Shown piece after piece: positions 1 to 64,000 of a DNA stretch of 64,000 nucleotides. The notes below the pieces were generated by a model. The model made no database searches. It worked only from the letters and a program-made list of their open reading frames with translations, and was not told the DNA's origin. Origin of the DNA: Fusobacterium perfoetens. GTDB lineage: Bacteria > Fusobacteriota > Fusobacteriia > Fusobacteriales > Fusobacteriaceae. How positions within the stretch are numbered: position 1 is the stretch's first letter; each line of letters begins with the position of its first letter. Both the position numbers and the translations under genes were made by a program. The stretch covers positions 1 to 64,000 of the forward strand of contig NZ_JADYUD010000008.1 in the NCBI RefSeq assembly GCF_021531595.1. The letters are read 5' to 3'.

Positions 1-272
1 CAGTAGAACTTACAGAATTTCATTATATAACATATAAATATATAACAAATGAGATGCTAAGAGAGTTTATGATGTTAGGATTTGAAATCCAAAGATTACA
101 TAGAGATATGTCACTTTATTTTGAAGATTCAAAAGAACTTTCAATGCAAGAGCATGAAAAATTGTATGAATATATTGTAGAAGGGAAAAAAGAAGAAGCT
201 AAGGCGCTTATAGAGAGTCATTTAGAAAAAACAGAAAGACTATTACTTGAACATATAAAGGAATTAGGATAA
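1..272 (+). CDS. GntR/FadR-family regulator, C-terminal end (partial)
   Basis: This is the 3' end of a gene that enters from the left edge; the reading frame is open from base 3 and stops at 270-272. The visible residues form an all-helical segment with the spacing typical of the FCD ligand-binding domain of FadR-type GntR regulators: an EHEKL helix start, then a GKKEEA turn and a final SHLEKT helix that in the family often carries a metal-binding His. The DNA-binding N-terminus lies outside the window, so the target cannot be inferred. An alternative helical regulator domain is possible. The internal ATG at 54 is not the start, because the frame continues upstream. Confidence 0.6.
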   Translation, partial: VELTEFHYITYKYITNEMLREFMMLGFEIQRLHRDMSLYFEDSKELSMQEHEKLYEYIVEGKKEEAKALIESHLEKTERLLLEHIKELG

Positions 273-279
273 AAATATT

Positions 280-303
280 GAAACTTATTTTTTAATAAGT
301 TTC
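280..303 (+). terminator. Intrinsic terminator after the GntR-type gene
   Basis: A perfect 10-bp stem (280-289 with 294-303) closes a TTTT loop and is followed by an A/T-rich tract ending in several T residues. It sits 8 bases after the stop codon and lies between convergent genes, so it may work in both directions. Confidence 0.7.
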
Positions 304-331
304 AAATTATTTTTAAATGAATAATAAAGAT

Positions 332-1000
332 TTATTCTTTTATAAGCATTAGTATAAAACCAATGAATAAAAAAAGAGCAGCAATCCATATAGAAATAAG
401 TCCTAATAGTTTTGAAAAAATAAATCCTAAAGATGAACCTAGAGAAAAAATAGCTATAGCACCATAGTAGTGTAAGCTTTTATAAATACTTTCTTTTTGA
501 GAATAAATATGGTACTGAGCAAGAAATTCTGTTGCATTTCTCATATTACCTATACACATAGTGGTAGCAAATGTTATTCCTCTAAATTTTTTAAAACTAC
601 TTACTTGCATAGCACATGAAAAAGATAAGATAATATTAGCTAAAACATTCATAGAGCTAGGAAGACATCCAACAAAAACCATAGCAACAATTTCAAAAAA
701 AAGAATAATTTGTCTCCAATGTAGGATTCTATTTTTTTTATATAAGTATTGTATCCACTCAGTTAAATATATTCCACTTAGAAAAGCTAAAATAGGAAAA
801 ATATAATGGATAGCTTTTATGAACTGACCAGATATAAGATGACCACTTAAAAGGACAATATTACCAGTTTGAGCATTTGCAAAAACATTGCCTCTACATA
901 TATAAGAATAAGCATCTTGAAATCCTCCTGCAAGGGAAAGAAAAAAAGCTAGTCTTCTTGAGTCTGATATCTGGTTTTCAAATTCATTTTTAATTTTCAT
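332..1000 (-). CDS. YoaK/DUF1275-family membrane protein
   Basis: A 222-residue polytopic inner-membrane protein with about six hydrophobic segments. The N-terminal signature DAYSYICRGNVFANAQTGN, at residues 29-47, is the hallmark of the DUF1275 (YoaK) family, whose transport substrate or role is not established. The length matches the family. It stands alone, convergent with the preceding regulator end and divergent from the infC operon. The start ATG is preceded by an AAAGGAAA-type ribosome binding site on the minus strand. Confidence 0.85.
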   Translation of the reverse strand: MKIKNEFENQISDSRRLAFFLSLAGGFQDAYSYICRGNVFANAQTGNIVLLSGHLISGQFIKAIHYIFPILAFLSGIYLTEWIQYLYKKNRILHWRQIILFFEIVAMVFVGCLPSSMNVLANIILSFSCAMQVSSFKKFRGITFATTMCIGNMRNATEFLAQYHIYSQKESIYKSLHYYGAIAIFSLGSSLGFIFSKLLGLISIWIAALFLFIGFILMLIKE

Positions 1001-1124
1001 AGATATATTTCCTTTAAAATTTTTTTATGTTTTAAATGTAAAAAAATTACTTTTACATTATACTATTATTTTTTTTCCTTGTAAAAATAAAAAAATTAAA
1101 ATGTATAAATTTTTCTAAAAATGC

Positions 1125-1153
1125 TTGACATTAAAAGGAAAATTGTATATACT
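1125..1153 (+). promoter_or_regulatory. Promoter of the infC operon
   Basis: TTGACA at 1125-1130 and TATACT at 1148-1153 are separated by exactly 17 bases, giving a near-consensus vegetative promoter. The predicted transcript starts near 1160, about 170 bases upstream of infC, and therefore includes the attenuator leader. Confidence 0.8.
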
Positions 1154-1159
1154 AATAAA

Positions 1160-1330
1160 GTAAGATTTTTTATATCAAGAAGAAACTCCCTGTTTCTCAC
1201 CTTGTGGGCAGATGGCTTACATAAGGTAAATAACTTGAATTTAATTAATTTAGAGTTGAGATATATGCAGGGTATGTTATGTACTCTGTTTTTTTATGTA
1301 TATAGGGTTTTAAACTAGGAGGTGTTAATT
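1160..1330 (+). promoter_or_regulatory. Leader RNA of infC-rpmI-rplT with intrinsic attenuator (L20-leader type)
   Basis: The 5' untranslated region contains a complete intrinsic terminator upstream of the coding region: stem CAGGGTA (1268-1274) with TACTCTG (1282-1288), including one G-U pair, followed by seven T residues (1289-1295). An upstream CCCTG (1188-1192) can pair with the CAGGG of the terminator 5' arm and could act as an antiterminator; that segment also sits in the loop region of a small GAAAC/GTTTC hairpin. Transcription attenuation ahead of infC-rpmI-rplT by ribosomal protein L20 is known in Bacillus subtilis. Assigning this leader to that mechanism is inference, since I cannot match the L20 binding site base by base. 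A small open frame in this region (1121-1318) is not a gene. Confidence 0.65.
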
Positions 1331-1834
1331 ATTTCAGATAAGGTTAGAATTAACGAAAAAATTAAAGGGAAAGAATTTAGAATTATTTCCAGTACAGGAG
1401 AGCAATTAGGTATTATGTCTATAGCTGATGCTCTTGAAGCAGCAAGAAAAGAAGAATTAGATTTAGTTGAGATTTCTCCTGCTGCAGTTCCACCAGTTTG
1501 TAAAATAATGGATTATGGAAAATACAAATATGAGCAGACAAGAAAAGCAAAAGATGCTAAGAAAAAGCAAAAAGTAGTAGTAGTTAAAGAAGTTAAACTT
1601 AGAACAAGAATAGACGACCATGACCTTGAAACAAAAGTAAATGCGATTAAAAAATTCTTGGAAAAAGATAATAAAGTTAAAGTAACTTTAGTACAATTCG
1701 GAAGAGAAAAATCATATCAAGATATGGGAATTGAACTTCTTGATCAAGTTGCAGAACAGCTTGATGGAGTTGCTGAAGTTGAAAAAAGATATAAAGAAAG
1801 TCAAAAATATTTGATGTTATCGGCAAAAAAATAG
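1331..1834 (+). CDS. infC: Translation initiation factor IF-3 with AUU start
   Basis: IF-3 binds the 30S subunit, monitors start-codon pairing and prevents premature 50S joining. The product shows the N-domain opening DKVRINEKIKGKEFRII, the lysine-rich linker (KKKQKVVVVKEVKLR) and the C-domain, about 167 residues in all, as usual for the family. The start is unusual. The Shine-Dalgarno sequence AGGAGG occupies 1317-1322, so a GTG at 1322 would overlap it and cannot be used. At proper spacing the only candidates are ATT codons at 1331 (8 bases) or 1328 (5 bases). An AUU start is the known autoregulatory device of infC in enterobacteria. The gene is first in the infC-rpmI-rplT operon. Confidence 0.93.
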   Translation: MSDKVRINEKIKGKEFRIISSTGEQLGIMSIADALEAARKEELDLVEISPAAVPPVCKIMDYGKYKYEQTRKAKDAKKKQKVVVVKEVKLRTRIDDHDLETKVNAIKKFLEKDNKVKVTLVQFGREKSYQDMGIELLDQVAEQLDGVAEVEKRYKESQKYLMLSAKK

Positions 1835-1863
1835 TTTTAATAGATTGAGAGGAGGAACACACA

Positions 1864-2070
1864 ATGCCAAAAATGAAAACTCACAGAGGAACAGCAAAGA
1901 GAGTAAAAGTAACAGGAACAGGAAAATATGTTGTAAAACATTCAGGAACAAGCCATATTTTAACTAAAAAAACTAGAAAAAGAAAAAATAGATTAAAGAA
2001 AGACTTTGTTGTTTTAGATATTCATAAAAAAGATATGGTAGCTTTATTACCATATGGAGTAGGAAGATAA
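1864..2070 (+). CDS. rpmI: 50S ribosomal protein L35 (bL35)
   Basis: A 68-residue basic protein starting MPKMKTHRGTAKRVK, the conserved bL35 N-terminus, followed by the H-S-G-T-S-H-I-L-T-K-K segment. It belongs to the large subunit. It lies 29 bases after infC with a GGAGGA ribosome binding site at about 1850, in the conserved infC-rpmI-rplT order. Confidence 0.97.
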   Translation: MPKMKTHRGTAKRVKVTGTGKYVVKHSGTSHILTKKTRKRKNRLKKDFVVLDIHKKDMVALLPYGVGR

Positions 2071-2105
2071 TAACCGATTTTTGAGTATATATTTAGGAGG
2101 ATGTA

Positions 2106-2456
2106 ATGAGAGTTAAAACTGGAATAGTAAGAAGAAGAAAACATAAAAAAGTTTTAAGAGCTGCTAAAGGGTTCAGAGGTGCTTCTGGAGATGTTATAAA
2201 ACAAGCTAAACAAGCTACAATGAGAGCTGCAGCTTATTCTACAAGAGATAGAAAAGTTAAGAAAAGAAAAATGAGACAATTATGGATCATAAGAATTAAT
2301 GCTGGAGCAAGAATCAATGGATTAACTTACTCTACATTAATGAACGGATTAAAAAGAGCTGGAATCGTATTAGACAGAAAAGTTCTTGCTGATATGGCTC
2401 TAAACAATGCTGCTGAATTTGCTAAATTAGCAGAAACTGCAAAAGCTGCTCTATAA
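2106..2456 (+). CDS. rplT: 50S ribosomal protein L20 (bL20)
   Basis: A 116-residue basic protein starting MRVKTGIVRRRKHKKVLRAA, with the conserved GFRGA turn and the long helical arm, then the globular domain containing RINAGARINGLTYS. bL20 is an early assembly protein of the 50S subunit. In several bacteria it represses its own operon by binding the leader RNA, which fits the attenuator seen upstream of infC. The AGGAGG ribosome binding site ends 6 bases before the ATG. Confidence 0.97.
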   Translation: MRVKTGIVRRRKHKKVLRAAKGFRGASGDVIKQAKQATMRAAAYSTRDRKVKKRKMRQLWIIRINAGARINGLTYSTLMNGLKRAGIVLDRKVLADMALNNAAEFAKLAETAKAAL

Positions 2457-2487
2457 TTATTCGTAAAAATAATTGTAAATGATAATG

Positions 2488-2517
2488 AACAGGAGGAGAA
2501 ATCTTCCTGTTTTTTTA
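2488..2517 (+). terminator. Intrinsic terminator of the infC operon
   Basis: AACAGGAGG (2488-2496) pairs with CTTCCTGTT (2503-2511), nine base pairs including one G-U, around loop AGAAAT, and runs into a T tract to 2517. Confidence 0.9.
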
Positions 2518-2531
2518 TTTTGCAAATGTTA

Positions 2532-2560
2532 TTGACTATTAATTGAAAAAGATATATACT
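2532..2560 (+). promoter_or_regulatory. Promoter of the small AbrB-like gene
   Basis: TTGACT (2532-2537) and TATACT (2555-2560) are separated by 17 bases. The leader after it contains a 7-bp hairpin, AAAAGCG (2565-2571) with CGCTTTT (2583-2589), immediately upstream of the ribosome binding site GGGAGG (2601-2606). Confidence 0.75.
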
Positions 2561-2612
2561 ATTTAAAAGCGTACAATAATAACGCTTTTAAGAGGAGCTT
2601 GGGAGGTCTTTT

Positions 2613-2792
2613 ATGAAATTAAAAGATATCAAAGCTGTTAATTTTAATAGAAATGGTTCAGGGAGCATATCAGGCAGAATAATTTTAAAAAAAGAGTGGC
2701 TTGAAGATATGAATATAACACCAGATGAACCGTGGATAGAATTAAACTATGATGAAAAAATAAAAAAAATTGTCATAGAAAAGAAAGATTAA
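2613..2792 (+). CDS. Small AbrB/MazE/SymE-like swapped-hairpin protein
   Basis: A 59-residue gene with its own promoter and a strong GGGAGG site 6 bases before the ATG. The protein begins MKLKDIKAVNFNRNG. A GSISGRIILKKEWLEDMNIT core follows, then a short strand pair ending KIKKIVIEKKD. This glycine, basic-strand, Lys-Glu-Trp-Leu arrangement resembles the AbrB/MazE DNA-binding half-domain and, in the WLE-M/G pattern, the SymE-type proteins. A 59-residue length allows a single swapped-hairpin domain that would dimerise. No toxin gene of the MazF type is adjacent. Function is unknown; a transcriptional regulator, an orphan antitoxin or a SymE-like protein are all possible. The family call rests on motif shape only. 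Confidence 0.65.
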   Translation: MKLKDIKAVNFNRNGSGSISGRIILKKEWLEDMNITPDEPWIELNYDEKIKKIVIEKKD

Positions 2793-2801
2793 CAGTTAGA
2801 T

Positions 2802-2924
2802 CCCATTTCCAACCAACACAGTTAATAACTGCTTTCCTTATTGGCAGTAAGGAATGTCAGTTGAAAATGGGGCAGATATGTGTATAAATACACTCTGACA
2901 AGTATATTATACAATATCTGCTCC
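2802..2924 (+). ncRNA. Candidate structured RNA between the AbrB-like gene and the outer-membrane barrel
   Basis: Bases 2802-2871 can fold as a three-way junction. The closing stem pairs CCCATTT and CAAC (2802-2813) with GTTG and AAATGGG (2860-2871), with one mismatch. Inside are a short hairpin, CAGT (2819-2822) with ACTG (2828-2831), and a 7-bp hairpin, TTCCTTA (2834-2840) with TAAGGAA (2848-2854). Bases 2869-2879 can alternatively pair with 2914-2924 in a second long hairpin that continues TGTATA/TATACA (2881-2886, 2908-2913). The two folds compete for the GGG run at 2869-2871. No T tract follows, so this is not a terminator. I do not recognise a known riboswitch class. Confidence 0.4.
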
Positions 2925-2971
2925 AAAATACAAATTTAATAAAATAAAATTTATTATGGAGGGAGATTTTT

Positions 2972-3655
2972 ATGAAAAAAGTTTTATTAGGTTTATTTGC
3001 TTTATCAACTGTAGCAATGGCTGCAGAAACAAATCTTTATTTAAGAGCAGGGGCTGATTTAAACGGAGAATTTGATACTGTTTCATATTATGATCTAAAA
3101 CTTAATAAAGATGAGGCTGATGATTTTTCTTGGGAAATAGCTGTTGAAGCTACAAGAGAAATTTATCCAAAAGTTGAATTAGGACTTGGATTAGCTTACC
3201 AAAAACATGGAGACCCTAAATCTAGTAATGATTTTGTAGAATTTGATGGTTTACCAGATATTATTTTTGATACAAAATTTGAAATGCCTGGATATACTTC
3301 AATTCCATTATATTTAACAGCGAAATATAATTTTGATGCAATTAATAATTTTGTACCATATGTTAAAGCAAATTTAGGATATTCATTTAATGATGGAGAT
3401 GGAGATTTCAAAATGTCAGGGTTAAGTGAAGATGGTACATTAGAAGGGAAAGCTAAAGGAAATGTTAAAATAGATGATGGGTTATATTATGGAATTGGTG
3501 CAGGATTTGAATATAACAATTTCACTATGGATTTAATGTATCAAGTTAATGAAGCTGAAGCAGAAATAACTGTTTCTGACTTAGATGCAAAAACTAAAAA
3601 AGATTATGATTATTCAAGAGTAACATTATCATTTGGATATAAATTTAATTTCTAA
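2972..3655 (+). CDS. Outer-membrane beta-barrel protein (about 25 kDa)
   Basis: A 227-residue protein with a signal peptide (MKKVLLGLFALSTVAMA, cleavage likely after AMA) followed by alternating hydrophobic/polar strands with turns rich in Gly, Asp and Asn. It ends in YKFNF, the C-terminal aromatic residue recognised by the BAM machinery. The length fits an eight-stranded OmpW/OmpA-like barrel or a fusobacterial outer-membrane protein of the porin-like superfamily. The start has a strong GGAGGGAG ribosome binding site. The specific substrate cannot be inferred. Transcription could come through the structured region upstream, since no clear promoter stands directly in front. Confidence 0.8.
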   Translation: MKKVLLGLFALSTVAMAAETNLYLRAGADLNGEFDTVSYYDLKLNKDEADDFSWEIAVEATREIYPKVELGLGLAYQKHGDPKSSNDFVEFDGLPDIIFDTKFEMPGYTSIPLYLTAKYNFDAINNFVPYVKANLGYSFNDGDGDFKMSGLSEDGTLEGKAKGNVKIDDGLYYGIGAGFEYNNFTMDLMYQVNEAEAEITVSDLDAKTKKDYDYSRVTLSFGYKFNF

Positions 3656-3677
3656 TATTTATATTAAAGAAAACATG

Positions 3678-3709
3678 AAAGAAAGCTGAATTTTTGGCTT
3701 TCTTTTTTT
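3678..3709 (+). terminator. Intrinsic terminator of the outer-membrane barrel gene
   Basis: AAAGAAAGC (3678-3686) pairs with GCTTTCTTT (3697-3705); the stem runs directly into a T tract to 3709. Confidence 0.85.
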
Positions 3710-3775
3710 GTGTAAAAATAATTAAAAAATTTATAAATTTGAAAAATGTGAGAAATAATTTTAAAACAAAAAAGA

Positions 3776-3799
3776 GAGCAGAATTTTCTGCTCCCTTTT
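3776..3799. terminator. Bidirectional terminator
   Basis: GAGCAGAA (3776-3783) with TTCTGCTC (3786-3793), flanked on the left by an A run and on the right by a T run, so that transcripts of either strand would end in U residues. It serves the minus-strand kinase-like gene that ends at 3829 and backs up the barrel-gene terminator. Confidence 0.8.
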
Positions 3800-3828
3800 T
3801 TGTATATATGTAATTTTAATATTTAAGG

Positions 3829-5553
3829 CTATTTTTTTATAATAAGATTAAATAATTTTTCAGCTGCCTTAATTGGCCCTTCATGTTCTTTTCCCTTGAT
3901 ACCAAGCATAGTTCTTATTTGACCAACGACAACTTTGTCATCATACATCTTATTGAAGAATTTGTCAATAAGAATATCAGTTTCTTTTTGTTTTTGCACA
4001 GGTCCGAATGGATTTGCAAAATAAGAAGTAACAAGTCCTTTTTCACTTGTAGTTCCCTTAGCCATTCTTTTTCCTGCAACAAACACTTCTTTTGCTTCTT
4101 CAGGAGAATTGAAAAATTCAAGTTCAGCTCCTTCTTCATAGTTATTAGCATATAGGAAATATTCAACAGGGAAACCTGTCATTATTGTATTGTATGATGA
4201 AATAGGAATAACTATTCTTGAGTTAATTTTATTTGGATTCATAAAGATACTTCTGTCCATTTGTTTGTAAGCATAACCTGAATCAAGGTCATCAAGTCTT
4301 ACGAAAGCTCCTATCTCTGTTCCATATCCAAGAATTTTTCCATCTTTTATTTTTAAAACTCCCATATCGTCAAAAATAACTTTCATTTCTTTTACATATT
4401 CTTCACTTAAAATTCTAAATGCTTCAAGACTTTCAGATTTACCAGCACCACTGTCTCCCATGATGATAATATTGAAGCTATCTCCTGTTTTCATAGTAAC
4501 ATTTACCATAGCTCCATGAATAGGAAGTCCTCCTTGCTCAATCATTTTTAAGTTATGAAGAGTAAGAGTCATTTTCTTAACATATCCAAAATAGTCAATA
4601 TCTTCACTGTAATTTATATATCCTACCATGATATCATTTATTTTGTCATTATAGAAAAGAGTTTTCATTTTAGGATCAAAGTCTCTTGCTCCATATACAA
4701 AAACAATATCAGGTTTTTTATTTGCATATTCTTCTTCTTCAGCAAGTTCAAAAAGATTTGAAAGAGTAACTCCCTGAGCCATAAAATCTTTATTGAAATA
4801 TATAAATGCAAGAAGAGAACCTACTTTTGCAGGATAGCAAAGCCAGTCTTCAGAGTTTAAATACATTCCTTCAATAGGGTTTTCATTAACTTCTTTGAAA
4901 ATTCCTTTTCTTGTGTTTTGTTTAGGATATGTAATAAATGGAGGCTGTAAAATTACAGAGTTTATGAAGTTTACTTTTTCAAGAGCATAATATTCTTTAG
5001 GAATATTCCAGTTTACATTGCTTACAATAACTCCTAGATTTGCTCCAGCAGGAAGCTGTCTGTATACTCTATGCTTTGTTCCCATAACAGTTTCTTCTAT
5101 TTTTCTGTATGTAGTAAGAATAAGATTTGTAAAATTATTCATTGAATTAAAGAAATTTGCATTTTGAAGTCCAGCTTCAAATTTCTTATTTCTTATAATA
5201 GCATATCTTTCAAATTGTCTCCAGTAAGTGTAAAGTTCTTCTATAAATTCAATAACAATATCTTTTTTACTGAAAAATGTTACATATCTTTCATCAAGTT
5301 TTTCAAGTGCTTCAAGATTGAAAACTATAAGAAGTTTAAAAAGACGAGTAACTTCTTCAGTTATATCTTCATCTCCTGCAAGTGCTTTAAGATGTCTGTA
5401 AACTTCTGTATCTTTTTTAGTTATTTTTAAAACATAAGAGTTTAATATTTTTCTGAATCCTACACTGCTTAAAAGTTCATCTGATGTAGTACAATATTTA
5501 GCAGTAAAGTTAAGCATAACACTGTTTCTGTTGATTGAAAATTCTTGTTTCAA
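3829..5553 (-). CDS. Large P-loop protein of the HPr kinase/PEP carboxykinase kind
   Basis: A 574-residue soluble protein. At about residues 366-374 it has GDSGAGKSE, a Walker A loop closer to HPr kinase (GxSGxGKSE) than to ATP-dependent PEP carboxykinase (GxSGTGKT). FDDMG follows at about 394-398 in the place of the second acidic nucleotide/metal motif of that superfamily. The first 350 residues are helical then mixed and do not show a family I recognise. The PEPCK-like C-terminal features FANPFGP and R-V-R patches support the superfamily but not the reaction. It starts at a TTG preceded by GGGGGAG and lies 21 bases downstream of the aminotransferase gene, so the two likely share a transcript. 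Annotated relatives may be called PEP carboxykinase; a protein kinase or another kinase is equally possible. Confidence 0.55.
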   Translation of the reverse strand: MKQEFSINRNSVMLNFTAKYCTTSDELLSSVGFRKILNSYVLKITKKDTEVYRHLKALAGDEDITEEVTRLFKLLIVFNLEALEKLDERYVTFFSKKDIVIEFIEELYTYWRQFERYAIIRNKKFEAGLQNANFFNSMNNFTNLILTTYRKIEETVMGTKHRVYRQLPAGANLGVIVSNVNWNIPKEYYALEKVNFINSVILQPPFITYPKQNTRKGIFKEVNENPIEGMYLNSEDWLCYPAKVGSLLAFIYFNKDFMAQGVTLSNLFELAEEEEYANKKPDIVFVYGARDFDPKMKTLFYNDKINDIMVGYINYSEDIDYFGYVKKMTLTLHNLKMIEQGGLPIHGAMVNVTMKTGDSFNIIIMGDSGAGKSESLEAFRILSEEYVKEMKVIFDDMGVLKIKDGKILGYGTEIGAFVRLDDLDSGYAYKQMDRSIFMNPNKINSRIVIPISSYNTIMTGFPVEYFLYANNYEEGAELEFFNSPEEAKEVFVAGKRMAKGTTSEKGLVTSYFANPFGPVQKQKETDILIDKFFNKMYDDKVVVGQIRTMLGIKGKEHEGPIKAAEKLFNLIIKK

Positions 5554-5574
5554 ATTAATCTCCCCCTAGAATAT

Positions 5575-6819
5575 TTATCTGTTGAATTTTTTTATTGACT
5601 GAGCTATAATTTCAGGTAATTTTTCTATTTTTCTGCAAGGTACACTGCAAAGAGCAATTCTTATTCCTCCAATAACAGGAAGAACAAATACTTTTTGTGA
5701 TTTTAAATCTGCAATAATTTCTTTGGCATTTTCTTTAAGAGGTATTGTGACAAAGAAACCACTTCTGAAAGGACAAGTAATAAGTCCAGATTTTTCAGCT
5801 TCTTTTACAAAGATTTCAGCTCTTTTTTCAAGAAGGACTATTTTTTCTTCCCTTTCGTCTTCAACTTCTTTAAGAAGTTTTTCATCACTATATATATCAG
5901 AAAGAAGTTTCATTCCTCCTCTTGTTGTATTTGACCAGCTTGTACGACAAAGGAAAGTTGAAGCTGTATCAAATTCATCTATAATTTTTTTGCTGGAAGA
6001 GACAGCAACTTGTGCTCCAACTCTAAGTCCATAACTTGTAAATGATTTTGACATACTAAATGCCATAATTACAAGAATCTCTTCAGGAAGTCCATTGAAA
6101 AGAGTCATATATTCTCTTGATTTTGCAGCTCCTCTGAAATCATAGTCTATATATGCAATATCATTTAAAAGAATTACTTTAGCATATTTTGCAGCTTCTT
6201 TTAAAACTTCTATGACAGCTTTCCATTCTTCAAAAGAAAGACAGTATCCTGTAGGATTTTGACATGGATCATTTATAACAGCAAGAACTTTATGTTGATT
6301 TTTTGCCATTTTTAAAACTTTTTCAGAAAAGCTTGAAATATTAAAAGCATTTCCATCAAATAGAGTATATGTATCATATTTTAATCCATTTGCAGCAGCA
6401 AGACTTTTATAAGCTTCCCACATAAATTCAGGAAGAAGGACAGTTTCCCCACAGTCCATATACGCTTTAAGAGTATTATGAATAGCTCCTGTTCCTCCGG
6501 GAGTCGCAGTTACTCCTATATATGATTTATCAAATGATGATTTATATATATCTAAAACATTTTCTTTAACAGCTTCTTTATATTCGTTGCTTCCACTTAT
6601 ACCTGAAGCATATCCAAAAATTTCAACAGCAGGAAGATTTTTATAATATTTTTCAACAGTTTTTAGTACAGAAAGATTTTCATCTTCTCCATAGAAAGTT
6701 CCTATTGTGGAATTTATAACATTATCTTTTCCAAACTCTGTTTCAGCTTCTTTAACTTCTTTTGATATTTCAAAAACACCTTTTCCAAGAGCTTTTCCAA
6801 TCATTCTTTCAGCTATCAA
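5575..6819 (-). CDS. Class I/II pyridoxal-phosphate aminotransferase
   Basis: A 414-residue fold-type I aminotransferase. Visible motifs are the TPGGTGAIHN cofactor-phosphate segment, NDPCQNPTG with the Asn that contacts the cofactor ring, ND(I)AYIDYDF with the Asp-Tyr pair, and SMSKSFTSYGLRVGA, where the Lys forms the Schiff base. The overall pattern is closest to aromatic/aspartate aminotransferases (TyrB/AspC-like). Substrate is not provable from sequence. The start is a TTG with GGGGGAG six bases upstream. It is the first gene of a two-gene unit with the kinase-like protein and has its own consensus promoter. Confidence 0.85.
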   Translation of the reverse strand: MIAERMIGKALGKGVFEISKEVKEAETEFGKDNVINSTIGTFYGEDENLSVLKTVEKYYKNLPAVEIFGYASGISGSNEYKEAVKENVLDIYKSSFDKSYIGVTATPGGTGAIHNTLKAYMDCGETVLLPEFMWEAYKSLAAANGLKYDTYTLFDGNAFNISSFSEKVLKMAKNQHKVLAVINDPCQNPTGYCLSFEEWKAVIEVLKEAAKYAKVILLNDIAYIDYDFRGAAKSREYMTLFNGLPEEILVIMAFSMSKSFTSYGLRVGAQVAVSSSKKIIDEFDTASTFLCRTSWSNTTRGGMKLLSDIYSDEKLLKEVEDEREEKIVLLEKRAEIFVKEAEKSGLITCPFRSGFFVTIPLKENAKEIIADLKSQKVFVLPVIGGIRIALCSVPCRKIEKLPEIIAQSIKKFNR

Positions 6820-6877
6820 ATGACTCTCCCCCTTTATTTTTTAATCTCTCATGAGAACAAAGTTCTAAATATGCTTA

Positions 6878-6906
6878 AGTATACATGAGAATATTTAATA
6901 AGTCAA
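6878..6906 (-). promoter_or_regulatory. Promoter of the aminotransferase/kinase-like unit
   Basis: Read on the minus strand: TTGACT (6906-6901), 17-base spacer, TATACT (6883-6878), with TG directly before the -10. The leader of about 50 bases contains small hairpins (AGAAC/GTTCT and a CTCATGAG palindrome). Confidence 0.8.
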
Positions 6907-6999
6907 TATAATTTTAATAATAATAATTAAATCCATCAATGATTTGTTAGTTAATTATTTAAAAAATAGATTGTTTTTCAAAAATTTAGTACAAATAAA

Positions 7000-7026
7000 A
7001 AAGCTATCATAAAATATGATAGCTTT
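7000..7026 (-). terminator. Intrinsic terminator of the NhaC-type gene
   Basis: AAGCTATCATA (7001-7011) with TATGATAGCTT (7015-7025), an 11-bp perfect stem with an AAA loop. On the minus strand it is followed by a run of U residues. It begins 6 bases after the nhaC-type stop codon. Confidence 0.9.
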
Positions 7027-7031
7027 AAAAT

Positions 7032-8561
7032 TTATTTTTTTAATCTGACTTTAGGTTCTGTCTCTAACCCAAAAAGAGGAATGAATCTATCAAATCCTGT
7101 TATAGTAAGGAAAAGAATAGAAAATACAGAAATCATGGCAAGAAAATTAAATTTAATAATATCCATAGGAACAAATTCATGTAAAGGATATACAACTTTT
7201 GCAATTCCTATATAGAATCCTATGTAAACATGCCATGGAATAAGCTGAGAACCAAAAACTCCAAGAGCATCACTGAAAGTGGCATTTCTAAGTTTTAGCT
7301 TGTACATAGCTTTTTCATCGCCCTCTACATTTTCATCTACAAGATTTCTTATAATAGGTCCTATTGTAACTATCTGTGCCATTTCATCAGCTAAGGCAGC
7401 ATTTCCAAGAATAGAGAAAACTCCATTATAGAACATAAGTTGTCTTACATTTTTTGCCATACCTTTAACTAGTCTTGAAAGAGGTTCAAAGGCATTCATG
7501 CTTCCCATAATTCCTCCGAAAGCAGCAATCCACATCATCATAACAATAACCCATGCTCCTGCTCCTGAAAATCCAGTATATATAAGTTCAATGAAACCTT
7601 TAAGATCTATTGCTGTTTTTCCCATTTCTGCAGCAGCTTGAGCAGCTTCAGCAGTTATTGTAATTGTTCCTGCAAAAATTCCAAAAATAAGAGAAGAAAA
7701 TATTCCAAGGAACAAACATAAAAGAGTAGGAAGTCCCTTTACAGCAGCAGCAAGAACAAGAAGAAGAGGAATTCCCATATATGCAGGGATACCACTTTGA
7801 ACTTGTTTAAGTAAAGTTACTGCTGATTCTCTTTCAGCTGCAAGAGCAGACCATACAGACTGAGGAATATTATTTATAGCTTCACTTGCACTTCCTACAG
7901 TATCAGGAAGCCCCATAAAAACAGAAACACCATAAAAAGTTATTATACTTAAAACAAGACATGAAAGAGACCAAACACCTTGATGCTTTATTCTGTCTAT
8001 TACTTCAACTTTTTGAATACCTGAACTTACTACAGTTGTATCTGATATAAGTCCTATATTATCTCCAAAGCAAGCTCCTCCAGCAATAGCTGCTGTAGTA
8101 AGAAGGATATTTCCTCCTACAATATGGTTAAGCCATAAAAATACAGGTGCACAGGCAGCAAATGTTCCCCATGAACTTCCTATTGCAACAGATAAAAGAC
8201 TTGTTACAATAATTCCAGTAACAGCTATTGTCTTTGCAGTAAGTCCAAAGTTAAGAGACATAATGATAATAGAAGCTCCAACTCCTGTTGCCATAAAAGT
8301 TTCAGCCATAGCATAAGCAAGCATAAGAATAAAGAAAACAAGTTGAATTTCTTTTACGCTGTCAACAGCGGAATCAACTATTTTTTGGAAAGTAAATTTT
8401 TCAGTGATGAATGCAACAAGTGCAGCAAACATTACTGCAATAGGAGCAGCAACAAGAACATCAAGTCCTACAGCAACCATAAGTACTCCTAAAATAACAA
8501 CAGGAGACAGTTTTAATATTTCTATAAACCAACCTCTTCTCTCATTTAAATTTTCATTCAT
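7032..8561 (-). CDS. NhaC-family Na+/H+ antiporter-like transporter, probable lysine transporter
   Basis: A 509-residue membrane protein with about 11-12 hydrophobic segments. The segment GGACFGDNIGLISDTTVVSS is the conserved core of NhaC-family proteins, with the ion-binding Asp residues. The family exchanges sodium and protons, and some members move amino acids or dicarboxylates. A lysine riboswitch precedes this gene on the same strand with a terminator between them. In other bacteria NhaC-type genes under lysine riboswitches have been predicted to be lysine transporters (LysW). I infer lysine transport or lysine/Na+ coupling here. The start ATG has GGAGGA upstream. Confidence 0.85.
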   Translation of the reverse strand: MNENLNERRGWFIEILKLSPVVILGVLMVAVGLDVLVAAPIAVMFAALVAFITEKFTFQKIVDSAVDSVKEIQLVFFILMLAYAMAETFMATGVGASIIIMSLNFGLTAKTIAVTGIIVTSLLSVAIGSSWGTFAACAPVFLWLNHIVGGNILLTTAAIAGGACFGDNIGLISDTTVVSSGIQKVEVIDRIKHQGVWSLSCLVLSIITFYGVSVFMGLPDTVGSASEAINNIPQSVWSALAAERESAVTLLKQVQSGIPAYMGIPLLLVLAAAVKGLPTLLCLFLGIFSSLIFGIFAGTITITAEAAQAAAEMGKTAIDLKGFIELIYTGFSGAGAWVIVMMMWIAAFGGIMGSMNAFEPLSRLVKGMAKNVRQLMFYNGVFSILGNAALADEMAQIVTIGPIIRNLVDENVEGDEKAMYKLKLRNATFSDALGVFGSQLIPWHVYIGFYIGIAKVVYPLHEFVPMDIIKFNFLAMISVFSILFLTITGFDRFIPLFGLETEPKVRLKK

Positions 8562-8610
8562 TTTTTATTAATCCTCCCTAAAAATATTAAATAACAATGA
8601 ATTTTAGGTA

Positions 8611-8643
8611 AAAAAAACTGCCATGGGATTTTTTTCATGGCAG
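8611..8643 (-). terminator. Riboswitch expression-platform terminator
   Basis: On the minus strand CTGCCATG (8643-8636) pairs with CATGGCAG (8625-8618) and is followed by seven U residues (8617-8611). It lies between the lysine aptamer and the NhaC-type gene, about 50 bases before the start codon, so lysine binding would favour termination and turn the gene off. Confidence 0.85.
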
Positions 8644-8687
8644 ATGTTAATAATAATATCAAATTAAACAATAATTTTGATAAAATT

Positions 8688-8856
8688 GATAGCTCTACAT
8701 CAGCAGTAAACTAATGTCAGTCATACAGATATTTTCTGTATGCCCAAGACTTTAATCTGACAAATTAAATCTTTCGGCGGAATTCCCTTTGGGCTGACTT
8801 CAATGCTTTGTCGTGCTGTTTCAGCTTAATCTTGTTTTCCGCAACCTCTACCTAAA
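8688..8856 (-). promoter_or_regulatory. Lysine riboswitch (L box) aptamer
   Basis: Read on the minus strand, the region opens with AGGTAGAGGTTGCGG and contains the conserved core GGGAATTCCGCCGAAAG. A CTTGGGCATACAG arm with its complementary CTGTATG follows, and it closes with TGATGTAGAGCTATC. The AGAGG opening, GCCGAA core and AGAGCTA closing block match the lysine riboswitch consensus. P1 can form through GGTAG with CTATC. The position between a consensus promoter and an intrinsic terminator ahead of a transporter gene supports the call. Confidence 0.9.
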
Positions 8857-8882
8857 TATATATTTCATTGTTCGTACAGAAT

Positions 8883-8911
8883 ATGGTATCATTTTTAAAA
8901 CTTTATGTCAA
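8883..8911 (-). promoter_or_regulatory. Promoter of the lysine-riboswitch transcript
   Basis: Read on the minus strand: TTGACA (8911-8906), 17-base spacer ending in TGA, and TACCAT (8888-8883). Transcription would begin near 8876, just ahead of the aptamer. Confidence 0.75.
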
Positions 8912-8921
8912 TTATTTTAGG

Positions 8922-8950
8922 TTTTAAAATTGTTTGATGGGTGCTATAAT
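8922..8950 (+). promoter_or_regulatory. Promoter of the rluD operon
   Basis: An extended -10, TGCTATAAT, ends at 8950, with a weak TTTTAA -35 at 17 bases. A second TATAAT lies at 8964-8969, very close to the start codon. The region overlaps the back of the minus-strand riboswitch promoter. Confidence 0.55.
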
Positions 8951-8982
8951 TATGGTATAAAGGTATAATTGCGGGGTATTTT

Positions 8983-9927
8983 ATGAAAGAATTAAAATTT
9001 TCTGCAGAAGAAAAATTCATAGGAAAAAGACTTGATATTTTTCTGCAGAGTATGCTTGAAGAAATGAGCAGAGCAGGAGTTCAGAAACTTATAGAAGATG
9101 GACTTGTAAAAGTAAATGGAAAAGATATAAAAAAAGCAGGAACAAAATTAAAAGGAAATGAAATAGTTGAGGTAAAAATTCCTGAAGAAGAAGTACCTGA
9201 ACTTAAACCAGAAAATATTCCTATAGATATAGTATATGAAGATGAATATATTGCTGTTATTAATAAAACAAGCAATATGACTGTTCATCCAGCACAGAAT
9301 ATTTATACAGGGACTTTGGTAAATGCTCTTCTATATCATTTTAAAAGTCTTTCAAATATAAATGAAGACAATATAAGACCTGGAATAGTTCATAGACTTG
9401 ATAAGGATACAAGTGGACTTATAATAATTGCTAAAACAAATGAAGCACATGAAAAATTAGTAGAAATGTTTCAAAGTAAAAATATGAAAAAAACATATAT
9501 AGCTATTTGTAAGGGTAATTTTAGTCAAAAATCAGGAAGAATAGAAAATCTTATAGGAAGAGATCCTTATGAGAGAAAAAGAATGGCAGTTGTTGAGATA
9601 AATGGAAAACCTGCTATAACTAATTATGAAGTAATTGATGAAGTTCAGGATTTTTCTCTTATGAAAGTAAATATTGAAACAGGTAGAACTCATCAGATAA
9701 GAGTGCATATGAAATTTTTAAATCATCCTATTCTTGGAGATTCAACATATGGTTCTCCTTCAAAGCTTGCAGAAAGGCAGATGCTTCACGCATATATGCT
9801 TGAATTTATTCATCCTGTGACAAAAGAAAGTATAAAAGTAAAAGGGAAACTTCCTGGGGATTTTGAAAACATTATAAAAAAATTAAGGTTTAACAGAGAA
9901 AAAATAACAGAGATTGGTGAAAAGTAA
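8983..9927 (+). CDS. RluD-family RNA pseudouridine synthase
   Basis: A 314-residue enzyme that isomerises uridine to pseudouridine in rRNA. Residues 1-75 form an S4 RNA-binding domain. The catalytic block HRLDKDTSG puts the essential Asp at residue 140, and GRTHQIRVHM is the conserved C-terminal motif of the RluA/RluD family. The length matches RluD-type enzymes. Whether it modifies 23S helix 69 like RluD or another site is not shown. It is the first gene of a five-gene unit through comF. Confidence 0.9.
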   Translation: MKELKFSAEEKFIGKRLDIFLQSMLEEMSRAGVQKLIEDGLVKVNGKDIKKAGTKLKGNEIVEVKIPEEEVPELKPENIPIDIVYEDEYIAVINKTSNMTVHPAQNIYTGTLVNALLYHFKSLSNINEDNIRPGIVHRLDKDTSGLIIIAKTNEAHEKLVEMFQSKNMKKTYIAICKGNFSQKSGRIENLIGRDPYERKRMAVVEINGKPAITNYEVIDEVQDFSLMKVNIETGRTHQIRVHMKFLNHPILGDSTYGSPSKLAERQMLHAYMLEFIHPVTKESIKVKGKLPGDFENIIKKLRFNREKITEIGEK

Positions 9928-9928
9928 A

Positions 9929-10546
9929 ATGAAAGAATTATATGAATTTGACAGAGAAAAAGGAAATATAGCAGGTGTTGACGAAGCAGGAAGAGGACCT
10001 CTTGCAGGATCTGTTGTTGCTGCAGCAGTAAAAATTAATGAATATCATGATTTTTTTGAAGAGATTAATGATTCTAAAAAACTTTCTGAAAAGAAGAGAG
10101 AAATTCTTTTTGATAAAATTTTAGCTTATTGCAATGTAGGAGTCGGAATAGCAACAGTTGAAGAAATAGATGAGGTAAATATTTTAAATGCAACATTTCT
10201 TGCTATGACAAGAGCTCTTGAAGATATAAAAAAAGAGGGAACAGAGTTTGATAAAGTTCTTGTTGATGGAAATAAATTAATAAAAGGTTATGAAGGAGAG
10301 CAGGAGGCAGTAGTAAAAGGAGATGCTAAAAGCCTTTCAATAGCTGCAGCTTCAATAATAGCTAAAGTAACAAGAGACAGAATAATGCTTATAAATGCAG
10401 AAAAATATCCTGAATATGCTTTTGAAAAACATAAGGGATATGGAACAAAACTTCACAGAGAAATTCTTCTTGAAAAAGGACCTCTTCCAATACACAGAAA
10501 AACTTTTTTAAAGAAAATATTAAAGTCAGATACTACTTATGAATAA
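9929..10546 (+). CDS. rnhB: Ribonuclease HII
   Basis: RNase HII removes ribonucleotides from RNA/DNA hybrids and misincorporated ribonucleotides. GVDEAGRGPLAG at residues 16-27 supplies the first Asp-Glu pair (Asp18, Glu19) of the catalytic tetrad. The later VDGNKL and SIAAASIIAKVTRD segments carry the remaining conserved positions. The protein has about 205 residues, usual for RnhB. I chose the ATG at 9929 over a GTG at 9914 because the family starts close to the GVDEAG motif and the GTG lies inside the preceding gene. It follows the rluD-type gene by one base. Confidence 0.95.
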   Translation: MKELYEFDREKGNIAGVDEAGRGPLAGSVVAAAVKINEYHDFFEEINDSKKLSEKKREILFDKILAYCNVGVGIATVEEIDEVNILNATFLAMTRALEDIKKEGTEFDKVLVDGNKLIKGYEGEQEAVVKGDAKSLSIAAASIIAKVTRDRIMLINAEKYPEYAFEKHKGYGTKLHREILLEKGPLPIHRKTFLKKILKSDTTYE

Positions 10547-10907
10547 AAGAGAACAAGGAGCACTTTTTGAAGGTTATGCTGCAGAATTTCTTGAAAGGAA
10601 AGGGTATATACTTCTTACAGCAAATTATTTTACAAAACATGGAGAAATAGATCTTGTAATGAAAAAAGATAAAACAATAGTTTTTGTTGAGGTAAAGCAA
10701 AGAACAAATGATGTTTTTGGAAGAGGAGAATATGCAGTAGACTATAGAAAAAAAAGAAATATGTATTACAGTGCTCTAAAATTTATTTCAGAAAACAGAT
10801 ATTTTAACTATGACATAAGGTTTGATGCTGTTATCTTTAATGGCAGGGGAAAAACACCTTGTAATTGGATAAAAAACATAATATGGGGTGATGAAATTGG
10901 ATTTTAA
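10539..10907 (+). CDS. YraN/UPF0102-family nuclease-fold protein
   Basis: A 122-residue protein of the UPF0102 family, which has an endonuclease-like fold but no settled function. Visible motifs are KRGxxxEGYAAEFLERKGY-type opening, HGEIDLVM with the conserved Glu and Asp, and FVEVKQRT with the E-x-K pair typical of this nuclease fold. It overlaps the end of rnhB by 8 bases. The rnhB-yraN order is found in many low-GC bacteria. Confidence 0.9.
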   Translation: MNKREQGALFEGYAAEFLERKGYILLTANYFTKHGEIDLVMKKDKTIVFVEVKQRTNDVFGRGEYAVDYRKKRNMYYSALKFISENRYFNYDIRFDAVIFNGRGKTPCNWIKNIIWGDEIGF

Positions 10908-11118
10908 ATGCCTTAAATGTGGATGTGAAAAATATTATGTAAGAACGGCTGTAGTGCCAGAAAAAGAAGCTGGATTAAAAATTGAAATGGGAACATACTA
11001 TCTGAAAATATGTGCTGAGTGTGGATATACAGAGATGTATTCTGCAAAAATTCTTAATAAAGACAAGAAAAAAGAAAAGGAGAATAATCTTGAGCCTAAA
11101 ACTCAATCAAATTCTTAG
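10891..11118 (+). CDS. Small zinc-ribbon protein
   Basis: A 75-residue protein with two CxxC pairs, CLKCGCEK near the start and CAECGYTEMY about 35 residues later, which would bind one zinc ion in a rubredoxin-like ribbon. The C-terminus is a charged, disordered tail. It begins inside the end of the yraN-like gene and its last 29 bases overlap comF. A GTG at 10888 is an alternative start. No function can be stated; small ribbons of this type often bind nucleic acid or act as adaptors. Confidence 0.75.
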   Translation: MKLDFKCLKCGCEKYYVRTAVVPEKEAGLKIEMGTYYLKICAECGYTEMYSAKILNKDKKKEKENNLEPKTQSNS

Positions 11119-11737
11119 AAAGTTTTTCTTTGATTCAAGATGTTCTATATGCAAAAAAGAAGTTGAAGAAGATGAAATTTATATATGCAGAGAATGTAGG
11201 GAAAAAATTGAAAAGAAAAAAATTCTTCATGTAAGAAAGAATATTTTTTATCTTTTTGATTATAAAAACGATATAAGAAATCTTATTATTGATTATAAGC
11301 TTAATGGGAGAAAAGATATATGTATATTTATAAGTAAGCTTATAGAAAGTGACTTAAAAAAAATAATAAGAGAAAAAAATATAGATACAATTATTCCTGT
11401 TCCTATGAGCAAAGAAAGATATTTTTCAAGAGGATTTAATCAAGTAGAACTTATTCTTGATGAAATAGGAATATCTTATGAAAAAGCAGAGAGAAGAAAA
11501 AATACACTTCCTATGCATGGAATTTCAGAAAAGAATCTTAGAAAATTAAATGTAAAATCAGCTTTCAGATGTGATTTTCCCACAAAAAGTAAAAATATTC
11601 TTATAGTTGATGACATAATAACAACAGGAGCAACAGTTTTTGAAATGATAAAAGCTATTAAAGAAGCTGGAGAGCCAGAAAATATTTATATTTTTTCTTT
11701 ATCAGCAGCCCCTTCTTTTTATAAGAAGTTTTTATAG
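11090..11737 (+). CDS. comF: ComF-family amidophosphoribosyltransferase-like protein
   Basis: A protein of about 215 residues with an N-terminal CSICKKEVEEDE...CRECREK zinc-finger and a phosphoribosyltransferase domain carrying ILIVDDIITTGAT, the PRPP-binding loop, plus IIPVPMSKERYFSRGFNQ, the ComF signature. ComF proteins take part in single-strand DNA processing during transformation in Gram-positive and proteobacterial models. The start is the TTG at 11090, seven bases after AAGGAG (11077-11082). An upstream in-frame start at 11012 would add residues coding within the previous gene and lacks a ribosome binding site. Confidence 0.9.
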   Translation: MSLKLNQILRKFFFDSRCSICKKEVEEDEIYICRECREKIEKKKILHVRKNIFYLFDYKNDIRNLIIDYKLNGRKDICIFISKLIESDLKKIIREKNIDTIIPVPMSKERYFSRGFNQVELILDEIGISYEKAERRKNTLPMHGISEKNLRKLNVKSAFRCDFPTKSKNILIVDDIITTGATVFEMIKAIKEAGEPENIYIFSLSAAPSFYKKFL

Positions 11738-11912
11738 AAGTAAAATATTAAAAAATAAAAAAATCAAAAATGCTTAAAAATTAATCACAAAAAATCAATT
11801 TATTGACTTATAGTAAATTAGAAGTTTATTGTATTTTATGTTAGAATATAAGATGAAAACATTAAAGCAAAAATATTGAGATATTAATTAAAATATTTAG
11901 GAGGATTTTCAA

Positions 11913-12668
11913 ATGAGAAAAACTATTATTGCAGGAAACTGGAAAATGAATAAAACTAATGCTGATGCAGTGGCTATGCTTACTGAATTAAAAGCAGCTG
12001 TTGCAGGTGTTGAAAATGTGGGAATCGTTATAGGAGCTCCTTTTACTGCTCTTTCTGATGCAGTTAAAGCTGTTGAAGGTTCAAATATAAAAATTGCTGC
12101 TCAAAATATGTATCCAAAAGCATCTGGAGCTTATACTGGAGAAGTTTCTCCTGAAATGTTAAAAGCTATAGGTGTTGAATATGTAATATTAGGACACTCT
12201 GAAAGAAGAGAATACTTCCACGAAACAGACGCATTTATAAATGAAAAAGTTAAATGTGCTTTATCTTATGGATTAACTCCAATTCTTTGTGTAGGAGAAA
12301 AATTAGAAGACAGAGAAGCAGGAAGAACTGATCTTGTAAACGAAACTCAAGTTAAAGGCGGACTTGCAGGTTTAACTAAAGAAGAAGCTGTTAAAGTTGT
12401 TGTTGCTTATGAACCAGTATGGGCAATAGGAACAGGAAAAACTGCTACTCCAGAAATTGCAGAAGAAACTCATAAAGCTATAAGAAAAGTTTTAGCTGAA
12501 ATGTTTGGAGCAGAAGCAGCTGAAGAAATTACTATCCAATATGGAGGATCAGTGAAAGCTGATAATGCAAAAGATCTTCTTGCTCAAGCTGATATTGATG
12601 GTGGACTTGTTGGAGGAGCTTCTCTTGAAGCAGAATCTTTTGCTAAGATAGTAAAAGCTGGAATGTAA
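11913..12668 (+). CDS. tpiA: Triosephosphate isomerase
   Basis: Interconverts dihydroxyacetone phosphate and glyceraldehyde 3-phosphate. Catalytic residues are visible: the Lys of GNWKMN near residue 13, the His of ILGHSERREYF and the Glu of AYEPVWAIGTG, which precedes the flexible loop. GGSVKADNAKDL binds phosphate near the C-terminus. The 251-residue length is normal. TAGGAGG precedes the ATG. It is paired with gpmI 41 bases downstream, so two glycolytic steps share a unit. Upstream, TTGACT at 11803 and a TGTTAGAAT extended -10 near 11839 are promoter candidates. Confidence 0.97.
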   Translation: MRKTIIAGNWKMNKTNADAVAMLTELKAAVAGVENVGIVIGAPFTALSDAVKAVEGSNIKIAAQNMYPKASGAYTGEVSPEMLKAIGVEYVILGHSERREYFHETDAFINEKVKCALSYGLTPILCVGEKLEDREAGRTDLVNETQVKGGLAGLTKEEAVKVVVAYEPVWAIGTGKTATPEIAEETHKAIRKVLAEMFGAEAAEEITIQYGGSVKADNAKDLLAQADIDGGLVGGASLEAESFAKIVKAGM

Positions 12669-12709
12669 TTAACTAATAATTTTGAAAATTTTAGAGAGGA
12701 AAATAAATA

Positions 12710-14233
12710 ATGAATAAAAAACCATTAATGCTTATGATTTTAGATGGTTGGGGGATAAATACTCACGACAACCAAGTTAATGCTATAAAAAATGCTGATC
12801 CAAAAGAATATTCAGAGCTTTTAGCTAAATATCCACATTCAAGACTTGAAGCATCAGGAGAAGCAGTAGGATTACCTGAAGGGCAAATGGGTAACTCAGA
12901 AGTAGGACACTTAAATATAGGTGCAGGAAGAGTAATTTATCAGCCCCTTGTAAAAATAACAAAAGATATAAGAGATGGGGAATTTTATGAAATTCCTGCT
13001 TTAAAAGAAGCATTCTCTTATGCAAAAGAACATAATTCTGCAATTCACTTTGCAGGGCTTGTTTCTGATGGAGGAGTTCATTCACATGTAGACCACATAT
13101 ATGGACTTCTTCAAATGGCTAAAAATTATGGACTAACAAAAGTATATCTTCATGCTTTCTTAGATGGAAGAGATACTCCTCCATCATCAGCTGTAAACTT
13201 CTTAGCTCAAGTTGAAGCTAAAATGGCTGAAATAGGAGTAGGAAAAATAGCTACTATTTCTGGAAGATACTATGCAATGGACAGAGATAAAAACTATGAT
13301 AGAACAAAACTTGCTTATGATAATATGACTTTAGGAAATGGAATAGAGGCGTCTTCAGCAGATGAAGCTATAAAAGCTTCTTATGCAGCTGGAGTGACAG
13401 ATGAATTTGTAAAACCTACAGTTATTGATAAAGAAGGACTTGTAAAATCAGGAGATGTTTTAATAAACTTTAATTTTAGACCTGACAGAGCAAGACAAAT
13501 AACAAGAGCATTTAATGACAAAGAATTTACTTTCTTTGACAGAAATATTGATCCAATAAAAGTTTATTGTATGAGACAATACGATTCTACAATAGATGCA
13601 CCTGTTATTTATAAAGATGATGAAATAGTAAATACTTTCGGAGAAGTAATTTCTAAAGCAGGTCTTACTCAGTTAAGAACTGCAGAAACAGAAAAATATG
13701 CCCATGTAACATTTTTCTTCAATGGAGGAGTAGAAGCTCAGTATCCTGGAGAAGAAAGAAAACTTGTTGCATCTCCAAAAGTTGCTACATATGATTTAAA
13801 ACCTGAAATGTCAGCTTTTGAAGTTACTGAAGGAGCAAAAGAAGCTTTAGAATCAGGAAAATTTGATGTAGTGATTTTAAACTTTGCAAATCCTGATATG
13901 GTTGGACATACAGGAGTTTTAGAAGCAGCTGAAAAAGCTATAAAAGCTGTTGATCAATGTGTAAAAACACTTGTTGATACAGTTCTTTCTCTTGATGGAA
14001 CAGTATTAATCACAGCAGACCATGGAAATGCAGAACTTATGGTAGATCCTGAAACTAATGCACCATTTACTGCTCATACAACAAATGAAGTTCCATTTAT
14101 ATATGTATCAAATCATACTGAAGGAGTTTCATTAAAAGATGGAAAACTTGCAGATATAGCTCCAACAATGCTTCATATTTTAGGAATCAAACAACCTGCA
14201 GAAATGACAGGAGAAAATTTAATAGTAAAATAG
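12710..14233 (+). CDS. gpmI: Cofactor-independent (2,3-bisphosphoglycerate-independent) phosphoglycerate mutase
   Basis: Interconverts 3- and 2-phosphoglycerate using two manganese ions. The alkaline-phosphatase-fold metal motif LMILDGWG opens the protein, GNSEVGHLNIG carries the catalytic Ser near residue 62, and TADHGNAE supplies the C-terminal metal ligands. The length of 507 residues is typical. It follows tpiA and is closed by a strong terminator. Confidence 0.97.
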   Translation: MNKKPLMLMILDGWGINTHDNQVNAIKNADPKEYSELLAKYPHSRLEASGEAVGLPEGQMGNSEVGHLNIGAGRVIYQPLVKITKDIRDGEFYEIPALKEAFSYAKEHNSAIHFAGLVSDGGVHSHVDHIYGLLQMAKNYGLTKVYLHAFLDGRDTPPSSAVNFLAQVEAKMAEIGVGKIATISGRYYAMDRDKNYDRTKLAYDNMTLGNGIEASSADEAIKASYAAGVTDEFVKPTVIDKEGLVKSGDVLINFNFRPDRARQITRAFNDKEFTFFDRNIDPIKVYCMRQYDSTIDAPVIYKDDEIVNTFGEVISKAGLTQLRTAETEKYAHVTFFFNGGVEAQYPGEERKLVASPKVATYDLKPEMSAFEVTEGAKEALESGKFDVVILNFANPDMVGHTGVLEAAEKAIKAVDQCVKTLVDTVLSLDGTVLITADHGNAELMVDPETNAPFTAHTTNEVPFIYVSNHTEGVSLKDGKLADIAPTMLHILGIKQPAEMTGENLIVK

Positions 14234-14262
14234 TTTTTTAATTACATCTAATAGTTTCTGAG

Positions 14263-14290
14263 AAGAGAGGAAAAAATTTCCTCTCTTTTC
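14263..14290 (+). terminator. Intrinsic terminator of tpiA-gpmI
   Basis: AAGAGAGGAAA (14263-14273) pairs with TTTCCTCTCTT (14277-14287) around an AAA loop, followed by a T-rich tract. Confidence 0.9.
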
Positions 14291-14374
14291 TTTTATATTT
14301 TTCTTTACTATTTTTGCAATTAATGAAATAATATATTTGTAATAAATCATAAAAAACAGGAGGATACACCTAAT

Positions 14375-14749
14375 ATGTTAAAAGAAGGAATGAAATTATC
14401 TTACACAAGAACAGTAAGCCCAGAAGAAACAGCAGCAAAAGTAGCTTCAGGAACATTGGAAGTATATGGAACACCAATGATGATAGCTTTTATGGAGAAA
14501 ACATCTTTTGAGTTAGTTCAGTCTGAACTTGCAGAAGGAGAATCAACAGTTGGTATATCTGTAAATATAAAACATAACAAAGCTAATAAAATAGGAGACG
14601 AAGTTGTTTGTGAGTCAACTCTTACAAAGATAGACGGAAGAAGACTAGTATTTGATGTTAAAGTAACTCATAATGGAACTGTTGTAGGAGAAGGAACTCA
14701 CGAAAGATTTATAATCAATGTTGAAAAATTCCTTTCAAAATTAGGATAG
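14375..14749 (+). CDS. Hotdog-fold thioesterase
   Basis: A 124-residue single-domain protein with the hotdog pattern: VYGTPMMIAFMEKTSFELVQ forms the central helix and the following VGISVNIKHNKANKIGDEV strand carries the conserved His region. The overall pattern is that of fluoroacetyl-CoA thioesterase (FlK)-like proteins, which hydrolyse acyl-CoAs. The substrate is not evident. It is followed 4 bases later by a GNAT gene and has AGGAGG upstream. Confidence 0.8.
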   Translation: MLKEGMKLSYTRTVSPEETAAKVASGTLEVYGTPMMIAFMEKTSFELVQSELAEGESTVGISVNIKHNKANKIGDEVVCESTLTKIDGRRLVFDVKVTHNGTVVGEGTHERFIINVEKFLSKLG

Positions 14750-14753
14750 AACC

Positions 14754-15278
14754 ATGAAATTTCTAGGAGAATATAAAGGATTTTCACTTTATATTCTAGA
14801 TAAAGAAACAGGAGAACTTTATAAAGAAGAAATAGTTTCTCTTTTGAATCTTATACCGAAATCAAATTATAAAATTTCTGATGTTATAAGAGAGAAAAAA
14901 GGAGAAAGAATTCTTTATGGAAAATGGGAGCACAGCCTTATTTTATTTGATAAAGATAAGATAGTAGGAGTTCTTATTGGATATGAAAGAAAAAAAGAAA
15001 ATAATAATTTGTACTCTGAAAACAGCTTTTATATAAATGAAATATCTGTACATAAAGATTATCAGGGATATGGCTTAGGAAAATATCTTATGACATATTT
15101 TCTTGAAAATACAAAGGAATTTATATATCTTTCAGGAAAAAGAATATTTAAAATTCAAACAGAGGATAGCTCCAAAAATATAAAAGTTGTAAATTTTTAT
15201 AAAAGTCTTGGATTTTATGAAACAGGCAGAAAAGAATATCCTGAAAAATTTGATATTATAATGGAGCTAAAAAAATAA
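14754..15278 (+). CDS. GNAT-family N-acetyltransferase
   Basis: A 174-residue acyl-CoA-dependent acetyltransferase. The acetyl-CoA pyrophosphate loop is visible as HKDYQGYGLGKYLM (motif A, Q/R-x-x-G-x-G/A), and VVNFYKSLGFYETG is motif B. The N-terminal third is lysine-rich. The acceptor is unknown; the neighbour is a thioesterase, which does not settle the role. Confidence 0.85.
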   Translation: MKFLGEYKGFSLYILDKETGELYKEEIVSLLNLIPKSNYKISDVIREKKGERILYGKWEHSLILFDKDKIVGVLIGYERKKENNNLYSENSFYINEISVHKDYQGYGLGKYLMTYFLENTKEFIYLSGKRIFKIQTEDSSKNIKVVNFYKSLGFYETGRKEYPEKFDIIMELKK

Positions 15279-15288
15279 TAAAAAATAA

Positions 15289-15327
15289 AAATCTTCTTTG
15301 ATTATTGATATCAAAGGGGATTTTTTT
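15289..15327 (+). terminator. Intrinsic terminator after the GNAT gene
   Basis: A 14-bp stem with two G-U pairs (15289-15302 with 15310-15323) closes a 7-base loop and enters a T run. Confidence 0.85.
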
Positions 15328-15390
15328 ATTTGTGGTTTAATGTTTGTTGTGATAAGATAAAAATATACATTGAATATGGAGGGAGAGTTT

Positions 15391-17253
15391 ATGGGAAAAT
15401 ACAGGTATTTTTGGAGAAAAATTATTTTTACATTACTTTTTCTTACAATTTTTTCGGCATTATTTTCAGCATCTTATAAAATAAATGACTTAAAAATCTT
15501 GGCACAAATAAGAAAAGATGGAAGTGTTAAAGTAACAGAACAAGTTGTTTATAAGGCTGAAAAAATAAATGGAATTATTTATAATATAGATGCAGAAGGT
15601 TATGGAGAACCTAAAGATATAAGTATATTTTATGAAAAAGACGGAGAATATATACAAGCTGTAAGAAAAAGAGGAACAAACAGAGGATATTATTCTTTAA
15701 GTGAAAAAGAAGGACTTTATAAAATAAAGCTTTATTATCCTTTGTATAATGAAAAAGAAACTTTTATTATAAGCTATATTCTTCCTGAAGGTATTTCTGT
15801 TTATAAAGATACAGCACAGTTCAATAGAAAAATGGTGGGAAGAAACTGGCAGAATAATATAAAAAATATAGAAGTAACAATAGAACTTCCTGAAGAAACC
15901 TTAAAAGAAAAAATATATGCTTTTGGACATGGACCGCTTACAGGAAATATTGAAATAGTAAATGGAAGGAAGATAAAATATTCTTTAAAAAATTATTATC
16001 CAGGGGAGTTTATTGAGACAAATATTCTTTTTCCAAAAGAAATAATATCTGAAATAAATAAAAAATATATAAAGAATTATAAAGCTTTTGATGATATTAT
16101 GGCTTTGGAAAAAAATTTAGCAGAGGAAGCAAATAGAGAAAGAGAAAAAGCTGTAAGAATGACAATCTTTAGCTGGACAGCTTTTGGTGCTGTAATATGC
16201 TGGATATTTTTTGTAGGAAGTTTTGTATATATAAAAAATGGAAAGAGATACAAAGTACAAGCTCCATATGGAGAATATTTCAGAGAACTTCCTGATGACT
16301 ATACACCAGCAGTTGCAGGAGCTGTATCAGCAAGACTTACAATAAAACCAGAACATCTTTTTGCTACAGTTATGGATTTAGTAAGAAAAGATTTCTTTCA
16401 AATGTCAGAAGAAGATATAATAAATTCAAACGGGAAAAAGGAACATAGGACTATTTTAAGAAAAATAGAAGAAAAAGATATTTCTAGTCTTAAAGAGTAT
16501 GAAAAATATGTCTTTCAATGGTATATTAATGAAATGGGTGATGGAACAGAAGTTGTAATGGAGGATGTTGAAAGCTATATTTCAGGAAAGAAAAATGCCA
16601 AAGCTTTTTATTCAAAATATAAGGAGTGGTGCAGAAAAGTAGAAAAAGATTTAGAGGAAAAAGGTCTTACGAGAGAAAAAAATAAAAAAATTCCTGTTCT
16701 TTTGGGGGTTGTAACTGGATTTCTTATGTTTCCTGGAGGTGTTTTTCTTACAGGAGTTTTCAGAGATTCAAAATTTATGTTATTTACATTTATAGCAGTT
16801 CCTTTCATTGTATTTATAATTTCAAGAAAAAAACTTTCTAAAATAGCTGAAGAAGCTTATGCAAAATGGAGTGCATTTAAAAAATTTTTAATAGATTATA
16901 GTAATCTTGAAGAAGCAAAAACAGCTTCAATTTATATTTGGGAACACTATTTTGTTTATGCTGTAGCTCTTGGAGTTGCAGAAAAAGTAGCAAAAGGATA
17001 TAAAAAGATAGAAAGTTTAAGAGGTGAAAACAGAGGAACAGAAGTTGGCAGATATTATAGACCTTCTATAATGAATGCTTATATATACAGCAGTGCATTT
17101 CACAGTATAGAAAAAGCAACATCAGGAGCTGCAAATCGTTCAATAAGAGAAGTTTCAAAATCAAATCATTCTTCAGCAGGAGGAAGAGGAGGAGGCTTCA
17201 GCGGAGGTTCTTCCGGAGGTGGAGGAGGCCGTGGAGGCGGAGGTGCTTTTTAG
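15391..17253 (+). CDS. DUF2207 membrane protein with glycine-rich tail
   Basis: A protein of about 620 residues. It starts with a signal peptide or anchor (a hydrophobic stretch ending FSALFSA), followed by a DUF2207-type beta domain, a transmembrane segment near residue 260, a cytoplasmic mixed domain, and two further close-set hydrophobic segments around residue 450. The C-terminus is a very glycine-rich tail rich in Ser and Arg, ending GGGGAF. Function is not established for the family. It sits directly upstream of lemA, an association common for DUF2207. The ATG at 15391 is chosen over a TTG at 15370 because GGAGGGAG lies at 15378-15385. Confidence 0.85.
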   Translation: MGKYRYFWRKIIFTLLFLTIFSALFSASYKINDLKILAQIRKDGSVKVTEQVVYKAEKINGIIYNIDAEGYGEPKDISIFYEKDGEYIQAVRKRGTNRGYYSLSEKEGLYKIKLYYPLYNEKETFIISYILPEGISVYKDTAQFNRKMVGRNWQNNIKNIEVTIELPEETLKEKIYAFGHGPLTGNIEIVNGRKIKYSLKNYYPGEFIETNILFPKEIISEINKKYIKNYKAFDDIMALEKNLAEEANREREKAVRMTIFSWTAFGAVICWIFFVGSFVYIKNGKRYKVQAPYGEYFRELPDDYTPAVAGAVSARLTIKPEHLFATVMDLVRKDFFQMSEEDIINSNGKKEHRTILRKIEEKDISSLKEYEKYVFQWYINEMGDGTEVVMEDVESYISGKKNAKAFYSKYKEWCRKVEKDLEEKGLTREKNKKIPVLLGVVTGFLMFPGGVFLTGVFRDSKFMLFTFIAVPFIVFIISRKKLSKIAEEAYAKWSAFKKFLIDYSNLEEAKTASIYIWEHYFVYAVALGVAEKVAKGYKKIESLRGENRGTEVGRYYRPSIMNAYIYSSAFHSIEKATSGAANRSIREVSKSNHSSAGGRGGGFSGGSSGGGGGRGGGGAF

Positions 17254-17282
17254 AAAATTAACTGAAAAAGGAGATGATTAGT

Positions 17283-17834
17283 ATGAAAGGTATAATTATT
17301 TTGATTGCTATTATTCTTTTTATAATAGTAATAACTATAATTTATCAAAATAAATTTGTAACTCTTCATGAAAGAGTGAAAAATGCTTGGAGTCAAATAG
17401 ATGTACAGTTGCAAAAAAGAATGGATTTAATACCTAATATTACAGAAACAGTAAAAGGATATGCAGTTCATGAGAGAGAAACTCTTGATGCTGTTATTTC
17501 AGCTAGAAACCGTTATATAAATGCTATGGGAACAGAGGAAAAAATGAAAATAAATGGGGAAATAAGTGGACTTTTAGGAAGGCTTATGGCTGTGTCGGAA
17601 AGTTATCCTGATTTAAAAGCAAATATAAATTTCCTTGAACTTCAGAAACAGCTTAAAGAAATAGAAGATAAAATAGGTTTTGCCCGTCAGTTTTATAATG
17701 ATACTGTTACATCCTATAATCAAGCTGTAAAAATGCTTCCTGGAAGTATTTTTGCAGGAATATTTAACTTTAAAGAAGAAACTCTTTTTAAAGCTGAAGA
17801 AGGAGCAAAAGAAACTCCTAAAGTGAAATTTTAA
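17283..17834 (+). CDS. lemA: LemA-family protein
   Basis: A protein of about 183 residues with an N-terminal membrane anchor (residues 1-20), then the LemA helical bundle: a NAWSQIDVQLQKRMDLIPN segment, YAVHERETLDAVISARN, and a NFLELQKQLKEIEDKI helix ending in a FYNDTVTSYN helix. LemA proteins are membrane-anchored bundles of unknown function that typically sit next to DUF2207 or TPM-domain genes, as here. AAAAGGAG ends at 17273, giving 9-base spacing to the ATG at 17283; the ATG at 17274 would be too close. Confidence 0.9.
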   Translation: MKGIIILIAIILFIIVITIIYQNKFVTLHERVKNAWSQIDVQLQKRMDLIPNITETVKGYAVHERETLDAVISARNRYINAMGTEEKMKINGEISGLLGRLMAVSESYPDLKANINFLELQKQLKEIEDKIGFARQFYNDTVTSYNQAVKMLPGSIFAGIFNFKEETLFKAEEGAKETPKVKF

Positions 17835-17854
17835 AAAAGAAGATGAGGTAGAAT

Positions 17855-18607
17855 ATGGAGAATAAAAGCAAAGTTCCTGCAGTAGAAAAAGCAGACAGAA
17901 TATTTAATTATCTGTATTATAATGAAGCTGCAACTCAAGCTGAAATAGCAAGAGAACTTAATATTTCAAAAGCATCTGTAAACAGACTTCTTTCCTTACT
18001 TTTAGAGTTAAGATATCTAAGTATAGAAGATAAAAAATATTCTCTTGGGGAAAAATTTTATTTCTTTGCAAATAAATATGAAAGATACACTCTTATAAAA
18101 AATATATCCCGTCCTTATCTTGAAGAACTTTCTCTTAAATTTAAAGAGACTTTTAAAATGAATATACTTGAGGAAGATAAAATAAGAACTATAGCAAAAG
18201 TTGAAAGCAGTGATCTTATAAAAATACCTGTGTCAGAAAATGCAATTTTCCCTCTTCATGCAGGCGCTGCCAGCAAACTTTTGATTTGCCAGTTGAGTAA
18301 TGCAAAACTTGATAAACTTTTAGAAAAAACTCTTCCTAAATATACTGAAAATACAATAACAGACAGAGAAGAACTAAAAAAAGAACTTATTAAAATAAAC
18401 AGCAGAAAAATATCTTTTGATAATATGGAACACTCGGAAAAAATAAAAGCAGTTGCAGTTCCTGTACTTAATAAAAATAATAGAATAATTGCTGCAATGA
18501 GTTGTCCATGTTTTCCAGAAAGATGGAATGAAGAAAGAATGGGAAAAATAGCAAAGGCTATGGAAAAAGCTTGTAGCGAAATAGGAAAGAGACTGGAGTA
18601 TTTTTAA
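17855..18607 (+). CDS. IclR-family transcriptional regulator
   Basis: A 250-residue regulator with an N-terminal winged helix-turn-helix (ATQAEIARELNISKASVNRLLSLL, about residues 25-48) and an IclR effector-binding domain. The conserved LHAGAASKLLI block lies in that domain, and a C-terminal AVAVPVLNKNNRIIAAMSC strand completes it. The effector is unknown. It follows lemA by 20 bases; it may control the DUF2207-lemA unit or a distant target. Confidence 0.9.
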   Translation: MENKSKVPAVEKADRIFNYLYYNEAATQAEIARELNISKASVNRLLSLLLELRYLSIEDKKYSLGEKFYFFANKYERYTLIKNISRPYLEELSLKFKETFKMNILEEDKIRTIAKVESSDLIKIPVSENAIFPLHAGAASKLLICQLSNAKLDKLLEKTLPKYTENTITDREELKKELIKINSRKISFDNMEHSEKIKAVAVPVLNKNNRIIAAMSCPCFPERWNEERMGKIAKAMEKACSEIGKRLEYF

Positions 18608-18621
18608 ACTCCAGTTTTTTA
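18592..18621 (+). terminator. Terminator overlapping the end of the IclR gene
   Basis: ACTGGAGT (18592-18599), inside the last codons, pairs with ACTCCAGT (18608-18615), which starts right after the stop codon, and runs into six T residues. The stop codon lies in the hairpin loop. Confidence 0.85.
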
Positions 18622-18640
18622 TAAAAAATAAAGTATAAAA

Positions 18641-18682
18641 AAAAGACATGCTTTGTTAAGTAAAACAAGCTGTCTTTTTTTT
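18641..18682 (-). terminator. Terminator of rpmB
   Basis: AAAAGACA (18641-18648) pairs with TGTCTTTT (18671-18678), with an inner GCTTTGTT/AACAAGC helix. U-rich sequence flanks it on both strands; it lies 27 bases after the rpmB stop. Confidence 0.75.
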
Positions 18683-18708
18683 AATACATATAAGTTTTAA
18701 AGTTTTTA

Positions 18709-18966
18709 CTATTTGCTTAAAGCTTTAGTAATTCTTGGACTTAAAGTATTAGCGTTTGCTTTTAAAATTTGCATTAATTCAGTTTCAGAAGCACCTTTTA
18801 TAGTCTTTAAAACTTTAGTACAAACTTTAATTTTTAATGTTTGTCCGTTGATAACAACAGTAACTGGTTGTAAATTTGGTTTCCAAACTCTTCCTGTTAA
18901 TCTGTGAGAGTGAGATATTTGGTTTCCAAAAGTGATTCCTTTACCAGAAATTTCACATCTTTGCAT
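18709..18966 (-). CDS. rpmB: 50S ribosomal protein L28 (bL28)
   Basis: An 85-residue basic protein starting [21 protein letters not shown], the conserved bL28 opening with the RxWKPNLQ segment next. It is a monocistronic gene on the minus strand between two opposite units. I start at the fourth Met-frame codon (18966), 8 bases after GGGGGAGG; an upstream TTG-initiated extension of three residues is not needed. Only one Cys is visible, so it is not the four-cysteine zinc type. Confidence 0.96.
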
Positions 18967-19002
18967 TGAGAGCACCTCCCCCTAAAATAATTATTGCAAA
19001 TT

Positions 19003-19031
19003 ATTATATCATTATATAGAAAATATATCAA
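19003..19031 (-). promoter_or_regulatory. Promoter of rpmB
   Basis: Minus-strand TTGATA (19031-19026), 17-base spacer ending TGA, TATAAT (19008-19003), placed 37 bases upstream of the start codon. Confidence 0.75.
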
Positions 19032-19133
19032 GGACTTTTTAAAGAAATTAGAAAGAAATGTAAAAAAATAAAATAAATTCCGTCTGAAAAATTTGAATAA
19101 TGAATAAAGTGTTATTAATATTTCTCTGTATTA

Positions 19134-19142
19134 TGATATAAT
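19134..19142 (+). promoter_or_regulatory. Extended -10 promoter for mutS2
   Basis: TGATATAAT forms an extended -10. No good -35 is present. It lies 35 bases upstream of the mutS2 start. Confidence 0.5.
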
Positions 19143-19176
19143 ATAATGAAAATTAAAATAAAAAAAGGTGATAAAA

Positions 19177-21516
19177 TTGAATACTCACAGCCATAATATA
19201 TTAGAATTTAATAAACTAAAAGACAGCTTAAATGAATATATGGTTATAGAAAAAAACAAAGAAAGAGTTGAAGAACTTGGAATATACAAAGATATAAACT
19301 CTTTAAGAAAAGATTTTGAAATTATAAGAGACTTTATAGATTTCTCTAAATATGATGGTGGAATTGAAACTGCAGGAATGAAAAATATTTTAGACATTCT
19401 TAGAAAATGTGATCTTATGGGAATGTATTTTGAGCCTGAGGAACTTTATGACATTAATCAGAACCTAAGACTTTTCAGATTATTTAAAAATAGATTAGAA
19501 GATCTTGATAAATATAAAGAGTTAAAAGGAAAATTTATATCTGTCCCTGTTGTAAAATTTATAGAAGATATAATTAATAAAACAATAGACAATGAAAAAA
19601 AGATACAGGACGAAGCTTCTCTTGATTTAAGAGATATAAGAGCACAGAAAAAACTTTTATCTGCAAATATTAAAAGAAAATTTGATGATATGTTTTCAAA
19701 TGAAGCTTATTCAAAAGCTATTCAGGAAAAAATAGTAACTGTTCGTGACGGAAGAAGTGTTATTCCAGTAAAACTTGATTTTAAAGGATTAATAAAAGGA
19801 ATTGAACACGATAGATCAGCAAGTGGTCAGACAGTTTTTATAGAACCTCTTTCAATAGTTTCTCTTAATAATAAAATGAGAGAGCTTGAAGCAAGAGAAA
19901 GGGAAGAAATAAGAAAAATTCTTTTAAGAATAACAGATCAAATAAGAATGAATGTAGATGATGTGAGAAAAATTGGAGAAAATATTTTAGAACTTGATTT
20001 CTTAAATGGAAAAGCAAAATATGCTATTGATAATAACTGTATAATTCCAGAAATTAATGCGAGAGAGCAACTTAATATTGTTGAAGGAAGACATCCTTTC
20101 ATTGAAAAAGATAAAGTAGTTCCTCTTACATTTGAAATAGGAAGAAAATATAATACTCTTCTTATAACAGGACCAAATACAGGAGGAAAAACAGTAGCTC
20201 TTAAAGTAGCTGGACTTCTTACTCTTATGGCACTTGCAGGTATTCCTATTCCTGCTAAAGAAAATTCAAGTGTAGGATTTTTCTCAGGTGTTTATGCAGA
20301 TATTGGAGATGAACAAAGTATAGAGCAATCTCTTTCGTCTTTTTCGGCACATCTTAAAAATGTTCAGGAAATTTTATCAAGTGTTACTAAAAACTCTCTT
20401 GTTCTTCTTGATGAACTTGGTTCAGGAACAGATCCTGTTGAAGGATCAGCTTTTGCTATGGCTGTAATAGATTATCTGAAAGAAAGAAAAGTAAAATCAA
20501 TGATAACAACACACTATAGTGAAGTTAAAGCTTATGGATATAATGAAGAAGAAATAGAAACAGCTTCAATGGAATTTAATTCTGATACTCTTTCTCCTAC
20601 ATATAGACTTCTTATAGGTATTCCTGGAGAAAGTAATGCACTTACTATTGCAAAAAGACTTGGTGTTTGTGATGAAGTAATAGAAAAAGCTAAAACATAT
20701 ATAAGTGATGAAAATAAAAAAGTAGAAAAAATGATTTCTAATATAAAAGATAAAGCTGATGAACTTGAAGCTATGCAAGTTGAAGTTGAAAGACTTAAAC
20801 AAAAAGCTAAAAAAGATCAGGAAGAATATGAAGAAAAATTAAGACAGCTAGAAATAGAAAAGAATAATATTTTAAAAGAAGCTTATGAGAAAGCTGATAC
20901 AATGATAAAAGATATGCAGAACAAAGCTGCAGCTCTTGTTAAAAAGCTTCAGTCTGAAGAAAATAAAAAAGATGATATGAAAAATGTTCAGAAGAGTCTT
21001 AATATGCTTAGATCAAGCCTTGATCAAGAGAAAAAAGCAAATGTAGAGCAAAAACCTAAAACAGTTAGAAAAATTGATATTAAAGAGGGAGAAAAAGTTC
21101 TTGTTTTGAGTCTTAAACAATATGCTGTGGTTCTTAAAATAAATCCATCAAAAGAAACAGCATTTATTCAAGCAGGAATTCTAAAACTTGAAGTTCCTCT
21201 TGATGACCTTAAAAAGATTGTAGAGAAAAAGGAAAAAGTGTATGGAGCTGCTTCAACATCAAGCAGAACAAGCGTAAAACCGAAAATAGATTTAAGAGGA
21301 AAAATGGTTGAAGAAGCTATATATGAATTAGAGTCATACTTTGACAGAGCTATGATGAATGGATATAAAGAGGTTCAAGTTATTCATGGAAACGGAACAG
21401 GAGCTTTAAGAAAAGGCATAGTTGAATATTTGAAAAAATGCAGATATGTAAAAGAATTTAGATTCGGTGGACAAGGTGAAGGTGGTGTAGGTTGTTCAGT
21501 AGTAACTCTGAAATAA
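19177..21516 (+). CDS. mutS2: MutS2 endonuclease/ATPase
   Basis: MutS2 is a MutS paralogue without the mismatch-recognition domain that suppresses recombination and, in some bacteria, acts in ribosome rescue. The core and clamp run to about residue 320. The ATPase follows with Walker A GPNTGGKT near residue 332, STSSF-like EQSLSSFSAHL, and LVLLDELGSGTDP (Walker B). A long charged coiled coil covers roughly 505-620, and a C-terminal Smr nuclease domain starts at IDLRGKM near 704, with IHGNGTGALR. About 779 residues is normal. The start is the TTG at 19177, six bases after AAAGGTG; a GTG at 19168 overlaps that site. It heads an eight-gene unit. Confidence 0.95.
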   Translation: MNTHSHNILEFNKLKDSLNEYMVIEKNKERVEELGIYKDINSLRKDFEIIRDFIDFSKYDGGIETAGMKNILDILRKCDLMGMYFEPEELYDINQNLRLFRLFKNRLEDLDKYKELKGKFISVPVVKFIEDIINKTIDNEKKIQDEASLDLRDIRAQKKLLSANIKRKFDDMFSNEAYSKAIQEKIVTVRDGRSVIPVKLDFKGLIKGIEHDRSASGQTVFIEPLSIVSLNNKMRELEAREREEIRKILLRITDQIRMNVDDVRKIGENILELDFLNGKAKYAIDNNCIIPEINAREQLNIVEGRHPFIEKDKVVPLTFEIGRKYNTLLITGPNTGGKTVALKVAGLLTLMALAGIPIPAKENSSVGFFSGVYADIGDEQSIEQSLSSFSAHLKNVQEILSSVTKNSLVLLDELGSGTDPVEGSAFAMAVIDYLKERKVKSMITTHYSEVKAYGYNEEEIETASMEFNSDTLSPTYRLLIGIPGESNALTIAKRLGVCDEVIEKAKTYISDENKKVEKMISNIKDKADELEAMQVEVERLKQKAKKDQEEYEEKLRQLEIEKNNILKEAYEKADTMIKDMQNKAAALVKKLQSEENKKDDMKNVQKSLNMLRSSLDQEKKANVEQKPKTVRKIDIKEGEKVLVLSLKQYAVVLKINPSKETAFIQAGILKLEVPLDDLKKIVEKKEKVYGAASTSSRTSVKPKIDLRGKMVEEAIYELESYFDRAMMNGYKEVQVIHGNGTGALRKGIVEYLKKCRYVKEFRFGGQGEGGVGCSVVTLK

Positions 21517-22202
21517 GATATACACTTATAGTTGCAGCAGCTGGTGTAGGTAAAAGAATGGGACTTTCTTATCCAAAACAATTTTTAGAATATAAAGGAA
21601 AACCACTTTTTATTAATGTTCTTGAAACAGGAGAAAAATCTGAACTGATAACAGATATTGTAATTGTGACAGGAAAAGAACTTATAAATGAAGTAAAAGC
21701 TGCATGTGAAAAATTTGAAATAAAGAAGGTTAAATTTATAGCAGAAGGTGGAAAAGAAAGACAAGATTCAATATATAATGCTTTAAAGTTTTGTGATGAG
21801 AATTCTTTTATTGCAGTTCAGGATGGAGTAAGACCATTTTTTAAAGAAAGCTATCTTGAAGATGCTTTTAATGAACTTAAAAGCAATGAAGATATTGATG
21901 GAGTCGTAATAGGAGTTCCTGTAAAAGATACAATAAAAATTGTAGATGAAAGAGGAATAGTTGTATCAACACCTGTAAGATCTACTCTTGTAGCAGCACA
22001 GACACCTCAGGTATTCAGAGGAAAAATTCTTATAGATGCCTATAAAAAAGCTGAAAAAGAAAAATTTCTTGGGACTGATGATTCCTCTCTTGTGGAAAAA
22101 TATGGAGGAAAAATAAAAATATCAGCAGGAGATTATGGAAATATAAAAATAACAACAATAGAAGATATAAGTTTTCTTAAGCAGGAAGGAGAAATAAAAT
22201 GA
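21492..22202 (+). CDS. ispD: 2-C-methyl-D-erythritol 4-phosphate cytidylyltransferase
   Basis: IspD attaches CMP to methylerythritol phosphate in the non-mevalonate isoprenoid pathway. The CTP-binding opening VAAAGVGKRMG and later segments AEGGKERQDSIYNAL, VQDGVRPF and a PVKDTIK block identify the family. Its partner pathway enzyme Dxs is encoded later in this window. The 236-residue length is normal. The start appears to be a TTG at 21492, overlapping the end of mutS2 by 25 bases, with AAGGTGG just upstream. Confidence 0.93.
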   Translation: MFSSNSEIRYTLIVAAAGVGKRMGLSYPKQFLEYKGKPLFINVLETGEKSELITDIVIVTGKELINEVKAACEKFEIKKVKFIAEGGKERQDSIYNALKFCDENSFIAVQDGVRPFFKESYLEDAFNELKSNEDIDGVVIGVPVKDTIKIVDERGIVVSTPVRSTLVAAQTPQVFRGKILIDAYKKAEKEKFLGTDDSSLVEKYGGKIKISAGDYGNIKITTIEDISFLKQEGEIK

Positions 22203-23008
22203 AAATTTTAATTTCGCAGATGAAGCCTTATTTAGGGAATGTTGAAAAGAATCTGCAGAAGATAATATCATATACAGAAGAGGGAATAAAGGAGAAATGT
22301 GATATAGTAGTTTTTCCTGAACTTTCATTGAATGGAACTCTTCTTGAAGATCTTATATATGAAACAGCTGTTTTGAAAGTACCAGAAAAACTTTTAGAAC
22401 TAAGCAGAGAAATAACAGTTATTTTTGGCGCAGTTAAAGAAGAAAAGAATAAATATTATAACTGTGCTTTCTGTCTTGAAGATGGAAATGTTATAGGAGA
22501 GCATAAAAAAGTATTTCTTTCAAAAAGCAATGGAGGAAGTGAAGCAAGATATTTTACAAGAGGAAAGAATATAAAAACATTTAAAAGTAAAAATGGTATT
22601 TTAGGAATAACTCTTGGAGAGGAAGGTCTTAATCCTCTAGTAAATGGAGTTCTTTCAGCTGATGGGGCAGAAATAATATTTAATCTTATAAATGAAAGTG
22701 CAGTTTCATCAGAGGAAAATTCTTTATATGAAACAGCTTCAATTGCAGGTTCATTATACAATAAAAATTTTGCAGTAACAGTTAATAGAGTAGGAACAGA
22801 AGACGGTGTTGTTTTTGCAGGTGGTTCGTTTGCAGTTTCTCCTTATGGAAAAATAATAGAAAAAATTGAGAAATTTAATGAAAAATTAAGTATAATAAAT
22901 GTAGAATTAAAAGATATAAAAAAAGCATATTGCATCTCAGAATACGATAATGAAAACAATCTTGAAATTATAAAAAAAGAACTTGAAAGAGTAATGGAAA
23001 AAAATTAA
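22199..23008 (+). CDS. Nitrilase-fold protein lacking the catalytic cysteine
   Basis: A 269-residue carbon-nitrogen hydrolase fold resembling the glutaminase domain of glutamine-dependent NAD synthetase. The catalytic Glu is present in FPELSLNG (Glu41) and the Lys in GEHKKVFL (Lys103 or 104). The third member of the triad, a Cys in a C-E-D type motif after the GILGI strand, is replaced: the segment reads GITLGEEGLNP, with Gly at about residue 140. So hydrolase activity is doubtful. No NAD synthetase C-terminal domain follows. It overlaps ispD by 4 bases. A scaffold or regulatory role is possible but unproven. Confidence 0.75.
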   Translation: MKILISQMKPYLGNVEKNLQKIISYTEEGIKEKCDIVVFPELSLNGTLLEDLIYETAVLKVPEKLLELSREITVIFGAVKEEKNKYYNCAFCLEDGNVIGEHKKVFLSKSNGGSEARYFTRGKNIKTFKSKNGILGITLGEEGLNPLVNGVLSADGAEIIFNLINESAVSSEENSLYETASIAGSLYNKNFAVTVNRVGTEDGVVFAGGSFAVSPYGKIIEKIEKFNEKLSIINVELKDIKKAYCISEYDNENNLEIIKKELERVMEKN

Positions 23009-23032
23009 GAGACAGTTTGATCAGGAGGATTA

Positions 23033-24214
23033 ATGAAAAAGATAGTAAAAGCAGTTTTATTTCTGGCAGCTATAGCTGTATCAGGAATTCTGATCTTTGA
23101 ATATTCTTATAAACTTACATCAGATGATTTTATAACTGACAGGACAACTTTTATTTACAGCAATAAAAATATAAACAGAGAAAAACTTAAAAAATTTGAA
23201 GAGACTTTTAATATAGAAAATATAACAGAAAAAGAAATTTTGAAAAAAGTAAAAAGTATCTGCCTTTTATCACAAAGCAAAATATACAGCAGTGATATAA
23301 ATGTGGTAGGAATAGCTGATACAGGACTATATTATCCTGTTATGTTTATGAAAATAAAAAAATATTTTGATGTAAAAGATGGCTTCTATAAACTGAAAGA
23401 TGAATATAAAGAAGAGATTGGGATACCAAATTCTGATGAAATATATGTTAAACCTTACAGAGGATTATTTTTTGCAGGAACAGATACAGGAGCAATTGAT
23501 AAAGTCATTCACAGCAGTCAGGATAAGAAAAGTCTTAAGACAATAGAAATATTAAATGAATGTGCTGATGATGGCCTTGGAACTCTTGTATTTAATCAGG
23601 AGAGGGAAAGACTTTTCGGAATTGATAGAATAGTAGTTTCTGGAGATACAAAAGGAAATAAAATTTTATTTGAAGGTTTTATATATGGAGATAATGAAAT
23701 TATAAAAGACTTAAGTATCCAGCCTACAGAAAGAAGAATGAATAAGTATATATCAGATAATATGTTATATATTTCAACAGCTAATCTAAGAAAGCTTGAT
23801 ACATTTATTTTAAGAGCTATATCTTATAAAGCAAGCAGTACTAAAAAAGCGAATCTTATAGGAGAACTTTTTGCAAGAGGTTTTGCAGATATTATGTCAG
23901 AACTTAATGGCGAAATGGTTGTGGATCTTGAAAATGGAAATTATCTTTTAGGTCTTAAATCTTCAGAAGATGCAGAGACTTTTGCTGAGTACTTTAAAAA
24001 TGATGAAAATATAAATATTGAAAAAGATTCAGCAGGAAATATTTATATATGCATTGGAGGAGATACTTTTGTTCCACAGAAAAATATAAAATCTATAGAA
24101 AATAATCAATTTTTATCAGGAAAGATGACTACTTATTATGGAAAAATTGAAGCAAATGGTTATTATGACCCTGAAAGATTAAGAATAAATGCTCAGATAG
24201 AGATAGAAAAATAA
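23033..24214 (+). CDS. Membrane-anchored protein of unknown function
   Basis: A 393-residue protein with an N-terminal hydrophobic segment (residues 5-27, a signal anchor since no clear cleavage site or lipobox is seen). A largely beta, charged extracytoplasmic domain follows. I recognise no family. The body contains repeated lysine-rich turns and a GGDTFVP motif near the end. It has AGGAGG before the ATG and lies between the nitrilase-like gene and cysS in a tightly packed unit, so it is probably expressed constitutively with them. An envelope role is a guess from the anchor alone. Confidence 0.6.
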   Translation: MKKIVKAVLFLAAIAVSGILIFEYSYKLTSDDFITDRTTFIYSNKNINREKLKKFEETFNIENITEKEILKKVKSICLLSQSKIYSSDINVVGIADTGLYYPVMFMKIKKYFDVKDGFYKLKDEYKEEIGIPNSDEIYVKPYRGLFFAGTDTGAIDKVIHSSQDKKSLKTIEILNECADDGLGTLVFNQERERLFGIDRIVVSGDTKGNKILFEGFIYGDNEIIKDLSIQPTERRMNKYISDNMLYISTANLRKLDTFILRAISYKASSTKKANLIGELFARGFADIMSELNGEMVVDLENGNYLLGLKSSEDAETFAEYFKNDENINIEKDSAGNIYICIGGDTFVPQKNIKSIENNQFLSGKMTTYYGKIEANGYYDPERLRINAQIEIEK

Positions 24215-24231
24215 ACATCAGGAGGAAAGAT

Positions 24232-25656
24232 ATGATAAGAGTATACAATACAATGAACAAAAAAATAGAAGAATTAATTCCTTTAAAAGAAAATGAAATT
24301 TCAATGTATGTATGCGGACCGACAGTATACAATTATATTCATATTGGAAATGCCCGTCCAGCAATATTTTTTGATACAGTGAGAAGATATTTTGAATATA
24401 GAGGATATAAAGTTACTTATGTTCAAAACTTTACAGATGTAGATGATAAAATGATAGCAAGAGCTAATCAGGAAGGAGTATCTCTTAAAGAAATAGCTCA
24501 TAAATATATAAATGCTTACTTTGAAGATACTAAAAAAGTAAATCTTAAAGAAGAAGGAATGATTAGACCAAGAGCAACAGAACATATTGGAGATATGATA
24601 AAAATAATAAAAAATCTTATTGATAATGGTTATGCTTATGAAGCTGATGGAGATGTATATTTTGAAGTGGAAAAAGATAAAGATGACTATGGATGCCTTT
24701 CAGGACAAAATATAGAAAATCTTAAAGCAGGGGCAAGAATAGAGGTAAACGATATAAAACGCTCTCCTGTTGACTTTGCTCTTTGGAAAAAAGCAAAAGA
24801 GGGAGAACCAAGCTGGGATTCTCCATGGGGAAAAGGAAGACCAGGATGGCATATAGAATGTTCAGCTATGTCAAGCAGATATCTTGGAGATACTTTTGAC
24901 ATTCATGGAGGAGGACAAGATTTAATATTCCCACACCATGAAAATGAAATAGCTCAGTCAAGATGTAGCAGCCATGGGGAATATGCAAGATATTGGATGC
25001 ATAATGGTTATATAAATGTAAATGGAGAAAAAATGTCAAAATCTTTAGGAAACTTTTTCCTTTTAAGAGAAGTTCTTGAACATTATGAAGGAAGAGTAAT
25101 AAGATTTTTTGTTTTAAGTTCTCACTACAGAAAACCAATAGATTTTTCAGATGCAGAACTTACTCAAAGTAAGGCAGGACTTGAAAGAATAGATAATGCT
25201 GTGCTTAGAATAAAAGAAAAACTTTCTGAAAAAGCAAGTGAAGATGGAGATGATTTAAAAGGACTTGCAGCATATTTAGAAGAAACTAAAAATAAATTTA
25301 TAGCAGCTATGGATGAAGATTTTAACACAGCTCAAGGACTTGGAGCAATTTTTGAACTTGTTAAAGAAGTTAATAAATATGTTGATACAGAAAAAGTTTC
25401 AGAAGAAGGAATGAAAAATTTAGGAGCAGCAGAAACTTATATTAGATATATAATGGAGGAAGTTCTTGGAGTTCTTCTAAAAAATGATGAAAATATAGGA
25501 AATCTTACTTCAGAACTTGTTGAATTCATTCTTGAGCTTAGAAGAGAGGCAAGAACTGAAAAGAACTGGGCTCTTTCAGATAAAATAAGAGACAGACTTG
25601 GAGAAATGGGAATAAAAATAAAAGATGGAAAGGATAAAACTACATGGTCTCTATAG
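24232..25656 (+). CDS. cysS: Cysteinyl-tRNA synthetase
   Basis: Charges tRNA-Cys with cysteine. HIGN at residues 37-40 and KMSKS near 267-271 are the class I synthetase motifs; the zinc ligands are in MYVCGPTVYN, in a later C-S-A-M segment and in HGGGQDLIFPHHENE. The 474-residue length and C-terminal helical anticodon domain are normal. Its cognate tRNA-Cys lies at 28428 in this window. The next gene starts inside its last codons. Confidence 0.97.
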   Translation: MIRVYNTMNKKIEELIPLKENEISMYVCGPTVYNYIHIGNARPAIFFDTVRRYFEYRGYKVTYVQNFTDVDDKMIARANQEGVSLKEIAHKYINAYFEDTKKVNLKEEGMIRPRATEHIGDMIKIIKNLIDNGYAYEADGDVYFEVEKDKDDYGCLSGQNIENLKAGARIEVNDIKRSPVDFALWKKAKEGEPSWDSPWGKGRPGWHIECSAMSSRYLGDTFDIHGGGQDLIFPHHENEIAQSRCSSHGEYARYWMHNGYINVNGEKMSKSLGNFFLLREVLEHYEGRVIRFFVLSSHYRKPIDFSDAELTQSKAGLERIDNAVLRIKEKLSEKASEDGDDLKGLAAYLEETKNKFIAAMDEDFNTAQGLGAIFELVKEVNKYVDTEKVSEEGMKNLGAAETYIRYIMEEVLGVLLKNDENIGNLTSELVEFILELRREARTEKNWALSDKIRDRLGEMGIKIKDGKDKTTWSL

Positions 25657-26027
25657 ATTTAAGAGAAACCAGCGGAGTAGTGCTTGCCTATTTAGGTGAC
25701 TCTGTATGGGAGCTTTATGTAAGAGAATATTTTATACTTAAAGGATATAATATAAGAAACCTTAACAAGCATGTGGTTAATTCTGTAAATGCAAAAACTC
25801 AAAGCAGAATATTAAAAAATATTATTGAAAATGTTGATGAAAAATATAAACAGCTAATAAACAGAAGTAAAAATGGAAATATTAAAACATTTCCAAGATC
25901 ATGCTCTGTAACAGAGTACAGAGAAGCAACAGGTTTTGAAGCTTATATAGGTGCATTATATATTGATGGAAACATTGATAAAATAAAAGAGATTATAAAA
26001 GAAAATCTGGATGGAGAGGATAAATAG
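25644..26027 (+). CDS. mrnC: Mini-ribonuclease III
   Basis: A 127-residue RNase III catalytic domain without a double-stranded RNA-binding domain, matching MrnC, which trims 23S rRNA precursors in Bacillus. The LAYLGDSVWELYVRE segment carries the conserved catalytic acids, and SVTEYREATGFEAYIGALYI is the second helix pair. It overlaps cysS by 13 bases; cysS-mrnC adjacency is a conserved feature of low-GC genomes. Confidence 0.95.
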   Translation: MVSIDLRETSGVVLAYLGDSVWELYVREYFILKGYNIRNLNKHVVNSVNAKTQSRILKNIIENVDEKYKQLINRSKNGNIKTFPRSCSVTEYREATGFEAYIGALYIDGNIDKIKEIIKENLDGEDK

Positions 26028-26028
26028 C

Positions 26029-27060
26029 ATGGGATTATTTAATTTTAGTTTTGGTTCAGGAAAAGGTATCGGAATTGATTTGGGAACTGCTAATACTCTT
26101 GTTTACAGCAAAAAACAAAAGAAGATAGTTTTAAATGAACCTTCAGTTGTAGCAGTGGAAAAAGAAACAAGAAAAGTTCTTGCAGTAGGAAACGAAGCTA
26201 AGGAAATGATAGGGAAGACACCTGATTCAATTGTTGCTATAAAACCTTTAAGTGAAGGTGTAATAGCAGACTACGATGTAACAGAGGCTATGATAAAATA
26301 CTTTATAAAAAAAGTCTTTGGAAACACAATCTTCATGCCTGATGTAATGATATGTGTTCCTATAGATGTAACAGGTGTTGAAAAAAGAGCAGTTTTGGAA
26401 GCAGCACTTTCAGCAGGAGCAAAGAGAGCTTATCTTATTGAAGAGGCAAGAGCTGCAGCTCTTGGAGCAGGAATAGATATATCAGCTCCTACAGGGAATA
26501 TGATAGTTGACATTGGTGGAGGATCTACTGATGTGGCAGTAATCTCTTTTGGAGGAACTGTTGTAAGTAAGACAATAAGAACTGCCAGCAACAATTTTGA
26601 TATGGATATAATAAAATACATTAAAAAAACTCATAATCTTCTTATAGGAGATAAAACAGCTGAAGAAATTAAAATTAAAATAGGAACAGCTATTCCTTTA
26701 GAAGAAGAAGAAAGCCTTGTAGTAAAAGGAAGAGATTTAATAATGGGACTTCCTAAATCAATTACAATAACATCAGAAGAAGTAAGGGAAGCTATATCTG
26801 ATTCTCTTATGGAAATAGTTATGTGTGTAAAAGAAGTTCTTGAAAAGACTCCTCCTGAACTAGCAGCAGATATAGTTGACAGAGGAATAGTTATGGCAGG
26901 TGGAGGTTCTCTTATAAAAAATTTCCCAGTGCTTATATCTCAGCATACACATCTTAGTGTAAGACTTGCAGAAAATCCTCTTTTAAGTGTGGTTATAGGA
27001 GCAGGAATGGCCATGGATCAGCTTAAAGTATTAAAGAAAATAGAGAAAGCAGAAAGATAG
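26029..27060 (+). CDS. mreB: Rod-shape actin homologue MreB
   Basis: MreB forms membrane-associated filaments that direct wall elongation. Actin-fold motifs are visible: GIGIDLGTANTLVY (phosphate 1), a DVMICVPIDVTGVEKRAV stretch, NMIVDIGGGSTDVAVIS (phosphate 2) and GIVMAGGGSLIKN (adenosine). The 343-residue length is normal. I start at ATG 26029, after a GGAGAGG site; an earlier in-frame ATG inside mrnC is unlikely. MreD and PBP2 genes are in another unit about 27 kb downstream, so the elongasome genes are split here. Confidence 0.95.
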   Translation: MGLFNFSFGSGKGIGIDLGTANTLVYSKKQKKIVLNEPSVVAVEKETRKVLAVGNEAKEMIGKTPDSIVAIKPLSEGVIADYDVTEAMIKYFIKKVFGNTIFMPDVMICVPIDVTGVEKRAVLEAALSAGAKRAYLIEEARAAALGAGIDISAPTGNMIVDIGGGSTDVAVISFGGTVVSKTIRTASNNFDMDIIKYIKKTHNLLIGDKTAEEIKIKIGTAIPLEEEESLVVKGRDLIMGLPKSITITSEEVREAISDSLMEIVMCVKEVLEKTPPELAADIVDRGIVMAGGGSLIKNFPVLISQHTHLSVRLAENPLLSVVIGAGMAMDQLKVLKKIEKAER

Positions 27061-27062
27061 AA

Positions 27063-27980
27063 ATGTTTAAAGATATAATTTCCAATGAAGAGGCAAAAAA
27101 TTTTTTAATAAATGAGCTTAAGAGTAAAAGGGAACAAGGGACTTATATTTTCTATGGAGAAGATAGAGATCTTGTGACAGAGTTTGCTCTCAGCTATGCT
27201 AAAGCACTTACTTGCAGAAATGCTGAGAACGATTTCTGTGGAGTATGTGAGAGCTGTATAAGAATGGACAGCCTTACACATGGAGATTTAGAAATTTATG
27301 AAGATGTTGGTGGAATAAAGATAGATCAGATTCGTGAAATAGCCTATAGAATTTCAACGACTTCCTATGAAGGAGGAAATAGAATATTTATTCTTAAGGA
27401 TATTGAAAAGATGAAAAAAGAAGCAGCTAATGCTCTTTTAAAAATGATAGAAGAGCCTGAAAAAGGTAATTTTTTCATTCTTCTGGCAAATAATCTTAAT
27501 ATTCTTCCTACAATCAAATCAAGATCTATATTTCTAAAAATCAAGATGAGAAGTGCAGAGGAATTGGGTGTTTCTTCTTCTGAATATGATTTTTTTCTAG
27601 GAAAAGGAAAAGAAATTCTTGAATATAAAGAAAGTGGAATTGATTTAAAAACAGGAGAACCATATGATGAAATAGGAAATTTTATAAAAAATTATATAGA
27701 AAATCCTGTTATTGAAAATAAAATAAAAATTTATAAATCCTTAAGAGATTTTTTTGTAAACAGAAAGTATATAAATGAAATAGATAAATTATCTTTTGCA
27801 GAAAGTATTTATTTTTCAGTAGAAAATGATAGAATTATAGCTCAGGAAATATATACTTATATGTGTCATCTTATAAAAAATTACGATAGAGTTGAAAATT
27901 TAATATCTGTAAAAAATATGATGAAAATGCCTGTGAACTTAAAACTTTTACTAAAAGTTTTTATAAATGAAATTTACTAG
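27063..27980 (+). CDS. holB: DNA polymerase III delta-prime subunit
   Basis: Part of the clamp loader that opens the sliding clamp. The AAA+ fold is recognisable, but the Walker A lysine is absent: the loop reads IFYGEDRDLVTE, as expected of the ATPase-inactive delta-prime subunit. A zinc site is visible as CRNAENDFCGVCESC near residues 53-67, and ALLKMIEEPEKGNFF is the conserved sensor region, followed by IKSRS. The length of 305 residues is on the short side for HolB. It closes the mutS2 unit. Confidence 0.85.
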   Translation: MFKDIISNEEAKNFLINELKSKREQGTYIFYGEDRDLVTEFALSYAKALTCRNAENDFCGVCESCIRMDSLTHGDLEIYEDVGGIKIDQIREIAYRISTTSYEGGNRIFILKDIEKMKKEAANALLKMIEEPEKGNFFILLANNLNILPTIKSRSIFLKIKMRSAEELGVSSSEYDFFLGKGKEILEYKESGIDLKTGEPYDEIGNFIKNYIENPVIENKIKIYKSLRDFFVNRKYINEIDKLSFAESIYFSVENDRIIAQEIYTYMCHLIKNYDRVENLISVKNMMKMPVNLKLLLKVFINEIY

Positions 27981-28019
27981 ATAAAAAATTATAATATTTT
28001 TATTAGAATTATAGTTTTC

Positions 28020-28061
28020 TTTTGTTCATTTTCTTTGTGCATACAAAGAAAATGAACAAAA
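28020..28061. repeat. Long perfect inverted repeat after holB
   Basis: A 19-bp perfect stem (28020-28038 with 28043-28061) encloses the 4-base loop GCAT. Neither strand shows a strong T tract immediately after, so it is a poor ordinary terminator. It lies between holB and the tRNA promoter. It could be a terminator-like mRNA end, a dispersed repeat, or a protein-binding palindrome. Confidence 0.7.
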
Positions 28062-28128
28062 AGATTATTGAAAATGTTAAATTTTCTTTTAAAAATATAA
28101 AAAATTTTAAATTGAAGTAAAAAAGTGC

Positions 28129-28157
28129 TTGCAAAAATTCATAATATTTAGTATACT
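28129..28157 (+). promoter_or_regulatory. Promoter of the tRNA cluster
   Basis: TTGCAA (28129-28134), 17-base spacer, TATACT (28152-28157). The first tRNA begins 10 bases downstream of the -10. Confidence 0.8.
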
Positions 28158-28167
28158 AATTTATGTG

Positions 28168-28243
28168 GGTCGCATAGCTCAGTTGGGAGAGCACCTGCCT
28201 TACAAGCAGGGGGTCATAGGTTCAAGTCCTATTGTGACCACCA
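28168..28243 (+). tRNA. tRNA-Val (anticodon TAC)
   Basis: A 76-base cloverleaf with acceptor GGTCGCA pairing TGTGACC (one G-U pair), the anticodon stem CCTGC/GCAGG with loop CTTACAA, the T-arm GGTTCAAGTCC and an encoded CCA. Confidence 0.95.
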
Positions 28244-28247
28244 TTAT

Positions 28248-28324
28248 GGGGGTGTAGCTCAGTTGGTTAGAGCGCCTGCCTGTCACGTAGGAGGTCGCGA
28301 GTTCGAATCTCGTCACTCCCGCCA
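28248..28324 (+). tRNA. tRNA-Asp (anticodon GTC)
   Basis: A 77-base cloverleaf with acceptor GGGGGTG/CACTCCC, anticodon loop CTGTCAC, G discriminator and encoded CCA. It lies 4 bases after tRNA-Val. Confidence 0.95.
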
Positions 28325-28331
28325 TAATGAT

Positions 28332-28407
28332 GCTCAGATAGCTCAGTCGGTAGAGCAGGGGACTGAAAATCCCCGTGTCGGTGGTTCGATTCCGCCTCTG
28401 AGCACCA
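28332..28407 (+). tRNA. tRNA-Phe (anticodon GAA)
   Basis: A 76-base cloverleaf with acceptor GCTCAGA/TCTGAGC, anticodon stem GGGGA/TCCCC with loop CTGAAAA, and encoded CCA. Confidence 0.95.
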
Positions 28408-28427
28408 TGTACAATTTAATTTCGGAG

Positions 28428-28501
28428 GGCGATGTCGCCAAGTGGTAAGGCAGAGGTCTGCAAAATCTCCACCACCAGTTCGAATCTGGTCGTCGCCTCC
28501 A
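28428..28501 (+). tRNA. tRNA-Cys (anticodon GCA)
   Basis: A 74-base cloverleaf with acceptor GGCGATG/CGTCGCC (one G-U), anticodon loop CTGCAAA, U discriminator as required by CysRS, and encoded CCA. Confidence 0.95.
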
Positions 28502-28531
28502 ATGTATAAAATCTTCCAAGCAGGAAGTTAT

Positions 28532-28558
28532 AAACCACTCATAACTGAGTGGTTTTTT
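28532..28558 (+). terminator. Terminator of the tRNA cluster
   Basis: AAACCACTC (28532-28540) pairs with GAGTGGTTT (28547-28555) around ATAACT and enters a T run. Confidence 0.9.
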
Positions 28559-28571
28559 ATTTGTCCTCTTA

Positions 28572-28600
28572 TTGACAATTGAAAGCAAAAAATATATACT
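28572..28600 (+). promoter_or_regulatory. Promoter of the 105-residue gene/EIIB unit
   Basis: TTGACA (28572-28577), 17-base spacer, TATACT (28595-28600): one of the best promoters in the window. Confidence 0.85.
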
Positions 28601-28650
28601 TAGACTAGAAAATCTTAGTATGATTAAAAGAAAGTGAATGGAGGTATAAT

Positions 28651-28968
28651 ATGTATTACAGTATTTTTGTAGAAATGAAAAGCAACTCTGATGTAAAAAA
28701 ATTATTAAATCTTTCAAGCAGAGAAGAGGTTATTGAAAAAGTATGTACTCCATTTTTAACTGAAGGTCAATTTTTTATTGAGGGAGAAAAGATAAAAAAA
28801 GAAGACACAGCAAAAATTCTTGTAGTGGAAACAGCTGTAAGACAACTGGGAGATTACAAACTTGTTTCAAGATTCATAAAAGAGACACAAACTTATGGAG
28901 AAAAGTTTGTTAATGAAAAATATCCTGGATTTTTTGTTAAAGATATAACAGAAGAGATATTTAAATAA
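28651..28968 (+). CDS. Protein of unknown function, 105 residues
   Basis: A small soluble protein with a GGAGG site and a consensus promoter. The middle reads EEVIEKVCTPFLTEGQFFIEG then EKIKKEDTAKILVVET, a beta-hairpin-like segment. I have a weak impression that a similar prefix occurs in front of other effector domains, but I cannot name a family. No signal peptide or membrane segment. It lies 17 bases upstream of an orphan PTS IIB gene, and the pair has its own promoter and terminator, so the two proteins probably act together. Confidence 0.6.
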   Translation: MYYSIFVEMKSNSDVKKLLNLSSREEVIEKVCTPFLTEGQFFIEGEKIKKEDTAKILVVETAVRQLGDYKLVSRFIKETQTYGEKFVNEKYPGFFVKDITEEIFK

Positions 28969-28985
28969 AAAATGGGAGGTTTGTT

Positions 28986-29261
28986 ATGAAAATAATTACA
29001 GTATGTGGTTCAGGATTAGGAAGCAGCTTTATGCTTGAGATGAACATAAAAAAAGTTCTTAAAGAGTTAGGAATAAATGCAGAAGTAGGGCATAAAGATT
29101 TGGCTACAGTAGTTCCAGAAGATGCAGACATATTTGTAATGTCAAAAAGCTTTGATGATAAAGTTTCTGTTCCTTGCAAAATAACTTTATCAAATATAAT
29201 ATCTTTAGAGGAAATTAGAGAAAAATTATCTGCAGAATTAAAAAACAGAGGACTTTTATAA
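28986..29261 (+). CDS. Stand-alone PTS IIB component (ascorbate/SgaB or lactose-type)
   Basis: A 91-residue single-domain phosphocarrier. MKIITVCGSGLGSSFML shows the phosphorylatable Cys7 in the CGSGLGSS phosphate-binding loop shared by UlaB/SgaB and galactitol-type IIB proteins. No IIA or IIC gene adjoins it, which is unusual because this protein relays phosphate to a membrane permease. It may serve a permease elsewhere, or be a regulatory phosphoprotein linked to the preceding unknown gene. A terminator follows directly. Confidence 0.85.
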   Translation: MKIITVCGSGLGSSFMLEMNIKKVLKELGINAEVGHKDLATVVPEDADIFVMSKSFDDKVSVPCKITLSNIISLEEIREKLSAELKNRGLL

Positions 29262-29292
29262 TAAAATAAAAAAATATATTTATCTTAAAATG

Positions 29293-29332
29293 GGACTGAT
29301 GTTAATCATTTATTACAACAGTCCGTTTTTTT
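29293..29332 (+). terminator. Terminator of the orphan EIIB unit
   Basis: GGACTG (29293-29298) pairs with CAGTCC (29319-29324), extended inside by TGT/ACA across a mismatch, followed by G and seven T residues. Confidence 0.75.
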
Positions 29333-29381
29333 ATGAATTTAAAATAATATTAGAACAAAATTTATAAAAGGAGATATAAAA

Positions 29382-30044
29382 ATGGAAATAAAAATTGATG
29401 GTACAGTAAAAGAAAAAGTAGAAAGCATAAGACTTGGATGTTTGGTTTATGATGTAAAAGTTGAAGAAAAAAATGAAAAATTATGGGAAAAATTAGAGGG
29501 AGAAATTTTTCCTAAAATTATTGCAGAAATTGAAGAAAAAGGAATTAATGGGATAGAAAATATATCATGCTCTAAAAAAGCTTATAAACTTTTAGGAAAA
29601 GATCCTAACCGTTACAGAGTTTCATCAGAAGCTCTTTACAGAAGAATAAAGCAAGGAAAAGGTCTATATGAAATAAATACAGTTGTAGATGTTAATAACC
29701 TTATATCTCTTGAAACTGGATTTTCTGTAGGATCTTATGATTTAGAAAATATAAAGGGGAATATAATTCTTAGAAAGGGAGAAGAAGGGGAAGTATACAA
29801 AGGAATAGGAAAAGATGATATAAATATAGAAAATCTTCCTCTCCTTACAGACGAAGAGGGAGCTTTTGGAAGCCCTACAAGTGATTCAACAAAAGCTATG
29901 GTAACATTGAAGTCTAAAAAAATACTGACAGTTATTTATTGTTTTACATCTTGTGAAAATTTAGATGAAATTTTAAAGAAATCTTCAGAATATTTGAAAG
30001 AATATACAGATGCAGAAAATATAGAAACATTTGTAATTGAATAA
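29382..30044 (+). CDS. B3/4 domain protein (PheRS beta-like editing domain)
   Basis: A 220-residue protein with the B3/B4 fold found in the beta subunit of phenylalanyl-tRNA synthetase. NRYRVSSEALYRRI and INTVVDVNNLISLETGFSVGSYDLE are its typical motifs, followed by GAFGSPTSDSTKAMV. Free-standing copies are thought to hydrolyse mischarged tRNA, but this has not been shown for most. It stands alone between two terminators, with AAAGGAG upstream. Confidence 0.9.
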   Translation: MEIKIDGTVKEKVESIRLGCLVYDVKVEEKNEKLWEKLEGEIFPKIIAEIEEKGINGIENISCSKKAYKLLGKDPNRYRVSSEALYRRIKQGKGLYEINTVVDVNNLISLETGFSVGSYDLENIKGNIILRKGEEGEVYKGIGKDDINIENLPLLTDEEGAFGSPTSDSTKAMVTLKSKKILTVIYCFTSCENLDEILKKSSEYLKEYTDAENIETFVIE

Positions 30045-30162
30045 AAAATATAATGAAGAATTAAAGAAGAATAGAAAACTTGTCATCTTTTCTGAAATAT
30101 GGTATAAATATAGTTGAGTAAAAAAATAAACTTTTTATATATAGATTTTGGAAAGGAGACTT

Positions 30163-30402
30163 ATGGAAAGATTAACAGAAAAAGAAATTAAAAATATAAT
30201 AGATGAAATGAAGAAAAATGGAAAATATGAAGCATATCATGAAATGATAAATGATGATTTTGAAAATCATCATATAGTTTATAAATTAGATGCTGATGAA
30301 ATGATAGCTCTTGCTTATAAAAATAATACTATACCTTTTAAAATGCAGGAATATTATGACTGGCATGAGATAAATCTTTTAGTTGAAGAAGATTTAGATT
30401 AA
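30163..30402 (+). CDS. Small protein of unknown function, 79 residues
   Basis: An acidic, soluble protein with no motif I recognise; the C-terminus is YYDWHEINLLVEEDLD. AAGGAG lies 4 bases before the ATG at 30163. An in-frame TTG at 30148 would overlap that site. A gene is likely because of the ribosome binding site and the terminator that follows, but the function is unknown. Confidence 0.6.
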   Translation: MERLTEKEIKNIIDEMKKNGKYEAYHEMINDDFENHHIVYKLDADEMIALAYKNNTIPFKMQEYYDWHEINLLVEEDLD

Positions 30403-30413
30403 AAATATATGGT

Positions 30414-30472
30414 GCTGTTGCAAATTTATAAAATTTTATTTTGTAAATTAGAAAATGCAACAGCCCTTTTTT
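30414..30472. terminator. Bidirectional terminator between the 79-residue gene and the symporter
   Basis: GCTGTTGCA (30414-30422) pairs with TGCAACAGC (30456-30464). The enclosed A/T-rich sequence can extend the helix (AATTTA..TAAATT). A T run follows on the plus strand; it also lies 6 bases past the minus-strand symporter stop. Confidence 0.8.
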
Positions 30473-31784
30473 ATTTTAATTTATTTCCTAGGTATAAAAT
30501 ACCTCCATTTATTAAAAAAGCTCCAGCTGCTAAAAAGTTTCCTATGTCTCCTCCATATAATTTTCCTATAAGGGCAGTTATTCCTCCTAAAATAATAGCT
30601 GATATAACTACTTCTTTTCTAGTTCTGAAACCAAATATACCTACAAGAACAGGAATAATAAAAGCTCCTGAATAGACAGCGAGAGCTAGAAGAAGAGTAG
30701 AAAGTATATATTTCATTTTTAATGAAATAATAACAGCAGCAATTCCCAAAATTATAGTTAGTATTCTGGTAATAAAAATAGCTTTTTTACTTTTTAAATC
30801 CTCTAAAAAGACTTGTGCAGCAAGAGACGAGGCTGTTAAAAGAGTTGTGTCTGCTGATGAAATTACAGCAGAAAGAAGCCCAAAATATAAACTAAAAGAA
30901 ATAAAATGAGGAAGTTTTTTATCTGCTATCATAAGGAGAACAGATTCTTTTCCTACTTGAGAACTTTCAAATATTTGTGAACCATATATTCCAATTCTAG
31001 CAAAAATATAAGCTAATGGAATAAGAAAACATACAGAGACAATAATTGAATTTTTCATGACTTTTTCATTTTTAGAGCAGAAAAGTCTTGAATAAATGTC
31101 AGGCCCTACAAGATATGTAGTTGAATAAGTAAGTATCATAATAAATAAATCCAAGTATGTAAAATTTTCATTTATAAACTGAGGGACAGTTTCAGAAATA
31201 GGCTCAGGTGCAATGTATGAAAATGTAAGAATTATTCCTAAAAGAATAAAAATTAACTGTACAAAATCTGTTTTTATAATGGAAAGCTGTCCTCCAAGAA
31301 TTGTATAAAAAATAAAAACAGCTCCTGAAATACAGACTCCCTGAGTGTATGTAAATGATGAAAGAATTGTAATAATTTTTGCTGCTCCCATTATTTGTGA
31401 AGCTATAACTCCAAGCCATGCTACAGGTATAAGAAGAGATGAAATTTTTTGAACTTCTTCACCATAAAAATTTCCAAGCATATTTGGAAGATTATATCCT
31501 TTGAAATTTTTTATATAATTAGTAAGAGGATAAAGAAGAATAAGACCAAAAGCAGCACATAGCATAAGAGAACTTCCTGCCCAGCCACTGATATATGCAA
31601 AATCAACACTTCCAATTATTGCAGAACTACCTAGAATAGATGCTAAAAGACTTCCTGAAACTTGTAAAACACCTGCTTTTTTTCCTGCAACAAAAAAATC
31701 ACTGTTATTTTTAACTTTTTTAAAAGATAAAATTCCTATAATGATTACAATAAAAAAATAAAAAAATAATATAAGTTCGTTCAA
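30471..31784 (-). CDS. Sodium:solute symporter (SSS family)
   Basis: A 437-residue membrane protein with about 12-13 transmembrane segments. The SSS opening reads F-F-V-A-G-K-K-A-G-V-L, followed by GSLLASILGSSAIIGSVDFAY. The later TILGGQLSIIKTDFVQL and SAVISSADTTLLTASSLAAQ segments carry the Na+ site Ser/Thr residues. The substrate is not evident. It lies 15 bases downstream of birA on the same strand, which may suggest biotin or another vitamin, but that is only proximity. Confidence 0.88.
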   Translation of the reverse strand: MNELILFFYFFIVIIIGILSFKKVKNNSDFFVAGKKAGVLQVSGSLLASILGSSAIIGSVDFAYISGWAGSSLMLCAAFGLILLYPLTNYIKNFKGYNLPNMLGNFYGEEVQKISSLLIPVAWLGVIASQIMGAAKIITILSSFTYTQGVCISGAVFIFYTILGGQLSIIKTDFVQLIFILLGIILTFSYIAPEPISETVPQFINENFTYLDLFIMILTYSTTYLVGPDIYSRLFCSKNEKVMKNSIIVSVCFLIPLAYIFARIGIYGSQIFESSQVGKESVLLMIADKKLPHFISFSLYFGLLSAVISSADTTLLTASSLAAQVFLEDLKSKKAIFITRILTIILGIAAVIISLKMKYILSTLLLALAVYSGAFIIPVLVGIFGFRTRKEVVISAIILGGITALIGKLYGGDIGNFLAAGAFLINGGILYLGNKLK

Positions 31785-31799
31785 TTTATGCTCCTTTAT

Positions 31800-32774
31800 T
31801 TAAGAAAGAATTTTAAGTTCTCCATTATATACTGTTTTTATTTTTTGGTTTTCTTTTAAAATAATAAGTCCTCCAGTATCATTTATTCCTATAATTTTTC
31901 CTGTGATTTTTTTTTCAGGAATTTTTATTTCAATATTTTTGTTAAGAAGATTGGTTCTTTCCATATATTCTTTTAAAATTTTCTTTCTGTTAGAAATATA
32001 TTTTCTACAACAAACAAAATCTTCCATTTCATTTAGAACAGCTGAAATAAGCCCAGCTCTATTTATAGATTTATTAAGTTCTATTTTTAAAGAGGTATTT
32101 TTATTTTTTAAATTTTTAGGAAAATTACTGTTATTAACATTTATTCCAATACCTGTGACAGCATATTCAATTTTTCCTGTTTCTCCTTCAAGAGAACATT
32201 CTGTTAGGATACCACAGATTTTTTTTCCTGATATATTTATATCATTCCAACTAAGAGTAGGAGAAAAGCCAGTGTATTTTTTTATTGCATTAAAGACAGC
32301 AAGAGAAACAGCAGCAGAGAAAAGTCTAAGAGAGTCTTGAAATACATTTTTTTTAAAGATTACAGTCATATATATTCCAGACTCTTTTGGAGAGTAGAAA
32401 AGTTTTTCAAATCTTCCTCTTCCTTTTGTTTGTTCTTCAGCGATAATAACATCACCATGCTCCAGAGAGAAACTGTGTAGTTTTGCATATGTATTTGTAG
32501 AATCTATTTTCTCAAAACAATAAATATGTTTTCCAAGTTCTTTTGAAAAAAGATTTTTTTTAATTTCATATTCAGATATAATATCTTCATTATCATCAAT
32601 AAGTTTATACCCTTTGTTATTTATTCCTTCAATTTTGTAACCTTTTTCTTTAAGAGAATTAATTCCTTTCCAAATTGCAGTACGACTTACTCCAAGTTTA
32701 CTGCTTAATATTTCTCCTGAAATAAAAGATTTACTATTATTTCTTAAAATTTCCAGAATTTTATATTTTGTCAT
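31800..32774 (-). CDS. birA: Bifunctional biotin ligase/biotin operon repressor
   Basis: BirA makes biotinyl-AMP and attaches biotin to carboxylase subunits; this version also has an N-terminal winged helix (GEILSSKLGVSRTAIWKGINSL, residues 18-39), so it may repress biotin genes. The ligase core shows STNTYAK, GRGRFEKLFYSPKESGIYMTV (biotinyl-5'-AMP loop) and the conserved K-K-I-C-G-I-L-T-E segment. A C-terminal SH3-like domain follows. The 324-residue length is normal. GAGGAG precedes the ATG. Confidence 0.95.
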   Translation of the reverse strand: MTKYKILEILRNNSKSFISGEILSSKLGVSRTAIWKGINSLKEKGYKIEGINNKGYKLIDDNEDIISEYEIKKNLFSKELGKHIYCFEKIDSTNTYAKLHSFSLEHGDVIIAEEQTKGRGRFEKLFYSPKESGIYMTVIFKKNVFQDSLRLFSAAVSLAVFNAIKKYTGFSPTLSWNDINISGKKICGILTECSLEGETGKIEYAVTGIGINVNNSNFPKNLKNKNTSLKIELNKSINRAGLISAVLNEMEDFVCCRKYISNRKKILKEYMERTNLLNKNIEIKIPEKKITGKIIGINDTGGLIILKENQKIKTVYNGELKILS

Positions 32775-32803
32775 AAAAATCTCCTCAAAATATATTTTCT
32801 ATA

Positions 32804-32832
32804 ATGGTATCATTGAAAATTCTTATTATCAA
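32804..32832 (-). promoter_or_regulatory. Promoter of birA and the symporter
   Basis: Minus-strand TTGATA (32832-32827), 17-base spacer ending TGA, TACCAT (32809-32804), 29 bases upstream of the start codon. A BirA operator half-site was not recognised. Confidence 0.65.
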
Positions 32833-32953
32833 CTTTTATTTTTCTGAAGGTTAACAATTTTATATTTTAGTATATTTATAATAAAAATTAAAAATTTATA
32901 TATTTTATAAATATAAAAATAATAAAGAAATATAGAATATTAATAAAAAAATA

Positions 32954-32982
32954 TTGACTGGAAGGGCTATTTATTGTTAAAT
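32954..32982 (+). promoter_or_regulatory. Promoter of gdhA
   Basis: TTGACT (32954-32959), 17-base spacer, TTAAAT (32977-32982), 35 bases upstream of the gdhA start. The rest of the 243-base gap between birA and gdhA is plain A/T-rich sequence with nothing else I can name. Confidence 0.6.
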
Positions 32983-33017
32983 AGAACAGTAATATAAAAT
33001 TTAAGGAGGAATCACAT

Positions 33018-34364
33018 ATGGTATCAGCAAGAGAATATGTAGAACAAGTTATTGAAGATGTAAAGAAAAGAGATGGAAATGACAGTGAATTTATTCAGGC
33101 TGTAGAAGAAGTTCTTGTGAGCTTAATCCCTTTCATAGAAAAAAATCCTCAATATATAGAGAGTAACCTTTTAGCAAGAATGTGTGAACCTGAAAGACAA
33201 ATTATATTCAGAGTTCCTTGGGAAGATGACAACGGAAATATCCAAGTAAACAGAGGATTCAGAGTGCAGTTTAATGGTGTTATTGGTCCATATAAAGGAG
33301 GACTTAGATTTCACCCAGCAGTAAAAATAGGAACAATGAAATTTTTAGCTTTTGAACAGACTTTTAAAAACTCATTAACTGGTCTTCCAATTGGAGGAGG
33401 AAAAGGTGGAAGTGACTTTGATCCTATTGGAAAATCAGATAGAGAAATCAGAAGATTCTGTGAAAGCTTTATGACAGAACTATATCGTCATATAGGTCCT
33501 GATGTAGATGTACCTGCAGGAGATATTGGTGTAGGTGGAAAAGAAATAGGATATTTATATGGACATTACAGAAGAATAAAAGGAGCTTTTGAAAATGGAG
33601 TTCTTACAGGTAAAAATATAAATTTTGGAGGAAGTTTAATAAGACCAGAAGCAACAGGATATGGAGTTACATATTTTGTTCAGGAAATATTAAATGACAT
33701 GGGAGAGAGCATAGAAGGAAAAACTGTAGCAGTTTCTGGATATGGAAATGTAGCATGGGGAGTATGTAAAAAAGTTACAGAACTAGGAGGAAAGGTAGTA
33801 ACTATTTCTGAAAAAGATGGATATGTTTATGTTCCTGAAGGACTTTCAGAAGAACAAATAGAATACATGCTTTATTTAAGAGAACATACAAATCTTACAC
33901 TAAAAGATTATGCTGAAAAATTTAATATAGAATATGTTGCTGGAAGAAAACCATGGGAAAGAAAAGTTGATATAGTAATACCATGTGCAATTCAAAATGA
34001 ATTAAACCTAGAAGATGCAAAACAAATAGTTGCAAATGGAGTAAAAGTTGTATGTGAGGCAGCAAATATGCCATGTACTCCAGAAGCTGTTGAATTATTT
34101 GATGAAAATAAAATTCCTCATGCTCCTGGAAAAGCAGCTAATGCAGGAGGAGTTGCAGTATCTGCTCTTGAAATGAGCCAAAATAGTATGAGATATCAAT
34201 GGACAGCAGAAGAAGTAGATGCAAAACTTCATCAAATAATGAAAGGAATCTATGCAAAAGCAAAAGCTATGAGTGTTGAATACAATACAACTCTTGCAGC
34301 AGGAGCAAATATTGCAGGATTTAAAAAAGTGGCAGACGCAATGCTTGCACAAGGAATTTATTAA
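33018..34364 (+). CDS. gdhA: Glutamate dehydrogenase
   Basis: Oxidatively deaminates glutamate to 2-oxoglutarate and ammonia, or the reverse; central to amino-acid fermentation. GLPIGGGKGGSDFDP carries the catalytic Lys at about residue 129, DVDVPAGDIGVGGKEIG the conserved Asp, and the Rossmann fold opens with VSGYGNVAWG. The 448-residue length and N-terminal REYVEQVIEDVKKRD resemble hexameric NADP-type GdhA. Cofactor specificity is not proven. AGGAGG precedes the ATG; it is monocistronic. Confidence 0.96.
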   Translation: MVSAREYVEQVIEDVKKRDGNDSEFIQAVEEVLVSLIPFIEKNPQYIESNLLARMCEPERQIIFRVPWEDDNGNIQVNRGFRVQFNGVIGPYKGGLRFHPAVKIGTMKFLAFEQTFKNSLTGLPIGGGKGGSDFDPIGKSDREIRRFCESFMTELYRHIGPDVDVPAGDIGVGGKEIGYLYGHYRRIKGAFENGVLTGKNINFGGSLIRPEATGYGVTYFVQEILNDMGESIEGKTVAVSGYGNVAWGVCKKVTELGGKVVTISEKDGYVYVPEGLSEEQIEYMLYLREHTNLTLKDYAEKFNIEYVAGRKPWERKVDIVIPCAIQNELNLEDAKQIVANGVKVVCEAANMPCTPEAVELFDENKIPHAPGKAANAGGVAVSALEMSQNSMRYQWTAEEVDAKLHQIMKGIYAKAKAMSVEYNTTLAAGANIAGFKKVADAMLAQGIY

Positions 34365-34494
34365 TAAAAATGTAATTTAATAGAAAGAATAAGGGAATAT
34401 ATCATTGAAATTTAAAGGGAAATAAAAAAAGTAAAAAAATTAAATGTTTTTTAAAAAAATTTTTATTTGACATATTTATGACACAAACATCCTC

Positions 34495-34600
34495 TATAAT
34501 TAAACCATGATGAATAAGAAATCATAAATATAACCCTACCCTAAAGTTTAAAATATGTAGTCCCTATGAAAGAGAGATGATTTAGTCATCTCTCTTTTAT
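34495..34600 (+). ncRNA. Candidate small RNA between gdhA and azlC
   Basis: TATAAT at 34495-34500 predicts a start near 34507. The predicted transcript of about 95 bases begins with a small hairpin (ATGAT/ATCAT), has an unpaired stretch with ACCCTACCCT and GTCCCTATG, and ends in a perfect 12-bp terminator (34569-34580 with 34586-34597). That is the usual plan of a base-pairing small RNA with a C-rich seed able to pair Shine-Dalgarno sequences. No suitable -35 was found (a TTGACA is 22 bases upstream, too far), so this could instead be the 3' end of the gdhA transcript. Confidence 0.4.
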
Positions 34601-34602
34601 TT
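34569..34602 (+). terminator. Terminator upstream of azlC
   Basis: AAAGAGAGATGA (34569-34580) pairs with TCATCTCTCTTT (34586-34597) around TTTAG, then a T-rich tract. It ends the candidate small RNA or the gdhA transcript. Confidence 0.9.
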
Positions 34603-34681
34603 TATATATATTTTATTTCTTATTTTATAAAAAATTATGGTATAATTAAGTATTATTTTTGGGGATATGGGGAGGATTTTT

Positions 34682-35380
34682 ATGAATGTTGATGAAATAA
34701 AAAAAGGATTTAAAATGGGCTTTCCTGTAGTTATAGGTTATGCACCTGTGGCAGCAACTTTTGGACTTATTTGTAAATCAGGAGGTTTTTCCCTTTTTGA
34801 AACTTTTGCTTTCTCATTTTTTGTTTTTGCTGGAGCAAGTCAGTTTATGGGAGTAAATCTTATAATGCTTGGTGTAGGTTCAGGAAGTATTATTTTTACT
34901 ACTTTTCTAGTAAACTTAAGACATTTTCTTATGAGTTCTGCAATAAGTAAAAGGCTTGATGAAAATTGCAAAAAATTAATTCCTGTTATTGCATATGGAA
35001 TAACAGATGAATCATTTTCAATAGCCTCTCTTACAGAGGGAAAAATAAAAGCTGAATATATGCTTTCTCTTGAGTTTATAACTCATTTAGCATGGTGGGG
35101 ATTTAGTATATTAGGATATATTTTTGGAGAATTTCTTCCAAAAGATTTAAGTGTAAGCATGGGAATAGCAATTTATGCTTTGTTTATAGCAATGATAGTT
35201 CCTCAGATGAAAAAATCAAAATATGTGACAGCTATTGTAATTCTTTCTGGAGTTATTAATTGGGGAGCAAAAGAAATGAGCTTTCTTCCAAAAGGTTGGA
35301 GCATAATTATTGCAATAATAGCGGCATCTTTTGCAGGAAGCTTTTTATTAGAAAAGGAGGAGAAAGAAAATGATAAATAA
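34682..35380 (+). CDS. azlC: AzlC-type branched-chain amino-acid exporter, large subunit
   Basis: A membrane protein of about 232 residues with the AzlC signature in FFVFAGASQFMGVNLIMLG and a NLRHFLMSSAISKRL segment. With AzlD it forms an exporter (AzlCD/BrnFE) for branched-chain amino acids or azaleucine. The ATG at 34682, after GGGGAGG, is preferred over 34667. A TGGTATAAT extended -10 lies at 34638-34646. The azlD start overlaps its end by 11 bases. Confidence 0.92.
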   Translation: MNVDEIKKGFKMGFPVVIGYAPVAATFGLICKSGGFSLFETFAFSFFVFAGASQFMGVNLIMLGVGSGSIIFTTFLVNLRHFLMSSAISKRLDENCKKLIPVIAYGITDESFSIASLTEGKIKAEYMLSLEFITHLAWWGFSILGYIFGEFLPKDLSVSMGIAIYALFIAMIVPQMKKSKYVTAIVILSGVINWGAKEMSFLPKGWSIIIAIIAASFAGSFLLEKEEKENDK

Positions 35381-35675
35381 AATTTTACTTGTTATAATAG
35401 GAATGGCTGTAGTAACATATATACCAAGACTTCTTCCTTTTCATATTGTTTCTAAAATGAATCTTTCTAAAAGAATGACTTTGTTTTTGAAATGTATTCC
35501 TTATTCAGCATTGGGGGCTTTAATTCTTCCCGATGTATTCAGAGCTGTAGAGGGAAATAACATTGCATCTTTTATAGGAGCAGTTACAGCAGTGGTTTTA
35601 ACATATATTTTTAAAAATATGATTCTGACAGTTATAGGATCTATAGCAGCAGTGTATCTTGTAATAATTTTATAA
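35370..35675 (+). CDS. azlD: AzlD-type branched-chain amino-acid exporter, small subunit
   Basis: A 101-residue protein with three to four hydrophobic segments. The opening VVTYIPRLLPF and KCIPYSALGALILPD match the AzlD family; it is required with AzlC for export. It overlaps azlC, suggesting coupled translation. A small unknown membrane gene follows 18 bases later. Confidence 0.92.
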   Translation: MINKILLVIIGMAVVTYIPRLLPFHIVSKMNLSKRMTLFLKCIPYSALGALILPDVFRAVEGNNIASFIGAVTAVVLTYIFKNMILTVIGSIAAVYLVIIL

Positions 35676-35693
35676 AGGCAGGTAAAAAATAAA

Positions 35694-35942
35694 ATGGAAA
35701 ACAGTGGAGAAAAAAATACTTTCTGGAAATCATGGTTTAAATTTGTAGGAATATTAATATTAATTTTTTTAGGTTGGGCAGCTCTTATTTTTATCTGTGA
35801 TAGAATTTTTGGAAAAAGATTTGAACAATTTAAATACATTCATTATTTTATTCTTTTAGTTGTAATTTTAAAAGCAAAAAAATGGTTTTTAAAAGAAATT
35901 GATTTTAAAAAAGAGGAAGAGAAAAAAACAGAGGAGAAATAA
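35694..35942 (+). CDS. Small two-segment membrane protein of unknown function
   Basis: An 82-residue protein with two hydrophobic segments (about residues 15-35 and 48-62) and a lysine/glutamate-rich cytoplasmic tail ending KKTEEK. I recognise no family. It lies immediately after azlCD in one unit ended by a terminator, so it may be an accessory of the exporter, but that is inference from position. Confidence 0.6.
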   Translation: MENSGEKNTFWKSWFKFVGILILIFLGWAALIFICDRIFGKRFEQFKYIHYFILLVVILKAKKWFLKEIDFKKEEEKKTEEK

Positions 35943-35967
35943 ATCAGAAACAACGAAATTATTATAG

Positions 35968-36002
35968 ATATCTGTAAAAATAAATTTTACAGATATTTTT
36001 TT
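35968..36002 (+). terminator. Terminator of the azlCD unit
   Basis: ATATCTGTAAAA (35968-35979) pairs with TTTTACAGATAT (35985-35996), a perfect 12-bp stem, then T residues. Confidence 0.85.
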
Positions 36003-36047
36003 ATGAAATAGTTTCTTTTTAAATTAAAAGTGATATAAAAAAAGAGG

Positions 36048-36166
36048 TTGACTTGTGAGCGACTCAGACCTTTAAAATTGATTTATATTAAAAGTGCTAA
36101 CCTTTTAGTATAATAATTTCTCAAAAGGACTCTGAGACAGCCTTCTCAACTGTCAGAGAGTCCTTT
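36048..36166 (+). promoter_or_regulatory. Structured intergenic element before the MerR gene
   Basis: TTGACT (36048-36053) and TTTAAA (36071-36076) are spaced 17 apart. Downstream, AAAGGACTCT (36124-36133) pairs with AGAGTCCTTT (36157-36166), and GACAG (36136-36140) with CTGTC (36150-36154) across a 2x2 mismatch. CTCAGA at about 36063-36068 could instead pair with TCTGAG (36131-36136), opening the large stem. A second -10 (TATAAT 36109-36114) lies between. I do not recognise the element; an operator, attenuator or small RNA are possible. Confidence 0.4.
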
Positions 36167-36211
36167 ATATTATTTATTTAAAAAAGAAAGGAAATTTTTA
36201 GGCATTTGGTT

Positions 36212-37072
36212 ATGAAAGGTAAAACGGAATTATTTACAGTAGGGGAACTGGCAAAAATATTGGGAGTAAATAAAAATACAATTCTTCATTATGACAGAGA
36301 GGGAGTCATAAGAGCTATAAGAAATGATGATAGTAATTACAGATATTATGATAAAAACAGTATTCAAAATTTTAAAATAGTATTAAAACTTAGAAAATTA
36401 GGATTTTCACTTGATACAATAAAAAAAATGGGAAAATATGTGGAAGAAAAAAATTATCCTTCTATTCTTGAAATAATGAAAAATAAAATAGAAGAAAGTA
36501 AAAGAGAGATAGAAGAAATTGAAAAAAATATGAAAATTCTAGAAAGTCATGAAAAATATATGGAATATCTTAATGATATGGAAGAGGAAAAACAAAAAGA
36601 AAATTTTAATGACGAACAAGAAGATTTCTTTTGCATAAAAACTTGTAAAGAAGAAAAGGGAATCTTTATAGATGTTGAGGATATTGAAAAGAATCATAAA
36701 AGATTTGTGGAAAAAGAACTAAAAAGATATAAGAGAGATTTTGTTTGGCTTAAAAAACAATTTTGTGGAAAAGGAATATCAAAGGAAAATATTTTAAAAG
36801 AAAATTATAGATGTGATAGATTTATAATAAAAGCAGATATAGAAAGCTATCCTGATAAATACATTTTTCCTGAAGGAGAATATGCTCTTTTATATTTGAA
36901 AAAGGATAGAACAAGATCTTCAGCAATAGAAGAACTTATGGAAAAGATAAAAGAAAATGGATATGAAATATCAGGAGATCTTTTTATAGAAAATATTTCT
37001 CTTTTTGAAGAAGAAAATGAACCAGAAATGAGAGTATTAAAAATTCCTATAAAATCCTTGACCTCTGAGTAA
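36212..37072 (+). CDS. MerR-family transcriptional regulator with C-terminal effector domain
   Basis: A 286-residue protein. Residues 1-75 are the MerR DNA-binding domain (FTVGELAKILGVNKNTILHYDREGVI and a NYRYYDKNSIQNFKIVLKLRKLGFSLDTI wing helix). A coiled dimerisation helix runs to about 115 and the rest is an alpha/beta ligand domain reminiscent of the GyrI-like/BmrR class. No cysteine array of metal-sensing MerR is evident. The inducer is unknown. The start is uncertain (36212 ATG or 36206 TTG); the ribosome binding site is weak. It may control itself through the structured element upstream or the outer-membrane gene downstream. Confidence 0.8.
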   Translation: MKGKTELFTVGELAKILGVNKNTILHYDREGVIRAIRNDDSNYRYYDKNSIQNFKIVLKLRKLGFSLDTIKKMGKYVEEKNYPSILEIMKNKIEESKREIEEIEKNMKILESHEKYMEYLNDMEEEKQKENFNDEQEDFFCIKTCKEEKGIFIDVEDIEKNHKRFVEKELKRYKRDFVWLKKQFCGKGISKENILKENYRCDRFIIKADIESYPDKYIFPEGEYALLYLKKDRTRSSAIEELMEKIKENGYEISGDLFIENISLFEEENEPEMRVLKIPIKSLTSE

Positions 37073-37083
37073 CACAGAGGTTT
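37061..37083 (+). terminator. Weak terminator overlapping the MerR stop
   Basis: ACCTCTG (37061-37067) pairs with CAGAGGT (37075-37081); the stop codon lies in the loop and only a short T run follows. Confidence 0.45.
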
Positions 37084-37161
37084 AAAATACTTACATATCA
37101 TAGAGTATATAATTTTTTATATATTTTATGTTTGAGAAAATATTTGAGGGAGGATTTTATT

Positions 37162-38124
37162 ATGAAAAAATTAGTACTTTTATTAGGAGCATTATCACTT
37201 GTATCTTCAGTTGCTTATACAAAAGAAGTAGTCCCTGCAGTAGAAGAAGTTACTGTCGTTGAAGAAGCACCAGTTGCAGCACCAGCTTTAACAGTTACAT
37301 ATGTTGGACAAGGATTAGAATTTGATAATACTTCTGGAGGATTAGATGTTGCAGAAGGAATGCACTTCTCTAACTATGTTGGATTAGCATATGATGATTG
37401 GACATTTGATTTAATGGCAAGAAAATCTTGGTCTGTTGACTCTGATGAAGGAATCCATTCAAATGGATCTTACAGAATAGATTTAGATGCTTGGAAAAAA
37501 GTAAATGATAATCTATCTGTTGGAGCTAGATGGAGACAAGAAAAAGATATGGATAGATATTACTTAAGAACTAAATATAACTATGGAATGTTCTCAGGAA
37601 ATATTGATGCTGCATACCAATCAACTAATGATGCAGAGTCAGGAAGAGATGGATACTATGTTGAAGCAACTCCAGTTGCAGTAACAGTTGGACCAGTTAC
37701 TTTAGGATACTATTTCAAAACTGAATCTAATATAGTTGCAGAAGGAGAAAGAACAGCAGCAGGAATTGACCACTGGTACAGACATCAATTAAGAGCATCT
37801 ATGCCAATATATCAAGGAGAAAAATTAAATGTTGGTGTTCAATATGCTTGGGAATTTGCTAATGATATTGAAATAGATGGAAAAGATACAACAAATGCGT
37901 ATACTTTAAAACATGACAACAATTCTCATATCTTATGGTTAAATGCATCTTATGCTGTAACAGAAAACTTAACAATTTCTGGATACTATGAATATGATAT
38001 GTTTGAATGGGAAGAAGAAGGAAATGGAACTTCTTATGTTAAAAATGGAGGAAACGATACAGGAAGTAAAGATTCAGACAAATACTACGGAGAATTCTAC
38101 ATTGGATGGACTTATACATTCTAG
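37162..38124 (+). CDS. Outer-membrane porin-like beta-barrel
   Basis: A protein of about 320 residues with a signal peptide (MKKLVLLLGALSLVSSVAYT) and then a low-complexity Val/Glu/Ala/Pro segment (residues 22-42). Amphipathic strands with aromatic girdles follow, and it ends WTYTF, with a terminal Phe for BAM insertion. The pattern and size resemble major fusobacterial outer-membrane proteins of the FomA kind, but I cannot assign it as that porin. GAGGGAGG lies 8 bases before the ATG at 37162; an upstream TTG at 37132 is rejected. It has a strong terminator. Confidence 0.82.
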   Translation: MKKLVLLLGALSLVSSVAYTKEVVPAVEEVTVVEEAPVAAPALTVTYVGQGLEFDNTSGGLDVAEGMHFSNYVGLAYDDWTFDLMARKSWSVDSDEGIHSNGSYRIDLDAWKKVNDNLSVGARWRQEKDMDRYYLRTKYNYGMFSGNIDAAYQSTNDAESGRDGYYVEATPVAVTVGPVTLGYYFKTESNIVAEGERTAAGIDHWYRHQLRASMPIYQGEKLNVGVQYAWEFANDIEIDGKDTTNAYTLKHDNNSHILWLNASYAVTENLTISGYYEYDMFEWEEEGNGTSYVKNGGNDTGSKDSDKYYGEFYIGWTYTF

Positions 38125-38174
38125 TTTGAGTTAAAAAATTAACTAACCAATCCAGACTTAAAAGATAAATACAG

Positions 38175-38206
38175 AAACAGGTGTTGATTTCAGCACCTGT
38201 TTTTGT
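38175..38206 (+). terminator. Terminator of the porin-like gene
   Basis: AAACAGGTG (38175-38183) pairs with CACCTGTTT (38194-38202), then T residues. Confidence 0.9.
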
Positions 38207-38212
38207 TTTAAA

Positions 38213-38248
38213 AGTAAAAATAAAACTGCTGCATTTTATTTGCAGCAG
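38213..38248 (-). terminator. Terminator of coaX
   Basis: On the minus strand CTGCTGCA (38248-38241) pairs with TGCAGCAG (38233-38226), followed by a U-rich tract. It lies 9 bases after the coaX stop. Confidence 0.75.
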
Positions 38249-38256
38249 TCAGTTTT

Positions 38257-39042
38257 TTAATTATTTTCATCTTTATTATCTTGATAAATACTATAAAGTC
38301 CTTTACTACTTAAATCGTGGCAATATTCATCAATTTCTTCAATTTCAGCAGAAAGAATTTTTCCAAGTCCTCCTGTTGCAATTACATAAGCATCTTCTCC
38401 TACAATTTCTTTTATTTTTTTGATGATATGTTTTATTTGTCCTGCATATCCATAGAATATACCAGCCTGAATCTGAGTTATTGTATCTACTCCAAGAACT
38501 GATTCAGGAGAAGTGAACTTAACTTTTGGAAGTTTTGCAGTATTATTGCAAAGAGCATTTATTCCCATTTCTATTCCTGGAAGGATTCCTCCTCCTATAC
38601 GGACATTTTTTTGAAGAACATCATAAGTAGTTGCTGTTCCAAGATCAAAAATTATAAGAGTTTCTTTATCTGGGAAATCTTTTAAAGCTTGCACAATATC
38701 TATTATTCTGTCAGCTCCGAAACCAGTTGGGTTTATATTTGGTGCAAATGTGAACGGAAGTTTTTTATCAAGGCTTACTATCATAGGTTCAATGTTAAAA
38801 TATTTTCTTCCAAAAAACTGAAATATTGTAATAAGGTTAGGTACAACAGATGAAAGTATGATACCATTTACATCTTGAATTTTAATATTATTAAATTTTG
38901 AAATATTTCTGAAGTATGAGAAAAATTCATCTTCAGTCATTCTTTCGTTTGTTGCTATTCTAAATGTAAGAAGAATATTCCCTGTATTGTCAAAAACTCC
39001 AGTAACAATATGAGTATTCCCTATATCACAAGTTATAAGCAT
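38257..39042 (-). CDS. coaX: Type III pantothenate kinase
   Basis: Phosphorylates pantothenate, the first step of coenzyme A synthesis, without feedback control by CoA. DIGNTHIVTGVF (residues 6-17) is the phosphate-binding motif with the metal-binding Asp; GFGADRIIDI and LIIFDLGTATTYDVL with the adenosine motif IGGGILPGIEMG follow. The 261-residue length is normal. It is divergent from the tmcAL unit. Confidence 0.95.
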   Translation of the reverse strand: MLITCDIGNTHIVTGVFDNTGNILLTFRIATNERMTEDEFFSYFRNISKFNNIKIQDVNGIILSSVVPNLITIFQFFGRKYFNIEPMIVSLDKKLPFTFAPNINPTGFGADRIIDIVQALKDFPDKETLIIFDLGTATTYDVLQKNVRIGGGILPGIEMGINALCNNTAKLPKVKFTSPESVLGVDTITQIQAGIFYGYAGQIKHIIKKIKEIVGEDAYVIATGGLGKILSAEIEEIDEYCHDLSSKGLYSIYQDNKDENN

Positions 39043-39170
39043 AATTTTTTTCCTCCGATTTGGATTATATTAACATACTCAATTATAGTATAAAATAAAA
39101 AAAAATACAAAGAATAGTTTAAAAATTTGTGGTATATTATAGTGAGAATGAAAATTTGGAAGGAGATGTC

Positions 39171-40361
39171 ATGACAGGAGTAGGAATTGTAGTTGAGTAT
39201 AATCCTTTTCATAATGGACATAAGTATCATTTAAAAAAAGCTAAGGAAAAAGGCGATGTAGTAATAGCTGTCATGAGTGGAGACTTTGTTCAAAGAGGAG
39301 AACCTGCTTTTTTAAACAGATGGGAAAGAGCAGAATCAGCTATTGCAGAAGGTGTGGATATTGTAGCTGAACTTCCTGTTTTTTATTCTGTTCAAAGTGC
39401 AGAAATTTTTGCAAGAGGAGCTGTAGGAATTTTAAATTATTTAAAAGTTTCAAAAATGATTTTTGGTTCAGAAAGCAGTGATATTGACAAATTAAAAAAA
39501 ATAATACAGCTTGAAGAAAATAAAGATTTTATAGAAGAGCTTCAGAAATATCTAAAACAGGGAGATTCTTATCCTACTGCTTATAGTAAAGCTGCAGAAA
39601 TTTTTATGGGAAAAGAATACACAGTAAAATCAAATGATATTTTAGGAATAGAATATTTAAGAGCTTTAGAGTTTTGGAAATCTGAAATAATTCCTTATAC
39701 ATTAAAAAGAGAGGGTGTAGATTATCATTCTCATGAGTATGATGAAAATATTGCAAGTGCAACAGGAATAAGAAAGATGTTTGAAAATAAAGAAGATGTA
39801 AAAAAAATCAGAAAGTTTATTCCTGAAAAATCATTAGAGATAATTTTAAAGGCTGTTTCTGAAGAAAGAACAGTAAAAATTTCTGAATTTTATAATCTTA
39901 TAAGATATGGAATTTTATCTCAGAAAGAAAATCTAAAAAATATTCAGGATATGGAAGAGGGATTTGATAACAGACTTTATGAAGCTGCTTTTATATGTGA
40001 AAATTATGAAGAATTTTTAAAAAGAATAATGACAAGAAGATTTACAATAGGAAGAATTCAAAGAATACTGATTCATATACTTCTTGGAATTACAAAAGAT
40101 ATAACAGAGGATGCAAAAAGAAGAATTCCGTATATAAGAATTATGGGATTTTCTGAAAGAGGAAGAGAATATTTAAAGAAATTAAAACATGAAGAAAATA
40201 TAAAAATTATAACTTCACTAAAAAACATTCAAAAAATTCTTTCAGAAGATGAAAGAAAATATCTTGAATTTAATGAAAAAGCAGGAAAAATATATGGAAT
40301 AATAAATCCATATGTAAATAGAAAAATACCTTTGATGAATTTCAAAGGAGTGGGAGAGTAA
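39171..40361 (+). CDS. tmcAL: tRNA(Met) cytidine acetate ligase
   Basis: TmcAL acetylates the wobble cytidine of elongator tRNA-Met using acetate and ATP. The nucleotidyltransferase motif YNPFHNGHKYH near residues 10-20 carries the HxGH signature, followed by GDFVQRGEPAF, GSESSDI and KSNDILGIEYLRAL. About 396 residues is normal for the family, previously UPF0348. The ATG at 39171 follows AAGGAG by 6 bases; the upstream in-frame start at 39129 lacks such a site. It begins a five-gene unit. Confidence 0.9.
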   Translation: MTGVGIVVEYNPFHNGHKYHLKKAKEKGDVVIAVMSGDFVQRGEPAFLNRWERAESAIAEGVDIVAELPVFYSVQSAEIFARGAVGILNYLKVSKMIFGSESSDIDKLKKIIQLEENKDFIEELQKYLKQGDSYPTAYSKAAEIFMGKEYTVKSNDILGIEYLRALEFWKSEIIPYTLKREGVDYHSHEYDENIASATGIRKMFENKEDVKKIRKFIPEKSLEIILKAVSEERTVKISEFYNLIRYGILSQKENLKNIQDMEEGFDNRLYEAAFICENYEEFLKRIMTRRFTIGRIQRILIHILLGITKDITEDAKRRIPYIRIMGFSERGREYLKKLKHEENIKIITSLKNIQKILSEDERKYLEFNEKAGKIYGIINPYVNRKIPLMNFKGVGE

Positions 40362-40363
40362 AA

Positions 40364-41656
40364 ATGAACTTATCTAAAAAGACACAAATATTTTATGGAA
40401 TGGGTGTAAGCTATGCAATAGCTGACCAAATTTTTGCACAGTGGATTTTATATTTTTATCTGCCTCCAGAGAGCTCGGGCTTAAAACCTGTTATGGCTCC
40501 AGTTCTTATTTCAATAGCTCTTGCAATTTCAAGAATTGTTGATATGATTACAGATCCAGCAGTGGGATATATTTCAGATAAAATAAATACAAGATGGGGA
40601 AGAAGGATTCCTTTTATAGCAGCAGGAAGCATTCCTTTAGGACTTGCAACAGTTGCATTTTTTTATCCTCCTTTAGGAAATGATACAATTACATTTATTT
40701 ATCTTGCTGTAATAGGTTCTCTGTTTTTTACTTTTTATACAATAGTAGGAGCACCATATAATGCTCTTATCCCTGAAATAGGAACTACGATGGAAGAGAG
40801 ATTGGATCTTTCAACTTGGCAGTCAGTATTCAGACTTTTATACACAGCAGTGGCAATGATAATTCCAGGAGTTCTTATAAAAATAATAGGAGATGGAGAT
40901 ACAGTTTTAGGAATAAGAGGAATGGTAATAATTTTAAGTATAGCTGCTTCTCTTGGAGGATTTATAACAGTTTTTGGTGTATCTGAAAAAAATTATTCAA
41001 AAGGGGAAACATCAAAAATAACATTTAAAGAAACAATGCAAGTAATAACAGCAGACAAAAATTTTATATATTATCTTTTTGGACTTCTGTTCTTCTTTGT
41101 AGGTTTTAATACTTTAAGAGCAACTATGAATTATTATGTTGAAGATATAATGGGATATGGAAAAAGTCAGATAACAATAGCTTCAGCTATTCTTTTCGGA
41201 GTTTCAGCTCTGTTTTTCTATCCAACAAACATACTTTCTAAAAAAATAGGATATAGAAAAGTAATGCTAGGGTGTTTAAGTCTTCTTACAATATTTACAA
41301 TAATGCTTTTTCTTCTTGGGAAAATCATTCCTGTTTCATTTGGATTTATTCTTTTTGGACTTATAGGAATTCCTGTGGCAGGTGGAGCATTTATATTCCC
41401 TCCAGCAATGCTTAGTGAAATAAGCAGCAGAATTACAGAAAGAACAGGAAATAAAATAGAAGGAATATGCTTTGGAATACAAGGATTTTTCTTAAAAATG
41501 GCATTTATGCTTTCAATTCTTATTCTTCCGTTTATTTTGGTTTTGGGAGGAACAGCAGGAGCTGTAACAAAATATGGGATTTATGGAACAGCAATTTTTT
41601 CTGCATTATCTTTTATAGCGGCATTTTTCTTTTATTATAAATATAAGGAAAATTAA
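40364..41656 (+). CDS. GPH-family sugar:cation symporter (MFS)
   Basis: A 430-residue transporter with about 12 transmembrane segments. The motif SRIVDMITDPAVGYISDKINTRWGRRIPFI is the diagnostic loop 2-3 signature of the glycoside-pentoside-hexuronide (MelB-like) family. It would move a sugar or related compound with Na+ or H+. The substrate is unknown and no catabolic gene adjoins. It starts 2 bases after tmcAL. Confidence 0.9.
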   Translation: MNLSKKTQIFYGMGVSYAIADQIFAQWILYFYLPPESSGLKPVMAPVLISIALAISRIVDMITDPAVGYISDKINTRWGRRIPFIAAGSIPLGLATVAFFYPPLGNDTITFIYLAVIGSLFFTFYTIVGAPYNALIPEIGTTMEERLDLSTWQSVFRLLYTAVAMIIPGVLIKIIGDGDTVLGIRGMVIILSIAASLGGFITVFGVSEKNYSKGETSKITFKETMQVITADKNFIYYLFGLLFFFVGFNTLRATMNYYVEDIMGYGKSQITIASAILFGVSALFFYPTNILSKKIGYRKVMLGCLSLLTIFTIMLFLLGKIIPVSFGFILFGLIGIPVAGGAFIFPPAMLSEISSRITERTGNKIEGICFGIQGFFLKMAFMLSILILPFILVLGGTAGAVTKYGIYGTAIFSALSFIAAFFFYYKYKEN

Positions 41657-41676
41657 AAGTTTTTAAGGGGCAGGTT

Positions 41677-42981
41677 ATGGGCAGCATAATATTGGCAGCA
41701 GTTGAAATTTTAACAGCAGGGGCAGGGTTATACTTTGTCCCTTTTTTTACATTATTTTTTATGTCAGCATTTTTTCTTCTTTATCTTTATTTTGGTTTTA
41801 AAATAAGAAAGCCTGTTTATTATATAGTTTTGATTATATTTTTGCTAAGAGTTTTATTATCTGTTGACTTTGAAGGGTTTAACAGAGAAGGAATGATTGA
41901 AATTAAAAGTAATATAGTAAATGGAAGAGGGAGGGTAGAAAAAATAGAAAATAAATTTCCTTTGGAAAATATTTATATTTCCGTTGAAAATATACCTGAT
42001 GGAAAATATATTTTCTATGGATTTGGAGAAAAAATTTCTGATAAGTATAATTTTTATGATTTTAAAGTAAAAGATAAAAAAGAAATTCCTTTAAATAGAT
42101 TTGAAGTATTTTTTGAAAAAAGATTTCAAACTTTAGAAAAATATCTATCTAATAGATGCAGCAATTTTTTAAAAGGAGTAGTTTTAGGAGAAAGAAGGTA
42201 TATTTATGATAATATAAGAGAGAAATTTACTTACTGTGGAACAGCTCATCTTCTTGCTATATCTGGACTTCATATAGGAGTTGTTACAGGGATAATTCTT
42301 TTTATATTAAATATTTTTAAAATGAAGAGAGAAATTAAATATGGTCTTGCCTTAATTTTTCTTACATTTTATATGCTTGGAATAACAGATAGTCCTTCAG
42401 CTTTCAGAGCCTATATAATGGGAGCTGTTTTTCTTACAGGGAAAATATTTTATGAAAAAAGTGATATAAGAAAATCGCTTGCTCTTGCAGTTATAATAAA
42501 TCTTATTATAAATCCTGTGTCTCTCGGAAATTTATCTTTTATATTTTCTTATCTTTGTTTATTTTCAATCGTATACATATATCCTGAATGGCGTATTGTA
42601 AAAGAAATAAAATATAAAAATATTTTAAATTTTTTAATTTTTACAGGAATAATTCAAATTTTTATAACTCCAGTATCAGTTTATTTCTTTGGAACGATTC
42701 CTTTTCTTTCATATTTTACAAATTTTATTCTTACTCCTATTGGAATGATTTTTGTAACACTTGGATTTATAAGTTTTTTTATTCCAGAGATATTTATTTT
42801 GGCAGTCTCTCCTTTGCTTCAAGGAATTTATAATATGATAGAGGTATTATTAAACTTTTTCAGTAAGATTCCCTATCTAATAATAAAGTACGATGGTGAT
42901 TTAACATTGAAATTTATAATTTTTATTTATATAATATTAGCTGTCTTATTTTTAAAAAAGAAATTATATAGAAAAAAATAA
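41677..42981 (+). CDS. ComEC/Rec2-related competence-domain membrane protein
   Basis: A 434-residue protein with an N-terminal membrane and soluble region, then the competence domain: GERRYI, TYCGTAHLLAISGLHIGVVTG and SPSAFRAYIMGAVFLTG are the conserved ComEC blocks. ComEC forms the inner-membrane channel for transforming DNA. This one ends after the membrane domain, so the metallo-beta-lactamase nuclease domain of long ComEC proteins is missing. ComF, encoded in this window, gives another competence-related gene. No pilus genes are visible. Confidence 0.85.
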   Translation: MGSIILAAVEILTAGAGLYFVPFFTLFFMSAFFLLYLYFGFKIRKPVYYIVLIIFLLRVLLSVDFEGFNREGMIEIKSNIVNGRGRVEKIENKFPLENIYISVENIPDGKYIFYGFGEKISDKYNFYDFKVKDKKEIPLNRFEVFFEKRFQTLEKYLSNRCSNFLKGVVLGERRYIYDNIREKFTYCGTAHLLAISGLHIGVVTGIILFILNIFKMKREIKYGLALIFLTFYMLGITDSPSAFRAYIMGAVFLTGKIFYEKSDIRKSLALAVIINLIINPVSLGNLSFIFSYLCLFSIVYIYPEWRIVKEIKYKNILNFLIFTGIIQIFITPVSVYFFGTIPFLSYFTNFILTPIGMIFVTLGFISFFIPEIFILAVSPLLQGIYNMIEVLLNFFSKIPYLIIKYDGDLTLKFIIFIYIILAVLFLKKKLYRKK

Positions 42982-42998
42982 GTTAAGGAAGGAAAAAT

Positions 42999-43742
42999 AT
43001 GTTTGATGAAATTAAAAGATATTTTGAAAGATTAAAGTATGAAAACGGAGGATTTCCAATAGGTGTAAAAATACTTGGAATAATTATTTTTGTATTTTTT
43101 ATATATAATGTTGGTTTTAATTTAATATTTAGACCATATATTCTTATATATATTTTTATTCTAATATTTTCTTTGCTCCTTCATGAATTAGGACATGGAT
43201 ATATGGCGAAATTATGTGGTGATAATACAGCCTTATATTATGAAAGACTTTCATTAAATCCTTTGAAACATCTTGATCCTTTAGGAACAATTCTTCCAGT
43301 TCTTTTGATTTTAGGAGGTTTTCCTGTTATAATGGGGTGGGCAAAGCCAGTTCCTGTAAATTATAATTATTTGAGAAATGGGAGAAAGGGAGAATTTCTT
43401 GTAGTTTCTGCAGGAGTTATGGTAAATTTTTTACTTGCATTAATAGGAAGTATTATTTTTAAATATTACCCATTTACAACTTATGTAGGGGCAGATATTG
43501 TAGGATATTTTATACATATAAATATAATTCTTGGAGTTTTTAACCTTATACCGATTCCTCCTCTTGATGGTTCAAGAATAATAGCAAGTATGGGAGATGA
43601 AAGTTTAAGATATAAGGTTTTTGATTATGATAAATATGGTTTAATTCTTATAATTTTTCTTGCATGGACAGGAATTTTAGGAAGAATGATTTATACTTTG
43701 TCAAAAGGAGTATATTTTTTAATAAATCTTATTATTTTTTAG
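42999..43742 (+). CDS. Site-2-type intramembrane metalloprotease (M50)
   Basis: A 247-residue integral protein with about six hydrophobic segments. LLHELGHGYMAKLCGD holds the HExxH zinc motif inside a membrane segment, and NLIPIPPLDGSRI supplies the third zinc ligand Asp. It belongs to the small, PDZ-less group of M50 peptidases. The substrate is unknown; related proteins process anti-sigma factors or stage-specific regulators in other bacteria. It lies in the tmcAL unit. Confidence 0.9.
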   Translation: MFDEIKRYFERLKYENGGFPIGVKILGIIIFVFFIYNVGFNLIFRPYILIYIFILIFSLLLHELGHGYMAKLCGDNTALYYERLSLNPLKHLDPLGTILPVLLILGGFPVIMGWAKPVPVNYNYLRNGRKGEFLVVSAGVMVNFLLALIGSIIFKYYPFTTYVGADIVGYFIHINIILGVFNLIPIPPLDGSRIIASMGDESLRYKVFDYDKYGLILIIFLAWTGILGRMIYTLSKGVYFLINLIIF

Positions 43743-43751
43743 GGAGAGCCG

Positions 43752-44330
43752 ATGAGGACAGTAGGAAAAGAGTGTGTTATTGAATTTGAAGAAAAAAAAT
43801 CAAAATTTATAGGTTATATAAAACCTATATCTACAAAGGAAGAAGCAGAAAAATTTATAGAAATGATAAAAGCTAAGCACAGTGATGCTACTCATAATTG
43901 TTCAGCTTATAAAGTTACTGATAATGGACAGGAATATTTTAAAGTAGATGATGATGGAGAGCCAAAAGGGACAGCTGGAAAACCAATGGGTGATATAATA
44001 ACTTATATGGAGGCAGAAAATCTTGCAGTTGTTGCAACTCGTTATTTTGGAGGGATAAAACTTGGTGCAGGAGGATTGGTAAGAGCTTATGCTAAAACTG
44101 CAAAACTTGCGATTCAGGAAGCAGGAATAGTTGATTATGTTAAAAAAGTAGTTTATATACTTGATTTTGGATATGATAAAACAGCTGAGGTAGAGCAAGT
44201 AATTTATAAAAATGGAGATGAAATTATAGAAAAAGGATATCATGATAGAGTAACTTATAAAGTATCTCTTTCAGAAGAAAGTATAAAAGAGCTTATAGAA
44301 AAACGGGACATTGTAATGATAGATGTATAA
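43752..44330 (+). CDS. YigZ/IMPACT-family protein
   Basis: A 192-residue two-domain protein. VIEFEEKKSKFIGYIKPI, HSDATHNCSAYKV and the GEPKGTAGKPM plus VVATRYFGGIKLGAGGLVRAY block are the hallmark of the UPF0029 N-domain; a C-terminal ferredoxin-like domain follows. Function in bacteria is unsettled; the eukaryotic homologue IMPACT regulates translation. It ends the tmcAL unit. Confidence 0.9.
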   Translation: MRTVGKECVIEFEEKKSKFIGYIKPISTKEEAEKFIEMIKAKHSDATHNCSAYKVTDNGQEYFKVDDDGEPKGTAGKPMGDIITYMEAENLAVVATRYFGGIKLGAGGLVRAYAKTAKLAIQEAGIVDYVKKVVYILDFGYDKTAEVEQVIYKNGDEIIEKGYHDRVTYKVSLSEESIKELIEKRDIVMIDV

Positions 44331-44332
44331 AA

Positions 44333-44398
44333 GGGAAAAGGGCATTTAAATATGTTAAAAAATTATTTTTTAACTATTTGACTGCTCTTTTTTTTATT
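44333..44398 (+). terminator. Terminator after the IMPACT gene
   Basis: An outer helix GGGCA/TGCTC and an inner perfect GTTAAAAAA/TTTTTTAAC (44354-44362 with 44366-44374) lead into eight or more T residues. Confidence 0.7.
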
Positions 44399-44478
44399 TT
44401 TATTTAAACTTTTGCAGGATTTTTTACTTCTAATTAGGGTATAAATTTTTTAAAGAAAAAGGAGGAAAAAACAGAAGA

Positions 44479-45894
44479 ATGAACAAAAAAATAATTTTTA
44501 TGTTTTTAATGATTTCTTTTGCAGGATGTTCTTTGATACCTAAAACAGAAACCAGAGAACTAGTGAGAGCAAAGGATATTATTACAGGAACAGAAGAACA
44601 GGAAAAACTTATTTTTACAGAAGACAACTGGTGGAGCATTTATGATGATGAAACTTTAAATAGTCTTATAAATTTAGTTTTATCAGAAAACAATGATTTA
44701 AAAATAGCACAGCTTAATATAGAAAAATCAAATGAAGCTGTTAAATTAGCAGAGGCTCAAGGGGGACTGCATATTGACTTTTCAGGAAATTTTAAAAGAG
44801 AAAAGACAAGTAAAAATGGAACAGTGCTTCCTCCTTTTGGTGGAAAAATATTTAATATAGGAACTCTTGGACTGGAAGCTGGATATGATGCTGATATTTT
44901 CAATAAGTTTAAATCTTTAGCTGAAGAACAAAAATATCGTACTGAAGCAGTGAAAATAAATTCAAAGTGGATAGAAATCAATGTTGCAGGAAAGATAGCA
45001 AAACTTTATGTTTATTGGAAATATTTGCAGGAAGAAGAAAAAAATCTTACAGAGCAAAAAAATATATTGGTAAAAGTAAAAAATCTTTATAAAAAATCAA
45101 TAAAAATAGGAACAGGAACAGAAGAAAATTTATGGACTCTTGAAAATAATATAAGACTTTTAGATTCTCTTATAGAAGAGAACAATATGAACAAACAGAT
45201 AACTTTAAATAATTTAAATATTCTTGCAGGAAATGAGAGTTCAGAGAAAATAAAGGAGATATTATCACAGAACACTTGTAGTATGGATACTATTTTTGCA
45301 GAAAAAGTAAAAATACCTCAAAGTATAAATTCAGATATAATAGTTTCCAGACCTGATATAGAATATTATTTAATGCTTATAAATGCTCAGGAAGAACATT
45401 TAAAATCAGCGAAAGCTGATTTTTATCCTCGGTTCAGTATAAACGGATCATATGGATTTGAAGCAGTTAATTTTAATAATGTTCTTAAAAAGGGATCTAT
45501 TTTAGGATTTATAGGACCAAGTATTTATCTTCCTATTTTTCATGAAGGAAGTATAAGAAGTAATTATAAAATAGCAGGAATAGATTTAAATATCTTTATT
45601 GAAGAATATAATAAAGCTGTTATAAATGCTTATAATGAAATAGGCAATGAACTTTATAAGACAAAAACTTTAAAAAAATCACTTTTAAATTCAGATATGA
45701 ATATTATAAATGAGAAAAAAATACTTCATGAAAATGAAAAGAGACTTAAAATAGGAACAAAATCAGAATATGAATATCTTTTAGATAAATATAATTTTAC
45801 AGAAAAGATTCTTTCAAATAAGCAGAAACACTTAAAATATTATGTGCAGCAGTTAAATTTAATAAATGCAGCAGGGGGATCATATAGAAAGTAG
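44479..45894 (+). CDS. TolC/NodT-type outer-membrane efflux lipoprotein
   Basis: A 471-residue outer-membrane factor. The N-terminal signal ends in the lipobox FAGC (Cys15), so the protein is acylated. The body shows two OEP repeats with the long coiled-coil tunnel helices (NDLKIAQLNIEKSNEAV, VINAYNEIGNEL). With the two following genes it makes a tripartite EmrAB-type exporter spanning both membranes. AAGGAGG precedes the start by a proper distance. Confidence 0.92.
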   Translation: MNKKIIFMFLMISFAGCSLIPKTETRELVRAKDIITGTEEQEKLIFTEDNWWSIYDDETLNSLINLVLSENNDLKIAQLNIEKSNEAVKLAEAQGGLHIDFSGNFKREKTSKNGTVLPPFGGKIFNIGTLGLEAGYDADIFNKFKSLAEEQKYRTEAVKINSKWIEINVAGKIAKLYVYWKYLQEEEKNLTEQKNILVKVKNLYKKSIKIGTGTEENLWTLENNIRLLDSLIEENNMNKQITLNNLNILAGNESSEKIKEILSQNTCSMDTIFAEKVKIPQSINSDIIVSRPDIEYYLMLINAQEEHLKSAKADFYPRFSINGSYGFEAVNFNNVLKKGSILGFIGPSIYLPIFHEGSIRSNYKIAGIDLNIFIEEYNKAVINAYNEIGNELYKTKTLKKSLLNSDMNIINEKKILHENEKRLKIGTKSEYEYLLDKYNFTEKILSNKQKHLKYYVQQLNLINAAGGSYRK

Positions 45895-45906
45895 GAGGAA
45901 ATTAAC

Positions 45907-47109
45907 ATGGATGAAAATAAAATTGATGAAAAAAATATAAAAAAAGCAGAAAATTATATAGATGAAAAAGATAAAAAAGAGCAGGATAATAAACAGAGGA
46001 AAAAAGCTTTGGGAAAAATGTCTTTGTTTATTTTTATTTTAATATTAATAGGTGCAGGTTATGGAGCTTATTGGGTATTTTATGGAAAGCGTTATGTTAA
46101 AACAGAAAATGCTTATGTAAACAGCAGTCAAAATGTTGTTACAGCACAGACATCAGGGCGTATAAAAATAATAGCTGCAGAAAATACTCAGGAAGTTCAG
46201 AAAGGTCAGCTGATAGCCTCAATAGATGATACAGATTATAAAATAGCTTTAGAAAATGCAGCGGCTGATTTAGGAAAATCAGTCCGTGCTTACTTTAATT
46301 TAACTTCTAATGCAGGACAAATAGAAGATGAACTGATTTCAAGAGAAAGTCAGTTAAAGAAAGCAGAGACAGATTTTGCTATGGACAGAGCCTCTTATAA
46401 TGCAGGACTTATAAGTAAACTTCAATATGAAACAAGCAAAAATAATTTTAGAATAGCTCAGGCTGCGGTAAATCAAAGTAGAAAAGCTCTTATAAATGCT
46501 AAAACTCAGGCAGAAAGTAGTTCTATCTATAATCACCCTGATGTTCAAAGAGCAATTGCAGCTTATAAAAATGCTTATGTAAATCTTATGAGAACAAAAG
46601 TTTATGCCCCTGAAAGTGGAAAAATAGTAAAAAAATCAGTCTTTTTAGGACAACAAGTTAATCCTTCCCAAGAACTTATGACTATTATTAATTTAAAAAA
46701 TATATGGGTAGATGTCAATCTTAAAGAAACTCAGATGAAAAATATTAAAATTGGTGACAGAGTAAGAATGAAAAGTGATATAAATGGCAAAATATACAGT
46801 GGATATATTCAAGGAATTTCAGCTGGAACAGGAAGTGCACTTTCTCTTATTCCAGCTCAGAATGCAACAGGTAACTGGATAAAAATTGTTCAGAGAGTTC
46901 CAGTCCGTGTAGTTTTTGATGAGGACAGTCTCAAAGAAAATGGAAATATTCCTGTTGGAAGTTCTATGACGGTTGAAATAAATACAGATATAATAAATAA
47001 AAATATAGTTCCTTATGAAAGAGAAGAATCTAATCTTTATACAGTTGATGAAACTGAAATGAATAAAGAAATTGATAAAATAATAAAAAATAATATAGGA
47101 AAAAAGTAG
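45907..47109 (+). CDS. EmrA/HlyD-family periplasmic adaptor
   Basis: A 400-residue adaptor: cytoplasmic charged N-tail, one transmembrane segment (about residues 36-57), biotinyl-lipoyl-like half motifs (SGRIKIIAAENTQEVQKGQ and KVYAPESGKIVKKSV), a coiled-coil hairpin between them, and a beta-barrel domain. It would link the MFS pump to the TolC-type protein. It lies 12 bases after the outer-membrane factor gene. Confidence 0.92.
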   Translation: MDENKIDEKNIKKAENYIDEKDKKEQDNKQRKKALGKMSLFIFILILIGAGYGAYWVFYGKRYVKTENAYVNSSQNVVTAQTSGRIKIIAAENTQEVQKGQLIASIDDTDYKIALENAAADLGKSVRAYFNLTSNAGQIEDELISRESQLKKAETDFAMDRASYNAGLISKLQYETSKNNFRIAQAAVNQSRKALINAKTQAESSSIYNHPDVQRAIAAYKNAYVNLMRTKVYAPESGKIVKKSVFLGQQVNPSQELMTIINLKNIWVDVNLKETQMKNIKIGDRVRMKSDINGKIYSGYIQGISAGTGSALSLIPAQNATGNWIKIVQRVPVRVVFDEDSLKENGNIPVGSSMTVEINTDIINKNIVPYEREESNLYTVDETEMNKEIDKIIKNNIGKK

Positions 47110-47118
47110 GAGGCTGGT

Positions 47119-48609
47119 ATGGGAATATCATTAGACATTATACTGGCAACTGTTGCTCTTTCAATAGGATCTTTTATGAATGTTCTTGACAGTACCATTG
47201 TAAATGTTTCTCTTTCACATATTGCAGGAGATTTTGCTGTTGCTCCAACACAGGGGACATGGGTTATAACATCTTATGCTGTATCTGAAGCTATTTTTCT
47301 TCCTCTTATAGGCTGGCTTACAAAAAGATTTGGAATAGTAAGACAATATATAATGGCAACACTTTTTTTTACAATAGCAAGTGTTTTATGTGGAATAAGT
47401 TTTAACTTTGGATTTCTTCTTTTTGCAAGAGTACTTCAAGGAATAGTTGGAGCAAGTATGATTCCTCTTTCACAAACTCTTATGATGGGATTTTATCCTA
47501 AAGATAAAAAGGCTGTTGCTCTTGGAATATGGTCTATGACAATAATTCTTGCTCTAGTTCTTGGTCCAGTGATAGGAGGATGGATAACAGATTCGTTTTC
47601 ATGGAGAGGATGTTTTTATATAAATGTGCCTTTTGGAATTTTATCTACATATGTAGTTTATTATATCTTTAAGAAGAGAGGATATAAAGATAAAACAGAA
47701 AAAGCTCCTATAGATATAGTAGGACTTATATTTTTAACAATAGGAATATCATCTCTTCAAATAATGCTTGATAAAGGAAATGACCTTGATTGGTTTTCAA
47801 GTAAAACAATAGTAGTTCTTGCAATACTGGCTTTTGTATTTTTAACTCTTCTTACAATATGGGAATGGTATCATAAAGATCCTATGGTAAATATAAAACT
47901 TTTTCTAAACAGGAATTTTACTGTTGGAGCACTGAGTATTTCAATAGGATCAGCTGCTTTTTTCGCTTCTGTTGTGGTAATTCCTTTATGGCTTCAAAAC
48001 TATATGGGATACACAGCTTTTAAAAGTGGTATGGCAACCTCAACTCTTGGAATAGCTATAATGTTTATAGCTCCAATTCTTGGAACACAGCTTAATAGAT
48101 TTGATGCAAGAAAGGTTGTTGTATTTGGATTTATATCTTTTACAATTTCAAGTTTTGCAACAGGAAACTACACTCCAGATGTAACAGCAGGGTATATAGC
48201 TTTTTCAAGATTTCTTTCAGGAATAGGTCTTGGTTTTTTCTTTTTGCCTCTTAATACAATTACTCTTTCTGAAATTTCAGACAGAGAAATGGCAGGAGCT
48301 TCAGGACTTTATAATTTTATGAGAAATATAGGAAATAGTTTTGGTACATCTCTTTCTGTAAATTTTTGGAATCACAGAATGGCAATACATCATCAGGATA
48401 TGGTGGCAGCAGTAAATACAGGAAATCCAAATTTTATATCTTATCTTCATAATACAGCAGGAACATTTCAAGATAAACTTGTTGTAATAAATAATATAAT
48501 TACAGAGCAAGCTGCTATAATGGGAGTAAATGATATAATAATTGGAAGTGGAGTTCTTATTCTGCTTTTAATTCCTCTTGTAATGCTTGCAAGAAAAACA
48601 AATAAGTAA
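47119..48609 (+). CDS. EmrB/QacA-type drug:H+ antiporter (MFS, DHA2)
   Basis: A 496-residue transporter with about 14 membrane segments. FMNVLDSTIVNVSLSHIAGD is the DHA2 family opening (motif D1), and RVLQGIVGASMIPLSQ and LGPVIGGWITDSFSWRGCFYINVPFG are motif C and its follow-on. It exports drugs or fatty acids with the neighbouring adaptor and outer-membrane factor. No regulator gene adjoins the unit. Confidence 0.94.
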   Translation: MGISLDIILATVALSIGSFMNVLDSTIVNVSLSHIAGDFAVAPTQGTWVITSYAVSEAIFLPLIGWLTKRFGIVRQYIMATLFFTIASVLCGISFNFGFLLFARVLQGIVGASMIPLSQTLMMGFYPKDKKAVALGIWSMTIILALVLGPVIGGWITDSFSWRGCFYINVPFGILSTYVVYYIFKKRGYKDKTEKAPIDIVGLIFLTIGISSLQIMLDKGNDLDWFSSKTIVVLAILAFVFLTLLTIWEWYHKDPMVNIKLFLNRNFTVGALSISIGSAAFFASVVVIPLWLQNYMGYTAFKSGMATSTLGIAIMFIAPILGTQLNRFDARKVVVFGFISFTISSFATGNYTPDVTAGYIAFSRFLSGIGLGFFFLPLNTITLSEISDREMAGASGLYNFMRNIGNSFGTSLSVNFWNHRMAIHHQDMVAAVNTGNPNFISYLHNTAGTFQDKLVVINNIITEQAAIMGVNDIIIGSGVLILLLIPLVMLARKTNK

Positions 48610-48614
48610 AATTT

Positions 48615-48654
48615 TCACAGGCTCTGATTTAAAAATATGAGCCTGTGATTTTTT
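48615..48654 (+). terminator. Terminator of the exporter operon
   Basis: TCACAGGCTC (48615-48624) pairs with GAGCCTGTGA (48639-48648), then six T residues. Confidence 0.92.
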
Positions 48655-48719
48655 ATTTTTTGAAATCAGAAATGAAATAAAAAATAATTTTATAAAAGTA
48701 ATGAAACCCAATAAAAAAC

Positions 48720-48748
48720 TTTAAAAAAACAGTGTTAAATGATATAAT
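48720..48748 (+). promoter_or_regulatory. Promoter of the ruvB-to-rsmI gene run
   Basis: TTTAAA (48720-48725), 17 bases, TATAAT (48743-48748) with TG one base before, an extended -10. It is the first promoter after the exporter terminator. Confidence 0.6.
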
Positions 48749-48774
48749 AATTTATAAAATAGATAAAGAATATA

Positions 48775-49395
48775 ATGGGAGAATATGGCAAAATGATACT
48801 TAAATGTTTTTTACTGGTTTTAATAGGAGCATTGATAGGATGGATAACTAATTTTATTGCTATCAAAATGCTTTTCAGACCATATAAAGAAGTTAATTTA
48901 ATTTTTTTCAAAATACAAGGACTGCTTCCTAAAAGAAGAAATGAAATAGGAAATAGCATTGCAGAAGTTGTTAATAATGAACTTGTGTCTATAAAAGATA
49001 TAATATCAAAAATATCATCTGAAGATATAGAAGAAAATATAGGTGCTGTTGTAGATAGAATACTTGAATCAAGGCTGAAAGAGGAGATTATTAAAAATTT
49101 TCCAATGGCAGCATTTTTTTTGAGTGAGTCTATGCTTGATAAAATAAGAAATATTATAAAACAAAGCATTTTAGAAAATAAAGATGAGATGATGACAGTT
49201 TTTGCAGAATATCTTGAAAGTAAAGTAGATATTAAAAGTATTATAGTTGAAAAAGTAAATGCTTTTTCTTTGGAAAAAATTGAGGAAATAATAATTACTC
49301 TTGCAAAGAAAGAATTAAAGCATATTGAGTATATAGGAGCAGTTCTTGGAGGAGTAATAGGACTTGTACAGTTTGCTGTTGTAACATTTATTTAA
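48775..49395 (+). CDS. DUF445-family membrane protein
   Basis: A 206-residue protein with an N-terminal membrane segment followed by [23 protein letters not shown], the DUF445 signature. A helical cytoplasmic region and a C-terminal membrane segment ([18 protein letters not shown]) complete it. Function unknown. The ribosome binding site favours either ATG 48775 or the ATG at 48793, which lies 11 bases after GGGAG; I list the longer form. It precedes ruvB by 17 bases. Confidence 0.8.
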
Positions 49396-49412
49396 AGGAG
49401 CAGAGATTTTTA

Positions 49413-50402
49413 ATGGACAGAATAGTTACAGACAAAGAGCTTGCCAATGAAACAGATTCTCAGAAAAGTCTCAGACCAAAAAGATTTTCAGAATATATAG
49501 GTCAGACAAATTTAAAAGAAAAAATGGGAATATTTATTGAAGCAGCCAAAAGAAGAGGAGGATGTATAGACCATACACTTTTATATGGACCTCCAGGACT
49601 TGGAAAAACAACTCTTGCTGGTGTAATTGCCAATGAGATGAATGTAAATCTTAAAATTACTTCAGGTCCTGTTCTTGATAAGGCAGGAGATTTAGCTGCT
49701 ATACTTACATCTCTTGAAGAAAATGACATTCTTTTCATAGATGAAATACACAGGCTTAATACTTCAGTAGAGGAAATTCTTTATCCTGCTATGGAAGATG
49801 GAGAGCTGGATATAATAATTGGAAAAGGGCCAGCTGCAAGATCTATAAGAATAGAACTTCCAAAATTTACTCTTATAGGTGCAACAACAAGAGCAGGGCT
49901 TTTAAGTTCTCCGTTGAGAGACAGATTTGGTGTAAGTCATAGAATGGAATATTATACAGAAGAAGAACTTATACAGATTCTTATAAGAGGAGCAAAAGTT
50001 TTAGGAGTAGAAATAGAAAGAGAAGGAGCTTCTGAGATTGCAAGAAGAAGCAGAGGAACACCAAGAATAGCAAATCGTTTTTTAAAAAGAGTAAGAGATT
50101 ATTCTGAAATAAAAGGAAATGGAATTATTACAAAAAGAATAGCAGGAGAAGCGTTAAGACTTTTAGGAGTTGATAATGAAGGTCTTGATGAACTTGACAG
50201 AAATATTATTTTTTCAATAATGAAAAATTATGGAGGAGGTCCAGTTGGTATAGAGACTCTTTCACTCCTTCTAGGAGAAGATAAAAGAACAATAGAAGAG
50301 GTTTATGAACCTTATTTGGTTAAAACAGGATATATAAAAAGAACTCCAAGAGGGAGAATGGTAACCAATAAAGCAAAGGAACATTTTGAAATTAAGGAGT
50401 AG
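49413..50402 (+). CDS. ruvB: Holliday junction branch-migration helicase RuvB
   Basis: RuvB is the hexameric ATPase that drives branch migration with RuvA. Walker [12 protein letters not shown] starts near residue 59, Walker B is DEIHRLN, and the C-terminal winged helix ends with the TPRGRMVT signature. The 329-residue length is normal. ruvA and ruvC are not adjacent. Confidence 0.96.
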
Positions 50403-50407
50403 AAAAA

Positions 50408-50830
50408 ATGAAAATAAGTACAAAAGTAAGATATGGTTTAAAAGCACTTGTTTATATAGCAGATGAAAGTTCTAAAGGAAGACTTGTAAGAATAAAAGAA
50501 ATTTCAGAAAAAGAGGATATTTCAGTTCAATACCTTGAACAGATTCTTTATAAACTTAAAAATGAAAATATAATTGAGGGAAAAAGAGGGCCTAACGGAG
50601 GATACAGACTTATGAGTGAGCCTGAAAGTGTAACTCTTTATAAGCTCTATAAAATTCTTGATGATGACACAAAAGTTATAAACTGCAATGAAAATGTAAA
50701 AGAAACAAAGGACTGTAATGAAGAAAATTGCAATAATAGTTGCATTTGGAGAAAACTAGACAGCGCTATGAAAGAAATTTTAAAAAGTACAACACTGGCA
50801 GAACTTATAAAAAACAGAGATATGATATAG
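50408..50830 (+). CDS. Rrf2-family transcriptional regulator
   Basis: A 140-residue winged-helix protein opening KISTKVRYGLKALVYIAD with the ISVQYLEQILYKLKNENII recognition helix and GPNGGYRL wing typical of Rrf2 proteins such as IscR. A cysteine-rich segment, CNEENCNNSC with an upstream Cys, is placed where IscR binds its iron-sulfur cluster, so cluster sensing is plausible. Iron-sulfur genes are not adjacent; MtaB in the same unit is an iron-sulfur enzyme. Confidence 0.9.
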   Translation: MKISTKVRYGLKALVYIADESSKGRLVRIKEISEKEDISVQYLEQILYKLKNENIIEGKRGPNGGYRLMSEPESVTLYKLYKILDDDTKVINCNENVKETKDCNEENCNNSCIWRKLDSAMKEILKSTTLAELIKNRDMI

Positions 50831-50839
50831 GAGTTTATT

Positions 50840-51556
50840 GTGATAAGTGTTATAATAGAGAGTAAAAATATTAATCTTGATAAAATTATAATAGATGATA
50901 AAAATGATGTTAATCATTTAAAAAACTCTTTCAGGGTTAAAGAGGGAGAAACTGTAAGAGCTGTTGATGGTGAAAATGAATATATCTGTAAGGTAGCTGT
51001 TATTGATAAAAAAGAAATCACTCTTGATATTGTTGAGATAAAGAAAGATACAACAATAAAAAATACAGAAATAACAGCTGGATTAAGTATAATCAAAAAT
51101 GATAAGATGGAGCTTAGTATTCAAAAACTTACAGAAATAGGTGTTGATAAAATAATTCCCCTTGAAACTAAAAGAACAATTGTAAAACTAAATGGGAAAA
51201 AAGATAAATGGGATGTTATTGTAAAAGAAGCAACAAAACAATGTCAAAGAGTAAAGCTTCTTGAAATAGAAAATATAAAAAAATTAAAAGATGTAGATTA
51301 TTCACAGTATGATTTGGTAATTGTTCCTTATGAATGTGAGGAGGAGTACAGTTTAAAAAATCTTTTAAAAGGACTTGAAACTGTACCAAAGAAAGTTCTG
51401 TACTTAATAGGAGCTGAAGGGGGCTTTGATATAAGCGAGATAGAATATCTGAAATCAATTGAAAATATAAGAATAGTTACACTTGGAAAAAATATATTGA
51501 GAGCAGAGACAGCTTCTATCGTAGTAGGAGGAATATTAGTAAATGAGTTTCAATAA
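50840..51556 (+). CDS. rsmE: 16S rRNA m3U1498 methyltransferase
   Basis: A 238-residue SPOUT methyltransferase. The N-terminal PUA-like domain is followed by KMELSIQKLTEIGVDKIIPL and the knot motifs LIGAEGGFDISEIEYL and VTLGKNILRAETA, which bind S-adenosylmethionine. The start is a GTG with GGAG six bases upstream. It overlaps mtaB by 14 bases. Confidence 0.94.
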   Translation: MISVIIESKNINLDKIIIDDKNDVNHLKNSFRVKEGETVRAVDGENEYICKVAVIDKKEITLDIVEIKKDTTIKNTEITAGLSIIKNDKMELSIQKLTEIGVDKIIPLETKRTIVKLNGKKDKWDVIVKEATKQCQRVKLLEIENIKKLKDVDYSQYDLVIVPYECEEEYSLKNLLKGLETVPKKVLYLIGAEGGFDISEIEYLKSIENIRIVTLGKNILRAETASIVVGGILVNEFQ

Positions 51557-52856
51557 AAAAGTAGCATTTTATACTTTAGGCTGTAAAGTAAATCAATATG
51601 AAACAGAGAGCCTTAAGAATAAACTTATAAAACTTGGATATGAAGAAGTGCCATTTGAAGAAAGTGCAGATTTTTATGTTATAAATTCATGCACAGTTAC
51701 ATCTGTAGCAGATAGGAAAACAAGAAATATTCTAAGAAGAGCTAAAAAAGCAAACGACAAATCAAAAGTTATTGTTACAGGGTGTTATGCTCAGACAAAT
51801 GGAAAAGAGCTTCTTGAAATAGATGAAGTTGATTATGTTGTAGGAAACAGTAATAAAACAGAGGTTATAGACCTTATAGAAAATATAGAGGGGAAATCAT
51901 CTTCCTCTCATGTTGTGCTTAGTGATATTTTTAAAGAAAATGAGTATAAAGAACTTGAATTTTCAACATACAGAGAAATGTCAAGAGCTTATATAAAGAT
52001 TCAGGATGGATGTAATAATTTTTGCTCATACTGCAAAATTCCTTTTGGAAGAGGAAAAAGCAGATCAAGAAAACTTGAAAATATAATAGAAGAAGCAGAA
52101 AAATTAGCAGCAGAAGGTTTTAAAGAAATAATTCTTATAGGAATAAATCTTGGTGCATATGGAGAAGATTTTGATGAAAAGATAACTTTTGAAGATCTTC
52201 TTGAAGCTGTAGTTAAAGTTGAAGGAATTACAAGAGTAAGAATAGGTTCTATGTATCCTGATAAGATTAATGGCAGATTTGTTGAAATAATGAAAAATAA
52301 TAAAAAAATAATGCCACATCTTCATATATCTCTTCAGTCATGTAATGATGAAGTCTTAAAGGGAATGAGAAGAAAATATGGAACATCGCTTATAAGAGAA
52401 AGACTTTCTCTTTTAAGAGAAAATGTACCTAATATAGAATATACAGCAGATGTTATTGTAGGTTTTCCTGGAGAAACAGAAGAAATGTATGAAAGCAGCA
52501 AACAGATGATAAAAGAAATAGGTTTTTCTACACTTCATGTGTTTCCTTATTCAGAAAGAGAAAATACTCTTGCAGCTTCTTTTGAAAATAAAGTATCTCC
52601 TGCTGAAAAGAAAAGAAGGGCAGCAGATTTAGAAAACTCTGAAAAAGAAAGTGCTGTAGAGGTAAGGAAAAAGTATATAGGAAAAGTTCTGAATGTTCTT
52701 ATTGAAGAGAAAAAAGGAAACGGATACTATGGATACAGTGAAAATTATCTGAGAGTAAAAATAAAAGATAGGGAAGATTTAATTTTAAATGTAAATGATG
52801 AAGTTAATGTAAAAATTACTGGGTGTGAAAAGGAGTTGTTGACAGGTGAAATTTAA
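51543..52856 (+). CDS. mtaB: tRNA t6A37 methylthiotransferase
   Basis: MtaB adds a methylthio group to t6A37 in tRNA. The N-terminal UPF0004 domain has three Cys (GCKVNQYE, NSCTVT and VTGCYAQ). The radical-SAM core has CNNFCSYC near residues 157-164, and a C-terminal TRAM domain follows. The protein is 437 residues. The two clusters explain a possible link with the Rrf2 regulator upstream. Confidence 0.93.
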   Translation: MSFNKKVAFYTLGCKVNQYETESLKNKLIKLGYEEVPFEESADFYVINSCTVTSVADRKTRNILRRAKKANDKSKVIVTGCYAQTNGKELLEIDEVDYVVGNSNKTEVIDLIENIEGKSSSSHVVLSDIFKENEYKELEFSTYREMSRAYIKIQDGCNNFCSYCKIPFGRGKSRSRKLENIIEEAEKLAAEGFKEIILIGINLGAYGEDFDEKITFEDLLEAVVKVEGITRVRIGSMYPDKINGRFVEIMKNNKKIMPHLHISLQSCNDEVLKGMRRKYGTSLIRERLSLLRENVPNIEYTADVIVGFPGETEEMYESSKQMIKEIGFSTLHVFPYSERENTLAASFENKVSPAEKKRRAADLENSEKESAVEVRKKYIGKVLNVLIEEKKGNGYYGYSENYLRVKIKDREDLILNVNDEVNVKITGCEKELLTGEI

Positions 52857-53835
52857 CAGAAATAAATCGTCAAATCCAAGAGTAAAATATGTTCTTGGAG
52901 GTTTCATTGTTTTAGTTGTGCTTACAGGAACTTTAATTTATAATCTTATAAGTGGAAACAAAGATATAAAAGAGTGGGACAGATATATGATTATAGGAAA
53001 GGATAATATATTTGTAGTTTATGAAGATAAACTTGCAATAAAAATTCCTTTTGACATTCAAGTTGATAAAGATATAAGTTTCAGAGATTTAATAAAAGTT
53101 AAAAACTATGAAGAAATTTTAAACAGAGTAAATGGAGTTCTTCCTGAAAAAGTTGAAAAATATAAAGTTATAAAGTTTGGAGAAGTAGACATTAATGTTA
53201 AAAATGCAAGAAATATTCCAGAAGTTATGATAAATGACAGAAGACATATTTTAACTTCAAATATGGAATCTATGTTTGATGATCTTTTAAGAGAGAAAGA
53301 TATGAAAAATATTGCAAATGAAAATATAATAGTTGATATATTAAATGCAAATGGAAGAGCAGGACATGCAAGAAGAACTGGAGAAAAGCTTCGTAAAGAA
53401 TTGGGAGTTAAATTTAATGCAGCAAACTATGAAACAAACGGGGAACAAAGTTATGTTATAGTAAATGATCTTCCAAAAGAAAAAGTTGAAGAGCTTGTAA
53501 TGTCTATTAATGAAAAATATTTTAAAATAAAAGAAGATGCTACAATACCTACACTTGCTAATGTTGTGTTTGTTCTTGGAAAAGAAGAAAGAAAAATATT
53601 TAATGTTGAAGTAGTTGGAGACAGTGCAACGGCAGGTATTTATGCAGATACTCTTAAAAAAGATGGTTATAATGATGTAACACAGAAAAAAGAAGCAGTA
53701 AAAGGTACAGATACTCTTATTAACTACAATAAAGAGGATTACTATATAGCATACAAAATAGGAAAAAAACTTGGAATTGACAAATTTGTTGAAAAAAATG
53801 ATTTACAAAACAAAATTGTTGTAGTTGTTGAATAA
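52846..53835 (+). CDS. Membrane-anchored protein with tandem LytR_C-like domains
   Basis: A 329-residue protein with one N-terminal transmembrane segment (residues 14-34). Two LytR_C-like domains are visible, one beginning IIVDILNANGRAGHARRT near residue 161 and one FNVEVVGDSATAGIYAD near 255. This domain occurs at the C-terminus of LCP (LytR-CpsA-Psr) proteins, but the catalytic LCP domain is absent. It lies in front of mreD and PBP2, suggesting an envelope role. The GTG start overlaps the end of mtaB. Confidence 0.72.
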   Translation: MKFNRNKSSNPRVKYVLGGFIVLVVLTGTLIYNLISGNKDIKEWDRYMIIGKDNIFVVYEDKLAIKIPFDIQVDKDISFRDLIKVKNYEEILNRVNGVLPEKVEKYKVIKFGEVDINVKNARNIPEVMINDRRHILTSNMESMFDDLLREKDMKNIANENIIVDILNANGRAGHARRTGEKLRKELGVKFNAANYETNGEQSYVIVNDLPKEKVEELVMSINEKYFKIKEDATIPTLANVVFVLGKEERKIFNVEVVGDSATAGIYADTLKKDGYNDVTQKKEAVKGTDTLINYNKEDYYIAYKIGKKLGIDKFVEKNDLQNKIVVVVE

Positions 53836-53874
53836 TTTATGTAAGTTTAAAATAAAGAGCAGAGGGAAAAGAGA

Positions 53875-54294
53875 ATGCTGGATATAATTTACCTGATTTT
53901 AATTTTTATAGTGGGAAGCATTTCCATACAAATATCTAATGGAATATTTATTATGCCTTATTTATTGTATCTGACAAATCTCAAAACAGAAAAATCAATT
54001 ATTTTGGCAGCTGTTATGGGAGTTATTTACTCTCTTCAGACTGAAAGAATAGTTGAAATACTTTTTTTCTTTGCTCTGTTTTATATAATTTTTTATCAGA
54101 TATTAAAGCATCTGGAATATACCTATATAAATGTTGTGATATTTTCTGTTGCAGAACAGATTTTATGGGCATTGGTTTTTGAAAAAGGTTTAGATTACAT
54201 TGGAATTTTTGTTCCTTTTGTTTTTTATAATCTTTTCAATTTACTTTTTATGAAACTGTATAAAAAAACTAAAGCAGGTGCAGTGAAACAATGA
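53875..54294 (+). CDS. MreD-like rod-shape membrane protein
   Basis: A 139-residue protein of about five hydrophobic segments, with little soluble sequence, in the size range and topology of MreD. It sits immediately in front of the PBP2 gene, the place of mreD in rod-shape operons, and overlaps it by 4 bases. No mreC homologue is evident; the preceding LytR_C protein is not a clear MreC. The call rests on context and topology more than on motifs. Confidence 0.65.
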   Translation: MLDIIYLILIFIVGSISIQISNGIFIMPYLLYLTNLKTEKSIILAAVMGVIYSLQTERIVEILFFFALFYIIFYQILKHLEYTYINVVIFSVAEQILWALVFEKGLDYIGIFVPFVFYNLFNLLFMKLYKKTKAGAVKQ

Positions 54295-56093
54295 GACTGA
54301 AAGATTTAAAAAGCAGAAAAATGAAGCATGTGAGACTGGGAGAAAATAATTCTGACAGATGCTGGATAGTGAAAATTGCAATAGTAGGGATATTTTTTCT
54401 GCTTGTAGTGAGAATGGGTTATCTTCAGATTTACATGGGAGAAGAGTATAAATACAAGGCTGAAAATAACCGTGTAAAATTTGTAAGAGTTGATGCCTTA
54501 AGAGGAAATATTGTTGATGCAAATGGAGAAATAGTTGCTACAAATAAAATAGGTTACAGGCTTAATTATCTGAATGAAAGAAAATACAATGATAAAATTT
54601 TAAAAGATTTAAGTTCTCTTACAGGTCGCAGTGAGGAGTATATTGAAAAAAGAATAAAGTATGGGGAAATTTCTATGTACACAAGAGAAAATACCATAAT
54701 GGAAGATTTAGACGAAGAAACTGCTCACAAGATACTTGAAAGAAAAAATGAATTTCCTTATCTTAATATAGAAACATATTTCAAAAGAAAATATATAGAA
54801 GATGAAACAGCTTCTCATGTTATAGGATATGTTAAAAAAATTTCAAATAAGGAATATGAAATTTTAAAAGATGAGGGATATGATGACAGAGATGTCATTG
54901 GAAAAGAGGGAATAGAAAAAGAATATGACAAAGTCTTAAGAGGAGAAAAAGGGTTTGAATATTTTGAAGTAAATGCAAGATCAATTGTCCAGAAGGTTAT
55001 AAAAAATAAGCCATCAGTAAAAGGTAAAGATGTTCATCTGACAATTGATATGAGACTTCAGAGATATATGGAAAATGTATTTAAGGAAAGAAAACTTGTT
55101 GGAAGTATGATTGCATTAAATCCAAAAGATGGAAAAGTTCTTACTATGGTAAGTTATCCAACTTATCCTTTAAATACTTTCAGCTCTACAATTCCTTCTG
55201 ACTTATGGAATGAAATTCTTTATGACAAAAGAAAACCTCTTACAAATAAATCTATTTCAGGAGAATATCCTCCTGGATCAGTGTTTAAACCATTTGTGGC
55301 TTTTTCATTTTTAGAAGCAGGATTAGATCCTTATGAAAAATTTTATGATGATGGAGCTTACAGAATAGGTGAATGGCAGTGGAGATCATGGAAAAGAACA
55401 GGACATGGTTATGTTGATTTAAGAAAAGCGATTATTGAATCTGCCAATGTTTATTTCTATAGAGCAGCTCATCAATATGGCTCTGGAGTAATAACAAAAA
55501 ATGTTAAAAATTTTGGATTTGGAAGACCAACAGGAATTGATATTCCTGGAGAAAAAAGTGGTCTTGTCCCATCTCCTGAATGGAAAAAGAAAAGGTTTAA
55601 AGAAGGATGGTATACAGGTGATACAATTATCTTTGCAATAGGACAGGGATATATGACAGCAACACCTCTTCAGGTAGCACAGGCTTATTCTGTTTTAGCT
55701 AATCAGGGATATGCTTACAGACCAAGGCTTGTAGATTACATAACAGATGGACAAACTAAAGAGGAAACAGAAAAAATAAAAAATGTAGATGTCAAATATC
55801 CTAAGGAATATTATAGATTACTTAAAAATGCAATGATAGGAGTAGTGGAAGAAAAGAATGGAACAGGGAAAATACTGAGAACAGAAGGTTTAAAAATTGC
55901 TGCAAAGAGTGGATCAGCACAGAACTCACAATTTAAAGAAACCCATGCATGGGTTGCTGGATATTTTCCAGCAGATAATCCAGAAATAGTTTTTGTAGTG
56001 CTTCTTCAAGGAGCAGGAAGTGGAGGAGCTGTTGCTGGAGGTGTAGCAAAAGCATTTATAGATGAGTATTTATCCCTATATGGTGAAAAATAA
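54291..56093 (+). CDS. mrdA: Penicillin-binding protein 2 (elongasome transpeptidase)
   Basis: A 600-residue class B PBP that cross-links peptidoglycan during side-wall growth. There is one N-terminal transmembrane segment (about residues 28-47), then the pedestal domain with the conserved VDALRGNIVDANG and VIGYVKKIS blocks. The transpeptidase has GSVFKP with the active Ser near 330, SAN in IIESANVYF, and KSGSAQ in place of the KTG box. Its pairing with the MreD-like protein supports the PBP2 (MrdA) assignment over PBP3. Confidence 0.92.
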   Translation: MRLKDLKSRKMKHVRLGENNSDRCWIVKIAIVGIFFLLVVRMGYLQIYMGEEYKYKAENNRVKFVRVDALRGNIVDANGEIVATNKIGYRLNYLNERKYNDKILKDLSSLTGRSEEYIEKRIKYGEISMYTRENTIMEDLDEETAHKILERKNEFPYLNIETYFKRKYIEDETASHVIGYVKKISNKEYEILKDEGYDDRDVIGKEGIEKEYDKVLRGEKGFEYFEVNARSIVQKVIKNKPSVKGKDVHLTIDMRLQRYMENVFKERKLVGSMIALNPKDGKVLTMVSYPTYPLNTFSSTIPSDLWNEILYDKRKPLTNKSISGEYPPGSVFKPFVAFSFLEAGLDPYEKFYDDGAYRIGEWQWRSWKRTGHGYVDLRKAIIESANVYFYRAAHQYGSGVITKNVKNFGFGRPTGIDIPGEKSGLVPSPEWKKKRFKEGWYTGDTIIFAIGQGYMTATPLQVAQAYSVLANQGYAYRPRLVDYITDGQTKEETEKIKNVDVKYPKEYYRLLKNAMIGVVEEKNGTGKILRTEGLKIAAKSGSAQNSQFKETHAWVAGYFPADNPEIVFVVLLQGAGSGGAVAGGVAKAFIDEYLSLYGEK

Positions 56094-56122
56094 TTCTTAT
56101 TTACGAGATAAAAGGGAGCAAA

Positions 56123-57931
56123 ATGGAAAAGACAGTAAAGAAACAGCAGAAAAGTAGAAAAGGAAAAGTTTCAGAAAATAGAAAAAAAGCAGTTTATCTT
56201 TCTGAAAATAGTGAAATAAAAGAGGTAAAAAATATAAAAGAGATTAAAGAAATAAAAGAAAATAAAGAGGAAAAAATGTATGTTATTCCTCTTGGAGGAC
56301 TAGATGAAATAGGAAAAAATATGACTCTTGTCCAATACAGAGATGAGATAATTATAATAGACTGTGGAGTTGGATTTCCTGGAGAAGGACTTTTAGGAAT
56401 AGATCTTGTAATTCCAGATTTTTCTTATGTAGAGAATAATAAAAGTAAGATAAAAGGGCTTTTTGTAACTCATGGACATGAAGACCATATAGGTTCAATA
56501 CCATATCTTTATCAAAAAATAGATAAAGAAGTTTCAATTTTTTCAGGAAAACTTACTTTAGCTCTTATTGAAGGAAAATTTGAAAATTTAAAAATGAGAG
56601 ATCTTCCTAAGATGAGAGAGGTTAAAAACCGTTCAAAAGTAAAAGTAGGAAAATATTTTAATGTAGAATTTATAAGAGTAACACACTCAATAGCAGATTC
56701 TTATTCAATTCTTGTAACAACTCCAGCAGGAACAGCTCTTTTTACAGGGGATTTTAAAATAGATCTTACTCCAGTTGATGGACTTGGAACTGACCTTGCA
56801 AGACTGGCACAGATAGGAGAAAAAGGAGTTGATCTTCTTCTGGCAGATTCAACAAACTCTGAAGTAGAAGGATACACACCTTCTGAAAGAACAGTAGGTG
56901 CTGCATTTCAGCTTGAATTTGCAAAGGCTAAGGGAAGAATAATTGTTGCAGCTTTTGCTTCACATATACACAGACTTCAGCAAATTGTAACAATAGCAGA
57001 ATCTTATGGAAGAAAAATAGCTATAGATGGAAGAAGTCTTGTAAAAGTATTTGAGGTTGCACAGAAAATGGGATATCTTAAAATAAAAAAAGATACGATG
57101 ATTCCTCTTTCTGATGTAGAAAATGAAAAAGATAATAAGGTAGTTATTCTTTGTACAGGAACACAGGGAGAACCTATGGCATCTCTTTCAAGAATAGCTC
57201 AGAATATACATAAGCATACAAAAATAAAAGAAGGAGATACAGTAATTATATCTGCAACTCCTATTCCTGGAAATGAAAAAGCAGTTTCAAAAAATATAAA
57301 TAATCTTTTAAAATATGATGCAGAAGTTATATTTAAAAAAGTTGCAGGAATTCATGTATCAGGACATGCCAGCAAAAAAGAACAGGAACTTATGCTTAAT
57401 CTTATAAAGCCTAAATATTTTATGCCTGTTCACGGAGAATATAAAATGCTTAAGGCACATATAGAGACAGCTATTGCAACAGGAATTTCTAAAGCGAATA
57501 CACTTCTTGGGCTTAATGGAAATAAAATAGAAATAACACAGAGTGGTGTCAAAATAAAAGGAAAAGTAAGTGCAGGAGCAACATTTATAGACGGACTTGG
57601 AGTTGGAGATATAGGACAGACTGTTTTAAGAGACAGACAGCAACTTTCACAGGACGGAGTAATTATTGTAGTATTTACTTTAAATAAAGAAACTGGTAAA
57701 ATAATTGCCGGACCTGAAATTGTAACAAGAGGATTTACATACTCAAAAGACTCTGATGAGCTTATTCAGGGAACAGTGGAACATATAAATGAAAAGCTTG
57801 CTAAATTGGAAGATAGTAAAATAAAAGATTGGCAGCCTATAAAAAATATGACAAAAGAAGCTGTTGCAAAGTTTGTATACAGTAAAACAAAAAGAAATCC
57901 AGTAATTCTTCCTATAATAATGGAAGTATAA
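56123..57931 (+). CDS. rnj: Ribonuclease J
   Basis: A metallo-beta-lactamase/beta-CASP nuclease with 5'-3' exo- and endonuclease activity on mRNA and rRNA. The zinc motif HGHEDHIGS is at residues 117-125, further ligands are in THSIADS and GDFKID, and the beta-CASP and C-terminal parts contain HVSGHASKKEQ. About 60 extra residues rich in Lys and Glu precede the catalytic core, with an imperfect KEIKEIKE repeat. It is one of the Firmicutes-like features of this window. Confidence 0.94.
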   Translation: MEKTVKKQQKSRKGKVSENRKKAVYLSENSEIKEVKNIKEIKEIKENKEEKMYVIPLGGLDEIGKNMTLVQYRDEIIIIDCGVGFPGEGLLGIDLVIPDFSYVENNKSKIKGLFVTHGHEDHIGSIPYLYQKIDKEVSIFSGKLTLALIEGKFENLKMRDLPKMREVKNRSKVKVGKYFNVEFIRVTHSIADSYSILVTTPAGTALFTGDFKIDLTPVDGLGTDLARLAQIGEKGVDLLLADSTNSEVEGYTPSERTVGAAFQLEFAKAKGRIIVAAFASHIHRLQQIVTIAESYGRKIAIDGRSLVKVFEVAQKMGYLKIKKDTMIPLSDVENEKDNKVVILCTGTQGEPMASLSRIAQNIHKHTKIKEGDTVIISATPIPGNEKAVSKNINNLLKYDAEVIFKKVAGIHVSGHASKKEQELMLNLIKPKYFMPVHGEYKMLKAHIETAIATGISKANTLLGLNGNKIEITQSGVKIKGKVSAGATFIDGLGVGDIGQTVLRDRQQLSQDGVIIVVFTLNKETGKIIAGPEIVTRGFTYSKDSDELIQGTVEHINEKLAKLEDSKIKDWQPIKNMTKEAVAKFVYSKTKRNPVILPIIMEV

Positions 57932-57986
57932 TTGAAGTATTTAAGAATATCACAGAAAAATTTATAATTAAAGAGGAGAAATTTTA

Positions 57987-58289
57987 ATGAACAGCAGACA
58001 AAGAGAATTTTTAAGAAAAGCAGCACATGATTTAGAGCCTATGGTAAGACTTGGAAAAGATGGTTTTACTGATAATCAGGCACAAAGTATACTAGATGTA
58101 ATTGAATCAAGAGAACTTATAAAAGTTAAGATTCTTCAAAATTCAAGAGTTGAGAAAGAAGAAGTAGCAAAAGAAATTGAAGCAAAAACAGGTTGTGAAG
58201 TTGTTGGAATTATAGGAAAAACTATAATTCTTTACAAACCTAATACAGAAAAACCAAAAATTTCTTTAGAAGTGAATGCTATAAAATAA
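57987..58289 (+). CDS. yhbY: YhbY/CRM-domain RNA-binding protein
   Basis: A 100-residue single CRM domain, opening LNSRQREFLRKAAHDLEPMVRLGKDG with the GKxG loop of the family and followed by ELIKVKILQNS. YhbY proteins associate with pre-50S ribosomes in E. coli. It follows RNase J with a GAGGAG site, in keeping with ribosome maturation. Confidence 0.92.
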   Translation: MNSRQREFLRKAAHDLEPMVRLGKDGFTDNQAQSILDVIESRELIKVKILQNSRVEKEEVAKEIEAKTGCEVVGIIGKTIILYKPNTEKPKISLEVNAIK

Positions 58290-58310
58290 TAAAAAAAGAA
58301 GGCAGAAACT

Positions 58311-58775
58311 ATGAGTGAAACAGGAATTATTCTTGGAAATAAGATACTTGATGTAACCTTTATTGCATGGTTTACAGCACAGTTTTATAAAGTGCTATAT
58401 ACTTTATTTGCTCAGAAAAAACTGGATGTAAAGCGTTTCTTTGAAACTGGAGGAATGCCAAGTTCGCATTCATCCACTGTATCATGTCTGGCTTCATGCA
58501 CTGGGATTATTTATGGAAGGGAAAGCGGATATTTTGCGGTTTCTGTAATTCTTGCTGTTATTGTTATGTATGATGCTATGGGAATAAGAAGGGCAGCAGG
58601 AAAGCAGGCGGGAGTTTTAAACAGAATGATGGACAAACTTTCTGAGAAAATCGGAGAGATGTTTCATGATGAGAAATTAAAGGAACTGCTGGGACATACT
58701 CAGCTGGAAGTCCTTGCAGGAATGATATTGGGAGTTGCAGTAGCTTTCATGTTTAAGGGATATTTAATTTCATAA
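58311..58775 (+). CDS. Divergent PAP2-like (DUF212) membrane protein
   Basis: A 154-residue protein of the DUF212 family, related to type 2 phosphatidic acid phosphatases. GGMPSSHSSTVSCLAS carries the phosphatase-like Ser-His motif, and MYDAMGIRRAAGKQAGVLN the second. The third motif, a His in the last segment, appears as HTQLEVLAGMILG. Substrate unknown. Dxs follows 18 bases later; an isoprenoid-phosphate role is an inference from that neighbour only. Confidence 0.85.
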   Translation: MSETGIILGNKILDVTFIAWFTAQFYKVLYTLFAQKKLDVKRFFETGGMPSSHSSTVSCLASCTGIIYGRESGYFAVSVILAVIVMYDAMGIRRAAGKQAGVLNRMMDKLSEKIGEMFHDEKLKELLGHTQLEVLAGMILGVAVAFMFKGYLIS

Positions 58776-58793
58776 TAAAGGCGGAAAAGTATA

Positions 58794-60599
58794 ATGAATT
58801 TAGATAATATGACAACAGAAAACCTTAATGAATTATGCAGCAATATAAGAGAAAAAATAATAGATGTTGTTTTAAAAAATGGAGGACATCTTGCTTCAAA
58901 TCTTGGGGTAGTAGAACTTACAGTAGCATTGAAAAAAATATTTAATTCAGATGAAAAAAATAAAATTTTATTTGATGTAGGTCATCAAGCTTATGTTTAT
59001 AAAATTTTAACTGGAAGAGAAGAAAAATTTGGCACTTTAAGAACATATAAAGGAATAGGGCCTTTTCTTGATCCTAAGGAAAGCAGTGAAGATTATTTTA
59101 TAAGCGGACATGCAGGAAGTGCTTTATCAGCAGGATGTGGAATAGCTTTTGCAGAGCCTGATATAAGAGTGATAGTTGTAGTAGGAGATGCTTCAATAGC
59201 CAATGGTCATTCTTTAGAAGCTCTTAATAATATGGGAAACTTAAAAAATATGATTGTTATACTTAATGATAATGACATGTCCATAGGAAAAAGTGTAGGT
59301 TCTCTTTCAAGTTTTTTCAGTAGAATGATTTCAAGCAGAGTTTACATGAATGTGAAGAAAGATGTTAAAAATATAATAGACAGAGGAAATTTTGGAAGAA
59401 GAGTAAAAAATACTCTTGGAAGGGCAGAACATTCAATAAAGAATTTTTTCCTTCCAATGAGTATATCTGAAAACTTAGGTTTTAAATATTTTGGCGTTGT
59501 AGATGGTCATAATATGGAAGAACTTTTAGATGTTTTTCAGAAAGCTAAAGAAACAGAAGGACCTGTGTTTATACATGTAAGGACAAAGAAAGGAAAAGGA
59601 TATAAACCAGCTGAAGAAAATAAGGAAAAATTTCATGGAGTAAGTCCTTATAATCCACATAAAATAGAGGGACAGAAAACATATTCTGATATTTTCGGAG
59701 ACAAACTTGTTTCAATGGCTGAAGAAGATAAGAATATATGTGCTATATCAGCAGGAATGGTAAAAGGAACAGGACTTAAAGAATTTTTTGAAAAATATCC
59801 TGAAAGAAGTATTGATGTAGGAATTGCTGAAGGACACGGAGTTACTTTTGCAGCAGGACTTGCAGTTTCAGGGAAAAAACCTTATTATGCTGTATATTCA
59901 ACATTCCTTTCAAGAGGAATAGGACAACTTATTCACGATATTTCTCTTCAGAATCTTCCTGTAAAGTTTATGATAGACAGAGCAGGGATAGTAGGAGAAG
60001 ATGGAAAGACACATCACGGAATTTATGATGTATCTTTTATGCTTTCAATACCTAATTTTACAATACTTGCTCCTACAACAAAAAAAGAACTTGAAGAGAT
60101 ATTAGAATTTTCAAAAGATTATAATTCTCCTTTAGGTATAAGATACTCAAAAGAAAATGGATTTGACATAGAAGGAGATGGTTCATTTGTTTTGGGAAAA
60201 TGGAGAGAAATAAAAAAAGGAAAAAGAAATTTATATATAGCAACGGGATCTATGCTTAAAGAGATTTTAGATGCAGAAGATCTTCTTAAAGAAAAAGGAA
60301 TAGAAGGGACTATTGTAAGCGCAGCTTCTATAAAACCTATGGATACAGATTTCATAGATAAAAATTTTGAAAAATATGATAATATAATTGTTCTTGAAGA
60401 AAATTATTATATTAATTCTTTTGGAACAGAGATTGTTGAATATATAAATAATTCAAAAATAAATAAAAAAATAATAAAAATCGGAATAGAAACAGGAGCA
60501 GTGCCTCATGGAAAAAGGGGAATATTGCTTGAGGAGTATGGTTTAAGAGGAAAAAAATTAGTGGAAAGAATAGAAGGTAGAATTAATGGGGAAAGCTAA
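58794..60599 (+). CDS. dxs: 1-deoxy-D-xylulose-5-phosphate synthase
   Basis: Dxs condenses pyruvate and glyceraldehyde 3-phosphate in the first step of the non-mevalonate pathway, of which IspD is also encoded here. The thiamine diphosphate site is visible: HAGSALSAG, then GDASIANGHSLEALNN where most Dxs proteins have GDG, with N at the expected distance. The transketolase and C-terminal domains follow with GIAEGHGVTFAAGLA carrying the conserved Glu. At 601 residues it is slightly short. Confidence 0.92.
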   Translation: MNLDNMTTENLNELCSNIREKIIDVVLKNGGHLASNLGVVELTVALKKIFNSDEKNKILFDVGHQAYVYKILTGREEKFGTLRTYKGIGPFLDPKESSEDYFISGHAGSALSAGCGIAFAEPDIRVIVVVGDASIANGHSLEALNNMGNLKNMIVILNDNDMSIGKSVGSLSSFFSRMISSRVYMNVKKDVKNIIDRGNFGRRVKNTLGRAEHSIKNFFLPMSISENLGFKYFGVVDGHNMEELLDVFQKAKETEGPVFIHVRTKKGKGYKPAEENKEKFHGVSPYNPHKIEGQKTYSDIFGDKLVSMAEEDKNICAISAGMVKGTGLKEFFEKYPERSIDVGIAEGHGVTFAAGLAVSGKKPYYAVYSTFLSRGIGQLIHDISLQNLPVKFMIDRAGIVGEDGKTHHGIYDVSFMLSIPNFTILAPTTKKELEEILEFSKDYNSPLGIRYSKENGFDIEGDGSFVLGKWREIKKGKRNLYIATGSMLKEILDAEDLLKEKGIEGTIVSAASIKPMDTDFIDKNFEKYDNIIVLEENYYINSFGTEIVEYINNSKINKKIIKIGIETGAVPHGKRGILLEEYGLRGKKLVERIEGRINGES

Positions 60600-61440
60600 T
60601 GAAAAAGCATTAGAGTTTATAAACATACTTGTAAATAATGATATGGTCGGAGAACTTGAAAATCATGATGACCAAGGAGTAAAAGTAAGTGCTCATACAT
60701 ATGATGTATTAAAAGTTTCCATTGATGAAATAAAAAGAGACTACAGAGACTTTGATGAAGCAAAGAGATTTATAGATTTTTTTGCAATAATTGTAGGAGT
60801 TATAATTCATGATTTAAGTAAAGGAAGTATAAGAAAAACTTCAGAAACAATGTCTCATTCTCAAATGATGCTTAAAAAACCAGATTATATCATAAAAGAA
60901 GCAGAGGCTCTTTTGGAAGAAGTGGAAAATGAAGCTGGTGTAAAAATCAAAGAAAATATAAGAAAAAATATTACTCATATAGTTGTATCACATCACGGAA
61001 GATGGGGAAAAATAGTTCCTAATACAAGAGAAGCTCATATAGTTCATAGGGCAGACATGTATTCAGCTAAATATCACAGAATAAATCCTATAGGTGCAAA
61101 TGAGATTCTTGAAGCACTTTGTATGGGTGAAAACATTGTTGAAGTTAGCAAAAGATTCATGTGTACAACAGGAGTTATAAAAGACAGGCTTAAAAGAGCA
61201 AAAATGGAACTGAGGCTTAAAACTACAAAGCATTTAATAAACTATTATAAAAAAACGAGAAAGGTTCCAATAGGAGATAATTTTTTTACTAAAAGAGTAA
61301 AAGAAACAGCAAAACTTATAGCTACAGTTGAAAAAAAAGGATTCAGACAGCTTATTCTTACAAATAAACTTCTTGATTATCTTGTAGATGAAGAAATTTT
61401 TGAACCTATGGGAGAAAAAACAGATGAAAGAAAGAATTGA
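60586..61440 (+). CDS. HD-domain phosphohydrolase
   Basis: A 284-residue protein with an HD-type metal site: SAHTYDVLKV provides the first His, IIHDLSKG the HD pair near residue 75, and VVSHHGRWGKI further His residues. Such enzymes hydrolyse nucleotides or phosphoesters. The C-terminal part is basic. The substrate is unknown. It overlaps dxs by 14 bases and its last 17 bases overlap tlyA. Confidence 0.85.
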   Translation: MGKANEKALEFINILVNNDMVGELENHDDQGVKVSAHTYDVLKVSIDEIKRDYRDFDEAKRFIDFFAIIVGVIIHDLSKGSIRKTSETMSHSQMMLKKPDYIIKEAEALLEEVENEAGVKIKENIRKNITHIVVSHHGRWGKIVPNTREAHIVHRADMYSAKYHRINPIGANEILEALCMGENIVEVSKRFMCTTGVIKDRLKRAKMELRLKTTKHLINYYKKTRKVPIGDNFFTKRVKETAKLIATVEKKGFRQLILTNKLLDYLVDEEIFEPMGEKTDERKN

Positions 61441-62239
61441 TGTTCTTCTTGTGAATAACGGTTTTTTTGAAGATATAGACAAGGCTAGAAGAGCTGTTAT
61501 GGCAGGTATAGTTCTTGTAAATGATTTAAAAATAGAAAAGCCGGGAACACAGATAAAAATAGATGATGATAAAGAACTTAATATAAGAATAAAAGGAAAA
61601 TCTTTTAAATATGTAAGCCGTGGTGGATTAAAACTAGAAAAAGCAATTAAGGTTTTTGAACTTGATTTTAAAGGAAAAAAAATCTTAGATGTAGGTTCTT
61701 CTACAGGAGGTTTTACAGATTGTGCTTTAAGTTTTGGTGCAGAGCATGTATATGCAGTTGATGTAGGAACAAATCAGTTAGACTGGAAACTTAGAAATGA
61801 TGAAAGAGTAACTTCTATAGAAAACAGACATATAAGAGATTTAACAAAGGAAGAGATTAATAATTCAGAGATAGATTTTATTGTTATGGATGTATCTTTT
61901 ATATCAATTACAAATGTATTTGAGTCTTTAAAAAAGTTTTTTAAAGAGGAAACTAAATTAATGGCTCTTATAAAACCTCAGTTTGAAGTGGAAAAAAATA
62001 TGATAGATAAAGGTGGAATAGTAAGAGATAAAAATAATCAGATATTTGCTATTGAAAGAGTTATAAAAGAAGCTGAAAAGCATGGATTTTATCTAGAAAA
62101 ATTAGATTTTTCTCCAATAAAAGGAGGAAAAGGAAATTCTGAATATATATCACTGTTTAGTTTAAAAAAATCAGATAATATTGATATTAATATTAAAAAT
62201 ACAGTTGATTTATGCGAAAATCTAGGGGGAGCACTATAA
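61424..62239 (+). CDS. tlyA: TlyA-family rRNA 2'-O-methyltransferase
   Basis: A protein of about 271 residues with an N-terminal S4 RNA-binding domain (RIDVLLVNNGFFEDIDKARRA) and an FtsJ-like methyltransferase with SAM motif ILDVGSSTGGFTDCAL and a DFIVMDVSFISI motif. TlyA methylates 16S and 23S rRNA and in some bacteria is called a hemolysin, which is a misleading name. The ATG at 61424 is preferred because the family starts with MKERID; it overlaps the HD gene. Confidence 0.93.
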   Translation: MKERIDVLLVNNGFFEDIDKARRAVMAGIVLVNDLKIEKPGTQIKIDDDKELNIRIKGKSFKYVSRGGLKLEKAIKVFELDFKGKKILDVGSSTGGFTDCALSFGAEHVYAVDVGTNQLDWKLRNDERVTSIENRHIRDLTKEEINNSEIDFIVMDVSFISITNVFESLKKFFKEETKLMALIKPQFEVEKNMIDKGGIVRDKNNQIFAIERVIKEAEKHGFYLEKLDFSPIKGGKGNSEYISLFSLKKSDNIDINIKNTVDLCENLGGAL

Positions 62240-63522
62240 TGAATAACTTAAAAAGATTTATGGCAGCAGCTTTCATAATGCTGATACCTGTAAATGTTTC
62301 AGCTAAAGAAAAAGAAGTTAAAACAGGTTTTATGAATAATGTAAGAGAACTTAAAGAAATTTCTGACATTATGGATATTATTCAGGAAAATTTCGTAGGA
62401 GATAAAGAACTGGATAAAACAATTCTTATGCAAGGAGCTATCAAAGGAATGATGGAAACTCTTGATGATCCTCATTCAAATTATTTTTCAAAAGATGGAA
62501 TGGAAGATCTTGAAGGAAAAATAAAAGGAGAATATTCAGGAGTTGGAATGATTATAAGAAAGTCTTCAGGAGAACCTGTAATGGTTGAACTTCTTATAGA
62601 AGGAACTCCTGCTTTCAGAGCTGGAATCAGACCTAAAGATAAACTTATTTCAATAGATGGAAAGCAAACATACAATATGGATCTTGAAGAAGCTTCAAAA
62701 CTTCTTAAAGGAAAAAGTGGAACAACAGTAAAAGTTCAGATTTATAAAGAATCAGAAAAGAAAACAAAAGATATAACTCTTAAGAGAGAAACAATAAAAC
62801 TTGAAAATGTAAGCAGTAAAATGCTTAATAATAAAATAGGATATATAAAACTTACTCAGTTTGGAGACGATGTTGATGTTCAGGTAGCAAAAAGTCTTGA
62901 AAAACTTCAAAAGGATGGAATGAAGGGACTTATTTTTGACCTTAGAAATAATCCTGGAGGAAGAATAGATCAAGCTATAAAAATTGGATCAATGTTTATT
63001 GATAAAGGTGTTATAGTAAGTGAAAGAACAAAAGATGGAAAAGAAACTGTAAATATGAGAGAAGGAAAATATTATGGTGATTTCCCTCTTGTTATCCTTA
63101 TTAATGAAGGAAGTGCATCTGCTTCTGAAATAGTTGCAGGGGCAGTAAGAGATTATAAGAGAGGACTTCTTGTAGGAGAAAAAAGTTTTGGTAAAGGAAG
63201 TGTTCAAGTACTTCTTCCTCTTCCAGATGGAGATGGAATAAAACTTACAATAGCAAAATATTATACTCCTAAAGGAGAAAATATTCATGGAAAAGGAATA
63301 AAACCTGATATTATTATAGAGGAAGACGAAGATTATCTTTTCTATGATGGACTTGTTACAAATATAAATGAAAAAGAGCAGGCAGAAAGTAAGAAAAGAA
63401 TTCTTAATGATGTAGTAGGAAAAGAAGAGGCTGAAAAACTTGCAAAGAAACAAGATAAACAACTTCAGCAAGCAGAAGCTGCAATAGCTTCTATGCTTAA
63501 AGAAAGAGCAAGTCAAAAATAA
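62239..63522 (+). CDS. C-terminal processing peptidase (S41)
   Basis: A protein of about 427 residues secreted through a signal peptide (residues 1-22, ending SA). A PDZ domain is visible as GVGMIIRKSSGEPVMVEL and GTPAFRAGIRPKDKLISIDG. The S41 catalytic part has a GSASASE serine box near residues 292-297 and GEKSFGKGSVQ about 25 residues on, with the catalytic Lys. It cleaves proteins at C-terminal tails in the periplasm. The start has GGGGGAG upstream; ATG shares its A with the tlyA stop. Confidence 0.93.
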   Translation: MNNLKRFMAAAFIMLIPVNVSAKEKEVKTGFMNNVRELKEISDIMDIIQENFVGDKELDKTILMQGAIKGMMETLDDPHSNYFSKDGMEDLEGKIKGEYSGVGMIIRKSSGEPVMVELLIEGTPAFRAGIRPKDKLISIDGKQTYNMDLEEASKLLKGKSGTTVKVQIYKESEKKTKDITLKRETIKLENVSSKMLNNKIGYIKLTQFGDDVDVQVAKSLEKLQKDGMKGLIFDLRNNPGGRIDQAIKIGSMFIDKGVIVSERTKDGKETVNMREGKYYGDFPLVILINEGSASASEIVAGAVRDYKRGLLVGEKSFGKGSVQVLLPLPDGDGIKLTIAKYYTPKGENIHGKGIKPDIIIEEDEDYLFYDGLVTNINEKEQAESKKRILNDVVGKEEAEKLAKKQDKQLQQAEAAIASMLKERASQK

Positions 63523-63545
63523 TTATAAAGAAGAAAGGCGGAAAA

Positions 63546-64000
63546 ATGTTATATATAGTAGCAACACCAATAGGAAATTTGGAAGATATTACACTAAGAG
63601 CAGTGAGAATATTAAAAGAAGCTGATTATATATTTGCAGAAGATACAAGAGTAACTAAAAAACTTTTAAATCATCTAGAGATAACAAATACTCTTTACAG
63701 ATATGATGAGCATACAAAACAGCATCAGGTTGAAAATATAGTAAATCTTCTTAAAGAAGGAAAAAATGTAGCTCTTGTAACAGATGCAGGAACACCATGT
63801 ATCTCAGATCCAGGATATGAGGTTGTTGATGCTGCTCTTAATGAAGGAATAAAAGTTATTCCAGTTCCAGGGGTAAGTGCAATGACTGCAGCAGCTTCTG
63901 TTGCAGGTGTTTCAATGAGAAGATTTATATTTGAAGGTTTTCTTCCTAAGAAAAAAGGAAGACAAACTCTTCTTAAATCTTTTGCTGATGAAAAAAGAAC
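63546..64000 (+). CDS. rsmI: 16S rRNA C1402 2'-O-methyltransferase (partial)
   Basis: The gene runs off the right edge. MLYIVATPIGNLEDITLRAVRILKE is the RsmI opening, followed by EDTRVTKKLLNH and GTPCISDPGYEVV, the tetrapyrrole-methylase-like signature. RsmI and RsmH modify the P-site cytidine of 16S rRNA. The ribosome binding site is a GGCGG-type sequence just before the ATG. Confidence 0.95.
   Translation, partial: MLYIVATPIGNLEDITLRAVRILKEADYIFAEDTRVTKKLLNHLEITNTLYRYDEHTKQHQVENIVNLLKEGKNVALVTDAGTPCISDPGYEVVDAALNEGIKVIPVPGVSAMTAAASVAGVSMRRFIFEGFLPKKKGRQTLLKSFADEKR

Follow-up and report, generated by a model that had tools for sequence, protein, structure and literature searches.

Results

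Layout of the locus

The window analysed here is a 64,000-nt stretch of Fusobacterium perfoetens DNA. Between rplT and a gene for an outer-membrane β-barrel protein (OMP) it contains a gene for a 59-aa protein and, directly behind that gene, a structured RNA of about 120 bases (2800–2924). The features discussed below are:

2532–2560, + strand: σ70-like promoter, TTGACT-17-TATACT; 10 of 12 positions match, which alone is not above chance
2563–2591, no strand assigned: inverted repeat TTAAAAGCGT-9-ACGCTTTTAA with perfect 10-bp arms; putative operator
2613–2792, + strand: 59-aa AbrB-fold protein (phrog_2329), from open reading frame, profile match and model
2800–2814, + strand: segment 1, the 5ʹ strand of helix P1 (AUCCCAUUUCCAAC), starting 7 nt past the stop codon
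2820–2857, + strand: P2/P3 insertion within P1 (three-way junction), found only in the window and genomes G001 and G003; P3 has a compensatory U-A to C-G change
2860–2871, + strand: segment 2, the 3ʹ strand of P1; its GGGG (2868–2871) doubles as the start of P4
2868–2924, + strand: P4 hairpin with conserved apical loop (ACUCUGACAAGUA), from folding, covariance model and covariation
2917–2924, + strand: segment 3, the 3ʹ strand of P4 (UCUGCUCC), which can pair with the downstream Shine-Dalgarno (SD) sequence
2957–2963, + strand: segment 4, the SD region (UGGAGGG) of the OMP gene
2972–3655, + strand: outer-membrane β-barrel protein (PF13505, E 7e-12), the cargo in the window genome

The region 2793–2971 folds at −49.8 kcal/mol (z = −5.3), and none of 200 shuffled sequences folds as well. 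A terminator scan found no terminator-like site between 2793 and 2972, in agreement with the original prediction for this DNA; the nearest sites are at 2487–2512 and 3677–3706. The RNA sits ahead of the next gene's SD, as anticipated for a possible 5ʹ leader. The synteny behind rplT is different in every relative looked at, and hence no empty site can be defined. Elsewhere in the window are an L20 leader (RF00558; 1171–1303, + strand), a lysine riboswitch (RF00168; 8682–8858, − strand) and a cluster of four tRNAs (28168–28498, + strand).

The promoter was originally described as the small gene's own consensus promoter. The match exists, and relatives have a TTGAC promoter at the corresponding place, but chance alone would give about nine matches of such quality over the region scanned. 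A hairpin over the ribosome binding site was also proposed; the repeat arms (2563–2572 and 2582–2591) instead lie upstream of the SD of the 59-aa ORF (GGGAGG, 2601–2606). Most AbrB-type promoters have an inverted repeat around the −10 box; in most phage relatives, repeats similar to that of the window flank this box and end 10–20 nt before the start codon. Because an equivalent repeat flanks the −10 box in most relatives, the window repeat resembles an operator in the DNA more than a hairpin in the RNA. The repeats differ in sequence from locus to locus, as would be expected for operators of an autoregulator.

The upstream protein

An AlphaFold2 model of the 59-aa protein has a pLDDT of 91 and the element order E-E-H-E-E. 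The AbrB N-domain, C56, SpoVT and Sso7c4 are among the matches in a fold search with this model, each with E>1 and none individually significant; the model and the kind of fold matched make the AbrB-type fold proposed earlier likely. The best PDB sequence match is 3o27 (E 0.005). The phrog_2329 profile matches the window protein at E 2e-13 and relatives at down to 1e-18, and MazE Pfam matches occur only below the cut-off, in relatives. The SymE_toxin family (PF08845) matched neither the window protein nor its relatives at E≤1, which leaves the earlier suggestion of kinship to SymE unsupported, and with it any SymE/SymR-type logic. A scan bearing on an antisense SymR found only weak minus-strand promoter-like matches, at chance level.

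A search for related loci with the 59-aa protein as query gave no useful yield. Clostridioides difficile phages and plasmids have an AbrB relative and lack the RNA. A second AbrB-like gene of the window genome belongs to a prophage (G000:C17:10217-10387; L011), where it precedes terminase-like genes; a terminator-like hairpin lies behind it, in place of an RNA of the window type.

An uncatalogued RNA family

Searching Fusobacteriaceae DNA turned up the RNA in G001 and G003, with 81–84% identity over 107 bases, directly behind a protein 51% identical to the window protein; weak matches at further loci have the same ORF–RNA layout. Covariance modelling across relatives had been named in the original prediction as a check. 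At E≤0.05, model R1, built from eight sites, detected the RNA in 16 of 61 family genomes, at 20 sites in all; this Fusobacteriaceae set includes Ilyobacter and a Cetobacterium record. At E≤0.01, 20 of 98 Fusobacteriota genomes have the RNA, at 24 sites; relative to the 20-site list, five sites from another family of the order were gained and one fell below threshold. The covariance model also finds copies in Fusobacterium phage phiFN37 and an Ilyobacter polytropus plasmid, although DNA BLAST of the RNA against phages and plasmids gave nothing useful. A pattern search found the RNA in nine IMG/VR contigs; the pattern of the copies that precede dehydrogenase genes (see below) gave no useful result in viral contigs.

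Rfam 15 has no match over 2800–2924 at the gathering score and no significant match below it, and none over 12 related loci at E≤0.05. A literature search found nothing bearing on the module. The RNA is a previously uncatalogued family, of a known kind.

Two helices that share a strand

The three-way junction (2802–2871) and the long hairpin (2868–2924) are both present and compete for the GGGG at 2868–2871. P1 and outer P4 are thus mutually exclusive, as predicted, and both covary. Lack of compensatory base changes in orthologous regions had been named as half of the case that would count against the original prediction. Such changes are present in G001 and G003, so this half falls away: in P3, UUCCUUA/UAAGGAA in the window is UUCCCUA/UAGGGAA (U-A to C-G), and in P4, GGGGC/GCUCC is GGGGU/ACCCC (C-G to U-A).

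Across the family, 88.7% of P4 cells are paired, with 41 double-change cells compared with 13.4 after shuffling (0/500 as many) and 5–15 when the strands are slid; these numbers lean upward, given the relatedness of the sequences and the use of an alignment (A7) that had been fitted to the P4 structure. P1 was not part of the covariance model, though it uses the same middle strand as P4. It forms 132 of 160 pairs, compared with 117.5 ± 2.8 in permutations (0/500) that ignore relatedness. In cross-pairing energies, P1 and outer P4 were each matched by none of 5000 permutations, which likewise ignore relatedness. P1 is invariant within the window, G001 and G003, and hence its support comes from the wider family. 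The most conserved sequence is the P4 apical loop (consensus about ACC-NNN-GCAAGUA), whereas the stems vary. The linker between the RNA and the SD is also conserved.

Segment 3 is complementary to the GGAGG SD at all 20 sites measured, with duplexes of −4.5 to −10.5 kcal/mol. The SD is GGAGG at every one of these sites, so permutation (1430/5000 and 1449/5000 as good) and covariation say nothing on its pairing; moreover, C-rich stretches would pair with GGAGG wherever it occurs. By simple segment sums, P1 with upper P4 and P5 is more stable than full P4 at 18 of the 20 sites, by up to 10 kcal/mol; the lead is only 0.3 kcal/mol in G003, and in the G023 dehydrogenase leader full P4 comes out ahead. 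In the window, full P4 (the open fold) is computed to be more stable (−40.7 versus −36.0). G-U mismatches outnumber A-C mismatches (26 versus 7), which is weak evidence for RNA since column composition alone predicts 1.7:1. The constant strand and position speak for an RNA rather than a DNA element.

In AbrB-type copies segment 1 starts 4–12 nt after the upstream stop codon. At the window stop codon, AACAGUUA (2791–2798) can pair with UAACUG (2826–2831), which would be a pseudoknot with P1; the pairing in G001 and G003 is AAUAGUU/AACUAUU, a compensatory change relative to the window.

Upstream ORFs and cargo genes

An AbrB-like ORF (about 56–61 aa; phrog_2329 where tested) is directly upstream of the RNA at 18 of the 24 sites. 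One of these ORFs, in G058 (L108, C1:1738329-1738501), is frameshifted, and the RNA there scores the same as in G054. Two sites have a ribbon-helix-helix (RHH)-type ORF in its place (G017 C133 and G036 C105; L112 and L118), assigned from a PF01402 match (E 2e-5) in G036 and from CopG/NikA-like matches that are all sub-threshold in G017. The remaining four (G002, G005, G023 and G033; L105, L106, L110 and L113) have a D-2-hydroxyacid dehydrogenase gene (PF02826) behind the RNA, followed in G002 and G005 by what we take to be a GltS-like gene. In these dehydrogenase copies, a short ORF of about 5–17 codons with a good SD replaces the regulator gene, and in some it stops tens of nucleotides upstream of the RNA. 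G002, G005 and G033 have no AbrB-like match. These three genomes and the two RHH sites make it unlikely that the AbrB-like protein is an obligatory RNA-binding partner. A further dehydrogenase locus, in G034, has the upstream DNA and lacks the RNA.

The cargo of AbrB-type copies consists mostly of antirepressors (Rha PF09669, KilAC PF03374, AntA PF08346, Bro-N PF02498 and P22_AR_N PF10547), often behind an intervening 41–99-aa ORF. Exported-looking proteins are encoded instead in the window, G001, G003 and G046. In G001 and G003 the module follows a MerR-like gene and precedes one for a 115/116-aa exported protein, and is not between rplT and an OMP gene. The protein and the RNA thus form a unit that is kept together at another locus, ahead of another gene. 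The RNA is well conserved and independent of the OMP gene; specificity for that gene is ruled out. An OMP gene does follow in the window, in keeping with the original prediction of a module for an outer-membrane protein, but cargo in relatives is mostly phage antirepressor, with dehydrogenase at four sites and the exported protein in G001 and G003. At the G001 and G003 loci (L008 and L009), exported, mostly helical proteins of 112–116 aa flank or follow the module and match no family above cut-off.

Discussion

What is the function of an RNA with two competing helices between a small regulator-like gene and such varied cargo? We propose that it is a portable, cis-acting 1-2-3-4 attenuator-type leader that controls translation of the next gene and is probably set by translation of the upstream ORF, a reading from sequence to which we assign a probability of about one half. 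The shared-strand helices, their covariation, their position and the SD-complementary segment at 20/20 sites were established by computation. Segment 2 would pair with either segment 1 (P1) or segment 3 (outer P4). With P1 formed, segment 3 would be free to pair with the SD (segment 4), and translation would be low; with full P4 formed, the SD would be open. Of the possible triggers, we favour a ribosome that completes the upstream ORF: by occupying segment 1 it would allow P4 to form and expose the SD, and would thereby couple the next gene to the small upstream protein. This trigger may be modulated, or its place taken, by a factor that binds the conserved apical loop of P4. In phages, antirepressor synthesis is what the module would gate; in the window genome the module is joined to an OMP gene.

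The 1-2-3-4 layout, with segment 1 just past the stop codon, fits an attenuator-type leader. Furthermore, the dehydrogenase copies keep a short SD-bearing ORF upstream in place of AbrB. Several observations count against this reading: the open fold is the more stable one in the window, and the two states are nearly equal in G003; the SD is invariant, which puts its pairing beyond covariation; and some dehydrogenase leaders have a short ORF that ends tens of nucleotides upstream. Ribosome coupling alone leaves the conserved apical loop unexplained; the loop suggests an additional binding partner.

That loop is the starting point for an alternative that we consider possible but doubtful, namely that a metabolite or host RNA-binding protein on the apical loop decides between P1 and P4 regardless of upstream translation, as in a riboswitch. 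The contrast between the loop and its variable stems, the RHH-type upstream proteins and the dehydrogenase leaders, three of them in genomes with no AbrB-like match, all point this way. However, such a switch does not account for why the RNA starts so close behind the upstream stop codon, and within so narrow a range of distances, and antirepressors, exported proteins and a dehydrogenase have no common metabolic theme. More tentatively still, the RNA might be a new class of switch that senses a ligand or host factor, by which Fusobacteriota phages gate antirepressor synthesis and hence prophage induction, and which hosts have co-opted for an OMP and a 2-hydroxyacid dehydrogenase. It is unlikely that the RNA is instead cut from the operon transcript and pairs with antirepressor mRNA elsewhere. 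Its place upstream of antirepressor genes resembles that in P1-type immI regions, and it has anti-SD-like CUCC segments, but the SD and start codon close behind it and the conserved linker point to action in cis, and copies also precede dehydrogenase and exported-protein genes.

Action on transcription is similarly improbable, whether through a put-like RNA that renders RNA polymerase resistant to termination or through a terminator/antiterminator. Two adjacent hairpins, one with a conserved loop, placed early in a phage operon would suit such an element; against it, no U-run follows P1 or P4 at the listed sites, which rules out a transcription terminator, and the terminator scan of the window copy was negative. 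We regard as very improbable a DNA site, either a folded single strand or an operator, for recombination or binding of the AbrB-like protein. The AbrB fold binds DNA and P4 is a long palindrome, but the stems vary freely with pairing kept, the element has a constant orientation and position with respect to both genes, and AbrB-like matches are missing from G002, G005 and G033; the G-U excess points the same way, weakly given the column composition. Some phage annotations name relatives "toxin SymE". We reject SymE/SymR itself on account of the missing Pfam match and the position of the RNA, and a SymE-like type I toxin with a regulatory RNA is scarcely credible: the RNA is sense and downstream, and in G058 it scores as well as in G054 even though the ORF is frameshifted.

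An attenuator-type leader of this kind would be of interest for several reasons. The RNA defines an uncatalogued family with ties to a lysogeny-type operon of phages; for the phylum concerned, to our knowledge, little post-transcriptional control has been described. If the RNA senses a signal, prophage induction would be linked to that signal, as would an outer-membrane protein in the window genome. The same leader is found on unrelated cargo; hence, the trigger can be sought with a simple reporter.

The closest parallels are translation attenuators of the ermC/cat leader type, in which, likewise, segments 1-2-3-4 behind an upstream ORF pair in alternative ways and segment 3 can mask the SD of the next gene. 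Here, however, the upstream ORF usually encodes a DNA-binding-type protein of 56–62 aa and not a stalling leader peptide, and there is no antibiotic, a conserved apical loop, and both phage and chromosomal cargo. Riboswitches with translational expression platforms share the conserved structured leader, the mutually exclusive helices and the possible SD sequestration, but the RNA family of the window has no known ligand or Rfam match and little sequence conserved outside the P4 loop. In the c4 RNA–icd–ant immunity module of phages P1 and P7, an antirepressor gene likewise has a structured RNA ahead of it within one operon. The c4 RNA is produced by processing of the transcript and is of the antisense type, whereas the conserved linker and SD here suggest action in cis. 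SymE/SymR also places a small swapped-hairpin-type protein beside an RNA, but that RNA is antisense and 5ʹ, not sense and 3ʹ as here, and the window protein lacks the SymE Pfam match. Lastly, the AbrB-fold proteins of mobile elements (C56/C68 of Sulfolobus virus-plasmids; phrog_2329) resemble the 59-aa protein in size, fold and mobile-element origin; we know of no structured RNA partner for them.
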